A stretch of DNA of 43,736 nt from an uncultured Hyphomicrobiales bacterium. Its GTDB lineage: Bacteria > Pseudomonadota > Alphaproteobacteria > Rhizobiales > Beijerinckiaceae. Numbering within the stretch: the first letter of the stretch is position 1; each line of letters opens with the position of its first letter. The position numbers were made by a program, and so were the translations under genes. The stretch lies in NCBI GenBank assembly GCA_903889985.1, contig CAISZN010000249.1, positions 1-43,736 of the forward strand, given 5' to 3'. The notes under the pieces were generated by a model. That model made no database searches. It worked only from the letters and a program-made list of their open reading frames with translations, and was not told the origin of the DNA. Positions 1 through 43,736 of the stretch are shown in pieces.

Positions 1-24
1 ACATTAGGGCGGGCTGCGTCTCGT

Positions 25-258
25 TTATGAGGCCTTGCCGCCGTGGATTGACACGACCTCTGCCGTGGACGGCGCCCGGATCGAAGCCGAGACCTTCCGC
101 ATCATCGTGTGGACCAGCCCACGGGTTTCGTCGTTCTTCAGATTGTCCGCGCACATGGCCAGATGCACGAAGGCACCCGCCCGCTGCGCAATGGGGTCCT
201 CATAGGAACTCGGATCGACATCGCCCACTGTATCGTCATCGTCGTCATCGGCTGCCAT
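25..258 (-). CDS. hypothetical protein (acidic N-terminus MAADDDDDDT)
   Basis: Internal ATG of the supplied 25..384 ORF; compact in the late operon with the next ORF overlapping. Confidence 0.5.
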   Translation of the reverse strand: MAADDDDDDTVGDVDPSSYEDPIAQRAGAFVHLAMCADNLKNDETRGLVHTMMRKVSASIRAPSTAEVVSIHGGKAS

Positions 259-439
259 TGGGTGTCTCCGGCTTGGGATGCTTGATCTGGCCCATGTCTC
301 GCAGGCCATAAATCTTTGGGGCAGGCTCTTCGCGGGTGCAGACCACAAAATGCAGGACGCCCTCGATGTCCAGTGCCCGGACAACGCGGCATTCAGCCGT
401 GACGCCCGGCGCGATGTCAGTCGTGACGGTCTTGGTCAA
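245..439 (-). CDS. hypothetical protein
   Basis: 64-aa ORF tightly packed after the phosphoesterase gene (overlap at 436-439). Confidence 0.55.
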   Translation of the reverse strand: MTKTVTTDIAPGVTAECRVVRALDIEGVLHFVVCTREEPAPKIYGLRDMGQIKHPKPETPNGSR

Positions 440-1668
440 TAGATGGCCTCCGTCACGCGCGAGACCTCGCCGCGCTCCCGGTCATAGATGATGGACTTCT
501 GAGACCGCCCGGCCAGATACCCGGCATTGAAGTGCCAGGCGTCTTGTGGGGCGATGATCTCATGCGTTTCCGCAATGCACCCGCCGAGCGTGGCGACGTG
601 CTTCGAATTGTGATGGACGTGGAAGGTATGGACGTAGCGGGCCTTGGTCCTGCCCCACATTTCAGGCTCACGGGAGGCCATAATCTCCGGCATTTGCGCG
701 GCTTTGACCGTATGACCGTGCGTCGTGCCAAGCATCACCCGGCCGAACTCGCGGAACCTGAACAGGGATGCAGACAGATCAACCGACACGCGCGGGTCGT
801 TCCGATACCATGCATGGAGGAAGTATTGGACCGCGTAGGCGGCTTCCTCATCGTGGTTGCCGGGGATCAGGATGATCTCGACCTCTTCGTGGTGGTCGAG
901 CATCATGTCGGCCACGACGACGATGGTCTCGCAGGTCGTCAGCAGCACCTTTGGGAAACGTCCATCGACTTGAAGGGCATGTCCCGAACGTGCCGTCCGG
1001 TTTTCGTTTGTGTTGCTGTGAAGGGTGTCGCCCCCGATGAGCAGGATCGCGCGCTTGGTCGGCTCTGTGCGGGCGATAACGCGGGCGAAGGTCTGCTTGA
1101 CCACCTTGACCGCCGTCTTCAGGTCCCAATTCTTGCCCGTCTCGCCCTGCCAGGAGAACAGCCCGAAGTGCGGATCGGACCAAGGAACGAGGGCTAATTG
1201 ATCGACAAATTGGAAGTCAGGAGCCGGACGAATAGGAGCGGATGGCACGAAGTCTTTGAACGCCGCCTCAAGGTCCGCGACAATCTGCTTGGGATCAATC
1301 GCGCCTTCCTTGGTCTTCACCCACTTGGCCAGCTCCCGCCCGTCCGGGTCTATGAGAGCCGAGACGCCCTTGACGGTATGCCCCGCCGGAACCTCGAAGG
1401 CCTCGCCGGGCGCAGGCTTCTGCTGCACCCACCGCTTTTGAATTTCGTCGTTCGGGCCGCGCTGTTCAGAGGTCTTGTGGACCACGAAGCCGGGCAGCAC
1501 CGCATCGAAGCCCAGCATCCCGCGCTTGGCCGCCTGTTTCAAACGATGCCTGATCGTGCATCGGGTGACGTTCAAGGCCTTTGCGGTCGCATTCTTGCTG
1601 CGGCCATGCTTTTCCCAAGCCTTGATTGTATCGCGCAGGTCATCGTCACTGAGGCGCTCGATGGCCAT
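436..1668 (-). CDS. calcineurin-like metallophosphoesterase with N-terminal helix-turn-helix
   Basis: Motifs GGDTLHSN, IPGNHDE, THGH and HVHH of the metallophosphoesterase fold; N-terminal segment 'NATAKALNVTRCTIRHRLKQAAKRG' resembles HTH. Confidence 0.88.
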   Translation of the reverse strand: MAIERLSDDDLRDTIKAWEKHGRSKNATAKALNVTRCTIRHRLKQAAKRGMLGFDAVLPGFVVHKTSEQRGPNDEIQKRWVQQKPAPGEAFEVPAGHTVKGVSALIDPDGRELAKWVKTKEGAIDPKQIVADLEAAFKDFVPSAPIRPAPDFQFVDQLALVPWSDPHFGLFSWQGETGKNWDLKTAVKVVKQTFARVIARTEPTKRAILLIGGDTLHSNTNENRTARSGHALQVDGRFPKVLLTTCETIVVVADMMLDHHEEVEIILIPGNHDEEAAYAVQYFLHAWYRNDPRVSVDLSASLFRFREFGRVMLGTTHGHTVKAAQMPEIMASREPEMWGRTKARYVHTFHVHHNSKHVATLGGCIAETHEIIAPQDAWHFNAGYLAGRSQKSIIYDRERGEVSRVTEAIY

Positions 1669-1675
1669 GCAGACC

Positions 1676-2029
1676 TCACTTGTGCTTGTCGAGGATGTAG
1701 GTTCCGACGGCCAGCGCCCCGGCCCCTATCCCGCATAGGACGGTCCATCCGGCCTTGATGAGACGGTCCATGCGGGTCTGGTCGCGCTCGCGGATCAGGC
1801 GCTCGGTCTCGAGTTCGTGAAGTCGGCGCCCGAGATCGTCGTGGACCTTTTCGTGGACCTCGAAGCGGTTCTGCCCCGCATCGAGCTTCCCGTCGATCTG
1901 ATCCTGTTTGCTCGAAATCTTATCGACTGACCGGAGCAATTCCGTCAGCCGTTCGCCCTGGTCCTTCACTTGGTCAAGGACCTGCTGCGTGAACTGCTTC
2001 AAGAGTTGCGAGACAGGATCGTCGCTCAT
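1676..2029 (-). CDS. coiled-coil protein with C-terminal TM helix (holin-accessory/hemolysin XhlA-like)
   Basis: Heptad-rich body and C-terminal 'AGWTVLCGIGAGALAVGTYIL'; located in the lysis region. Confidence 0.6.
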   Translation of the reverse strand: MSDDPVSQLLKQFTQQVLDQVKDQGERLTELLRSVDKISSKQDQIDGKLDAGQNRFEVHEKVHDDLGRRLHELETERLIRERDQTRMDRLIKAGWTVLCGIGAGALAVGTYILDKHK

Positions 2030-2050
2030 TATTCCCCCGGCCGTCTGAAA

Positions 2051-2078
2051 ATAGAAAAGAGGCGGCCCGGAGGCCGCC
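2051..2078 (-). terminator. rho-independent terminator
   Basis: Minus-strand GGCGGCC-tccg-GGCCGCC stem followed by TCTTTTC, between the 2090..2380 stop and the 2029 start. Confidence 0.7.
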
Positions 2079-2089
2079 CTAAATGATGG

Positions 2090-2380
2090 TCATTCGGTGT
2101 GCCAGTCTTCGTGCGAAGCCATCTCGTTCGCATCCATCCCCTTCAGCCCAATGGCCTCTGCGAATGCGTAGGCAGCCACCAACGTGTCCGCGATGGCCTC
2201 CACCTGCCCGATGACGGGAACGGCAGCCAGCAGGCGGTCGGCGAGGTGCCGGGCGGCCGGGAAGGCGTCCTCGATGTGCTTCACGCTCTCGAACTCTTGC
2301 AGGGTCTTGAGCCCAGCGATGGCCTTGTCGATAAAGGCCTTGCCGTCCGCCTCAAACTGTTTGACGAGTGCGATGTCCAT
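2090..2380 (-). CDS. hypothetical protein (lysis region)
   Basis: Internal ATG (MDIALVKQFEADGK...) of the 2090..2521 ORF; follows the lipoprotein gene by 1 nt. Confidence 0.65.
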   Translation of the reverse strand: MDIALVKQFEADGKAFIDKAIAGLKTLQEFESVKHIEDAFPAARHLADRLLAAVPVIGQVEAIADTLVAAYAFAEAIGLKGMDANEMASHEDWHTE

Positions 2381-2381
2381 G

Positions 2382-2675
2382 TCAGCCCCCTGCCCCGATG
2401 AGACCGGACTTGGCCGCCGCGTCGCAGAGGACAGTCGTGGCCGCGTCGATCTTGGTGATGGTCTTCTGCGTTCCAGACGAGGTGTCGAGGACCGCGATGA
2501 CCTTCGAGGTCGTGGGCTCAAGGACGCAGTAGGCTGTGGCCGTGACCTGCACGACCCGCTTGCCTGCTGCGGTCCACGAATTGAGGCTGGCCTGCTGCGC
2601 CGGAGTGAGGTCAGTCAGGAAACAGCCGCTCAGTCCGAGCGCGAGGATAGCGGCGAGCGCCGCGAACCCCTTCAT
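2382..2675 (-). CDS. small lipoprotein, possible spanin-like
   Basis: MKGFAALAAILALGLSGCFL signal with lipobox LSGC; lysis cassette position. Confidence 0.65.
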   Translation of the reverse strand: MKGFAALAAILALGLSGCFLTDLTPAQQASLNSWTAAGKRVVQVTATAYCVLEPTTSKVIAVLDTSSGTQKTITKIDAATTVLCDAAAKSGLIGAGG

Positions 2676-2866
2676 TTCTTCCCCTCCGGCAGAGCCGCGC
2701 CGATGCCGGCAAGGGCAGGCACGATGTAGGGCAGAGCCGCCATAACGTAATCATGCACGCCGGGGATCGCGATGATGGCGAGGCCGATAGAAGTCCACGT
2801 CGAGGGCTCGCCCAGACGCGACAGAACGTAGCCCGTGAGGGCTTTCACGAGGTCCATAGTGGTCAT
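2672..2866 (-). CDS. putative holin
   Basis: MTTMDLVKALTGYVLSRLGEPSTWTSIGLAIIAIPGVHDYVMAALPYIVPALAGIGAALPEGKK: short and hydrophobic, charged C-terminus, adjacent to the endolysin. Confidence 0.65.
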   Translation of the reverse strand: MTTMDLVKALTGYVLSRLGEPSTWTSIGLAIIAIPGVHDYVMAALPYIVPALAGIGAALPEGKK

Positions 2867-2880
2867 CCTATTTAGGGAGT

Positions 2881-2920
2881 GCCCGCCGGGGTTAAGGATG
2901 TTCGCGCGGCCCCGGCGGGC
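2881..2920. repeat. GC-rich inverted repeat / hairpin
   Basis: GCCCGCCGGGG (2881-2891) and CCCCGGCGGGC (2910-2920), perfect 11-bp arms with an 18-nt loop, just upstream of the holin start. Confidence 0.8.
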
Positions 2921-2941
2921 GGCCCTCCGCACGAATTCGGA

Positions 2942-3118
2942 TTACTCAGACCGGCACTTGATGACGCCGGGAGATTGGTGTTTGCAGACCACGGGCGCGG
3001 CGTTCGGGTCCGCGCGATAGTGGGTGCCGTTGAAGTCGATGGCGCAGCCTGTCAGCAGCAGGGCGGTGATGAGGATCACGGCGCCGAGAAAGGTGAATGA
3101 GGCGGCCATGTCATCCAT
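2942..3118 (-). CDS. small lipoprotein (possible spanin component)
   Basis: MDDMAASFTFLGAVILITALLLTGCAIDF with lipobox LLTGC; overlaps the 3' end of the endolysin gene. Confidence 0.6.
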   Translation of the reverse strand: MDDMAASFTFLGAVILITALLLTGCAIDFNGTHYRADPNAAPVVCKHQSPGVIKCRSE

Positions 3119-3608
3119 GGCCCTGCACATCCTGCCAAGGGTCATAGGTGGTCGGGGGGTACCAAGAACGCGAGAACAAGGCAGGCTGGCGCCAGATCGG
3201 AACGCGCTGCACATGGCCTGCGTCAGGCTGGCTGTTGTGCTTGCCGGTGTGCCCCCAGTCAATGCCGCTCACCATCCCGTGCTTTTTGCACAGGGCGAGC
3301 AGGAAATTGTATTTGCCGCCGTCCTTCACATACTGACCGCCCTCAAAGAGCTGCAGATCGGCGGCGATTCCGTAGCCGTGGCATCCGACCTTCGACAGGT
3401 GAGACGCGCCGGCCATGAAAACCTGATGCTGCCGAGCCTGAGAGCGATAGGTCTCGCCTACGCGCAGATCGTGGCCCATGGCTTTTGCGTCTGCGATGAT
3501 GGCAGCAACCGCAGCGCGGGTGCCTGGTTCGAGCAGCGACACGTCGTTGATCGTGTTGGTCGAGTTGAAGCGTGGGTCCTTCATCAGGACGTCGGTGTAA
3601 AAGCTCAT
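3111..3608 (-). CDS. endolysin, M15-family peptidase
   Basis: 'ETYRSQARQHQVFMAG...SKVGCHGYGIAADLQLFE...HGMVSGIDWGHTGKHN...DAGHVQ' resembles phage L-alanyl-D-glutamate/VanY-like peptidases. Confidence 0.82.
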   Translation of the reverse strand: MSFYTDVLMKDPRFNSTNTINDVSLLEPGTRAAVAAIIADAKAMGHDLRVGETYRSQARQHQVFMAGASHLSKVGCHGYGIAADLQLFEGGQYVKDGGKYNFLLALCKKHGMVSGIDWGHTGKHNSQPDAGHVQRVPIWRQPALFSRSWYPPTTYDPWQDVQGHG

Positions 3609-3619
3609 GATGTCACCAA

Positions 3620-3964
3620 TCAGGGATAGAGGGCGCGCAGGCTCTTTTTGAGGGTGAGCTTGCCGCGATTTTGAACCGAGACCGCATTCGAAGCGTCAAC
3701 GGCATCGACTTCGTAGGTGTAATCCCCGGCCACGAGGCTCGTTTGCCGGCTGTCAGTCGCAGCGATGGTCAGGGTGTAGGTTCCGCCCGTTCCAGTGTCG
3801 ATTGCGATGTCGGCCGGGGAAAGTGCCTTGAGTACCCCCGCCGTGTCGGATGCGACCCGGAATTCGACCGACCCGCCGGTCAGGTTCATCGGGACACCGT
3901 CAGCGTCAACTGCTGTGCCTTGGATCGTCCACGTCTCGCCAATGTAGAAGGCGATGTTCGTCAT
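3620..3964 (-). CDS. baseplate/fiber-associated protein with BppU-like Ig domain
   Basis: 'YIGETWTIQGTAVDADGVPMNLTGGSVEFRVAS...GDYTYEVDAVD' typical of the BppU N-terminal type domain. Confidence 0.6.
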   Translation of the reverse strand: MTNIAFYIGETWTIQGTAVDADGVPMNLTGGSVEFRVASDTAGVLKALSPADIAIDTGTGGTYTLTIAATDSRQTSLVAGDYTYEVDAVDASNAVSVQNRGKLTLKKSLRALYP

Positions 3965-3973
3965 TCGGTGCCC

Positions 3974-5530
3974 CTATATTTTTGGACGGCGAATTGAGCC
4001 GATGAACTGGACGGCCGTGGCCACGCCGCGCAGGATTGGATTGCGGCTTGTTCCAGCGAATGCGTATTTCGACTGCCCCGTGATGCTGTAGCGCCGGGCG
4101 GTGCCAGTGAGGACGACCGGACGCTCGCTGGCAGGCGCACGGGCGGGGATGAACGTCCCAATCCATGCGACGAAGCTAGAGACCGCAGTCGAGAAACTCT
4201 TGCTGATAGACTTCGTGGCCGTGACCGCACCCGAGGCCGTGACAGCCAGTGTGCGGGTCAAGGCCTTCGATGTGGCGACCGCGCCGGTTGATGCGATGGC
4301 AAGCGCCCGGCTGATGGCCCGCTTGGTCGAAGTGGCCGAGGAGCTTGCGACCGCCTTCACCAGCCCGGCAGTGCGGGAGGCAGATGTTGCCGTGTGCCCG
4401 GCGATGGCCAGAACGCGGTTGAATGCGCGAGATGCGGCCCCGGTCGTCACAGAGGACGAGGCGATGGCCTGTGCCTTGGCGATCAGCTTTGCAGCCGCCA
4501 CGGCGCCGCTGGACGCCACGGATATAGCTTTGGTGATGGCACGCGCCGAGGATGTAACTGAGGTCGAGGCGATGGCCGAGGTCTTGCCAACTACCCGGCG
4601 TGCGACGACTGCCCCCGTGGAGGCAGCCGCTAGGATACGGGCGACACTCCGGGATGATGACACTGCCGATGCGCAGGCGATGGTAAGATTGACGGACGTA
4701 GTATGCGCGCCCGAAATCAGGCTCGGGATGACGCTGATGATGCCCGCACAGGCCGCCGCGAGCGTCTTGGCCACGGTACGGGCCGCAGACGTGGCGCTGG
4801 CGCTTGTGAGCGCGAGGGCCTTGCCGACCAACCGGGCCGCCGAAGTTGCCGACGTGGAGGCCACAGAAAGCGCACGGGCAACGGATCGCGCCAGTGAAAT
4901 CGTAGAGGTTGAGGCAACGGCGAAGGACCGGGCCGCCGTCTTGGCCGCCGATGTCGCAGAGCTTGACGTGATGGCGAGGGTGCGCAGGAACGCCCGCTTT
5001 GCGGCAATCGTGGTCGCAGAGGCCGAAGCCACAGCCAAGGCCTTCGCAACCGCCCGCACCGACGTGACTGCCGACGCGCTCGTAACAGCCAGAGCCCGCG
5101 TCACCGCCCGCAGGAGCGTGGTTGCGCTGGTGGAAGTGACAGCAAGCGACCGGGAGGTTGCCCGGACCAAAGTCACGGCCGAGACACTGGACAGGGCCAA
5201 AGTGCGGGCCGCCGATTTGGTTAGGCTGGTCGCGGAAGTGGACGCCACAGCCAAGGTGCGCAGGAATGCCCTGCCCGCCGCAACTGCGCTCGAGGATGTG
5301 GAAGTGATGCCCAGAGACCTGGCGATGCCGATCGCCTTCACCGTGGAAGACGCGGAGGATACGGCCCTGGACAGGCCCATCGCCTTCGCCGCCGTGATAG
5401 CCGAAGCGCAGGACGATGCCAGCGCCCGGCTCACGCTCACAGCCTTCGACACACTCCCCGTGCAGGTAACTGAGACGCTCTGGTTGAACGTCGAGCCAGA
5501 TGCAGAAACCCGCGCGAGGAGAAGTGACAC
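3974..5530 (-). CDS. Ala/Ser/Thr/Val-rich 18-residue tandem-repeat structural protein
   Basis: About 22 units with consensus [VI]AST(S/G)A(V/T)xxA(R/K)xV(A/T)(R/K)ALA; unique C-terminal tail. Confidence 0.75.
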   Translation of the reverse strand: MSLLLARVSASGSTFNQSVSVTCTGSVSKAVSVSRALASSCASAITAAKAMGLSRAVSSASSTVKAIGIARSLGITSTSSSAVAAGRAFLRTLAVASTSATSLTKSAARTLALSSVSAVTLVRATSRSLAVTSTSATTLLRAVTRALAVTSASAVTSVRAVAKALAVASASATTIAAKRAFLRTLAITSSSATSAAKTAARSFAVASTSTISLARSVARALSVASTSATSAARLVGKALALTSASATSAARTVAKTLAAACAGIISVIPSLISGAHTTSVNLTIACASAVSSSRSVARILAAASTGAVVARRVVGKTSAIASTSVTSSARAITKAISVASSGAVAAAKLIAKAQAIASSSVTTGAASRAFNRVLAIAGHTATSASRTAGLVKAVASSSATSTKRAISRALAIASTGAVATSKALTRTLAVTASGAVTATKSISKSFSTAVSSFVAWIGTFIPARAPASERPVVLTGTARRYSITGQSKYAFAGTSRNPILRGVATAVQFIGSIRRPKI

Positions 5531-5543
5531 CAGATCTCTCCTG

Positions 5544-5729
5544 CTAGATCACAAGGCCTGAATAGACCGCCTGCTTCGATGACGTTCCCAATAGCTCGTC
5601 ATCGGTAAGCCGTCGGTATTTGTAGCTGTGCCCGTCTTGATCGAATGTCTTTTCTTCGCCGGCTATCCAGCCGGTGCCGTCAACGTCCCCCTCAACGGGG
5701 CCACCAGAAAGCGAAACAAGATCGGGCAT
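5544..5729 (-). CDS. hypothetical protein
   Basis: 61-aa ORF in tight context between structural genes. Confidence 0.55.
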   Translation of the reverse strand: MPDLVSLSGGPVEGDVDGTGWIAGEEKTFDQDGHSYKYRRLTDDELLGTSSKQAVYSGLVI

Positions 5730-5737
5730 GGCTTACC

Positions 5738-7147
5738 TCATTCGAAGTATCCGTGGACTGTCACACCGCCTTGGATGACCTGAGAAGCCGTTGCAGTGCC
5801 GACCGGCATCCTCAGAATGACGACGAAGCTCAGACCAGCTTCGCAGACGATAGGCCCGAAGTTGGGCTGCGAAATGCGTTCCGCCTTCGCGCCAATGGCC
5901 GCTGCAACAGCGAACTGCTGCGCGCCGACAAACTTGCGGATGTGGCCGCCGGTCGAGAGGTTGACCGACGCGCCGTTCACGCCCACCGACCAGTCGAGAA
6001 GCGTCGGGGTCGTGGCGACGGCCGCGCCCGTGTTGTAGGTCTCGATGTCGATGCCCGTCATGACGAACTGATATGGCGACGGGACGGTGATTGCGAACAG
6101 GGCGTAGTCCGTCACCGCACCTGCCACAGCAGCGAACCCGAAACGACCGTCGATAGTGGCATAGCCCGCCGCCGTGTTGGACAGTGTGGCGTTCGTCGGA
6201 GCCGTAGAGTTGGCGTTGTTGGTGTTGGTGGCGAAGGTCGAAGGGTTATATCCCGAGTGGTTTCCCATCGCGGCCATGCGCTGCGCCCATGGCGTATTGA
6301 TGTTGCTGTCCAGCACGCCTACGAAGAGATCGGTCACGATCATTGATGGTGCTGAGGCTGGCGCTGTACCAGTTGTGCGAAGCCCGAAGAACGCCGGAAG
6401 ATGGGTGACGTTCGAAATGCGGGCCTGCGTCAGCGGGAGCTTGATTGTCTGTTCAGAGACGAAGAGGCCCGTCGAGGTGTCCTGCACCACGAAGGTGCAG
6501 AAGTCATCATCCATGATCACGTCGAAGGTGTAATAGTTCGACGTGCTGTAGGTGATAGATGTGCCGGTGGTGTCCACGCCGTTGAAGGTCACGACAGGCT
6601 GAAGGACGCCCGCCGCTGTGACCTGGAAGTAAGCACCCACGTTCGGGGATGCCGCCGCAGTGTTACCAGAGCCGAAGCCAAATTCAGCGATGGCATTGGC
6701 CTGCATTGCAAGGCGCGCGCGGATGCGGCACTGAAGCGGCGCGCGCATGATGCGTGGGAACAGCTTCCTCGTGGCGTAGAAGATGCCGGTGTTGATCGTG
6801 GTGATAGCAGCGGAGTTGATCGTCAGGCCGAGCGCCGTCTGCGCAGCCGCCATTGTGGTGGCAGTTGCAACGAGACGGTTGGCCGAGATCGTCGTGCCTT
6901 CGAAGGGCTCCCACATGAGGGGCGAGACGACAGTCGTCGCGATGCCACCCGTGCGGTCCATGCGGGCCACGCGACCGTTACCGTCATTGGACCCGCCGAT
7001 CATCAGCCCGGAGGCCGTGCGAACGTCGCCGCCGCTGGCGCTATCCAAAGCACCGGACGGCCCAAACAAGCGACTGCGGAGAGCGCGAGTTGTCGAATTG
7101 TCCACTTCCGCGACGACGCCGCCGTTGCCTGCAACCTGAATAGCCAT
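5738..7147 (-). CDS. virion-associated structural protein (fiber module), function unknown
   Basis: 469-aa ORF; beta-rich composition; in the fiber gene cluster. Confidence 0.65.
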   Translation of the reverse strand: MAIQVAGNGGVVAEVDNSTTRALRSRLFGPSGALDSASGGDVRTASGLMIGGSNDGNGRVARMDRTGGIATTVVSPLMWEPFEGTTISANRLVATATTMAAAQTALGLTINSAAITTINTGIFYATRKLFPRIMRAPLQCRIRARLAMQANAIAEFGFGSGNTAAASPNVGAYFQVTAAGVLQPVVTFNGVDTTGTSITYSTSNYYTFDVIMDDDFCTFVVQDTSTGLFVSEQTIKLPLTQARISNVTHLPAFFGLRTTGTAPASAPSMIVTDLFVGVLDSNINTPWAQRMAAMGNHSGYNPSTFATNTNNANSTAPTNATLSNTAAGYATIDGRFGFAAVAGAVTDYALFAITVPSPYQFVMTGIDIETYNTGAAVATTPTLLDWSVGVNGASVNLSTGGHIRKFVGAQQFAVAAAIGAKAERISQPNFGPIVCEAGLSFVVILRMPVGTATASQVIQGGVTVHGYFE

Positions 7148-7157
7148 CTAAATCCCC

Positions 7158-7448
7158 TTAGTTCCAAACCCAGCCGACGTTCCACTGGCCCCAATACTGC
7201 CCTTCCCCGTCACGCGGGGCAGATGCGTAAATGGTGAAGCCAGTGCCAGCGACGACATTCCCCGCGCGGATGACAGGCGCATCGACGACATGCTCGTCAA
7301 CGCTATGGTCTGCCGTCGTTGCGGGGATGATCCACGCCTCCACCAGTGACCCGGCCAGAATTCCCGTCTGGCCGGTCACCGCCACAGTGACGTAGGTGTC
7401 GCCGGGGAACGCCCCGAAATCGACAGTCGTGGTGCCTTGAGCCGCCAT
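7158..7448 (-). CDS. hypothetical fiber-module protein
   Basis: 96-aa ORF 'MAAQGTTTVDFGAFPGDTYVTVAVTGQTGI...'. Confidence 0.6.
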   Translation of the reverse strand: MAAQGTTTVDFGAFPGDTYVTVAVTGQTGILAGSLVEAWIIPATTADHSVDEHVVDAPVIRAGNVVAGTGFTIYASAPRDGEGQYWGQWNVGWVWN

Positions 7449-7454
7449 TTCAGA

Positions 7455-7832
7455 TCACGAGAAGGTTGTATTCAGCGTGAATGCGATGCTGTCACCCGAG
7501 GCCAGGTTGACGACCGAGAAGTCGGCATAGATGTCCATGTTGCCGCCGGTCGGAGGCGAGCCAGTTCCGACCGCATCGAACGCGCCGACCTCGGTGATGG
7601 CGCGAGTGCCAGCAGCCGTGATGGTGGCAACGAGACGCAACGTGTCGCTAGTGACGGTCGTTGTCTGCTGAGAGGCAGTAGCCGAGGCCCGGCTTTCGGT
7701 CGTGGTGGTCGTGGTGACCACGTTGGCCGTGGCAGCGGCAGCCGAGCCAGTGCCCCACTGAAGCCACCACGAAGCGGCGGCGAGAAGGGATGTGACGCGG
7801 GCGAGGCCAGCATTCTGAACGCGAGCAGTCAT
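7455..7832 (-). CDS. hypothetical structural protein
   Basis: 125-aa ORF ending in a beta-rich segment 'GGNMDIYADFSVVNLASGDSIAFTLNTTFS'. Confidence 0.6.
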   Translation of the reverse strand: MTARVQNAGLARVTSLLAAASWWLQWGTGSAAAATANVVTTTTTTESRASATASQQTTTVTSDTLRLVATITAAGTRAITEVGAFDAVGTGSPPTGGNMDIYADFSVVNLASGDSIAFTLNTTFS

Positions 7833-7844
7833 TCAATTCTCCTA

Positions 7845-8045
7845 TTAAACGGGGATTGTCTTTTTCAGCCTCTTGGCGATCTGAAACCGAAGCTGCTTGG
7901 GGTGGAGCAGATACCAAGCCCACACCCGGACATGGTTCCTGTGCCAGTAGGCAATCGCGCCAAGATCCTCGACGGTGCCATCGGCGCGCGTGATTACAGC
8001 CGAGAGGGTACGTTCCCTCGGGCGAAGGTTGATGTCGGAATTCAT
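7845..8045 (-). CDS. hypothetical protein
   Basis: 66-aa ORF collinear with the operon. Confidence 0.5.
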   Translation of the reverse strand: MNSDINLRPRERTLSAVITRADGTVEDLGAIAYWHRNHVRVWAWYLLHPKQLRFQIAKRLKKTIPV

Positions 8046-8058
8046 CTAGGTTCCCTGA

Positions 8059-8541
8059 TTAGAGAGCTGCGGCCTCTGTGAAGGCCTGATCGACCGAAGC
8101 CGTAATCCCAAGCCCAGCCCAGAGCATCGCAATGAACGGGTCGTCGTGCTTGAAGGTCGTCGCGCGGTCCCAATAGGCCAGAGCCGTGAGCCGCTGCGTG
8201 GTGTCCGAGATCGACGCGATCAGCGCCCGCACGTCAGCATCGCCCTTGCCGTGGCCAGCGAGCCAAAGAAGGGCTTGCAGAGGGGTGATGGATGGGACGT
8301 TCACCGGCACGTCGATGAAGGTTGAGACGCAAGTGACCACGCCGTTCACGCGGGCGAAGGAATAGCTAGTGCGTATCTTCCCAGCCGGGCATTGGTCTGG
8401 AAAAACACGATGGCAGTTGTGTGCCGCCAGATAGTCATCGTCGCAGATGTCGAAGTTGGCAAATGGGATGACGAGGTCGCCCGTGTTGAGATCGCCCATG
8501 ACCTCGGTGAAGGTGTCTTGCGGGTTTTCATAGACGATCAT
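8059..8541 (-). CDS. hypothetical protein
   Basis: 160-aa ORF overlapping the next upstream gene. Confidence 0.6.
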   Translation of the reverse strand: MIVYENPQDTFTEVMGDLNTGDLVIPFANFDICDDDYLAAHNCHRVFPDQCPAGKIRTSYSFARVNGVVTCVSTFIDVPVNVPSITPLQALLWLAGHGKGDADVRALIASISDTTQRLTALAYWDRATTFKHDDPFIAMLWAGLGITASVDQAFTEAAAL

Positions 8542-9470
8542 GTCATTGGACCTTTGCGGATGGCCATTCCGATGTAGGACTGAGACGCTGACAACCCGCT
8601 GAAGGTTATGCCAGTCGATGTGGGAGTGCCGTAGTCAGTTACGCCATCCCCAGCGGTTGTATTCATTGCGAGCGTGTAATCTGCGCCTGATGACCACCAA
8701 AGCCGGGATTGATCAAGAAAGATCCAATTGCCGGTAGTAGTTGTCGCCTTAAACAGCACGCATTGAGGTTCCCATCCTAGTGTCACTGAGGCGTTTCCAG
8801 AACCGTCAGTGGTGAAGCCGAAGCATTGGATTAGACCGTTGGTCGTATCCGGATCATGCGCAAAAAGATAAGCGATATAGTTGACGCTTATGGTGTTCCC
8901 ATTGTTGACAATGGCCGGTGTGAATGTTGTGGAGTTGAATGTTGATTCATAAGACGTTGAGGCGGTTGAAAGGGCGGCGTTTGTCGCCTGCAAGCCACCC
9001 GACAAGATCCAAACAGACTTTGTTCCTGCGCCATCGCGCGCAAGCACGTTCCACATATCCGATGCCGACGTTTTCTTGATCAGGATAAACCCCGGCGCAA
9101 TCCCCAACGGATGCGCAACGGTTCGACCGAAATCTGAATCGCCCGTTCCGGTGTAGGCAACCGCACAGCAGAACTTGGAAATCTGCTTGAACCGCAGCAA
9201 GAGGGCGTTCCCAGAGCCAAGGCCACCCGCATAGGTGATGAATGACCCTTGAGCTGCCGTTGAATCAGAAGCCAGTGTGTTAGAAAGGCCGCGCGCGCTG
9301 TCACGCCATATCCAGGAGTTCGTATTGACCCGGCTCTTGCCGATGAGCAAGTCCCATCCTGTTGTGCTAAGGGCGTCGAGATTGGCAGCCGTGTCCGCTG
9401 TGATGCTGAACACGTCCTGAATTTTCGTGCTGTTTCCGGAAATCAGGCCAAGGCGACCGGCGACATACAT
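8538..9470 (-). CDS. fiber/receptor-binding-type structural protein (phage DUF7483-like, tentative)
   Basis: 'GFTTDGSGNASVTLGWEPQCVLFKATTTTGNWIFLDQSR' and 'PGFILIKKTSASDMWNVLARDG' repeats typical of phage virion proteins. Confidence 0.6.
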   Translation of the reverse strand: MYVAGRLGLISGNSTKIQDVFSITADTAANLDALSTTGWDLLIGKSRVNTNSWIWRDSARGLSNTLASDSTAAQGSFITYAGGLGSGNALLLRFKQISKFCCAVAYTGTGDSDFGRTVAHPLGIAPGFILIKKTSASDMWNVLARDGAGTKSVWILSGGLQATNAALSTASTSYESTFNSTTFTPAIVNNGNTISVNYIAYLFAHDPDTTNGLIQCFGFTTDGSGNASVTLGWEPQCVLFKATTTTGNWIFLDQSRLWWSSGADYTLAMNTTAGDGVTDYGTPTSTGITFSGLSASQSYIGMAIRKGPMT

Positions 9471-11233
9471 CAGGCAGCAGCCTTCTGGATCGAGTAAAGG
9501 ATCACGTTCGTAGCGACCACTTCGTAATAGAGGTAGTCGTTTTTGCTGGCAGTCGTGGTCAAGGCGATGGCCGTGCCGCCCGCCGTTATCCAGTTGGTGC
9601 CATAGGTGATCAGGCGCGATCCCGTCGTGTCTTGGGCGAGTTTGATGCGCCCAGCCTGCCCGACCTTCTGGTTAGTTGGGTTGGCAAGCGTGATGTTCCC
9701 GGTCAGAGACCCGATGTCGAAGTTCACGCCGGTCGAGAAATCGAGCGTGACGGTCGCGGCATAGCTGACCGAAACTGGAACCATTCCCGCCCAGAAAGTC
9801 GCGATGCTCAGGATCTTCGAGGCTGTATTCGACAGGAACTCAGCAGTCGTGCCGATGGCCGCCGTTGCCATCATGGCGAATGTGACGACGCCAGCCGCAA
9901 TGGTTGTGGCTAAAGACCCGGCAGTCGTCGTGACGTTGCCCGTCAGGGCCGGGAACTGCGCAGCTTGCAATGTGCCGGTGACGCCTGTTGAAAGCGGCAG
10001 GCCCGTTGCATTGGTTAGCGTGAGCGAGGTCGGGGTGCCAAGGGCGCCAGAGAATGTGACCAAGCCGCTCGCGGCGTTCGTGGCATTCGCAAGGGCAGCC
10101 AGAACGCCTGTTCCCGCGCCTGACAGGCCCGTGGAGATGGGCAGTCCCGTCGCGTTCGTCAGGACGCCAGAGGCCGGAGTTCCAAGCGCCGGGGTGACCA
10201 AGGTCGGGGATGTCGCAAGCACGATACCGCCGGAGCCCGTGACGGCAGCGGCAAGCGCCGTGCCGACGCCCGTCCCGAGACCGGAGAGATTGCCAACGGT
10301 CGGCTGCGCATAGGTGACAGCGCCGGTCGTGTCGATGCCGGTTGCGAACTGGTTGGCAGCCGCCGACGAAGACTTGACGCCGCCAAGCGCCACGGAAGTC
10401 GGTGTCGGGAGACGGGCCGCAGGCAAGGTGCCCGCGCCAAGATCAGATGCAGACCCGGAGGTAGCAACAGTCGCCAGGGCTCCACCATCGGCAATCAAAT
10501 CGCCAGACGACCCGCTGAACACCGCGACATGGCCAGCAACAGGGGTGCCGGTATGCGAGACGGTGCCAGAGCCAGAGCCGGACGCGCCCGTGTCGCCCTT
10601 CGGGATGGTCAGGTTGAGGCTATAGTTCGGATTGGTCCCAGAGATGGTTGCGGAGGCGCTAGACCCCGCAGCGCCGGTCGTCACTGAGCCGATAGTCACA
10701 TTCGGTGCAGGGCCAGTCGGCCCCGTGTTGCCAATGTTTCCTTGCGGGCCAACTACCGAACCCACGTCCATCGTGGAGGTGTCCGACATCGTCAGGATCA
10801 GATGTCCTGAGCCATTGACGGTGCCAGAAACGACCGATAGGCCGTTCGTCCCGTTGGTGCCCTGCGCCACACCGCAGTCCACATTCGTGGAATTGGACAT
10901 CGTCAGGATCAGGTGCCCGTTGCCGGAATTGATCGCTGCCGACGCCACATAGAGGCCGTTGGTGCCGTTGGTGCCGTCCGCACCCTTGACAATGCCGCAG
11001 TCCAGAGTGCCGCCCGTCGAGAAGGTCAGGATCAGGTGACCCGAGCCATTCACAGACGCCCCGGATACGGACGCGCCAGGAGGTCCAGAAACACCCTGCG
11101 CGCCGCGCTTGATGGTCGCCGCGACGCCCCCCTCCACAGTGTCAGAGGTGACAGGTGCGACGCTGATGGAATATCCCGTGACAGGGACGGGGATCACGCC
11201 CTCATTGTTGGCGTCAAGGACGATTGAGGTCAT
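9470..11233 (-). CDS. tail fiber protein with collagen-like and beta repeats
   Basis: GADGTNGTNG / GPQGNIGNTGPTG collagen-like segments and 'LGTPASGVLTNATGLPISTG' repeats common in phage fibers. Confidence 0.8.
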   Translation of the reverse strand: MTSIVLDANNEGVIPVPVTGYSISVAPVTSDTVEGGVAATIKRGAQGVSGPPGASVSGASVNGSGHLILTFSTGGTLDCGIVKGADGTNGTNGLYVASAAINSGNGHLILTMSNSTNVDCGVAQGTNGTNGLSVVSGTVNGSGHLILTMSDTSTMDVGSVVGPQGNIGNTGPTGPAPNVTIGSVTTGAAGSSASATISGTNPNYSLNLTIPKGDTGASGSGSGTVSHTGTPVAGHVAVFSGSSGDLIADGGALATVATSGSASDLGAGTLPAARLPTPTSVALGGVKSSSAAANQFATGIDTTGAVTYAQPTVGNLSGLGTGVGTALAAAVTGSGGIVLATSPTLVTPALGTPASGVLTNATGLPISTGLSGAGTGVLAALANATNAASGLVTFSGALGTPTSLTLTNATGLPLSTGVTGTLQAAQFPALTGNVTTTAGSLATTIAAGVVTFAMMATAAIGTTAEFLSNTASKILSIATFWAGMVPVSVSYAATVTLDFSTGVNFDIGSLTGNITLANPTNQKVGQAGRIKLAQDTTGSRLITYGTNWITAGGTAIALTTTASKNDYLYYEVVATNVILYSIQKAAA

Positions 11234-11820
11234 GGATTGGCGCCCTGCGAAACCTTGATCAGGCCGTAAAAGACCGGCGTGACGTTGCCGGACTTGTAGA
11301 AGTTGAGGTCATATCCGTAGAGACCGGGCAGGACCAAAGATGTGCGCGCCTTGGGAAACGCGAAGGTGATGTTCCCGTTTGCCGTAGGGGTCGCAATGTT
11401 GATCGCAGCCGCGTTGCCGTCTGAGCCATCCGAAGTGAACTGAATGATCGGACGGCGTGGGTATGCGATCTCATTTGTGCTGGGATCGAGCGTGGCGACC
11501 TCGAACTTCAAGACCCCGCCCGTCAGGTCGAGAGGCGTTGCGCCATAGGTTGTGCTGTCGCCAACCTTGACCCAGTAGCTTGATTCAGCCGCGAAGGAAG
11601 ACCCGGAAGTCCATGCCCCAACCGCCGCCGTGTTGGCGACGTAGAGGTCCCCGTTATAGGTCACCACCGACTGAGGCGATGAGGACTGATAGGACGTGGC
11701 CGCAGCCCATGCCGCTACATTGACCCACGGCGTTGTTATGCCGGGGCCATTGTAGAGGGTGAACGCGCCCGTCCAGTCCGCGTTATTGCGAACGACGAGG
11801 TCGAGGCGAGGGACTGCCAT
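11230..11820 (-). CDS. baseplate/fiber-associated protein with BppU-like Ig segment
   Basis: 'PLDLTGGVLKFEVATLD...GLYGYDLNFYKSGNVTPVFYGLIKVSQG' similar in layout to the 3620..3964 product. Confidence 0.55.
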   Translation of the reverse strand: MAVPRLDLVVRNNADWTGAFTLYNGPGITTPWVNVAAWAAATSYQSSSPQSVVTYNGDLYVANTAAVGAWTSGSSFAAESSYWVKVGDSTTYGATPLDLTGGVLKFEVATLDPSTNEIAYPRRPIIQFTSDGSDGNAAAINIATPTANGNITFAFPKARTSLVLPGLYGYDLNFYKSGNVTPVFYGLIKVSQGANP

Positions 11821-11829
11821 ATGTGACCC

Positions 11830-12027
11830 TTATTCTTCGGGCTGGACGACCGGGGCGATAGTCCAGTGGCCAGCGTCGTCCACCGTGCTGCCGACCGTCA
11901 CGTCATCGGGGACCTCGGTGAACTGCGCCACCACGTCAGGGTGAAAGCATTCCTCGATGGTGAACCCATTGTGAGGGACGAAGACCTCGACGACGGTGCT
12001 GTTTTGGATGCGTGCATAGGTGGTCAT
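11830..12027 (-). CDS. small phage protein, fiber-module
   Basis: MTTYARIQNSTVVEVFVPHNGFTIEECFHPDVVAQFTEVP; internal ATG of the supplied ORF. Confidence 0.55.
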   Translation of the reverse strand: MTTYARIQNSTVVEVFVPHNGFTIEECFHPDVVAQFTEVPDDVTVGSTVDDAGHWTIAPVVQPEE

Positions 12028-12034
12028 GGCTTCC

Positions 12035-13150
12035 TCACCATTCGACAATCACAAGGCCAGCGCCGCCCGCCGCGTTGGTCGTGGCTGCTGTGCCGCCTGA
12101 CGACCCGCCGCCGCCTGCGCCAATGCCGCCAGCGCCACCCGACGTGCCGGCCGTTGCAGAGGCCACACCAGTCCCGACACCACCGCCCCCGCCGCCGCCA
12201 CCGACGCCACCCGCGCCGCCGGCGCTGCTTGACCCCGTGGGAGCGCCACCGCCACCACCACCGCCGGTCCCGCCTGCCGTACCCGCGCCGGAGTTGACGC
12301 CAGCGCCACCCACACCCCGGAACTTCATGTCGGTGAAGAACCGCGCCGCGAAACTGTAGATCGTCGTGTCTTCGCCGGCAGTGCTTCCCGCGATGTTCGG
12401 GCCGCCGGGGTTCGACCCACTGGCGACACCCGCATTGCCTGCGCCCCCAGAGCCACCGCCAGAGCCAGAAAACTGGTTGGCGTTACCAGCGCCGCCGACG
12501 CCGCCGGTCCCCGCGCCGCCACCGCCACCGGCCTGCGTGGCGGACGTGTTGGTGGCGCCCGCGCCGCCAGTGAACGGACTGATGCCATTCGACCCGCCAC
12601 CACCGCCAGCCCCTGCCAAGCAAGCCGTGCCGACGCCGGGCCCGCCACCACCACCAACGCCGCCGGTCCCGCCGGTTGCAATGAACTGGCCGCCCGACCC
12701 CGCGCCACCGGCACCGCCCGTGCCACCAGTCGGCAACGATCCAGTTGTGCCTGCTCCACCGGCTGACCCGGCAGTGGCCGAAATCAGAGACCCAAACGAC
12801 GATGAACCCGTGCCGGCTGTGATGGCAAATGCGGTCCCCTGCACGACATCAACGATGCCTTGTGCAAATCCACCCCCGCCACCACCGCCACCACCCGATG
12901 CGCCGTTGTTGAAGGCAGTCGTGCCGACGCCACCCGCACCACCCGCGCCACCTGCACCAATGGTGCTGACGCGGACCTTCTTGACACCGAACGGAATGGT
13001 GAATGTCGTATTGGCCGTGAAAACAATGGCCTGCCCACGGCCAAAAATGTCCTGCCCGGCTGGGCGCTGCGTTTCGTAAAAGCCGTCCGGGAAGACGAAT
13101 TGCACGCGCTGAGAGATTGGGAAGCCAAGTCCCGAGTCGCCACGGTTCAT
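12035..13150 (-). CDS. glycine-rich tail fiber/adhesin-like protein
   Basis: Long poly-Gly tracts (GGGGGGGGG, GGAGGVGGGGGGGGVG) after an N-terminal beta domain 'QAIVFTANTTFTIPFGVKKVRVSTIGAGGAGG'. Confidence 0.75.
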   Translation of the reverse strand: MNRGDSGLGFPISQRVQFVFPDGFYETQRPAGQDIFGRGQAIVFTANTTFTIPFGVKKVRVSTIGAGGAGGAGGVGTTAFNNGASGGGGGGGGGFAQGIVDVVQGTAFAITAGTGSSSFGSLISATAGSAGGAGTTGSLPTGGTGGAGGAGSGGQFIATGGTGGVGGGGGPGVGTACLAGAGGGGGSNGISPFTGGAGATNTSATQAGGGGGAGTGGVGGAGNANQFSGSGGGSGGAGNAGVASGSNPGGPNIAGSTAGEDTTIYSFAARFFTDMKFRGVGGAGVNSGAGTAGGTGGGGGGGAPTGSSSAGGAGGVGGGGGGGGVGTGVASATAGTSGGAGGIGAGGGGSSGGTAATTNAAGGAGLVIVEW

Positions 13151-13566
13151 TAGAAGTTTCCTCCGTGCGCAGTGACGCAGATGCCGCCGCCGCCCTGCGT
13201 GTCGTTGACACACACTTCAAGGGTGCTGCCCGACGGAAGAAGGAGCGGCATCACGTCGGGCGTGTTCACGGCTTCAAGAGATGCTTGCCATACGGGCGTC
13301 ACGCCCGCTGCCGGGGTGACCGCCGGAAGCGGAAATTCTTTCCAAATGCGGAAGGTGGAGCTTGTCTTGATAAAAAACCGAACAAAAGAAGCCGTCGTCG
13401 CGCCAACTGCGCACATGCTGATGCGCTCAATGCGCGCCCCGTTCGATCCGGGCGTCACGACGGTCTGATTGTTCGTCGGGCTGGTGCGGGACGTGTCGCC
13501 CGTCGCCACGACTGCGGATGACGCGAAGATCGCGCCATTGGCATAGTTTGGAGTGCCGGATGCCAT
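13150..13566 (-). CDS. hypothetical virion protein
   Basis: 138-aa ORF between fiber genes. Confidence 0.6.
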   Translation of the reverse strand: MASGTPNYANGAIFASSAVVATGDTSRTSPTNNQTVVTPGSNGARIERISMCAVGATTASFVRFFIKTSSTFRIWKEFPLPAVTPAAGVTPVWQASLEAVNTPDVMPLLLPSGSTLEVCVNDTQGGGGICVTAHGGNF

Positions 13567-13583
13567 AGATGGGGTCCTTCAAA

Positions 13584-13608
13584 GAAAAAAGCCCCGGTTT
13601 CCCGAGGC
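13584..13608 (-). terminator. rho-independent terminator
   Basis: Minus-strand GCCUCGG-GAAA-CCGGGGC followed by TTTTTT, directly after the 978-aa fiber gene (before 13566). Confidence 0.8.
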
Positions 13609-13638
13609 CTTTGCGCGTGATTGAGGGTTGGCAGGAGG

Positions 13639-16575
13639 CTATTGAAGCCACCCGATCTGATAGGCGATGGCTGAAGCGGTATCGACAACCGCTTGCGCCC
13701 AGAAGTTAGTTCCATCGCTAGAAATGGTCACGGTCTGCAAAGGGGCCAGCACGAAATTGCCTGCCGTGACGTTGTTCAATTTGATCGAGCCCTGTGCCGC
13801 GATGGTATAGAGCGCCGTCGCATCAATGTTCTGAATCGTCACCAACCAGCCATTTATCGGGGCGGTCGCCTGCAACAAGTCCGACATGGCTGCGCCGGAG
13901 TTCGAACGCTGCTTCAAAAGCCCTCGATCGGTCGAAACGAAAGTGTAATTCGTGCCGGTCTGGACCGATGACGGTTCCGCAATTTCGAGTGCCCCGGTGC
14001 CAGGATCAGCGATAGTCTGGCCGGTGTTCTTGAGGCTGGCCGTTCCCATTTCAGTCGCAGTCAACTGAAATTGAGTGCCGTCATAGGTGACGGTGTAGAT
14101 TTCATTGGTGATGATTTCACCACCAGCGAGCGCCGTTGGTCCTGATGGGCCATCCTTCAAGACGCTCTTTGCGCCAAGTCCGGACACGTTCAGGGTCAGG
14201 GCCCCGCTGTTGCTGAACCCAGACTGGAAGCTAATGCGCAGCCCGGTTGTGTAAGCCGTGATCGCAGGCGTCGGGCTGATGGTCTGCACATTGGCCGCTC
14301 CACCCGATGTCCCTCCCCAGATGTTGAGGTTGGAGAAAGGAGCGGCGAGCGTCCAGAAGTTCGCGCCGTCGCTGATGATCGTGACAGTCTGAAGCGGCGA
14401 CAGCACAATGCTGCCTGTGGTCACGTTGTTGAGTTTCAACGAGCCTTGGGCTGCAACGCTATACGAGGCAGTTGCGTCAATGTTCTGGATTGTTACCAGC
14501 CAGCCGTTCGTCGGCGCTGCTGCGGGCAACAGATCGGACATCGCAACGCCCGAATTGCTGCGCTGCTTCACCAAGCCTCGATCAGCCGTGACGAAGGTGT
14601 AATTCGCGCCCGTTTGCGTCGAGGCGGGTTCCGCGATCTCAAGCGCACCCGTACCGGGATCAACCACGGTCACGCCGGTATTCTTGAGGGACGACGTGCC
14701 CATTTCCGTTGCGGTCAACTGGAACTGAGTTCCATCGTAAGTGACCGTGTAGATTTCGTTGACGACGACCTCGCCCCCGGCCAGTGCAATTGGGCCTGAC
14801 GGGCCGTCCTTGTACACGTTCTTTGCGCCAAGCCCGCTGATGTTGAGTGTCAGGGCACTAGTGTTGCTGAATCCAGCTATGAAGCTGATGCGCATACCCG
14901 TGGTATATGCCGTGATGGATGGTGTTGGCGTCAAGGTCTGGACGTTCGCCGCCCCAGCCGAGGTTCCGCCCCAAGTGCCAACCGCGACGAAAGGAGCTGC
15001 CTGCGTCCAGTAGCCTGTCCCGTCGCTGACGATTGTAACGGTCTGCAACGGGGACAATGAAACGCTGCCCGTTGTGACGTTGTTCAGCTTCAGAGCCCCT
15101 TGCGCCGCGACCGTATAGTTTGCCGTCGCGTCGATATTCTGGATCGTCACCATCCAGCCATTTGCCGGGGCAGTGGCGGGCAGAAGATCGGACATTGCCG
15201 TGCCCGAGTTGCTGCGCTGCTTGAACAGGCCCCTGTCCGTGGTGGTGAATGTATAACCCGTGCCGGTCTGCGTCGAAGCGGGCTCGGAGATTTCAAGGGC
15301 ACCAGTGCCAGGATCTACGACTGTGACGCCCGTGTTCTTCAGGCTTGATGTGCCCATCTCGGTCGCAGTGAGCTGGAACTGCGTGCCGTCATAGGTGATA
15401 GTGTAAATCTCGTTTGCGACGATTTCGCCGCCAGCAAGAGCGGTCGGGCCTGCGGGACCATCCTTATAGACGTTCTTGGCCCCCTTGCCCGAGACGTTGA
15501 TGGTCAGGCTGGCGGTGTTTGTAAACCCGGCCTGAAAGCTGATGCGCAGGCCCGTCGTATAGGACGAGATCGCCGGAGTGGGCGTGAGCGTCTGAACATT
15601 GGCCGACCCGCCCGATGTACCAGCCCAGATGCCAGAATAGCCGAGCAGGATCGGGGTCCATACCGCCGTCGAGGTCGTGCCGGTCGAGGTGCAGATCCAC
15701 AGGACGCTTTCGGTTGTGTCCATGCAGAAGGACGCCGCCGATGTGCCAGCCACCGCCGCGTTGCCTGCCACATTCCCGTTCGGGTTGCCTGCAAAGGCCT
15801 GCATGGCAGGGATGGTGCCAAGAACGTCCGAGGCGAAAAGGTTCGCCATCGGAAGCTGGCCCTGCACTTCGGCAGCACTGTTGAGCTGGATCTTCGGCGC
15901 GTGGCCGGGCGTGCCCTTGTGATGCTGGTTCAACAGGCCAGCGAGGAACGGCGCCGACGAATGGGCCGTGATGCGCCCCGCGTTCGGGGTGGTATCGCCC
16001 GTGCGCATTTCCACGACCCACAGAGGCGTATAGCCGCTATCAGCCGAAGGCGTGGTCTGCGATCCGGTGGTGGCTGCTGTGCCCGCCTTCACCTGCAAAG
16101 TGATCTGGCCAGACCGCACGGTGAATTGCGTGCTGCCAGAGCCGCCAGAGCCCTGAAGATAAACCGCCGGGTTGGCCGAGTTGTAATACATCAGCACGAC
16201 CGGGGTCGTGTCCACTTCCTGAAACTTCGCCTCGATCAGATAGTTGATCGACTGCCCAGCAGATCCCGGTGCGGCAAAGCCTGTCAGGTTTACGGTGCCA
16301 AGCTGCAAGCCCTGCTTGAGGACCTGGTTGGTCGTGTTGAGGGACAGAGACCCATAGGACGTATCGTCCACGTTGGCGAGGCTGTAGAAAGCCCCCGCTG
16401 CAATGTTGATGGTGGTGCCGCTGCCAGCGGTCGCCGTCAGGCCGGATGCCATGGTGGACGTGCCACCAAGCACCGACTGCGTGAGCCACGCCAGGCCGAT
16501 CATGGCGGCCCGCTCGAATACAAGCAGATCGGCGGAACGTGGGTTCTGGCCCGAGTAGATTATGCTGCGGTCCAT
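13639..16575 (-). CDS. large tail fiber protein with three ~218-aa repeats
   Basis: 978 aa; repeated block '...GGTSGGAANVQTLTPTP(A/S)I(T/S)xYTTG(L/M)RISF...DPGTGALEI(A/S)EP...' occurs three times. Confidence 0.8.
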   Translation of the reverse strand: MDRSIIYSGQNPRSADLLVFERAAMIGLAWLTQSVLGGTSTMASGLTATAGSGTTINIAAGAFYSLANVDDTSYGSLSLNTTNQVLKQGLQLGTVNLTGFAAPGSAGQSINYLIEAKFQEVDTTPVVLMYYNSANPAVYLQGSGGSGSTQFTVRSGQITLQVKAGTAATTGSQTTPSADSGYTPLWVVEMRTGDTTPNAGRITAHSSAPFLAGLLNQHHKGTPGHAPKIQLNSAAEVQGQLPMANLFASDVLGTIPAMQAFAGNPNGNVAGNAAVAGTSAASFCMDTTESVLWICTSTGTTSTAVWTPILLGYSGIWAGTSGGSANVQTLTPTPAISSYTTGLRISFQAGFTNTASLTINVSGKGAKNVYKDGPAGPTALAGGEIVANEIYTITYDGTQFQLTATEMGTSSLKNTGVTVVDPGTGALEISEPASTQTGTGYTFTTTDRGLFKQRSNSGTAMSDLLPATAPANGWMVTIQNIDATANYTVAAQGALKLNNVTTGSVSLSPLQTVTIVSDGTGYWTQAAPFVAVGTWGGTSAGAANVQTLTPTPSITAYTTGMRISFIAGFSNTSALTLNISGLGAKNVYKDGPSGPIALAGGEVVVNEIYTVTYDGTQFQLTATEMGTSSLKNTGVTVVDPGTGALEIAEPASTQTGANYTFVTADRGLVKQRSNSGVAMSDLLPAAAPTNGWLVTIQNIDATASYSVAAQGSLKLNNVTTGSIVLSPLQTVTIISDGANFWTLAAPFSNLNIWGGTSGGAANVQTISPTPAITAYTTGLRISFQSGFSNSGALTLNVSGLGAKSVLKDGPSGPTALAGGEIITNEIYTVTYDGTQFQLTATEMGTASLKNTGQTIADPGTGALEIAEPSSVQTGTNYTFVSTDRGLLKQRSNSGAAMSDLLQATAPINGWLVTIQNIDATALYTIAAQGSIKLNNVTAGNFVLAPLQTVTISSDGTNFWAQAVVDTASAIAYQIGWLQ

Positions 16576-16583
16576 CGTAATCC

Positions 16584-17249
16584 TCAGTTCGTGATCTGGG
16601 CCCAGATGACCGTGCCAGCCGTCCTGACGCGCTCGATGGCCGTGTAAACCATCGCGTCGGAATAGGTGCGGCCGTCAGTCGGGCGGAAGACGGTCACAAA
16701 GACCTGCCCCTCAAATGAAACTTGCCCATGCCCCGCCCCGGCTGATGCCGGCTGGACATAAACCGTAGAAGCGTCCTCGCCCCACGCCCCGGTGCCTTGG
16801 TCATAGGCCAGCGCCCCGAGAGACCCGTTGCCGGTGGGTGAGGTCTCGTCGTAGGCCCCGTTGTCGCCGGGCTCCCAACCTTCATGAATGATCGGGGTGC
16901 GCCCGGTCAGGTCGATAAGAACCTGAGACAGGGCGTGCCGTGTATTGCGCTCGCGGAGGATTTCCGCGCGGATGCGGGCAGAGAAGGCTGCGTCACTTTC
17001 GCCTGAAAAGCGCAGGAGCCCGTAACCGAAATAATCGAAACTGACGAGGTCCGCGAAGCCGCCCGTTGCCGTCGCAATGCGCGCCTGTTGCTTGACGAAG
17101 GTCAGAAGGCTGTAAGCCCATGCCAGCCCGGTTGCAGGCCCGGTGATGACCGACTCAAGGATGGGCGATTGATCGGCGTCAGGAAACCAGCCTGCCGGCA
17201 GCAGGGCGCGAATGCGCGCCTTGATGTCACTGACATCACCCGTCTCCAT
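16584..17249 (-). CDS. baseplate tail protein (P2 gpI / Mu YmfQ-like)
   Basis: Position immediately after the baseplate J gene; 'ALSQVLIDLTGRTPIIHEGW' typical of tail-I type proteins. Confidence 0.65.
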   Translation of the reverse strand: METGDVSDIKARIRALLPAGWFPDADQSPILESVITGPATGLAWAYSLLTFVKQQARIATATGGFADLVSFDYFGYGLLRFSGESDAAFSARIRAEILRERNTRHALSQVLIDLTGRTPIIHEGWEPGDNGAYDETSPTGNGSLGALAYDQGTGAWGEDASTVYVQPASAGAGHGQVSFEGQVFVTVFRPTDGRTYSDAMVYTAIERVRTAGTVIWAQITN

Positions 17250-18379
17250 CAGGACACACTGACCGTTGCAACCTTGATGGCCGAGCGCGAACTCGCCGCA
17301 AGGTCAGAGGTCGATCCATTGATGGTCACGCCGCTCACATTGGTGACGCCGGGAGAGGCATCGTAAGCGATCTGGATGACGCGGGTGTAGGGCAGAGAGG
17401 TGCCGACCGGCAGATTGTTGATGTAGGTCACCAGCGCATTGTAAACGACCGTCACGGCGGTCGCGTGATCGTAGGATGGGCCGGTGGTGATGGTGAGGGC
17501 GACCGAGGCATAGATCAGATTGGGCGGCCAGACAGAAAACTGAACGCCTGCCGCGCGCACCGCATCAATCGCCGTATAGACAGAAGCGAGCAAGGTCGAG
17601 GATGGGGCGCCTGTGCCATCATCCACGATCACAAAAAACGAACCGCCCTTGGCCGCGCCGGTCAGATAGTCCTGATTTTCGGTGATCTTGTAATAGAGGC
17701 CCGACTGGGTAGTCATGATGGCATAGGAGACCGCGCCGAGCGTGGCCTTTGAAAGCGAGGCGATATAAGCCCGGAAGCGAACCCGAAGCGCAGCGTTGGT
17801 TTCTGGATCTTGGCCAGCCGTAAATGACAGGGCATTGGTGACGGTATCAATGCCGGGGATCGAGGTGGTCATCGCGGTGATGGAGCCCGCGACCACATTG
17901 GCCGCCGCTGCCTGATTGATCGAATTGGCCGTGACATTGACCGAGGCCGTTCCGCCCGCCGCCACATAGCCGCCAAGGCCAGCCGAATAGGCCCCGTTTG
18001 TCACGTCAGCCACAACGATGAACTTCTGCGACCCGTCGGCGGTCGAAACCGTTGCACCGACCGGGATGACGACCTGCTGAACCGGCGAAAAACGGGAAAA
18101 GGTCAGAGTTCCAACCGAGACGACGCCGGGCAGGCGGGACAGCCCGAAATCGTTGACGAAGCTGTCAAGATCGCTGCCCGTCGAGGTGGCCGCGCGGGTC
18201 GCCGCAAGGATTTGCAGCGCCATGCTCTCAAGCCAAAGCACAACGCCACTGTTGGCCTCGACCATGGCGCGCAGGACGCTGCCAATCGTGAAGTCGAGAA
18301 GCGCTGACGACTTGGCCTGAATGGCCGCAGTCTGGTCGCTGATGAGCGTGGCAAAGCTTTTCAGGTTCAGAGTGGCCAT
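17249..18379 (-). CDS. baseplate J / gp47-like protein
   Basis: 'PGVVSVGTLTFSRFSPVQQVVIPVGATVSTADGSQKF...GIDTVTNALSFTAGQDPETNAALRVRFRAYI' is characteristic of baseplate J. Confidence 0.92.
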   Translation of the reverse strand: MATLNLKSFATLISDQTAAIQAKSSALLDFTIGSVLRAMVEANSGVVLWLESMALQILAATRAATSTGSDLDSFVNDFGLSRLPGVVSVGTLTFSRFSPVQQVVIPVGATVSTADGSQKFIVVADVTNGAYSAGLGGYVAAGGTASVNVTANSINQAAAANVVAGSITAMTTSIPGIDTVTNALSFTAGQDPETNAALRVRFRAYIASLSKATLGAVSYAIMTTQSGLYYKITENQDYLTGAAKGGSFFVIVDDGTGAPSSTLLASVYTAIDAVRAAGVQFSVWPPNLIYASVALTITTGPSYDHATAVTVVYNALVTYINNLPVGTSLPYTRVIQIAYDASPGVTNVSGVTINGSTSDLAASSRSAIKVATVSVS

Positions 18380-18383
18380 GGTC

Positions 18384-18749
18384 TCACTTCGTCACGTCGA
18401 ATGAAAGGGAGGTTTGAGACCCGGTCTGCACGCTCGTATAGGTGATGTGGCAGGTCACGCCATTCAGGAACGGTGTCACATCGACCTTCGGCGGCGGGGT
18501 CTTTGCGACCGATGCCTCGTTGAAGATCTGCGAGTTCACCAGCGACCGGATGGCAAGGATATTGGTCACCGTGCCGATCTTCTGAGGGATGCCTGCACCG
18601 TAATCGACGTGCCAGAGATAGCCGTTCACGGCCGTCATGAGGCGGCGAATGATGCGCTGCGTGGTCAGGTCGAGGTTGTCAACGGTGGCAAGGCTGCCGG
18701 TGGCAGAGACCTGCAAGTCACTGCCGAAAAAGTGCGACATATCCGGCAT
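18384..18749 (-). CDS. baseplate wedge protein, GpW/gp25-like
   Basis: 'GSLATVDNLDLTTQRIIRRLMTAVNGYLWHVDYGAGIP' and position next to J. Confidence 0.75.
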   Translation of the reverse strand: MPDMSHFFGSDLQVSATGSLATVDNLDLTTQRIIRRLMTAVNGYLWHVDYGAGIPQKIGTVTNILAIRSLVNSQIFNEASVAKTPPPKVDVTPFLNGVTCHITYTSVQTGSQTSLSFDVTK

Positions 18750-19016
18750 TCAGACCCCCGTCGAGGAATTCGCGCCCCCGGTTGTGATGACCGCGCCGCA
18801 GGCGCAGGCAGCGCCCACATAGGCGACCTGTGCGCCCTCGCAGTAGAAGTTCGAGGACCCCTGCACGATGGGGTTGATGCCATGGCCGGGGAACGGGCAG
18901 GCAATCAGATCGCCTTTTCGGGCGATCAGCGCCCCGTTCGCGTAGGTCTTTGAACACGATGAGATGATGGTGCCGCCATGAGAATGGGCGTCACCCAGCC
19001 GGGCGATGAGAGGCAT
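18750..19016 (-). CDS. PAAR-domain spike-tip protein
   Basis: 'MPLIARLGDAHSHGGTIISSCSKTYANGALIARKGDLIACPFPGHG' PAAR-like with metal ligands. Confidence 0.85.
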   Translation of the reverse strand: MPLIARLGDAHSHGGTIISSCSKTYANGALIARKGDLIACPFPGHGINPIVQGSSNFYCEGAQVAYVGAACACGAVITTGGANSSTGV

Positions 19017-19017
19017 G

Positions 19018-19518
19018 TCAGGCCTCGTTCAGATGGATCTGGCCGTTGATCGCGATCTTGCCGGAGCCAGAGGATACCGTCACAGGCCCGTCAACGGTCG
19101 TGACCGTCACGCCCTTGCCGTTGCCGGTGATCTTGATATGCCCGTCCTTATCCCACATGACGGATGTCTTGGTGCCGTGGTGGACGATGGCCGTCTCGCC
19201 GCTCTCAACCTGTGGCGCGGGGTCCGCATCCGAGTGCAGGAAGTGCGAGACGAAGCCGCTTTCAATGTCGCCGTCGAGAAACCCGATTACGACCTGATCG
19301 CCGGGGCTCGCCCCATGGACGAAGGAAATCCCCTGCCCTGCGGCATGGCGGCCAATCGGTATCCAGCCGCTTTCGTTTCCGTCAGGCTGATAGGTCACCT
19401 TCACGGAATGCGTCTTCTTGTCATAGCTCGATACGACCCCAGCCCGAGGGTGCGTCATGTTGGACATGGCCCGGCCAATCTCGCGCCGGATCAGGTTTGT
19501 GATGTCGTCACCGATCAT
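19018..19518 (-). CDS. baseplate assembly protein V (gp45-like spike)
   Basis: 'GVVSSYDKKTHSVKVTYQPDGNESGWIPIG...ASPGDQVVIGFLDGD' OB-fold plus C-terminal beta repeats. Confidence 0.88.
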   Translation of the reverse strand: MIGDDITNLIRREIGRAMSNMTHPRAGVVSSYDKKTHSVKVTYQPDGNESGWIPIGRHAAGQGISFVHGASPGDQVVIGFLDGDIESGFVSHFLHSDADPAPQVESGETAIVHHGTKTSVMWDKDGHIKITGNGKGVTVTTVDGPVTVSSGSGKIAINGQIHLNEA

Positions 19519-20492
19519 CCCTCAGAGCCCTTTGACTTGGCAGAGACCGTCATCCGGAAGCCTTCGGTGAAGCTCATGCGATACTGGACCGTCGTGATCT
19601 CGTAGGTGTCATCGTAGATGCTGCCGGTTCCCGAGATCGAGATGTTCATTCTGGCATTCAGCCCGGTGTTGCCTGGCATGTCGAGCGTGATCGACTTGCC
19701 GTGTGCCGAGTTCTCGCGAAGCTTTTTGGCCGCGATCTTGTCGGCCTGTGCCTGCGTCAGGCCTGGATGATGGTGTTTGTATTCAGGCCCCTTCGACCCC
19801 TTCGTGGAGGTGATGACCTTCTTGAGCTTGTGGTTCCAGCTCTTGACGGTGACCTTCGCGCCCTTGCTCACAACTAGGTTGCGGCGGCATTTCAGGTCGA
19901 TGAACGAGCCCTGCGCATAGCTGGCGGGCGTTGGCGGGACATAGAACACCGGGAAGGTCGGGACTTCCTCGGTCATGTTCTTGAAATAGAGCGTGCCATT
20001 CGTGACGTAGGCATTCATGCCGAACAGATCAGCCAGCCGATTGATCATGGACCAGTGAGAGTGGTCATGCTGAAAGGCATTCCAGTCGATCTGGTAGATC
20101 TTGCCCGCCTTGTCGCCAATCTCGTCCATATCGACGGACAGGCCAGCCTCGCCGGCAAGCTGCTGGACGACCTCGCCCGGCTTTTTGTTCAGGAACTTCT
20201 TGCGGTCCTTCTTGTCGATCAGCTTCGCGCCCTTGTCGCGCCCGCTGATGCGATAGACCCGCTTTGCGAAATCCGCTTCGACGCTGTCCACGAACCCGTC
20301 GAACATTTGGACCCCGCCGGGCCCGTCATTCGACATTGTAACCTGCACTGCGATGTCCTCGCCGTCCCAGCCGCCAAGCGACATGGGCAATTCAGCGTGG
20401 AATGTGTCGGTGTTTTTCGTCCTTGACTGCGAAACCTCCACAGACAGGACCGGCAGGCCATTAACATAGGCCCGAGGCTGGCGGTCAGCCAT
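19515..20492 (-). CDS. late control protein D-like baseplate hub
   Basis: 'VNGLPVLSVEVSQSRTKNTDTFHAELPM...GDKAGKIYQIDWNAFQHDHSHWSMINRLADLFGMNAYV' characteristic of gpD/gp44 hubs. Confidence 0.88.
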   Translation of the reverse strand: MADRQPRAYVNGLPVLSVEVSQSRTKNTDTFHAELPMSLGGWDGEDIAVQVTMSNDGPGGVQMFDGFVDSVEADFAKRVYRISGRDKGAKLIDKKDRKKFLNKKPGEVVQQLAGEAGLSVDMDEIGDKAGKIYQIDWNAFQHDHSHWSMINRLADLFGMNAYVTNGTLYFKNMTEEVPTFPVFYVPPTPASYAQGSFIDLKCRRNLVVSKGAKVTVKSWNHKLKKVITSTKGSKGPEYKHHHPGLTQAQADKIAAKKLRENSAHGKSITLDMPGNTGLNARMNISISGTGSIYDDTYEITTVQYRMSFTEGFRMTVSAKSKGSEG

Positions 20493-20709
20493 AGAGGATG
20501 CCGTCTGTGCTGGCGTTCTTGTCCACGGCTGGAAGGCGCAGGACGTAGATGCCCGAGAAAAATGGGTCAGCCATGCCGTTCAGGCGGGCCACGCGGTTCC
20601 ACTGGCGTGCATCGCCAAGGTAGCGGGCAGCGATATCAAACAGGTTGCCCGACACGACCGTGACCGTCTTGACAGGCTGCGTCGTCTGAAGGGCGGGAAT
20701 ATCGGTCAT
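20485..20709 (-). CDS. tail protein X-like (LysM-type)
   Basis: 'VVSGNLFDIAARYLGDARQWNRVARLNGMADPFFSG' LysM-like repeat. Confidence 0.8.
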   Translation of the reverse strand: MTDIPALQTTQPVKTVTVVSGNLFDIAARYLGDARQWNRVARLNGMADPFFSGIYVLRLPAVDKNASTDGILYG

Positions 20710-21029
20710 GCACCCACACTCCACGTCAGGTTAACGACCATGCGATCAGCGTAGTCCTGTGCCTTTAGAAGCCCGTCCTCGGACAAGGTGACGCGAACCT
20801 GCCCAGCAAGATAGATGGCCAACAGTGCCGGGTCGGTGCCGGTATCCATGCCGGAGGTGATCAGGGCATCGAGTGCCGCGGTCGCCGCATGAAGATCGGT
20901 CGAAAGCTGCTTGGCAGCGTCCAGCAGCGGCGAGATGACCGAAAAGCTGGCACCCTGCAAAGTCCCGGCGTTGGTGATAGCCGTCTGGAATGCCGCAAGG
21001 TCGGTCGAGATGTTAGAAGCCAAGGCCAT
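20706..21029 (-). CDS. tail-associated hypothetical protein
   Basis: Internal ATG (MALASNISTDLAAFQTAITNAG) of the supplied ORF; between U-like and X-like genes. Confidence 0.65.
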   Translation of the reverse strand: MALASNISTDLAAFQTAITNAGTLQGASFSVISPLLDAAKQLSTDLHAATAALDALITSGMDTGTDPALLAIYLAGQVRVTLSEDGLLKAQDYADRMVVNLTWSVGA

Positions 21030-21552
21030 CAAGTGCACTCCCGACCGCGTCGTTGACCGCCCCGCCGATGGCATTCATGGCGAAGCTGACCGGATTGTTG
21101 AGGACGCCGTTAATCATGCCTGCAACCTGCGCAAGGTCGCCCCCAATCAGGCCCCCAAGATCGCCAGCAAGAAGGCCCCCAATTGCCCCGACCCCAGCCC
21201 CAAAAGGATCGCCAGAGACAACGCACTCGATCTCGTAGGGGATCTCCCAGCCCTTCTCGTAGCTCGGCTTAAAGTGCTGGATCACGACCATGTAGAACAG
21301 GCCGCCCCACGTCAGCGGGACGGCTGCACCAGCCTGGCGCATGGCATCGACTGCCTGCGCTCGACCAAGGGCATCAGGCCCCCGGAAGCGCCCGCGCCAG
21401 CGGATGTTGTCTGGATCTGGCCCCATGGCCTCAACGATGCGCTGGCCGCCGATCAGTTTGTGGGTGACAAGCTGTTGCTGACCACCGAAGTTGATGTCGC
21501 CGGGGATTTCCCACCCGTCGAATGTGACCGCGCCGAGTGTCAATTCAGACAT
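21013..21552 (-). CDS. P2 gpU-like tail protein
   Basis: 'TLGAVTFDGWEIPGDINFGGQQQLVTHKLIGGQRIVEAMGPDPDNIRWRGRFRG'. Confidence 0.82.
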   Translation of the reverse strand: MSELTLGAVTFDGWEIPGDINFGGQQQLVTHKLIGGQRIVEAMGPDPDNIRWRGRFRGPDALGRAQAVDAMRQAGAAVPLTWGGLFYMVVIQHFKPSYEKGWEIPYEIECVVSGDPFGAGVGAIGGLLAGDLGGLIGGDLAQVAGMINGVLNNPVSFAMNAIGGAVNDAVGSALDGLGF

Positions 21553-21562
21553 TGGTCAGGCC

Positions 21563-24247
21563 TCACGCATCAATCGGAGCAAAGGCGGTGCGCACGTCAT
21601 GGTCATTGGTCGATTGAGTATGTTCATGACGCCCGACCATTTCGCTTTCCATGGCCGATGCGAAGACGCGCCCATTGACGGTGAAAACCATCTTCTTTTG
21701 GCCCGTCGTTGCCCCTGAAGGAGGAACAAAGCTTGATTGCTTCCCCGGTGGTTTTGCCGCCGCTGGCGCATTTGGCGTTGTGCCTAGTGACGGCATTTTG
21801 AACCCACTCAGGGCACCCTGAATGCCGCTCAGGAGAGAAGCCCCGGCACGGGAGCCCGCGCCTGCAAAATCTGCCCCCGCAAATCCGTTTGTTATCTTCA
21901 AGCCAGCATCCGTGCCCTTAGTGGCAAACCCGGCAAGGCTAAAACCGTTAGCGAGCTGCGTGGCCGCTTCGGCACCTTTGGCTGTGTTATCTTTTGTTGG
22001 CGCAAGTTCCTGCGGACCGCCAATCGGTTTTGGGAACGGCGCAATGCCGGAAGACAGCGATTTCCCAATCGCGTCACCAATATATTTGCCGACCTTAGAT
22101 GCCGCACCTGATAAGTCTGCCGAATTAACGTCTGGCATCTTGGGCAGGGACGACTGCGGCATCTTACCAAGACCGGGGGTCTTAACCCCGCCAAGCGAAC
22201 CCATAATGCCACTGAGCAAGGAAGCCCCGGCTTTAGTGCCAGCCCCTGCAAAGTCTGCACCAGCGAACCCGCCGATGGTCTTTTGTCCAGCGGATTCGCC
22301 ATTGGTGGCGAAGCCAGCGACATTGAACCCGCTGGCAATCTGCTGCGCTGCTTCCGCGCCCTTGGCTGCAAGCCCAGCGGTGTCACCCACAGATTTGCTT
22401 TCACCTTGCGGGGCACTTGGGGTTGATTTTTGAGGGGCGGCTAATGGCCCTTTTGTCGGAGCAGACGGGCGGACGCCCCACCTCTTAGTGAGGTCATCCA
22501 TGGCCTTCATGCGGTCGTCAATTTCGCCGCTCGGGACGCCCCAAAACTGAAGCGGCCACCCGCTCGTAGGCCCCTGCCCGATTGAATATGGCGGGGCAGG
22601 CATATTGCCGGGGACGCCGTTCATACCAAATCGGAACGCTGCGCGCCCATCACCGATAGAATACTTTTCGGCTTCCGGCATCTTCGGGCCATTCAAGCCA
22701 AAGTGCGGACTGCGGTCGCCTTCCTTATTTGGTGGCTTGATAAGTGCCAACGCGACGGCAAGCGCGGTGATAGCACCCGCGACCAAACCAACCGCACCAG
22801 CCGCGCCGACAGCCGCAGAAATGACGGCCGTGCCACCAATCACGAGCAGTGCGGCTGAAAGTGCTGCGATTGCAATCCCAATGTTTGCCATCGCGCCGGG
22901 GTTTGCATTCGCGAACCCGCCAATGGAAGTGAACATTTCCGTGATGCCCTTCATCACAGGGATTGCTGCCTGCATCATCGGCGCACCGATGGATTGCATC
23001 ATGCTTTCGTGCTGTTCTTCATAGGCCTTTTTAACGCCCTTAGAATTTCGGTTCGTGTAGTCGTTATAGGACTGGTCAATGCTATGTGCCTGACGCCACT
23101 GCGGAATGTCTTTGGCGATTTGATCAAGGAAGCCAGGGTCCGAAAACATTGTGAGCATACGCATGACATTGCGATTGCGGCCAACCTTCGCAATGTTGCT
23201 ATCAAATTCGGAACGCTCTTCCGGGTTCATGTGGGATACGTCGATTTTTTTATCACCGACTGATCGGATCAGGTCGCCCAACATCCCTTTTTCTTTGGTG
23301 GTCAGGGCTGTCAATGCAGGGGTGACGACTTTCGTCATCCAACCATGGATGTCGAACTTCCCCTGCCCAGTGTAGTCGGATGACCCAACAATGCCTCCGG
23401 GCGCGACGTTTATGCGACCGCCCTTATCGTGAGTGACCTTCGACGGATCAATCAACTTAGCCTTGTTCAACAGCTCATATTGCTGTTTTGACAGGGTGTT
23501 CGCCCCCGTCATGAACATATATGCCGACATCATGGCCGTGCCGGCGGTGTCGCCGCCTAGATCCGCCGCGACGACAGACATCGGGCCAGCAAGAAAGTCA
23601 GGACTTGCGTTCGCCCAAGCGACACCGCCACGCTTGGCCATGGTCTGATAGGTGCCGGCATCGAGCTTGCCACCAGACCCGATGATGTTTTGAGCAAGCC
23701 TTTCAGCGAGTGCTTTCGTTCCAACGGGGTCGGACGTGGTGCGCCCGGTCATCTCCATTGCGCGCCACATCTTCATGCCTTCGCCCTCGGCTTTCTTGCC
23801 GGTGGCGTTGGCGATGATAGCCTCAAGCTTCATCGACCAAGGCGTGATTTCTTCCGCGTGTTGAGCCCCAACGACTGATCGCAGTTCGTTGTAATTGCGG
23901 AGATAGTCTGAAACCGTCGAAGTCGGGACGGCCGTGGCGACCTCGCTGTAATACTTGCTTTGGAGGCGCAGGACCTCGTTGTATTTGATGCCGCTGCGCT
24001 GAAGCTTGTCCTGCTGATCCAGCAGCTTGTCGCCGTGGTTCGCGATACCCTTGAGTTCGGAGGCAAGACCAAGGCCCGCACCGATAGAAAGAGCCCCCCA
24101 AATGGCAGGCTTGAGCCCGGCAAGGCCCTTTTGCAGGGTCGCCACGCTGGCCCCAAGGTCCAGAACCTCTTTCGAAATCGCCGCAAGGACGCCAGAGACG
24201 CCATTTTCCGCCTTCAGGTGGATTGCGACTTCATAGACTTGGGCCAT
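21563..24247 (-). CDS. tail tape measure protein
   Basis: 894 aa, largest tail-module gene, internal hydrophobic segment, duplicated C-terminal blocks (GFNVAGFATNGESAGQKTIGGFAGADFAGAGTKAGASLLSGI). Confidence 0.9.
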   Translation of the reverse strand: MAQVYEVAIHLKAENGVSGVLAAISKEVLDLGASVATLQKGLAGLKPAIWGALSIGAGLGLASELKGIANHGDKLLDQQDKLQRSGIKYNEVLRLQSKYYSEVATAVPTSTVSDYLRNYNELRSVVGAQHAEEITPWSMKLEAIIANATGKKAEGEGMKMWRAMEMTGRTTSDPVGTKALAERLAQNIIGSGGKLDAGTYQTMAKRGGVAWANASPDFLAGPMSVVAADLGGDTAGTAMMSAYMFMTGANTLSKQQYELLNKAKLIDPSKVTHDKGGRINVAPGGIVGSSDYTGQGKFDIHGWMTKVVTPALTALTTKEKGMLGDLIRSVGDKKIDVSHMNPEERSEFDSNIAKVGRNRNVMRMLTMFSDPGFLDQIAKDIPQWRQAHSIDQSYNDYTNRNSKGVKKAYEEQHESMMQSIGAPMMQAAIPVMKGITEMFTSIGGFANANPGAMANIGIAIAALSAALLVIGGTAVISAAVGAAGAVGLVAGAITALAVALALIKPPNKEGDRSPHFGLNGPKMPEAEKYSIGDGRAAFRFGMNGVPGNMPAPPYSIGQGPTSGWPLQFWGVPSGEIDDRMKAMDDLTKRWGVRPSAPTKGPLAAPQKSTPSAPQGESKSVGDTAGLAAKGAEAAQQIASGFNVAGFATNGESAGQKTIGGFAGADFAGAGTKAGASLLSGIMGSLGGVKTPGLGKMPQSSLPKMPDVNSADLSGAASKVGKYIGDAIGKSLSSGIAPFPKPIGGPQELAPTKDNTAKGAEAATQLANGFSLAGFATKGTDAGLKITNGFAGADFAGAGSRAGASLLSGIQGALSGFKMPSLGTTPNAPAAAKPPGKQSSFVPPSGATTGQKKMVFTVNGRVFASAMESEMVGRHEHTQSTNDHDVRTAFAPIDA

Positions 24248-24370
24248 CTAGAAACCTGCGCTAAAGTGGGGAATTCATGGAGACTGACGGCTATGCGCTT
24301 ATGGTTTAGCGGCCCAAGGATAATGGGGATCAGAACCGGCGTGAGCTTCGGTCCGGAGGATTGGCGAGCG

Positions 24371-24922
24371 ATGAACCCGCCGACTGACCCGGCCATAAGC
24401 GGGAAGCTCGACGGTGCATTCGTCTATGTCATCACCGGGCAGCACGGGAAATCCAAGATTGGTGTGTCTGGGAACCCGATTGCTCGTCTGGCTCAACTTC
24501 AAACAGGGTCGCCAGACGCCCTTGCACTAGCGTTTATCGGGGCGACGAACGGCGGCGGATACCGGGTCGAGGCAGAAGCCAAGCGCATCTTGGCGAAACA
24601 GTCGCTTGCGACCGATGAATGGTTCGACGTTCAACCGGAACTTGCGATTTCGGTCGTCATGGGAGCGGCTGTGAAGGTCAAGGAGCCCGTCGCGGTCGTC
24701 TCAGCATCTCAGGTGCCGACAATCATTCGCGCTTGCCTCAGCGCGCCGGGGACGGCCGCTGCCAAGCCATCTGCGGTCCCATATATTGCCGCCACCGCAT
24801 TGATGATGGCCTCATTGGCATTCATTATCGGGAAGCTAACCGGCGGGAACTTCTTGCCCCCTGCTATAGGCGTCTCGATTGGATATGCGATTGCCTTGGC
24901 CGTGTATTTCAAGGTCCGGTGA
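24371..24922 (+). CDS. GIY-YIG (Mug113/T5orf172-like) protein with C-terminal transmembrane segments
   Basis: 'GAFVYVITGQHGKSKIGVSGNPIARLAQLQTGSPDAL...YRVEAEAKRILAKQSLATDEWFDV' matches the GIY-YIG/Mug113 layout; C-terminus 'YIAATALMMASLAFIIGKLTGGNFLPPAIGVSIGYAIALAVYFKVR' is hydrophobic. GGAGG 11 nt upstream of ATG 24371 (upstream in-frame ATGs exist at 24293 and 24323). Confidence 0.82.
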   Translation: MNPPTDPAISGKLDGAFVYVITGQHGKSKIGVSGNPIARLAQLQTGSPDALALAFIGATNGGGYRVEAEAKRILAKQSLATDEWFDVQPELAISVVMGAAVKVKEPVAVVSASQVPTIIRACLSAPGTAAAKPSAVPYIAATALMMASLAFIIGKLTGGNFLPPAIGVSIGYAIALAVYFKVR

Positions 24923-25310
24923 TCGACTTCAAAGCGCCGTTGGCAATCATGTCGGCGGCCTTCTGGCCATCATGTGCCACTGCCCCGCCGAGGAACGGAC
25001 GCGCCGGGATTTTTGAAGTCCCAAACTCATGCCACGTTGCCTTCTTGTTGTCCGACCCGACATAGCCTTCATGCCGGTCTGAATTGTGAGTGATGGACGC
25101 CTTCAACTCGCCAGTATCCAGCAGTGGCGTGTCGCCATGCTTCGCAACGGCTGCCGGGCCCAGGGGCGCCCATCCGAACTTGTATGTTCCAATCGCATCC
25201 TTGGCCGAATTCTCAAGGACGACGCAGGCCTTTTCCATGCTATCGCCCAGGTGCTTTTCGCAGGCGATGGAAGCGGCCATCATCTTGGCAGCAAATGTCG
25301 CAAGGTCCAT
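24909..25310 (-). CDS. HK97 gp10-like tail completion/morphogenesis protein
   Basis: 'WHEFGTSKIPARPFLGGAV' signature; starts 4 nt after the frameshifted chaperone stop. Confidence 0.72.
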   Translation of the reverse strand: MDLATFAAKMMAASIACEKHLGDSMEKACVVLENSAKDAIGTYKFGWAPLGPAAVAKHGDTPLLDTGELKASITHNSDRHEGYVGSDNKKATWHEFGTSKIPARPFLGGAVAHDGQKAADMIANGALKSITGP

Positions 25311-25314
25311 GAGA

Positions 25315-25904
25315 TTAATCCCGCTTGTTCCAGCGCATATTGCCCCAATTCCACTCGCCGCCCTCAAACTCACCAAAGACGATCACAGCGGCCTTGCGCA
25401 TCATTGTGGGCATGGACATCGCTAGGTCCGGGTCCATGCCGTTTTTTATGAGCCACAGAACTTCAATAAATTCCGGGCTCTGAGCTAGTTTTTTATTTCA
25501 TCCGTGGCAGGACCCGCATCAACTTCATATGACGTGAAGCGGTTCATGCCCTCGGTGGCTGCCGTCACACCATGGAAGTCAAGCTGGGCCATCAAGGCCT
25601 CAAGTTGTGATCTGGTACGGGGACGCGAAATAGGCTGCCCGTCGATCTCCACGACCGACGATGACATGAGAGCCTGACGCAACGCGACCGCGTTCTGTGC
25701 GTCATCCCCTAACATGCAAGTGACGTGATGGGTGTCGAGGAAATTCAGCTTCTTAACGCCAATGATGCGTCCGGCTGCATCCTTCACCTTTTCAATGCGG
25801 GTTGCATCCGCCTTGATCCGTTCCGCCAGCGACATCTCTGCCGGGGCGGCCTGCGGCTGATGCGCAGCCTGCACGTTCGATACTTTCGCCATTCTAGTCT
25901 CCAT
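25315..25904 (-). CDS. predicted -1 frameshift product: tail assembly chaperone G-T fusion (~196 aa)
   Basis: Slip at A AAA AAC gives ...DEIKN|LAQSPEFIEVLWLIKNGMDPDLAMSMPTMMRKAAVIVFGEFEGGEWNWGNMRWNKRD*; the 57-codon extension ends at 25315. Confidence 0.75.
25485..25904 (-). CDS. tail assembly chaperone (P2 E / G-like, unshifted product)
   Basis: 139-aa ORF between tail tube and tape measure; ends DEIKN-TAG at the slippery site. Confidence 0.82.
   Translation of the reverse strand: METRMAKVSNVQAAHQPQAAPAEMSLAERIKADATRIEKVKDAAGRIIGVKKLNFLDTHHVTCMLGDDAQNAVALRQALMSSSVVEIDGQPISRPRTRSQLEALMAQLDFHGVTAATEGMNRFTSYEVDAGPATDEIKN
25488..25494 (-). promoter_or_regulatory. -1 ribosomal slippery heptamer A AAA AAC
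   Basis: Plus-strand GTTTTTT; codons AT[A AAA AAC] TAG in the chaperone frame match X XXY YYZ. Confidence 0.8.
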
Positions 25905-26011
25905 CGGCGCCGGCCTGCCAAGGCCCGAACGCGCACGGGTGGTCGGAAACGACCGCCGGGCCGATGAAGCCCTTAGAGGTCGCGTTGGCCGCTGGCAGGC
26001 GGCTTAGATAA

Positions 26012-26449
26012 TCAGACGACCTTGATCATCGTCGAGGCAACCCAGTCGATCTTCATCGACACCTTGTCCTGCGCCTTCCACTGGCCCTTCTGAGCCAGCT
26101 TGAACGCCACCTTCTCGTAACGGTACTGCGAGAGGGTGCCGTTCTGCTCGGTGATCGTCTCGGTGATCGTGCCGGTCAGCAGGTTCGAGCCGTTCCAGTA
26201 GAGCGCCTCGTTGCGGGCGAAGAAGTCGTCGATGGACGAATCCCGGCGATCAAACTCAATAGAGCCCTTCCATCCGGTCGGAAGCTCGGCATAGAGCGGC
26301 GGGGAATTCAGAGGCTCGGACACGATCTGCTTGGTGTTCGGCTCAGAATTAAAGCCGGTCGCGGCAGGCCACGAAACGATCTGGCCGGTGACGGGATCGG
26401 TCACATCGACCGCAACGTCATGGCCAATGGAAAAGCCATTCAAGGGCAT
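26012..26449 (-). CDS. tail tube protein
   Basis: 'MPLNGFSIGHDVAVDVTDPVTGQIVSWPAATGFNSEPNTKQIVSEPLNSPPLYAELPTGWKGSIEFDRRD', directly after the sheath gene. Confidence 0.82.
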   Translation of the reverse strand: MPLNGFSIGHDVAVDVTDPVTGQIVSWPAATGFNSEPNTKQIVSEPLNSPPLYAELPTGWKGSIEFDRRDSSIDDFFARNEALYWNGSNLLTGTITETITEQNGTLSQYRYEKVAFKLAQKGQWKAQDKVSMKIDWVASTMIKVV

Positions 26450-26463
26450 GGGAATGCTCCAAC

Positions 26464-26491
26464 GAAAAAAGGCCCCCGCGAGGGAGCCTTT
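26464..26491 (-). terminator. rho-independent terminator
   Basis: Minus-strand GGCTCCC-TCGC-GGGGGCC followed by TTTTTT, between sheath stop and tube start. Confidence 0.82.
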
Positions 26492-26513
26492 GAGAGAAGT
26501 TCAGGGTGAGGGA

Positions 26514-28385
26514 TCAGACCGGAGGCGTGTTCGAGATCGTGACGCTTGCGCCGCCTTCGAGGTTCACGACGAAATAGCGCACGATGCCCAGATAGATCGC
26601 CTTGACGTAGGCGTACTGGTAACCAAGCGCCGTGGTGGCCTGCGAGTTGTTCGAGCCATCAAGGATGACCTGATAGGCCTGCGACCCATCCGCCGTGCCG
26701 ATGATGCCGTTCTTCTGCGCGAGCGAAAGGAATTCCATCAAGGCAACGCGAGCCTGACGACGCTCGTCAGGGGTCTGCGTCTTGCCGATGTACTGACCGG
26801 CGATGACTTCGATGGACTTGGCGAGGAAGTAGGTGACGCGGGGATACTCGTCACCGAAGATGACCGGGTTCGAGGACGTGTTGATGCCCAGCCGCGCGGC
26901 GAAGTAGTTGCCGCCGGGCGACTGGTTGGTGATGACGTCCATGCGGGCCGCTGCGAGCGCCTGCCAGTCGGCATAGGAGTAGGTCTTGCCGAGGATCGAG
27001 GACTGCGTGCCAACGATGCCGTTGATCGGCTTGTTGAGGGTGTTCTGCTCAGGGGATAGCGCACCCAGCTTGCCGAGGATGACGCCGGCAGGTGCAGAAA
27101 CGCGCTGCGAGATGTTGTTGATTGTGTCAGCCCAGACGATCCAGTCACCGAAAACGGCCTTGATCGTGAAGCTGTCCACGCCAGCGGTGTTGAGGGTGGT
27201 CGAGGCATTGGTGATCGTGTCGCCCGAGGGGGACGACCAGATCGGATAGGCGCCGATGTCGAGGCCGAAAGCCACCATCGCGCCAAGCGCCGCAGTGTCG
27301 GACAGGTCGGCAATTGCGAACTGCGAGACGCGGGCGCCGCGCAGGGCATACATGCCGGTGCGTGGAACGCTGTCCTGCCCGAGAAGCATCGTCGTGGTGA
27401 CGCTGGACGCGCCGTCGGTGCCGCTCGAGAAGGTATAGGTTGCAGAGATCGGTGCGTTGGTGTTCGCACCGGCCGAGGCCACCAGAAGATTGGACGGTCC
27501 GCGTGTGCCCGACAGTCCGCTGTTGATGGCTGCGGCGATGGCAACCCATAGGGCATTGCCCGTCAGGCCAGAGCCGATGTTGTCATAGACCTCGGGAAGG
27601 AAGCCCGGCAGGGATGCAACGAGCTTCCATGTGCCGCTTTGCGTGCCGGCCGAGATGATGGCCTTGAGGCTGTTGCCCAGAGCGCCGGTGTACTTGCCAG
27701 TGAGGGTGAGGCCGGTGGCAGTTGCCACGCCACCCGACAGGGTCGCGCCGGAGACAGCGAGGACGGTCGCTACCTTGGCCAGCGGGAAGCTGTTGCCAGC
27801 GGTGCCGAAGGTCTTGAAGGTGACCGTGATGACGTTGGCCGAAGTCAGTGCGTAGGAGCACTGCACAAGCTGCGCGTCTGCCGATGCCTGGAGGAAGGCA
27901 AGAGTTGCGGCAATGGTTGCCGACTGTGACGCGCCGATATTGATCTGGTTGCCGGTGGCGCCCGACGCTTTGAAGGTCACCGTCGTGGTGCCAATCGTGA
28001 AGGTGTCGTTTGCGGTCGGGTTGCCCGAGAAAGTGATCGTGCCGCTGGCATAGGCGCCGGTTGCGACCGTCGAAGTTGCGGCCACGTCGGTGCCGTCAGT
28101 GACGCGCACGCCTGCGTGGTATCCAGCGCCCTGCATGGACGCGAGGATGACCTGCGAGCCCATGTCGCCCGTGCGGTTGATCGTCGGCCCGAAGATCTGG
28201 GCGAACTGCGGATAGCCGCCGAACACCTGCGGGACGCCAACAGGCCCCCAGGTTGCAGTCCCGACGTGGCCGCAAACATTGGTGGAGACACCACCAAAGA
28301 GGAACTGCGGGGGGACAATCTGGACGAGCGGCTGTGGGACGCTCAACGCCGAAACGTTGACAGCGCCAAGCTGTGAGATGGGCAT
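26514..28385 (-). CDS. tail sheath protein
   Basis: 623 aa; 'VGTATWGPVGVPQVFGGYPQFAQIFG' N-terminus and '...IGKTQTPDERRQARVALMEFLSLAQKNGII' C-terminal region. Confidence 0.9.
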   Translation of the reverse strand: MPISQLGAVNVSALSVPQPLVQIVPPQFLFGGVSTNVCGHVGTATWGPVGVPQVFGGYPQFAQIFGPTINRTGDMGSQVILASMQGAGYHAGVRVTDGTDVAATSTVATGAYASGTITFSGNPTANDTFTIGTTTVTFKASGATGNQINIGASQSATIAATLAFLQASADAQLVQCSYALTSANVITVTFKTFGTAGNSFPLAKVATVLAVSGATLSGGVATATGLTLTGKYTGALGNSLKAIISAGTQSGTWKLVASLPGFLPEVYDNIGSGLTGNALWVAIAAAINSGLSGTRGPSNLLVASAGANTNAPISATYTFSSGTDGASSVTTTMLLGQDSVPRTGMYALRGARVSQFAIADLSDTAALGAMVAFGLDIGAYPIWSSPSGDTITNASTTLNTAGVDSFTIKAVFGDWIVWADTINNISQRVSAPAGVILGKLGALSPEQNTLNKPINGIVGTQSSILGKTYSYADWQALAAARMDVITNQSPGGNYFAARLGINTSSNPVIFGDEYPRVTYFLAKSIEVIAGQYIGKTQTPDERRQARVALMEFLSLAQKNGIIGTADGSQAYQVILDGSNNSQATTALGYQYAYVKAIYLGIVRYFVVNLEGGASVTISNTPPV

Positions 28386-28400
28386 GTTGAGCAGTCCTTC

Positions 28401-28432
28401 AAAAGAAAAAGGGCCCGCTTTCGCGAGCCCTT
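28401..28432 (-). terminator. rho-independent terminator
   Basis: Minus-strand GGGCTCGC-GAAA-GCGGGCCC followed by TTTTTCTTTT. Confidence 0.82.
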
Positions 28433-28461
28433 GCCGGGTAGGTCAGTGATGGGTGGGTGGC

Positions 28462-28656
28462 TTACTTGGTGAGGTCATCACCGAAGCGAACGAACTTCAC
28501 AGGCTCCGGAGCGGGCTCCGGTTCGCCTTCGACAATCACCGGCACGACGCTCGGACGGTGAGATGCAAGGAACTGATCGACCTGATCTGCATCGGTGATG
28601 CGGTCGCCAATGCTGAACGAGCCGAACGCGCTCGTGACAACGAGATGCTTCGCCAT
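28462..28656 (-). CDS. hypothetical small protein upstream of sheath
   Basis: MAKHLVVTSAFGSFSIGDRITDADQVDQFLASHRPSVVPVIV..., internal ATG of the supplied ORF. Confidence 0.65.
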   Translation of the reverse strand: MAKHLVVTSAFGSFSIGDRITDADQVDQFLASHRPSVVPVIVEGEPEPAPEPVKFVRFGDDLTK

Positions 28657-28664
28657 GATTTGCC

Positions 28665-29522
28665 TCATTGAGTGAGTGTGACGGTCGGGCCAAGGTCGCC
28701 GGCCGAATTCTTGCCTTGTGTCTGAGTGACGGGCGCGGTGATCGGGTAGCCGGTCGAAACCTGCGTCGTCGCGTATTCGACCCAATAGAAGAGATCGCGC
28801 CGGTAGAGGTTCGCGCGTTCCATCTGGTCGGTATCGTTCTGGCCTCGGTATTTCATCCATGCCTTTGTGAGGTCGGGCATGGTGAGGAAGTCGGTCGATG
28901 CGAGCGCCACGTCGATCAGATTGGCAGTCGTGGACCGCAGCGAGGGCGAAGGCGCCCACACGATGATCTGGAAGCCCCTGTTCTGGCGCTTCAACTCGCG
29001 AATGATGGTCCCGGCAGCAGCAACGCGCGCCGTGACGCGGCCTTCTGCCTTGACGGGGACGGTGATGACCGCCCCGGATGATGTCGTGCCCGTCCAGTCC
29101 ACGACCACGAGCGCCGTCAGGGCCGTGGCAATGGTGGTCAGCGTGTCATTGACAAGGGCCGCATAGGAATAGGCCTTGTTGCCCACGATGAGGGTCACAT
29201 ACTGGCCTGCTGTGACCGTGCCTGCGATGGTGATGGTGCGCGCTGCGACGGTGGCCGTCAGAGTTGCTGTCCCGAGCGTCTGGTCTTCCCAGTTCTGCGG
29301 GTATCGCGTCGTCACCTGTTCCATGTTCGGCTGGGCATAGACCGTGACCGTCACCTCGCCCGCGACGAGTGCCGCGTCGAGCTGCGTCGAGTTGGGCCAG
29401 CCAGGGGCGATGTAGCAGCCGACGCCGATGGTCGAGGCCTGTCCTGTCCCGTTCGGATAGATCGCGCCTGCAATCAGGGTGGCGAGGGCTGTTTCAACGT
29501 CGGAAAGGTCACACAAATTCAA
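28665..29522 (-). CDS. head-tail/tail structural protein, function unknown (TTG start)
   Basis: 285 aa; the start codon in the supplied ORF is TTG, overlapping the HNH stop codon. Confidence 0.7.
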   Translation of the reverse strand: MNLCDLSDVETALATLIAGAIYPNGTGQASTIGVGCYIAPGWPNSTQLDAALVAGEVTVTVYAQPNMEQVTTRYPQNWEDQTLGTATLTATVAARTITIAGTVTAGQYVTLIVGNKAYSYAALVNDTLTTIATALTALVVVDWTGTTSSGAVITVPVKAEGRVTARVAAAGTIIRELKRQNRGFQIIVWAPSPSLRSTTANLIDVALASTDFLTMPDLTKAWMKYRGQNDTDQMERANLYRRDLFYWVEYATTQVSTGYPITAPVTQTQGKNSAGDLGPTVTLTQ

Positions 29523-30064
29523 CCCCTCGCGAATTCGCCGTGGAACCGATCTGCCCCTACGACATATGCGGCGTGAGCGTCTTCCGGGGTTGGGTACAGG
29601 CCCAACGAGATGCTTTTGCCTTCATGCTGGATGCGGGCTCTGTATCGTCCGCTCTGCTTGTGAAGGTGGACGCCCTTGAACCCCGATTTGTTGCTCGACT
29701 TCATCGGGCCGTTGCGGGAGTTTTCGATATGTTGCGCAGACCGAAGGTTTTCCCAGCTATTGTTGCTCTTGTTTAGGTCACGGTGGTCGACTTCGGCTTC
29801 GGGCCATTCACCCGTCATATACAGCCATGCAAGCCGGTGAGCGCCGACCAAGCGGTTCTTGATCCTGATGCTGTGGTAGGCGTCAGACAAATACCCTGCG
29901 ATCTTGCCGGCGTGTTTGGAATTCCAGTTTTCGCAAATATGCTTCGCCGTCCTGCGCTTAGATGGCACAAAAGCATCAGGAGCGCGGGCCTTCCATCTAA
30001 ACTCGCCTGTTTTTGGGTCATAACTTACCAATTCGCGAAGCTTGTCTGCTGTCAGGTCGGCCAT
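29519..30064 (-). CDS. HNH endonuclease with C-terminal AP2-like DNA-binding domain
   Basis: 'AHRLAWLYMTGEWPEAEVDHRDLNKSNNSWENLRSAQHIENSRN' HNH and 'SGFKGVHLHKQSGRYRARIQHEGKSISLGLYPTPEDAHAAY' AP2. Confidence 0.9.
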   Translation of the reverse strand: MADLTADKLRELVSYDPKTGEFRWKARAPDAFVPSKRRTAKHICENWNSKHAGKIAGYLSDAYHSIRIKNRLVGAHRLAWLYMTGEWPEAEVDHRDLNKSNNSWENLRSAQHIENSRNGPMKSSNKSGFKGVHLHKQSGRYRARIQHEGKSISLGLYPTPEDAHAAYVVGADRFHGEFARG

Positions 30065-30723
30065 CAGGTCACCGCCTGCACTGCGTCAATGCGCCATCCG
30101 AGGTCCTGCAATTCAGCGACCTGAACGATGAACCTGTTCGAGATGTCGTCGGTGATGATCGTACCGGGGCGCAGATAAACGCCGGTGACGAATGGCAACA
30201 TGATGCGATAGGAGCCATATCCAGCATCAGCCGGAAGGGTCTGGTCACGCACGCCACGCGCGCCCATAAGGACGCTGGCAGGCCAGCCAGACATGATCAG
30301 CGTGCCATTGCCCGGCGTCGTGCCTGCGTAGCCGTTCAGCCCATGCGAGAGCGCAGGGCCCGGCTGATAGACGCTGACGGTCCGATTGCACTGGACGGCC
30401 AGCGGCGGCATCGAGGGCGGGACAGAGGCGATGAAAAAGGGGCCGTAAACGTCGTTCGGGTTGTTCAGATAGTCGAACGCCTGGATCTGGGCCGCGTCCA
30501 CCATCGCGTGAAATAGCGGCTGTTTGTGATCTGACGGCTGCGAGAAGTCGAAGTTCGATGCCCCGTGGCGCGTGAACGCTGCCGGCAGGGTTGTGACCTT
30601 GTTGAAGGTGTTCAGGGGATCGAAAGCCCCATCAGGGCGATAGAGGTCGAAGGGAACGCCAATGCGCTTGGCGGCCTTGGCGAACCCGCCGAAGACCTTG
30701 GTTTGAAGGCGGGCGCCGTCCAT
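30064..30723 (-). CDS. minor structural/head-tail protein
   Basis: 219 aa, operon context between capsid and sheath. Confidence 0.62.
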   Translation of the reverse strand: MDGARLQTKVFGGFAKAAKRIGVPFDLYRPDGAFDPLNTFNKVTTLPAAFTRHGASNFDFSQPSDHKQPLFHAMVDAAQIQAFDYLNNPNDVYGPFFIASVPPSMPPLAVQCNRTVSVYQPGPALSHGLNGYAGTTPGNGTLIMSGWPASVLMGARGVRDQTLPADAGYGSYRIMLPFVTGVYLRPGTIITDDISNRFIVQVAELQDLGWRIDAVQAVT

Positions 30724-30726
30724 TTA

Positions 30727-31122
30727 TCAGCCCCGCGAAATTGAGAAGCCACCGTTGCCAAGTGTCGGGCTCGGGTTGACGCCGATGAATTCGCACATGC
30801 GACGGCGCCATAGGTTCAAGAGACCCATGCGGTCTGAAACTTCATTGGCATTGTGAACCCAGACAGAGGCCTGTGCCGTGTCGAGGTTGTCACTTGCCGA
30901 GCTGACCGCCGCCTCGAGAGTGGCAATCGTGGACAGGTAGCTGATGACCTGCGCTTCCTCGACCGCCGACAATGAAGTCAGCCGCTTGTGAAGCGACATT
31001 TGCAGCATCCCATAGCGCAGATAGACCGTGTCCTGGTCGTCTGTGATGGTCATGGTGGTGCCGGCGACGGGGTATCCCGCGTGCCTGCGCACGTCCATGA
31101 GCTGCTGGTCGGTGAGCGCCAT
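30727..31122 (-). CDS. head-tail connector-like protein
   Basis: 131 aa, position directly downstream of capsid genes. Confidence 0.6.
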   Translation of the reverse strand: MALTDQQLMDVRRHAGYPVAGTTMTITDDQDTVYLRYGMLQMSLHKRLTSLSAVEEAQVISYLSTIATLEAAVSSASDNLDTAQASVWVHNANEVSDRMGLLNLWRRRMCEFIGVNPSPTLGNGGFSISRG

Positions 31123-31134
31123 CGGGTGTCAGCC

Positions 31135-31296
31135 TCAGTCCTTCTTGCGCTTGGCGGCAGGCGCAGCGTCTTCCTTCGGCTCTTCGTAAAGCTCGTGACC
31201 GTCGTGCAGATCGTCCTCGTTGATGACGATGTAGCCGTTCGGGTTTTCGTCGGTGATCGGGGAGACCACGCGGACGGTCTTGGGATGTTCGGACAT
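31135..31296 (-). CDS. small hypothetical protein (53 aa), absent from the ORF track
   Basis: Translated by eye: MSEHPKTVRVVSPITDENPNGYIVINEDDLHDGHELYEEPKEDAAPAAKRKKD*. Confidence 0.7.
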   Translation of the reverse strand: MSEHPKTVRVVSPITDENPNGYIVINEDDLHDGHELYEEPKEDAAPAAKRKKD

Positions 31297-31310
31297 GCGG
31301 AACTCCGGAA

Positions 31311-31341
31311 ATAGAAAAGGGCGGAGCCGAAGCCCCGCCCT
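31311..31341 (-). terminator. rho-independent terminator after capsid gene
   Basis: Minus-strand GGGCGGGGC-TTCG-GCTCCGCCC followed by TTTTCTATTT. Confidence 0.82.
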
Positions 31342-31347
31342 CTGAAA

Positions 31348-32514
31348 TCAGCCCAACAGGACGCCGATGTGGTTCGGCTTGATGGCCTGGTAGCCCCAAG
31401 CGAGACGCACATGATAAACAAGCTGCAAGAACTGCCGATACACGGCAACGTCGAAGGTGATGCCCGACTTGGGATCGGTTACCGTCATCACGTCGTCTGC
31501 CATATCCATTGCGCGCCCATCGGGGCCAATCGGCATGGCCGGCGGGCGGGTGACGAGCTGGACAGCCGAGCGGCTGAAGGCGAGGTTCGGGGTTGCCGTG
31601 TTGCCGACAGTGACGTTCGTTGCCGAGGTCGGAATCGCCACCAGAAGGCCGGGGGCTGCGATGGTGATCGCGCCGGGGGCTGCGATGCCGCCGGTCACGA
31701 CGTACTTGTTGGTGTCACCAGCGAAGGTCACCGTGTCGCCGGCGAGGATCGTGCCCGTGCCGGTGATGAGGGTGATCGAGGTGGCGCCAACGGCATAGCC
31801 GGCGGTGTTGGTGGTGTAGGACGCACCAGTGCCCTTAGTGACGGCAGTGATGGCCGCAGAGTTGCGGATGTCCATGCCTTCGAGGCGACCGATGATGCCT
31901 TCGCGCAGGAGCTGCTCGGTGCCGGCTTCGTTCACCTTGAACAGGACGTTCTGCTTGCCGCGCAGGTTGGCCATCATGGCCGATCCACCGACGAGCTGAA
32001 GGTCACCCTGCGGCGCACCGTTGTCATCGAGGATCTTGCGAACCTGAGCGATGTCGGAGAGATCGCCAGCCGTGCCGAAAGGCGCGGTGCCGGCCGTACC
32101 ATAGCCGCGCGAGGCGTTCTGGTAGGTCGTGGTGAACAGATCGACCTCGATGAGGTTGACCAGCGTGCGGAACGCCTGGGAGAACTGGTTCACGAGGATG
32201 CCGTGATAGTTGCCCGCGTTGATGAGGCCCTTCTGCTCTTCACCGTTCCAACGGATCGGAACGTGCTTCGAACGGGAGATGGTCATCGTGGTGTTGGTGA
32301 CGGTCTGGTCGCCCGTGTTCGGGGCGGTAACGCCTGCGGTATTGTCCGCAGCGGCAACGGCCGGAGCAATCGGGACCATGATCGTCTGGTTCAGCGCAGC
32401 GCGCTCGGCAGACGAGTTACGCGAAACGGCGGGGATGAAACCGACCATTTCACGGGAAACAATGTCGAGGGCTTCATAGATGGTGGGCGTAAGGCCCGTA
32501 AGCGTGTTGCTCAT
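31348..32514 (-). CDS. major capsid protein, P22 coat-like
   Basis: 'ALDIVSREMVGFIPAVSRNSSAERAALNQTIMVPIAP...QTVTNTTMTISRSKHVPIRWNGEEQKGL' characteristic of P22-type coat proteins. Confidence 0.87.
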   Translation of the reverse strand: MSNTLTGLTPTIYEALDIVSREMVGFIPAVSRNSSAERAALNQTIMVPIAPAVAAADNTAGVTAPNTGDQTVTNTTMTISRSKHVPIRWNGEEQKGLINAGNYHGILVNQFSQAFRTLVNLIEVDLFTTTYQNASRGYGTAGTAPFGTAGDLSDIAQVRKILDDNGAPQGDLQLVGGSAMMANLRGKQNVLFKVNEAGTEQLLREGIIGRLEGMDIRNSAAITAVTKGTGASYTTNTAGYAVGATSITLITGTGTILAGDTVTFAGDTNKYVVTGGIAAPGAITIAAPGLLVAIPTSATNVTVGNTATPNLAFSRSAVQLVTRPPAMPIGPDGRAMDMADDVMTVTDPKSGITFDVAVYRQFLQLVYHVRLAWGYQAIKPNHIGVLLG

Positions 32515-32592
32515 GGTTCTATTCCTGAGATGAAGGGATTGCGATTTCGGTCATCCAACCGAGAGCGCCTTCCCTCATCCGAGGTCCGGCAG

Positions 32593-32636
32593 TGCGGCGC
32601 AGGTGTCGTATGTTCATCGCCACGCGCTGCGCCGCA
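32593..32636. repeat. inverted repeat between scaffold and capsid genes
   Basis: TGCGGCGCAG (32593-32602) / CTGCGCCGCA (32627-32636), perfect 10-bp arms, 24-nt loop. Confidence 0.8.
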
Positions 32637-32659
32637 GGCATGGGTGATGTATTGTTTCC

Positions 32660-33433
32660 TCAGTCTACGAGGGTGACTTCGCCCTTACCCGCTGCCAGTG
32701 CGGTCTCGCGCTGCTTCATCGGATCAAGCTTGTCGAATTCTGTGCGGGTCACCGTGCGCTTGCCGCCGGTATTGCCGCTTCCGTTGGAACCTCCACCAGA
32801 TGCGCCAGTGCCCTTCAGGATATGATCCTTGTAGGGGTATTGGTCGATCAACAGCTCAAGAGCTTCATCGAAGCTGGCAAGCGCGCCGGGGTTGGATCGG
32901 GAATAGAGTTTGTTGCCGTTCGCGTCATAGGCAACGATGTCGTTGCCCTCGACCTTGAAGTTCTCACCAAAGCGCGCCTGCACCATGTCGGCAGGGATCG
33001 CGAGCTTTTCACCGATCATCTTCGACCGGGCGAAGCTGCCGCCGACCTTTTCCTGCACCAGGGCAGACTTGAACTGATCGCGCTCGGCAATGACCGGCGC
33101 ATACTTTTCCTCGACGGCCTTGATTGCCTCGGCCTTCACCCGATCAACTTCGCCAGCATCAACCAGCTTCTTGTCATCGAGGTTCTTGACCGTGTTCAGG
33201 GCCTTCAATGCGGCTGCCGGATCGGCAATGCCCTCGAAGGCCTTGAGCTGTGCGAGGGCTGTTTCCTTGGCTTCACGGTGGCCCTTGGCCTCGCCGTTCA
33301 GTCGGGAAATCGTCGCGACAGTCGCGGCGGCATCGAATGGGATCTCTTTTCCGTCGGGGTGGACGAATACCGGATTGCCGTCCTGAACCTCGGCGTAGGT
33401 CTTGCCTTCAATGGTGAGTGTTTTCAGTTTCAT
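32660..33433 (-). CDS. phage scaffold-like protein
   Basis: Charged/helical middle and 'GEKLAIPADMVQARFGENFKVEGNDIVAYDANGNKLYSRSNPG'; between portal and capsid. Confidence 0.75.
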   Translation of the reverse strand: MKLKTLTIEGKTYAEVQDGNPVFVHPDGKEIPFDAAATVATISRLNGEAKGHREAKETALAQLKAFEGIADPAAALKALNTVKNLDDKKLVDAGEVDRVKAEAIKAVEEKYAPVIAERDQFKSALVQEKVGGSFARSKMIGEKLAIPADMVQARFGENFKVEGNDIVAYDANGNKLYSRSNPGALASFDEALELLIDQYPYKDHILKGTGASGGGSNGSGNTGGKRTVTRTEFDKLDPMKQRETALAAGKGEVTLVD

Positions 33434-33512
33434 GTGAGGTCATCCGACCGTTATTGGCGCATCCGCGCCGTGGCTCCGGCCTGCATCCGCAGAACCGGCA
33501 AGTGAGGACCGC

Positions 33513-34925
33513 TTATGCGGGCCCCGGTGAGCTTTTCGCCTGCTGCTCTTTGGCGCGGGCGGCTCGTTTTGCGTCGATGCGCGGGATTTCATCTTCCCAT
33601 TTCGTGTCGGCGGGGATGATGTCCATGCGCTTCAATTGGGTGTGGACCGTTTCCGGAGAAACATGGTCGCTATCGGCGGCCCGCAAGAGCAGATCGCCAG
33701 ATTTTTCGGACAGGTTCGCAGAGCCGAAGTCCTTATAAAGCTCGACCTCGGCGTCGAACTTCTGCCCCATGAACTCGCCAAGCAATTCGAGGCATTCCTC
33801 GATGCTTTCCTCGAAGTCTTCCGCGATTTGTTGCAGCGTCGAGCGGTTGCCCTCGTTGTCAGACGAGATCTGCGTGGCCGTGGTCACCGAAGGGCGCTGG
33901 ATCAGCAGCTCGGCGCCGGTCTGGCGCATCCGGTCTTCGAGATCTAGGACAGACTGACGCCCGGCCTCGATGGCCGCGCCGCTATGCTCGACGAACTTGA
34001 GGTCTGAATCCTTGTTCGTGGACCGGGCGGCGGATGCCGCACCCACGACTAGGTTGTCACTATCCCCGAAGCCCTTGGCAAAGAGGATCGGCACGCGGGC
34101 GACATGCAGGATGTTCTGCTGGTCGCTTGACGACTGCCAATGCTCGACGTTCTGATAGGCCAGATCAAGGAGCGGCGGCTTGCCAACGCCAAACCCGGCC
34201 TTGATGCCGTAGAAAAAGACGAAGGGGACCTTCTTGAGTGAAGTGCGGCCCTCTTCGAACATGAACCATTCGAGGGCGCCCACGCTCGACGTACGCTGAC
34301 GCCAAACTGACCAGCGGCCGGGCTCTAGGACGCGAACTTGCCGGACTTCCTTCTGGCCCCATGGGCCATCGTCTTCCTTGACGACTTCGAGCAAGCGAAG
34401 CTGTGCCAGGATAGCACCATCGCCACCCTCGGCAACGCGCCAGCCAAGGATTGACGAGGCGGTATATTGCGTCAGGTAGGGGCGGATGCCCGCTGCCTTC
34501 TCCTGCGCCTTGGTCTTGATGCCGCGCCCGCGCTTGGGGCTGTCCACGAGGACGCCCATCAGGCCGTATTGCAGGCAGTTGACCATGACCTGCGCCATGA
34601 ATGGTTGCAGGTCGGTACGATAGCGGTCGATGTCTTCGAACAGGTCTTGGACTTCGGCCGGCGTGTTGTCGCCAATCGTCATGGGCCGTGAGAATGGCTT
34701 GGCGGCCATCACGGCGGTTGTGCGGCTGAACGCGGGGAAGAGGACGGCAGATTTGAGCCGGGCCTTGTAGCTATCCTCGTGCTCGGAAGGGAACTTGGGC
34801 AGGAATTGCTCGCCAGCGGCGCGCATGGCGCCAGAACCGGCCACAAGCGCGTCGATCATGGGCCATGGCTGGCTCATGGCCGCGACTAGCGGCGACTTGC
34901 TGTCAACCTCGAATTGCAGCGCCAT
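33513..34925 (-). CDS. portal protein, DUF4055-type
   Basis: 470 aa between TerL and scaffold; 'GSGAMRAAGEQFLPKFPSEHEDSYKARLKSAVLFPAFSRTTAVMAAKPFSRP' typical of DUF4055 portals. Confidence 0.82.
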   Translation of the reverse strand: MALQFEVDSKSPLVAAMSQPWPMIDALVAGSGAMRAAGEQFLPKFPSEHEDSYKARLKSAVLFPAFSRTTAVMAAKPFSRPMTIGDNTPAEVQDLFEDIDRYRTDLQPFMAQVMVNCLQYGLMGVLVDSPKRGRGIKTKAQEKAAGIRPYLTQYTASSILGWRVAEGGDGAILAQLRLLEVVKEDDGPWGQKEVRQVRVLEPGRWSVWRQRTSSVGALEWFMFEEGRTSLKKVPFVFFYGIKAGFGVGKPPLLDLAYQNVEHWQSSSDQQNILHVARVPILFAKGFGDSDNLVVGAASAARSTNKDSDLKFVEHSGAAIEAGRQSVLDLEDRMRQTGAELLIQRPSVTTATQISSDNEGNRSTLQQIAEDFEESIEECLELLGEFMGQKFDAEVELYKDFGSANLSEKSGDLLLRAADSDHVSPETVHTQLKRMDIIPADTKWEDEIPRIDAKRAARAKEQQAKSSPGPA

Positions 34926-34931
34926 GGTGCC

Positions 34932-36173
34932 TCAGAGCCGGAGCGGTGTGACGGAGGACGAGATCGCCCGGCGGAGGCTTTCGAGAGCATACCGGAGGGC
35001 GTCAATCGTGTGGTTTTTCTTGTCCTCTAGGACAGGAAGAACCTCGCCCGTCAGCTTGTCCGTCTTGAATGAATAGAGGGCCAGCTCGTCTATGACGTGC
35101 CGGCAGCGGGGGTGTACCTTGATGTCGTAGCTCTTGAGGAACTCGATGCCGTCCATGACGGATGACGGGCCCTTGAGAGCTGGCACGATCCTTGGGAAGC
35201 CGTGCCGTTGCATGTAGTCGATGGTTTCAGGCCGGGCGCTGTCGGCAGTGATCTGCCAGGCTTGCGGGTTCCAGTCTTTGAGGCCTTCGGGCGACTTGGC
35301 GAACAGGTCAGGGGTGCGGTCGATCTCGCATCCGACCTTGTACACCTCGCCGTCAACGTAGAGCGTGCGATCCTTGATCCAGCATCGGATCAGGACGGTC
35401 GGGTCGATAGAGAAGCCCCAGTCGGCGCCGAAGTAGAAGCGGGCATCGGCTGGGGTGGTAAACTCTTCCACAGCCCAATTCCGGAAGACGCGGGCTTCTG
35501 AATTGCGCTGATACTCGCCAAGCCAGACGTGGGCATATTTGTCAGGATCGCGGGCCCTGTCGCGCTCCATGTCTTTTTGGAGCGACGTGCCGGAGAACCA
35601 TGGGTTGTCGAAGTAATTGACCTTCCGGCAGATGAAGTCGGGGTCGCCTTCATTATCCCGAAAGAGCTTATCGACTGGGTCCTTTTCCTTTTCCGGGTTC
35701 CATGAGAACCACATTTCGGCGTCAGCCGCGCGAAATGTAGGCGTGACCAGATTGAGCGACCGCTGCGAGACGCTTTGGGCCTCATCGGTCCAGAGTCGGT
35801 TGAACCCTTCGAGCGATTTTATGGAATTCGTCGTGTGCTTTTGAAGGCCCCGGAAAATGATCAGGCTGTCATGTGGCCCGGTGATTTCGCGCTCGGTGAT
35901 GCGGAACAGATGCCCGACGCCGTGCTGGGCGATCTTGTCCTCAATGAGTTGCTTCGAGGATTCATCAATCGAGTTCAGGACTTCGCGGGCGCATACCGCC
36001 CGGACGTGGCCCGCCAGGATATGCTCGACTAGGAGTTCTCCGAAGAAGTGCGTCTTGCCGGAGCCTCGGCCACCATAGGCACCCTTGTATCGGGCTGGGC
36101 GCAGGAATGGCAGGAACGCTCTAGGCGTCTGGATTTGCAGGGTCGATGATGACACGCTCGATCCTGTGGACAT
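34932..36173 (-). CDS. terminase large subunit (PBSX-type)
   Basis: Walker A GGRGSGKT; 'RLWTDEAQSVSQRSL', nuclease region 'FYFGADWGFSIDPTVLIR'. Confidence 0.92.
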   Translation of the reverse strand: MSTGSSVSSSTLQIQTPRAFLPFLRPARYKGAYGGRGSGKTHFFGELLVEHILAGHVRAVCAREVLNSIDESSKQLIEDKIAQHGVGHLFRITEREITGPHDSLIIFRGLQKHTTNSIKSLEGFNRLWTDEAQSVSQRSLNLVTPTFRAADAEMWFSWNPEKEKDPVDKLFRDNEGDPDFICRKVNYFDNPWFSGTSLQKDMERDRARDPDKYAHVWLGEYQRNSEARVFRNWAVEEFTTPADARFYFGADWGFSIDPTVLIRCWIKDRTLYVDGEVYKVGCEIDRTPDLFAKSPEGLKDWNPQAWQITADSARPETIDYMQRHGFPRIVPALKGPSSVMDGIEFLKSYDIKVHPRCRHVIDELALYSFKTDKLTGEVLPVLEDKKNHTIDALRYALESLRRAISSSVTPLRL

Positions 36174-36522
36174 GCTGCATCGGGCCGCCGTCCGGGCCTG
36201 CGGTCTTGTCGATGATCAGTCCGAGGACTTTTGCCTTGCCCATAGTTGCGGCGACTGCGGCGGATGCAGAATTGGATTGGCGGGCGAAGGCCCGGTCTTC
36301 ATCGAGCTGCCTAGCGATGTCAGAGACGGTCACAGCGGCCTTCTCTGCCGCCTTACTCAAAATCTCCTCAATTCTACTCCGGACGCGCTCATTTGCGCTC
36401 AACCGGGCGGCGTTTGAACGGTGTTCGCTGTATCCTGCAATGACATAGGCCTCATCGGCCGTTTTGCCCTTGGCAAGCTCCTGAGCGAACCGTTCGTGTT
36501 TGGAATTGAGGATCACTGCCAT
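36121..36522 (-). CDS. terminase small subunit
   Basis: 'LNSKHERFAQELAKGKTADEAYVIAGYSEHRSNAARLSANERVRSRIEEIL' terS HTH signature; overlaps TerL. Confidence 0.85.
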   Translation of the reverse strand: MAVILNSKHERFAQELAKGKTADEAYVIAGYSEHRSNAARLSANERVRSRIEEILSKAAEKAAVTVSDIARQLDEDRAFARQSNSASAAVAATMGKAKVLGLIIDKTAGPDGGPMQHVHRIERVIIDPANPDA

Positions 36523-36576
36523 GACTGGTCATCGGTGAAGGCTGCGAGGATAGCCGCAGCGAGGAAGGCGAGGGCT

Positions 36577-36798
36577 TTAGCCACCATTCCGCAGTGCATC
36601 CGTGCGGAATGGGGCCAGCCGGGCGTCTGCTGCCTCTAGGGCGGCTTGCAGCGCCGGATTGGGTTCGGTCACGAGACCGAAGGTGTTTGGGATCTGCTTG
36701 GCGACAGCGCGGCGGACAAGGTCGTGGGATGAGACCAGCCGTGGGCGCACCGGGTTACAGCGGAAGCAGGTGCAGGCGTCTTGGTGTTCGTCCTGCAT
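36577..36798 (-). CDS. hypothetical protein
   Basis: MQDEHQDACTCFRCNPVRPRLVSSHDLVRRAVAKQIPN...; contains a C-x-C-x2-C cluster. Confidence 0.5.
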   Translation of the reverse strand: MQDEHQDACTCFRCNPVRPRLVSSHDLVRRAVAKQIPNTFGLVTEPNPALQAALEAADARLAPFRTDALRNGG

Positions 36799-36802
36799 GG
36801 GG

Positions 36803-36982
36803 TCAGTCCTTGACGATGCGCTTCCATCTTTTCCGGCAGGATGGCTCGGAGCATTGGACTTTGGCGCTTGCCTCGCCTTGGCGGCGGATGACGAAGACGG
36901 GCTTTTGCTCAGGGCAGATGCAGGGCGTGGATGCGATGGCGGTGTCTGAGGGCGTTGGGACGACCTGTGGCCTTGGGAGCAT
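36803..36982 (-). CDS. small zinc-ribbon-like protein (59 aa), absent from the ORF track
   Basis: Translated by eye: MLPRPQVVPTPSDTAIASTPCICPEQKPVFVIRRQGEASAKVQCSEPSCRKRWKRIVKD*; two Cys pairs. Confidence 0.6.
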   Translation of the reverse strand: MLPRPQVVPTPSDTAIASTPCICPEQKPVFVIRRQGEASAKVQCSEPSCRKRWKRIVKD

Positions 36983-36986
36983 CGGG

Positions 36987-37079
36987 TTATCCCGCGATCA
37001 GGATCAGGGAGGCCCAAATGAGGGCGAAGATGATGAAAAGCGTAGCGAGGCCGCGTGCGGCTTCAGGGTCGAGGTCCAT
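36987..37079 (-). CDS. 30-aa single-TM microprotein, absent from the ORF track
   Basis: MDLDPEAARGLATLFIIFALIWASLILIAG*; packed 5' of the zinc-ribbon ORF. Confidence 0.4.
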   Translation of the reverse strand: MDLDPEAARGLATLFIIFALIWASLILIAG

Positions 37080-37171
37080 GGGTATCAGCCGTCCGGTTGA
37101 GGGGCCCGGCATCTAGCGCCCGGCGCGTCCGCGAGGCGCGTCACTGGTCAGCCCAGCGGCTGAAACGGTAT

Positions 37172-37360
37172 TCAGGCGAGGGAAGCCTCGACCTCACGAT
37201 ATGGGACGCGGAGCTGGGCCGCGATGGCCGTCCGGGTTACCCCTCGCGCGTGCAGGCGACGGACTTCCGCCCGGCTTTCCTCGGAGATGATGATGGCCCG
37301 AGGCGTTGGCGCCCGAACCGCCGATTTCCGCCAGCTTTCGTGCTTCGAGTGAGCGCCCAT
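37172..37360 (-). CDS. small HTH-like protein
   Basis: 'ISEESRAEVRRLHARGVTRTAIAAQLRVPYREVEASLA' resembles a Hin/transposase-type HTH. Confidence 0.6.
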   Translation of the reverse strand: MGAHSKHESWRKSAVRAPTPRAIIISEESRAEVRRLHARGVTRTAIAAQLRVPYREVEASLA

Positions 37361-37375
37361 GGTGCCCCGCTGAAA

Positions 37376-37410
37376 CGAAAAAGCGCCCGAGAGGTGGTCC
37401 CTCCGGGCGC
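37376..37410 (-). terminator. rho-independent terminator
   Basis: Minus-strand GCGCCCG...CGGGCGC stem followed by TTTTTCG. Confidence 0.72.
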
Positions 37411-37459
37411 AATTCTGATAGTACGATCTCTGACGACGATGCCTAGACGCTCAAAATGA

Positions 37460-38053
37460 TCAAGCCATTTTATTGAGCCTACCATCCAGTTTTCCAAGCT
37501 CGGTGGAAATGATCCACAGCCCGTTGAGGACCCGAGGCACGTCGGCGTGGGGGGCTTCAAGCTCATCGAGGACAAGCAAGCTGATCCAGATCCACCCCGC
37601 GACCCCAACTTCGACCTCGATGCGCCGGCGGATGGTTTCGTCCTGCTTGCGCCAAGCGGCTAGGGCGGCCATGGACGGCCCTTCCCCGGTTCCGGGCGTC
37701 TCGGGTGGTGCATTGTGGACTTGGGCGCCCCAGCCCGCCCGCCACTTGTTTACGATGCCCAAATAGGAGATGGCCGCCCCATAGTAGATTTCCCGGCGGG
37801 CCTTGTCCTGCATGTTGCGGAGCAGGAACCGGCCGATAGGGCTTTCGATCATCTTGCTTTCGGCGTCGTTCATCTTTGAGGTGCCCAGGAACTCCCTGCG
37901 ATGGGGCTGGGACTGGACGATTGACATCACATCGTCCTGCTTCTCCCGCTCCATGGCGTTGAGTGCCGCGACGACGTTCGGGTTCTTGTTCGGGCGGTGA
38001 ATGCGGCCGTTGGGTTCACGAATGCCGGGCTTGCGCTTGGGACCGGGTGCCAT
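37460..38053 (-). CDS. hypothetical phage protein
   Basis: Internal ATG (MAPGPKRKPGIREPNGRIHRPNKNPNVV) of the supplied ORF. Confidence 0.65.
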   Translation of the reverse strand: MAPGPKRKPGIREPNGRIHRPNKNPNVVAALNAMEREKQDDVMSIVQSQPHRREFLGTSKMNDAESKMIESPIGRFLLRNMQDKARREIYYGAAISYLGIVNKWRAGWGAQVHNAPPETPGTGEGPSMAALAAWRKQDETIRRRIEVEVGVAGWIWISLLVLDELEAPHADVPRVLNGLWIISTELGKLDGRLNKMA

Positions 38054-38082
38054 GGGGTTCTCCCGCGATGATAGGTGGAACG

Positions 38083-38118
38083 CAAAAACACCGGACAACG
38101 CGGGCATCCCCGTCCGGT
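38083..38118 (-). terminator. rho-independent terminator
   Basis: Minus-strand ACCGGAC...GTCCGGT stem followed by GTTTTTG. Confidence 0.68.
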
Positions 38119-38146
38119 AAAACGCCATGATCTCTAAATGTGAGGA

Positions 38147-38845
38147 TCAGCGACCAAACCGCGCCCGCGCCTCCTGGAGCTTTACCATCGCCGTCAGAAG
38201 GTCGTCCTTGACTTTGGTGTATCCATTTCCGGCTGCGGCAACGATTTCACTTGCTTGGCGATAGGCATCTGAAAGCCTGTTTTCGATTACTTCGGCAGCC
38301 TTGATTGCAACCTCAGCCTGCTTCACCGCATCGGCCATTTCGCTGTCAAAAGCTGGCCCGAAAATTTCTTCACGAAGCTTAGACACCCATGCGCGCGGAA
38401 CACCCAAGTCTTTAGCCACCCGCTCGTCAGACCATCCCTTATCGTACCCGGTCCGCTCGTCGATATAGATCTCGTTCAGCTTGGCGACGACGATCCGGCT
38501 ATCTTCCCGGCTCATTTCACGAGGAGGTTCGGCGGTGACCTTTGGGGCTTGCTCTGGGGTCATGATGATCAATCCTGCTTTACTGAATGCACCAGCAATC
38601 GGTTCAACTTTGCGCTTGCTGGCCTTTTTTATGCAGGCCGGGCACAAGTCCCCTTTTGGCGATGTCCCGACTTCCCATCCCCTCTCTGTGAACTTCTTGC
38701 GCACCATTTCTGGCGGGAGGTTGCCAGCGTGCCCCGCTGCAACAACGGAATCTGCGGTGCGGCACATTGAGCACTTCAGTTCATAACCGGGCTTTTTTGC
38801 GCCTGGCCCGTAGCCAACTCCTGTGCGATCAAAAAAACGTGCCAT
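38147..38845 (-). CDS. zinc-finger plus HTH-like protein
   Basis: 'ELKCSMCRTADS...KGDLCPACIKKASKRK' Cys pairs; 'SDERVAKDLGVPRAWVSKLREEIFG' HTH-like. Confidence 0.65.
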   Translation of the reverse strand: MARFFDRTGVGYGPGAKKPGYELKCSMCRTADSVVAAGHAGNLPPEMVRKKFTERGWEVGTSPKGDLCPACIKKASKRKVEPIAGAFSKAGLIIMTPEQAPKVTAEPPREMSREDSRIVVAKLNEIYIDERTGYDKGWSDERVAKDLGVPRAWVSKLREEIFGPAFDSEMADAVKQAEVAIKAAEVIENRLSDAYRQASEIVAAAGNGYTKVKDDLLTAMVKLQEARARFGR

Positions 38846-38874
38846 GATTGCGCCCTCTTTTTTTAATTGAAAAT

Positions 38875-39828
38875 TCATGCGGCCACCCCTTCCCGCCTGC
38901 GATAGAACCCGAGCTTGCCCGTTGACGGATGCTTGCAGACCAACTGCCGGGTGAGAGACCCTTTGGGGCCATCCATAGCCTGCGTAAACTCTTCTGTGCC
39001 TTCCTCGATAAATGTTAGCCCAGTTGCCGGTTTCTCGCCGGTATCCGCGTGACGGGTGGGGTCTTGGATGATCTTCGCCATGAATGCCCACACGCGGGGC
39101 GGTTGCTGGCCACGTTCGCGCATCAGCTTGGCCTGCGTCCGCATCAGCGGCAGGATGCGATCATCAAGATCGACGCCAGACTGGACGAGATCCACGATTG
39201 CGCTGATGCCATCGGTCGCCTGCCAGCCGGTGGCTTCCCGGCATCGCCGTTCCAATTCCAAAACATCGAATGCAGTCGCCGCCGCAGGATCGTAGGGCGG
39301 CGGCGGATTATCTTTCTTTAAGGATATGTCCCGTCCCGTCCCGTCCCGTCTATGGGACCTCGTTACGTCGCACGTCTCGTCATCGTTACGGTCATCGTTA
39401 CGGTCGTCTGACGGTGACGTTGGTGGATCGTCATGATGTGGCTTTTTACGGCGGGCCTCCGTCGCCTTAGCGGTTCGCTCCTTGCGCTCGGCCTTGCGCT
39501 GGGCAGCGCGCAGGACGTCTTCGCAGAGCGTCTTGTGATACAAACGGCCGTCCGAGCATTCAACAAAGCCGCGCATGGCCATTGCCCGGACCTTCTTCCA
39601 CTTCGCTCCTGCGCCTGAGAAGGCCGCCAGCACCTTGTCATCGTTTGGGAGCGATCCAGGTGGCGTTTGGGTCCAGGCGCGGCACCAGAGCGACATCGCA
39701 GCCTTGAATTCGTCGCCTGACGAAACGGCCCACAGTTCAGACGAGAGTAGCTGCTGCACGTTCATCATGAAGCAGTCAAATCCACTGATGTCGGTATCAG
39801 CGGGAACAAATGGGTCTGGCTTGCTCAT
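38875..39828 (-). CDS. DUF1376/YdaU-like replication-associated protein
   Basis: 'MSKPDPFVPADTDISGFDCFMMNVQQLLSSELWAVSSGDEFKAAMSLWCRAWTQTPPGSLPNDDKVLAAFSG'. Confidence 0.78.
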   Translation of the reverse strand: MSKPDPFVPADTDISGFDCFMMNVQQLLSSELWAVSSGDEFKAAMSLWCRAWTQTPPGSLPNDDKVLAAFSGAGAKWKKVRAMAMRGFVECSDGRLYHKTLCEDVLRAAQRKAERKERTAKATEARRKKPHHDDPPTSPSDDRNDDRNDDETCDVTRSHRRDGTGRDISLKKDNPPPPYDPAAATAFDVLELERRCREATGWQATDGISAIVDLVQSGVDLDDRILPLMRTQAKLMRERGQQPPRVWAFMAKIIQDPTRHADTGEKPATGLTFIEEGTEEFTQAMDGPKGSLTRQLVCKHPSTGKLGFYRRREGVAA

Positions 39829-40016
39829 GCCGCTGCCTTCCTTTCCATCGCCGCGACCACCCAAAGAGTGACCGCGAGCTTCATCTGGTATCTTTCAATC
39901 TCATGGTCAGGGCGCCTCTTCGGCCCGGACGAAAAGCGGTTGAGCCAATCCTAAAAACCAAGCGCAATCAGGCGCATTTCCGTGATCGCGATCTCTAGGG
40001 TGATTGGCCCGGCCAT
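39825..40016 (-). pseudogene. small ORF interrupted by one in-frame amber codon (TAG 39951-39953)
   Basis: MAGPITLEIAITEMRLIALGF*DWLNRFSSGPKRRPDHEIERYQMKLAVTLWVVAAMERKAAA*; both halves are in the same frame and the final stop overlaps the next start (ATGA). Confidence 0.5.
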
Positions 40017-40018
40017 GG

Positions 40019-40663
40019 TTACGCGGCCGTATCAGCCGCGCGTGGACGGCGGATCGTTCCACGGCAGCACTCGGCAGCAAGGTACTTGTTGAACGGTGTC
40101 GGCTGGACCTTGCCCTCTTTCAGAAGGCGCTCGTGCTTCGCGGCACCGTGAATGATGGTCGAGTGATCACGACCCCCACATTGCCGACCGATCTCTGGGT
40201 ACGAATACCGGCCCAGTCCTTTCAGCAGATGATAAGTCTCATGTCTGGCCTGGACGAAGATTTGGCTACGACGAGGGCCTATCAGGTCATCCTTTTTTAT
40301 ATTCCGAAGGGCACAGATGTATTTGATGATCTCGCGGACGTTCATCTCATTGAACGATTCCGGCACGAAATGTGCCTCGCCATCCGGCGCGAACTCTGAT
40401 GCCACGAAAAGGAAGTCCCGCACCCGAGGGGATACCGTTCCTTTCGGCGCACCTATGACCTGCGTCTGTTCCTGCGGAACACCTATGTTGCGAAACACCG
40501 GCTCGCTGAAATTGACCGCTGGGCCGTTGTCAACCTTTGCGGGGCGATCTGGCACCTGCCGGACATCCCTGGCGGCGGCGGCCATACGCTCCCGGCGTTC
40601 CTTGGCCCTCTGCTGCCAATTGTCCGGCGTCCACCCGTCGTTGATTGCCTCAACCATGCTCAT
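40019..40663 (-). CDS. DnaA domain IV-like replication initiator
   Basis: 'ARHETYHLLKGLGRYSYPEIGRQCGGRDHSTIIHGAAKHERLL' closely resembles the DnaA C-terminal HTH signature (GGRDHTTV.H); no AAA+ domain. Confidence 0.85.
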   Translation of the reverse strand: MSMVEAINDGWTPDNWQQRAKERRERMAAAARDVRQVPDRPAKVDNGPAVNFSEPVFRNIGVPQEQTQVIGAPKGTVSPRVRDFLFVASEFAPDGEAHFVPESFNEMNVREIIKYICALRNIKKDDLIGPRRSQIFVQARHETYHLLKGLGRYSYPEIGRQCGGRDHSTIIHGAAKHERLLKEGKVQPTPFNKYLAAECCRGTIRRPRAADTAA

Positions 40664-40847
40664 GATTATTCCCCCTTGACGCTTCACGAATGGAACTTAG
40701 GACGTTGTAAACGGTTGATTCCCTGACGCCGACAAAGCGGGAAATCTCAATAGTGTCGTACCTGCGCCGCCACATGGATCGGATGGTGATGACCTGCTGT
40801 TCGGTGAGGTAAGGAAAAGGATTGGAAGGAACTGCGGCGAGGCTCAT
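40650..40847 (-). CDS. small HTH protein
   Basis: 'YLTEQQVITIRSMWRRRYDTIEISRFVGVRESTVYNVLSSIREA'; internal ATG of the supplied ORF. Confidence 0.7.
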   Translation of the reverse strand: MSLAAVPSNPFPYLTEQQVITIRSMWRRRYDTIEISRFVGVRESTVYNVLSSIREASRGNNHEHG

Positions 40848-40990
40848 GCGTCCCTCCAGCAATGCGGGGCCTGCATCAGCACAGACCAGTGCGAGTGGGG
40901 CGGTGACAATGGACTTACGACCCACCATCCAGCACGATGCCATCGGTCAATGTCTTGATGGCGAATGAAACGATAAATGCCATCCATCAT
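40844..40990 (-). CDS. 48-aa hypothetical protein, absent from the ORF track
   Basis: [48 protein letters not shown]; start overlaps the GapR-like stop and stop overlaps the next ATG. Confidence 0.6.
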
Positions 40991-41271
40991 GCGAAGGCCC
41001 TCGCAACAGCAGATTGGCCAAGGGGGGTGTCCGCCAAGTCACCAAGCTGTTTCAAATAGACTTCTAAAAGTTGTTCTTCCTCTATGCGCTTCTGCCGGTC
41101 CATGCGGCGCATCGAAACGACCTTGCGCATAATCTTAGTGTCGTACCCAAAGGCCTTTGCCTCAGCAAAGACCTCCTTAATATCATCTGCGATGCCGCGC
41201 TTTTCCTCTTCGAGGCGCTCGATGCGTTCGATAAAAGCTCTTAGCTGACTATTATTTTTGATCTCTGGCAT
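40987..41271 (-). CDS. GapR-like (DUF2312) nucleoid-associated protein
   Basis: '[68 protein letters not shown]' matches the GapR/DUF2312 family. Confidence 0.9.
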
Positions 41272-41314
41272 CCTCGCCTCCTACTTAATCCACGGGGCAA
41301 CCCACCCGGCAAAA

Positions 41315-41656
41315 TCAGCTAAGTGATGCGTTGCCCGAATTATTCGGCGAGCAATGTATGTCCTCGCCCGCCTGCCCCATGCGCGCGATATGCGCTTCGA
41401 GTTGTTCCAACCTTGCGCGAAGCTCTGCATATTCTGACTTGGCCTCTTCCTCTTGCTGAACACGCGCTACACGCCGCAGTTCATCGAGTTCTTCTGCCCA
41501 TACATGGCAGCGATCCAATCCATAGAAGAGTTCGCGGACCCGGTTAAAAGAGAGCTTGCTCACGCGCATTGCCGCCCGGCGGATGCGCTCTTTGCTAGAT
41601 CCTCTTTCGCCCGCTATGCCCTGCACGAGCATCTGGGCCTCGGCCAACGCGCTCAT
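41315..41656 (-). CDS. hypothetical coiled-coil protein
   Basis: MSALAEAQMLVQGIAGERGSSKERIRRAAMRVSKLS...; internal ATG of the supplied ORF. Confidence 0.6.
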   Translation of the reverse strand: MSALAEAQMLVQGIAGERGSSKERIRRAAMRVSKLSFNRVRELFYGLDRCHVWAEELDELRRVARVQQEEEAKSEYAELRARLEQLEAHIARMGQAGEDIHCSPNNSGNASLS

Positions 41657-41696
41657 TGAACTGCTACGCTCCAACGACCTGTTGCACACTTGCAAA

Positions 41697-41727
41697 CTCC
41701 TTCGTGGCTTACTCAGACACGAAGGAG
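41697..41727 (+). promoter_or_regulatory. perfect inverted repeat containing a Shine-Dalgarno-like AAGGAG
   Basis: CTCCTTCGTG (41697-41706) / CACGAAGGAG (41718-41727), 11-nt loop, upstream of ATG 41740. Confidence 0.7.
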
Positions 41728-41739
41728 ACGCGCACTTAC

Positions 41740-41964
41740 ATGCAGGCACCAGACGAAGACGACTTCAGCACCATCGGCTTGGCAGCGTGGAAGGTGCTGA
41801 AGCTCGTCAACGCGAAAAGGAAAGGGCGGGAGGCGCGCGCGGCGAACGCACAGCCTCCCGCAGTTCCCGCCGATAGGGAGGAAAGAAACTCGGCGGAGAT
41901 GAATTCAGATGCAGCAGCGGAAGTGTGCCCCCGCGAAACGCTGCGCGCAGGGCGGCGGGACTGA
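41740..41964 (+). CDS. hypothetical protein
   Basis: MQAPDEDDFSTIGLAAWKVLKLVNAKRKGREARAANAQ...; AAGGAG upstream; terminator-like hairpin at its 3' end. Confidence 0.5.
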   Translation: MQAPDEDDFSTIGLAAWKVLKLVNAKRKGREARAANAQPPAVPADREERNSAEMNSDAAAEVCPRETLRAGRRD

Positions 41965-41990
41965 GTATTGCGTGTCCCGCCGCTCATTTT
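41952..41990 (+). terminator. terminator-like hairpin
   Basis: GCGGCGGGAC (41952-41961) / GTCCCGCCGC (41974-41983), followed by TCATTTT. Confidence 0.5.
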
Positions 41991-42376
41991 GCGGCCCCTT
42001 CGACAGAGGCAACAGGAGAAGTTAGGCTTTCCATGGGAATGATTAGGAAAGACTTGCCATGGAAGCCAAAGGAACCGCCCTCACTGCTGCACTGTTCTGC
42101 AAGGCCTACTTCTCGCTCTGCGAAAAGTTCATTGCGCTTGCGGAGCCGATCCCCGGCTTCCGAAACTACTTCGATGAGATAGCGGCGCAGATCATCCTTG
42201 AGATCAAAAATACGCCAATAGACGGAGCCACTTTCGAGGATGAAGCCGACAGTATCAGGAGCGCCGTCGAACAACTTGAGAAGCAGTTCAACCATTGGCG
42301 TGATCGGCTCACGGCTCTCAAAGATGGAGACCCGCCCATCAGTCTTGACGGAGATAATTGAATTGCGGCCGGTCAC
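41984..42376 (-). CDS. hypothetical early protein (GTG start), antisense to 42059..42361
   Basis: GTG start overlaps the Cro-like stop (GTGA), upstream GAGG; operon continuity. Confidence 0.5.
   Translation of the reverse strand: MTGRNSIISVKTDGRVSIFESREPITPMVELLLKLFDGAPDTVGFILESGSVYWRIFDLKDDLRRYLIEVVSEAGDRLRKRNELFAEREVGLAEQCSSEGGSFGFHGKSFLIIPMESLTSPVASVEGAAK
42059..42361 (+). CDS. hypothetical protein, antisense to 41984..42376
   Basis: 100-aa protein-like ORF with AGGAAAG 8 nt upstream of ATG and G/C-rich third positions. Confidence 0.45.
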   Translation: MEAKGTALTAALFCKAYFSLCEKFIALAEPIPGFRNYFDEIAAQIILEIKNTPIDGATFEDEADSIRSAVEQLEKQFNHWRDRLTALKDGDPPISLDGDN

Positions 42377-42597
42377 GCCGCCACCTCAGACTTGGAGGGG
42401 TGAGGTGCGTCGTCATCAAGGAAATCGTTTGGAGTAACTTGCCCATCCGTTTCACGGACAATCGACCGCATCTCAGCCGGGCGCGGCACACGTTCCCCGC
42501 GCACATAGCGCGTGACAGCGACTTGGCTTACCCCAATGCGACGAGCGAACTCCGCATGGGTAAGGTTGGTGTCTTTGATGAACTGAGCGAGCTTCAT
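42373..42597 (-). CDS. Cro-like HTH regulator
   Basis: 'MKLAQFIKDTNLTHAEFARRIGVSQVAVTRYVRGERVPRPAEMRSIVRETDGQVTPNDFL'; divergent from the CI-like gene. Confidence 0.85.
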   Translation of the reverse strand: MKLAQFIKDTNLTHAEFARRIGVSQVAVTRYVRGERVPRPAEMRSIVRETDGQVTPNDFLDDDAPHPSKSEVAA

Positions 42598-42608
42598 AAT
42601 CCATGAAA

Positions 42609-42621
42609 TACCAAAATGGAT
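42609..42621. promoter_or_regulatory. operator-like site 1 TACCAAAATGGAT
   Basis: Shares TACCAAAATGG with the two neighbouring sites. Confidence 0.7.
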
Positions 42622-43449
42622 TTATTAATGCAAGATAAAAATACCAAAATGGATTTGGACGAGATGCGCCTTGTCATTTACCAAAATGGTATGAGCGCCT
42701 TGCGTACCCAAAGAAGGAAAATTGGGCTGAGCCAAAGTGATTTGGCTTTGCTTGTGGGCACGACCCAGCCTCAGATCATGCGTCTGGAAAATGGCGACCG
42801 GAAGTTTACCAAAGAGTGGGCTGAGCGTATTGCGCCTCACTTGAATGTAACTGCTCAAGAATTGTTATTTGAAGACATTCTGCCACAAGACAGCGAAAGC
42901 TTAGCCGGTGTAGTTAACCAGAACACTGAGATTACAAATCAACTTATTGACAAGCCTAAGCAATCTAACCCCAAATTAGACAAAACAAACGGCGCGTACC
43001 TGACACCGGCGGATCACATTCCGATTGCGGGGTCACGGTTAGCGCGCGACGTGCCAGTTTTAGGGGTGGCTGTGGGCGGAGAAGACGCGGACTTCAGTTT
43101 CAATGGTGACACCATAGATCAGGTGCGCCGCCCACCAGGCATTGCCGGTCAGAAGGGCGTCTATGCCCTTTACGTCGTCGGTACAAGCATGTCGCCCAAG
43201 TTTGAAGAGGGCGACCTGATTTATGTCAGCACCACCCGCCCCCCATCAATCGGGGATTGTGTAGTGATTGAGCTTTATCCCGAAAGCGACGACAAGCCCG
43301 GCAAAGGATTTGTAAAGCGTCTCAAATCACGGAATTCAGCAAAGGTCATTTGCGACCAGTTCAAGCCACCGAAAGAGATTACATTCAACAGAGAACGAGT
43401 GAAATCAATTCACCGCGTCATCCCGTGGAATGAGCTGCTAGGGGTGTGA
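42616..43449 (+). CDS. CI-like repressor: XRE HTH plus S24/LexA-like peptidase domain
   Basis: HTH 'RRKIGLSQSDLALLVGTTQPQIMRLENG'; 'GTSMSPKFEEGDLIYVS' S24 signature. The true start may be ATG 42691 (M26). Confidence 0.9.
   Translation: MDLLMQDKNTKMDLDEMRLVIYQNGMSALRTQRRKIGLSQSDLALLVGTTQPQIMRLENGDRKFTKEWAERIAPHLNVTAQELLFEDILPQDSESLAGVVNQNTEITNQLIDKPKQSNPKLDKTNGAYLTPADHIPIAGSRLARDVPVLGVAVGGEDADFSFNGDTIDQVRRPPGIAGQKGVYALYVVGTSMSPKFEEGDLIYVSTTRPPSIGDCVVIELYPESDDKPGKGFVKRLKSRNSAKVICDQFKPPKEITFNRERVKSIHRVIPWNELLGV
42642..42654. promoter_or_regulatory. operator-like site 2 TACCAAAATGGAT
   Basis: Identical to site 1, 33 bp away. Confidence 0.7.
42679..42691. promoter_or_regulatory. operator-like site 3 TACCAAAATGGTA (perfect palindromic arms)
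   Basis: TACCA-AAA-TGGTA, 37 bp from site 2. Confidence 0.7.
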
Positions 43450-43475
43450 GATTGGTGGCAAAATAGGAGGATCGT

Positions 43476-43736
43476 ATGCACAAGATAGGAATGGCCGCCG
43501 TTGCTGTGTTCGCTTGGGCTGCGCAGCCGATCTCCGCAATGGCAGATGACTGGAAAGTTGTTTCGCTAGTGGACCTTACCATCGGCACCAAGAAGTATAT
43601 GAACAAGCCCATCGAGGTTAAAAATCTCATGTGCTATTACGCCGATGTGGATGATTACCGATGCACTGGCCAAGGCGCTGGGGCCGTATTCTTCAAGTCG
43701 GTCGAAAATGATGATGCCAGATCTTTTTTGGAAGAT
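43476..43736 (+). CDS. secreted/periplasmic protein, truncated at window end
   Basis: AGGAGG 5 nt upstream of ATG; MHKIGMAAVAVFAWAAQPISAMADDWKVVSLVDLTIGTKKYMNKPIEVKNLMCYYADVDDYRCTGQGAG... with signal peptide; no stop before the window end. Confidence 0.75.
   Translation, partial: MHKIGMAAVAVFAWAAQPISAMADDWKVVSLVDLTIGTKKYMNKPIEVKNLMCYYADVDDYRCTGQGAGAVFFKSVENDDARSFLED

Follow-up and report, generated by a model that had tools for sequence, protein, structure and literature searches.

The window, the whole 43,736-bp stretch analysed here (contig CAISZN010000249.1), contains a tail operon that is read from the minus strand except for one plus-strand open reading frame, which was confirmed between the tape measure protein (TMP) gene and the tail-completion gene. 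Baseplate J, GPD hub and base-V proteins encoded in the window indicate a contractile-type tail, and the phage is most likely temperate, as judged from a CI-like repressor. With 8.6% contamination in the draft assembly, the host is uncertain, and no exact terminal repeat of the contig was found. The features discussed below are as follows.

21563–24247, minus strand: TMP gene, 894 aa (PHROG tail length tape measure, E=3e-4; homologous to the genes in the TMP position of relatives)
24248–24292: 45-bp gap between the divergent starts of the TMP gene and the antisense gene
24293–24922, plus strand: antisense gene, 209 aa plus stop (N-motif, MUG113-type GIY-YIG domain and C-terminal hydrophobic helices)
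24293–24364, plus strand: N-terminal motif (N-motif) of 24 residues, MRLWFSGPRIMGIRTGVSFGPEDW, missing from the reading frame first proposed
24416–24742, plus strand: GIY-YIG core of MUG113/T5orf172 type, residues 42–150 (Pfam, AlphaFold2, Foldseek BFVD)
24425–24427, plus strand: Tyr45, position of the GIY tyrosine, identical in 9/9 phage copies checked
24485–24487, plus strand: Arg65, position of the catalytic Arg, identical in 9/9 phage copies checked
24569–24571, plus strand: Glu93, position of the metal-binding Glu, identical in 9/9 phage copies checked
24773–24841, plus strand: hydrophobic helix 1, residues 161–183 (KD19 2.02; AlphaFold2 helix 162–183)
24857–24916, plus strand: hydrophobic helix 2, residues 189–208 (KD19 1.69; AlphaFold2 helix 189–208)
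24909–24922: 14 bp in which the 3′ ends of the antisense gene and the tail-completion gene overlap
24909–25376, minus strand: tail completion/Neck1 (Phage_tail_S) gene (Pfam, PHROG)
25485–25904, minus strand: chaperone-position tail gene (synteny with relatives; PHROG of unknown function)
26012–26449, minus strand: tube-position tail gene (synteny with relatives; PHROG of unknown function)
26514–28385, minus strand: gene for the sheath-position protein, 623 aa (role inferred from position; no Pfam match)
42616–43449, plus strand: CI-like repressor gene (HTH and S24 peptidase), on the same strand as the antisense gene

Elsewhere in the window, an HNH_3 and AP2 gene of the homing type lies in the head/tail block (29519–30064, minus strand), and a candidate endolysin gene (3111–3608, minus strand) is marked by a weak VanY peptidase match below the cut-off (E=0.003).

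A sequence-only reading had described the antisense gene as lying between the TMP and tail-completion genes with a 14-bp overlap at its 3′ end, all of which is present, and its moron-like character is borne out by this layout in a phage with a CI-like repressor. The start assigned at 24371 was wrong. This position is internal to a frame that is open upstream, and the start is placed at the ATG at 24293 because the N-motif is encoded in frame there and is common to relatives. The corrected start adds 26 N-terminal residues, including this overlooked, conserved motif. Neither a search of the 45-bp gap for a sigma-70 consensus nor a search for a consensus promoter or terminator of the antisense gene returned a match. 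High-GC windows hold many long antisense frames, and the gene could on that account be a spurious one; comparison with relatives rejects this explanation, whose probability we regard as negligible. The protein is conserved in ten phages together with its motif and catalytic residues, and the substitutions are of the coding type: among nine copies with 30–66% amino-acid identity, third codon positions differ most in 36 of 36 pairwise comparisons and second positions differ least, or equal the first, across the same comparisons, as expected for a conserved protein.

By profile, catalytic-site residues and modelled fold, the antisense protein is a GIY-YIG protein of the MUG113/T5orf172 type and thus a predicted nuclease. 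The Pfam families MUG113 and T5orf172 (PF13455/PF10544) are matched at E=5e-9 (37 bits against a cut-off of 22.3) and E=1.4e-5 (25.9 bits against a cut-off of 20), respectively, and both are matched in all eight members of an alignment of the family (E≤0.01). Prediction with AlphaFold2 on this alignment, a check that the sequence-only reading had proposed, gives a confident core for residues 42–150 (pLDDT mostly above 90), which matches viral MUG113, T5orf172 and GIY-YIG proteins in Foldseek BFVD (E from 4e-6 to 1e-3); matches in the Foldseek PDB set are weak, with Slx1 first at E=0.32. The Tyr, K-x-G, Arg, Glu and EWF positions are retained in all nine phage copies checked, and the domain that had appeared intact by eye is upheld by the profiles, model and residues together. 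Sequence searches with the antisense protein gave no real match among solved structures and no match in NCBIfam.

The N-motif is weakly predicted by AlphaFold2, as is the N terminus as a whole, and has no match to a Pfam family. A possible likeness to the N termini of DUF4236-type proteins is not supported by the Pfam scan. A profile of the 24 residues, run against the 19,152 ORFs of all fetched loci, recovers family members only, apart from a single spurious weak match (E=0.62); a degenerate DNA pattern for the motif had no match. At the other end of the protein, the two hydrophobic stretches recognised earlier are found at KD19 values of 2.02 and 1.69 and are modelled as helices with a pLDDT of about 60–72. 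These helices are alanine-rich and moderately hydrophobic, and the case for a membrane tail rests on position and conservation because shuffled copies often reach the same threshold through composition. In all ten phages, hydrophobicity over 19 residues peaks after the nuclease domain, within the final quarter of the protein. An envelope location is accordingly a prediction from hydropathy and the AlphaFold2 helices. Members with two helices in L065, L105 and L106 have basic C-terminal residues, which would fit a hairpin with both termini in the cytoplasm by the positive-inside rule.

The sequence-only reading had proposed a comparison of this locus among related phages. When known phages were searched directly with the window protein, the matches were all generic GIY-YIG proteins; neither this protein nor the window TMP, each used singly, had a match among viral contigs, and an alignment of tail-completion proteins contained no stretch conserved enough for searching. 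Related phages were reached through the sheath-position protein, and an alignment of antisense proteins then found more. The architecture of N-motif, GIY-YIG domain and C-terminal hydrophobic helix beside a tail-completion gene was observed in ten phages, namely the window, one chromosomal prophage and eight viral contigs, and the gene is antisense wherever tail genes are seen. In 8 of the 10, including the window, it lies directly past the completion gene on the TMP side, and it is immediately between the completion gene and the TMP gene in the window, L022, L065, L066, L105, L106 and L137. The L022 copy (G159, 9258–9818) belongs to a prophage inside a 2.27-Mb contig. The L067 copy comes after the completion gene on a contig that stops short of the TMP gene and truncates the N-motif. 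L109 carries the gene on the opposite side of the completion gene, and about 1.4 kb separates the two genes in L108. This syntenic recurrence supports the earlier suggestion that placement by the TMP gene is not accidental. The classified loci were all selected through tail genes or the antisense protein itself, so their occupancy is not an estimate of frequency.

The same slot also holds other inserts. In L030 and L031, it contains antisense proteins of 58 and 80 residues, respectively, with the N-motif and one helix and without a GIY-YIG domain, which makes the membrane part the constant element. Across the completion gene from this slot, L032 encodes an antisense protein with a motif-like sequence and a helix. 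The antisense frames of L071 and L136 include hydrophobic stretches and lack the motif (weak cases), and L063 has no space for an insert. In L137, the gap between the completion and TMP genes is shared with a homing gene, a GIY-YIG and NUMOD3 endonuclease in the sense orientation (2458–3060, plus strand) that lies between the antisense gene and the TMP gene and has none of the membrane features of the antisense gene. In L065, the gap is shared with a second antisense ORF (3058–3735, minus strand), which has a signal-peptide-like start and no Pfam match, adjoins the completion gene and partly overlaps the frame of the GIY-YIG gene. L064 encodes an antisense protein with a C-terminal hydrophobic helix after its chaperone-position gene (11665–12486, minus strand; weak DUF6928 match below the cut-off). 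Two related small proteins are encoded in tail-block gaps of L067 (5662–6135, minus strand) and L106 (8101–8598, minus strand); they begin like a signal peptide, contain an HNH-like stretch (Y.LDH..PL.LGG...RNL.LQP) of negligible Pfam support and are possibly secreted nucleases.

Chromosomal relatives outside phages were seen in six genomes of the window's genus (L023, L024, L025, L026, L027 and L028), a set of seven proteins to which L024 contributes two copies. They adjoin metabolic genes, two of them near glmU/glmS-like genes. At least one residue of the GIY-YIG catalytic site is lost in 5 of the 7; the catalytic residues and the N-motif are kept in G005 and in the partial G036 copy. C-terminal hydrophobic helices were seen in G036a, G032, G004 and G035.

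The antisense gene sits in an exchanged block at a mosaic boundary, as evidenced by TMPs that differ strongly where tube proteins are nearly identical. In L030, L031 and L032, the tube proteins are 85–87% identical and the TMPs 19–36% identical, and the gene after the TMP gene is 80% identical between L031 and L032; in these three loci, the TMP, completion and chaperone genes have diverged strongly, and the tube and downstream genes that flank them are nearly identical. The window and L066 share 63% identity in the TMP and 27% in the completion gene, and for L066 and L105 the identity is 25% in the TMP and 66% in the completion gene. The TMP gene is the fastest-replaced gene of the block. This mosaicism fits pressure on the TMP from tape-measure-directed exclusion, and it also fits exchange promoted by a nuclease gene (PMC10448857). 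Among the classified loci, the presence of the GIY-YIG domain does not follow TMP type. Matrix correlations over seven loci were not significant for the GIY-YIG protein with the completion gene (r=0.17, p=0.23) or with the TMP (r=-0.14, p=0.69) and thus give no support for gene-specific co-evolution with either neighbour.

A close known system is SNIPE (PD-Lambda-1) of E. coli, a GIY-YIG nuclease of the membrane that cleaves DNA as it is injected and involves the TMP (PMC13190303), as the sequence-only reading had stated. SNIPE, described in 2026, tells phage DNA from host DNA by its site of entry and is built of an N-terminal membrane-targeting region, a middle DUF4041 and a C-terminal nuclease (PMC13190303). 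The antisense protein shares with SNIPE a GIY-YIG domain, a predicted membrane anchor and a conceptual link to the tape measure and DNA injection. Kinship beyond the GIY-YIG domain is not supported, however. DUF4041 has no match in the window protein at E≤1 and none in eight family members at E≤0.01, the helices are C-terminal, the N-motif is new, and the gene is encoded in the tail block of a phage with a contractile-tail baseplate. At 209 aa, the protein is also much shorter than SNIPE, in which the catalytic Glu is residue 414. Membership in SNIPE is therefore rejected, with DUF4041 absent and the anchor at the wrong end, and no PADLOC defence-system model matches the antisense protein at E≤1. 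As read from its sequence, the antisense protein gives the theme of a membrane-tethered GIY-YIG protein another layout, set apart from SNIPE by two tested features. No description of a phage-encoded, membrane-tailed GIY-YIG protein of such a layout was found in the open-access literature.

Other systems resemble the antisense gene in part. The T5orf172/MUG113 proteins of phages, many of which are annotated as homing endonucleases, have the same catalytic domain family (PF13455, PF10544) and fold; the three GIY-YIG matches inspected in known phages lie in other genome regions and not antisense beside a tail-completion gene. SieA, which the P22 prophage encodes and which resides in the inner membrane, blocks injection (PMC10883804) and is thus similar in being a prophage gene product of the inner membrane, a location predicted for the antisense protein, with a proposed action at DNA entry; in contrast, SieA is not a nuclease and acts on P22 ejection proteins. 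Ltp of phage TP-J34, for which PMC3952083 cites Bebeacua 2013, targets the tape measure and, as far as that account goes, is likewise a prophage-encoded exclusion protein of the envelope with the tape measure as a possible target, but is a surface lipoprotein in a Gram-positive host and is described with no nuclease domain. In the Tha/Ith pair of S. aureus prophages, defence is balanced by an antisense layout in a noncontiguous operon (PMC11087260). The antisense arrangement of a prophage defence gene is similar here, with regulation suggested by layout; Tha differs in being a HEPN effector that is activated by tail proteins, and no inhibitor gene is known here.

With roughly even confidence, we propose that the gene product is a prophage-expressed nuclease that is tethered to the inner membrane and excludes incoming phage DNA. 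For this model we infer how the protein is inserted and oriented in the membrane, its expression in a lysogen, its cleavage of DNA, what it targets and how it is switched by antisense transcription. The gene would be a moron of the prophage whose transcription opposes that of the late tail operon, and its product would be held in the inner membrane by the C-terminal helix or hairpin with the GIY-YIG domain facing the cytoplasm. In a lysogen, the protein would sit at the exit of the injection channel and cut foreign phage DNA as it emerges, and the N-motif would probably bind a partner, such as the channel, the lipid surface, or the tail or tape-measure protein of an incoming phage. Upon induction, late transcription of the opposite strand through the gene would turn it off. 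Exclusion is favoured because a gene of this kind occupies the same place in the tail block of related phages. It is also supported by the strand shared with the CI-like repressor and the G159 copy in a chromosomal prophage, by intact catalytic residues and a C-terminal hydrophobic window in relatives, by the N-motif and helix that L030 and L031 retain in the slot, by the precedents of SNIPE, SieA, Ltp and Tha/Ith, and by rapid replacement of the TMP gene. Against it stand the position at a mosaic boundary, for which a mobile nuclease would account as well, the moderate hydrophobicity of the helices, which shuffled copies often match, the lack of a promoter or terminator consensus in the searches, and the failure of the GIY-YIG domain to track TMP type. 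In addition, SNIPE defends against siphoviruses and left myoviruses of the E. coli BASEL set unaffected, and the window phage is contractile-tailed.

The mobile alternative is a free-standing homing or exchange nuclease that would cut gene-free relatives near the completion/TMP junction, with the gene and the TMP gene copied in. The completion and TMP identities that place the slot at a mosaic boundary are in its favour, as are the HNH_3/AP2 homing-type gene elsewhere in the window phage and the tendency of T5orf172 homing genes to cluster near essential phage genes, the TMP gene being frequently interrupted (PMC10448857). However, Pfam finds no DNA-binding module (NUMOD, HTH) in the antisense protein, which has a conserved membrane tail and N-motif instead; the N-motif and helix persist in L030 and L031 without the nuclease, and the genuine homing gene that adjoins the antisense gene in L137 looks quite different. 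A plain homing gene is thus disfavoured, and we consider this reading rather unlikely. Another unlikely alternative is a membrane moron with a GIY-YIG fold that does not cut and acts through binding to DNA or protein, such as a regulator or an injection blocker. Slot relatives without GIY-YIG exist, and a hydrophobic tail is found in 5 of the 7 chromosomal relatives, the same five with catalytic-site loss, but no catalytic residue is missing from any of the nine phage copies checked, even at 30–66% identity. That a membrane nuclease might degrade host DNA, or the phage's own DNA at lysis or packaging, is suggested by the nuclease domain and predicted membrane location of this phage protein and by the cutting of host DNA by anchor-less SNIPE (PMC13190303); expression in the lytic phase is not favoured because the gene is read against the late operon and shares its strand with the repressor, and we judge this role improbable.

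Exclusion could also be part of an exchangeable module with the TMP, in which a constant membrane scaffold with swappable effectors would form a TMP-based self/non-self code, an extension that we put forward only tentatively. The antisense scaffold of N-motif and helix would carry no effector, a GIY-YIG nuclease or possibly other effectors, which would be co-inherited with the rapidly replaced TMP, such that foreign tails would be cut or blocked and the phage's own tail would escape. If this is true, a tail-linked self/non-self code is borne by phages themselves.

The antisense protein represents a more compact and different membrane GIY-YIG architecture, by prediction, whose gene mostly adjoins the gene for the product that SNIPE reads. 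If the exclusion model is true, nucleases tethered to the membrane have arisen in more than one layout to cut DNA at injection, and such cutting would be a weapon of phage against phage, contractile-tailed phages included. It would also provide a testable reason for the rapid replacement of tape measure genes.

Follow-up and report, generated by a model that had tools for sequence, protein, structure and literature searches.

The E/E+E′ chaperones of phage P2 and other myovirus chaperones belong to phages with contractile tails and involve a -1 frameshift between the tail tube and tape measure genes. More generally, tail assembly chaperone genes conserve a -1 frameshift, which is textbook knowledge in the case of phages with long tails (Xu et al. 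2004, cited in PMC5009743). In phage lambda (Levin et al. 1993; Xu et al. 2004, 2013, 2014, as cited in PMC5009743), two proteins, gpG and gpGT, arise because ribosomes slip by -1 at an X XXA AAN heptamer close to the end of a gene of ~140 codons. This gene comes right after the major tail gene, and the long form differs from the short one by an added C-terminal domain. In relatives of P2, frameshift efficiency is 2- to 3-fold higher (PMC5009743).

The locus described here has the genetic arrangement of the lambda system and would likewise yield two proteins. It lies in the window, that is, the whole stretch of DNA analyzed, which is the entire 43.7-kb contig from a fragmented genome assembly. 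As read from the sequence, it very probably undergoes a -1 programmed ribosomal frameshift that adds a short C-terminal domain of the T type to a tail assembly chaperone resembling gpG.

The junction and its neighborhood

The features of the locus are collected in Table 1. The 139-aa ORF (25904-25485, minus strand) closes with GAT GAA ATA AAA AAC TAG and thus ends, as the preliminary description had stated, at a heptamer of the X XXY YYZ type (25494-25488). The open -1 frame of 57 codons announced there is also found, at 25488-25318 and with the same residues; its product is LAQSPEFIEVLWLIKNGMDPDLAMSMPTMMRKAAVIVFGEFEGGEWNWGNMRWNKRD (57 residues, LAQSPEF...WNKRD). After the TAA of the extension (25317-25315) come the four nucleotides TCTC and then the ATG of the next gene at 25310, which is the spacing that had been given. 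The gap after the 0-frame stop, described as otherwise empty, exists as well, with a length of 174 nt in place of the 170 first reported.

Table 1. Features of the frameshifted locus and of the tail genes around it in the window
Feature	Coordinates	Strand	Remarks
0-frame ORF, putative gpG-like tail assembly chaperone	25485..25904	-	139 aa; phrog_20383, E=4e-17; model pLDDT 86.7
Slippery heptamer A AAA AAC, 0 frame (ATA AAA AAC)	25488..25494	-	kept in 90/92 loci
0-frame stop TAG abutting the heptamer	25485..25487	-	abutting stop in 82/92 loci
-1 extension, putative T-like C-terminal domain	25315..25488	-	57 codons (25488-25318) plus TAA (25317-25315); model pLDDT 95
Predicted stimulatory hairpin	25450..25480	-	5′ arm 25480-25468, loop 25467-25464, 3′ arm 25463-25450, one bulge
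Tail sheath gene	26514..28385	-	resembles the annotated phiKX1 tail sheath, E=2e-52
Tail tube gene, directly upstream of the frameshifted gene	26012..26449	-	phrog_12993; post-sheath position as in phiKX1 and G272
Tail completion/gpS-like gene	24909..25310	-	134 aa; PF05069 Phage_tail_S above cut-off; phrog_26/phrog_222 (tail completion or Neck1)
Tape measure gene	21563..24247	-	phrog_28 tail length tape measure, E=3e-4; size and position
GIY-YIG (T5orf172/MUG113) homing-type endonuclease gene	24371-24922	+	between the tape measure and tail-completion genes

The true start of the 0-frame ORF is probably its second ATG, at 25892 (MAKVSN...), which would give a protein of 135 aa. This start is preferred because GGAG sits 6 nt on its 5′ side and because the 0-frame proteins of many relatives begin with MAK... 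or MTK.... Of the window's stop-to-stop frames with 60 codons or more, 377 in all, 28 have a heptamer in frame within their last 30 codons. Only this one joins a heptamer abutted by the stop to an extension of 50 codons or more, and a chance origin is untenable because the junction is conserved in relatives.

The element in the window is a contractile-tailed phage or prophage, given its sheath gene and the terminase, portal, major head, baseplate wedge and further tail families found along the contig. The order on the minus strand is sheath, tube, frameshifted gene, tail-completion gene and tape measure, and the succession of sheath, tube and chaperone with extension recurs in phage phiKX1 and in G272. 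The site had been placed between tail tube and tape measure. The tube gene does adjoin it upstream, but on the downstream side two genes separate the tape measure from the extension, one tail-completion-like (134 aa) and the other encoding a GIY-YIG endonuclease in antisense. An HNH endonuclease with an AP2 domain, probably another homing endonuclease, is encoded within the structural operon (29519-30064, minus strand).

Conservation of the slip site and the extension

With the window protein alone as query, neither phage records nor viral contigs gave any close relative. Access to the family came from phrog_20383, which led to 3 other genomes, and from the tube protein as an anchor, which led to 90 more loci. 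One of the genomes, G272, is listed under the family of the host, to which Methylobacterium belongs. Three of four relatives (the three genomes of phrog_20383 and phiKX1) combine A AAA AAC, an abutting stop and an alignable -1 extension. The heptamer and the extension are kept in phiKX1, Methylobacterium haplocladii (G272) and G369 at only 25-40% shared extension residues; in tblastn searches the window extension matches G272 with E=2e-12 and G369 with E=1.5e-9.

A profile of the extension, run in six frames and without any requirement for a heptamer, matches 92 loci, and the four misses are loci with little or no sequence after the tube gene. Homologs devoid of both slip site and extension had been named beforehand as grounds for refutation, and the outcome is the opposite. 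An in-frame X XXA AAN heptamer is present in 90 of the 92 extension loci, and the 0-frame stop follows it immediately in 82. In 89 loci the heptamer lies beside the start of the extension, as A AAA AAC (53), G GGA AAC (21), A AAA AAA (8) or A AAA AAG (7), and in the 90th, L093, G GGA AAC stands a few codons ahead of the stop. Clusters give a fairer count than loci, because some loci are one element sampled twice. The 68 distinct extensions form 31 clusters at 70% identity, and the representatives of 28 of these have the stop right behind the heptamer.

Purifying selection acts on the protein that the -1 frame of the extension encodes. Over 75 close pairs, the pN/pS of the extension is 0.12 in this frame versus 2.9-3.1 in the other two, and most differences within pairs affect the third base of a -1-frame codon. 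These data also bear on the idea that the junction reflects a sequencing error or a decayed frameshifted gene, to which the fragmented host assembly (695 contigs, contamination 8.55) might lend itself. The same junction is nevertheless present in tens of independent genomes, among them that of the complete phage phiKX1, with the extension under selection; this conservation refutes the idea, and its probability is negligible.

A second type of constraint acts on the heptamer itself. The family genes are GC-rich, and the lysine codon of the heptamer is AAA in 53 of 53 cases versus 42 of 221 (19%) elsewhere in the same ORFs. For glycine, the heptamer codon is GGA in 15 of 15 cases versus 21 of 440 elsewhere. 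This codon bias is a nucleotide-level constraint, unexplained by selection on the protein.

Runs of six A (seven in the A AAA AAA relatives) might slip during transcription and so open the second frame. Six A is, however, a short run for slippage by bacterial RNA polymerase, and the same arrangement is found in the 21 G GGA AAC loci, where no run exceeds three. The RNA hairpin located 5-8 nt downstream suits ribosomal slippage. Ribosomal slippage is favored, since long homopolymers are missing from the G GGA AAC members, and the transcriptional explanation is considered extremely unlikely.

Exceptions and alternative starts

The heptamer is absent in two relatives, L009 (G249) and L012. In L009 (8114-8284), the own ATG of the second ORF overlaps the 0-frame stop (GAATGAG). 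In L012, from a Methylobacterium MAG (6529-6747), the second ORF is in the +1 frame and ATGATG is found just upstream of or overlapping the 0-frame stop. These lineages have apparently swapped slippage for coupled translation; L012 might alternatively use a +1 event at GAG TGA C. The fusion is therefore not universal. This suggests that what selection keeps is the extension, which is usually, though not always, made by fusion.

The same two loci invite the question of whether the extension is made on its own as a small protein, through re-initiation or from an internal start and without fusion. L009, with its ATGA overlap, and L012, with an ATG overlapping the 0-frame stop, own the starts that this would take, and the extension of phiKX1 is recorded as a stand-alone protein of 59 aa read from an internal ATG. 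The window junction, by contrast, has no ATG, GTG or TTG, and in most relatives the heptamer is the very point where the conserved block of the extension (LxRxP...) starts. That AAA AAC or GGA AAC is kept at the codon level ahead of the stop would, moreover, serve no purpose under re-initiation. Separate synthesis is considered very improbable, and fusion by a -1 ribosomal frameshift is favored.

Annotation of the relatives is uneven. In the GenBank record of phiKX1 (L007, LC644975), part of the -1 extension (6776-6955) appears as an independent hypothetical protein, which is probably a misannotated frameshift product; frameshifting and chaperones are unmentioned in the paper describing this phage. 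The predicted fusion junction of phiKX1 reads ...ETAKN-LSRHP..., and its strain, Komagataeibacter xylinus NBRC 13772, produces particles with contractile tails (PMC8566455). In G369 (L006), a tandem second copy of the 0-frame chaperone (1384-1809, minus strand), without heptamer or extension, is found just upstream of the frameshifted copy.

Predicted stimulatory structures

The hairpin predicted in the window has 13 pairs and one bulge, follows the heptamer after a spacer of 7 nt and has a free energy of -16.8 kcal/mol. Its z is -4.27 in a 48-nt stretch, where 0 of 200 shuffles are as stable, and -2.41 in 60 nt. It differs from the hairpin of the family, whose GG(N)ACCCC / GGGGT(N)CC arms it does not have. 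In most relatives, a long predicted hairpin starts 5-8 nt past the heptamer; its arms, of the type GGAACCCCG and CGGGGTTCC, consist of the codons for R-N/H-P and N-G-V-P. At the cluster level, the mean folding z downstream of the heptamer is about -3.0, versus -0.1 for the following 56 nt.

The pairs of this hairpin, named from the structure of one relative, were examined in 68 sequences. Paired cells amount to 63%, versus 57% after shuffling and at most 52% when the pairing partner is slid. Two-sided changes number 121 versus 72 in shuffles, and the covariation score is 0.211 versus 0.134. Sliding the partner reduces the paired cells, the two-sided changes and the covariation score alike. Taking the structure from one relative biases this comparison somewhat toward the hairpin, and RNAalifold predicted no consensus structure from the 68-row alignment.

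All members with A AAA AAA or A AAA AAG fall into a single clade, the one with L023, L033, L061, L066, L071 and L074. Its members mostly have no such hairpin and more often show an SD-like GGAGG on the upstream side, at the A AAA AAA and A AAA AAG sites often at a distance of 16 nt. An SD-type element may stand in for the hairpin there, a relationship confounded by common descent.

A trade-off in which weaker slip sites (AAC) would come with a hairpin and stronger ones (AAA/AAG) without was considered and rejected as confounded by descent. At the cluster level, hairpin z is -3.8 for AAC versus -1.0 for AAA/AAG (p=0.0007), a trend that agrees with the ranking of AAR over AAC among slip sites in E. 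coli (PMC4066793). In the tree, all AAR members are found within one clade, with 1-3 changes, and the AAC members of that clade are also mostly hairpin-free. For this reason, no link between slip strength and hairpin is claimed.

Identity of the putative chaperone and of the added domain

Each of the 41 sequences in the 0-frame alignment matches phrog_20383 (best 2e-56), a family listed under "unknown function" in PHROGs that covers the 0-frame part only. The extension has no PHROG match and is absent from every family library searched. No match to Pfam, its chaperone models included, or to NCBIfam was found for the family. Among PHROGs named for a chaperone function, family members match only phrog_344, 508 and 3840, all weakly.

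Structural models predict a two-stranded hairpin with helices for the 0-frame protein and a compact three-helix domain for the extension. When the 0-frame model was searched against 350,542 PDB chains, the best E was 0.06 and no match was individually significant. The HK97 chaperone 2OB9 came second (E 1.4) and YqbN, 3KLU, came 15th (E 2.7), at a TM of about 0.4. Among viral models, the tail assembly chaperone of Rhodococcus phage Finch gave a weak match (E=4e-3), and a fold search with the extension alone gave no meaningful one. Position, architecture and weak fold similarity together argue strongly for a function as tail assembly chaperone. The fusion by -1 frameshift put forward in the preliminary description is supported by the heptamers of 90 out of 92 loci, by selection on the -1 reading, by a predicted hairpin that covaries in relatives and by the position after the tube gene.

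Proposed mechanism

The majority of ribosomes would read the 0-frame ORF and terminate at TAG. A minority would shift back by one base on A AAA AAC, with tRNA-Lys and tRNA-Asn re-pairing with AAA AAA. This step would be aided by the hairpin ~7 nt downstream and perhaps also by slow termination at the abutting stop. Slipped ribosomes would then add 57 residues to yield the long form, both the slippage and its rate being presumed. A bolder version, which is rather unlikely, makes the abutting stop itself part of the signal: slippage would occur with the stop in the A site, and competition by the release factor would set the ratio of short to long form.

By analogy with lambda G/GT (PMC5009743), the short chaperone may coat the tape measure protein, and the rarer long form may bring in tail tube subunits through its extra domain. 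On the same analogy, both forms would depart before the tail is completed.

Significance

This kind of frameshift is already known and would be expected by a specialist; what is new is the family, with its stop-abutting slip site. A likely function is gained for phrog_20383, together with a conserved domain of ~57 aa that has escaped the family libraries searched because a start codon is usually absent. According to its authors, the dedicated predictor PRFect works only where both parts have been annotated as genes (PMC10885494), and a case like that of the window would therefore be missed. For studies of slippage, the family offers natural variation in the form of four heptamer types, the presence or absence of a hairpin, and two lineages in which an overlapping start seemingly replaces slippage.

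Comparison with known systems

Several features separate the locus from lambda. In lambda G, 15 nt lie between the G GGA AAG heptamer and the stop, whereas in the family of the window the stop abuts the heptamer. The added domain has ~57 aa, versus the 144 codons annotated for lambda T. The lambda tail is non-contractile, while the window phage is contractile-tailed, and, unlike in lambda, another gene separates the frameshifted gene from the tape measure. No sequence similarity was found between the putative chaperone of the window and lambda gpG/gpGT. Likewise, the HK97 chaperone (2OB9) and B. subtilis YqbN (3KLU) show a weak fold likeness to the 0-frame model, with no sequence similarity detected. 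Likened by description and not by sequence, the locus resembles P2 E/E+E′ in its contractile tail, its -1 frameshift and its place in the interval from tube to tape measure.
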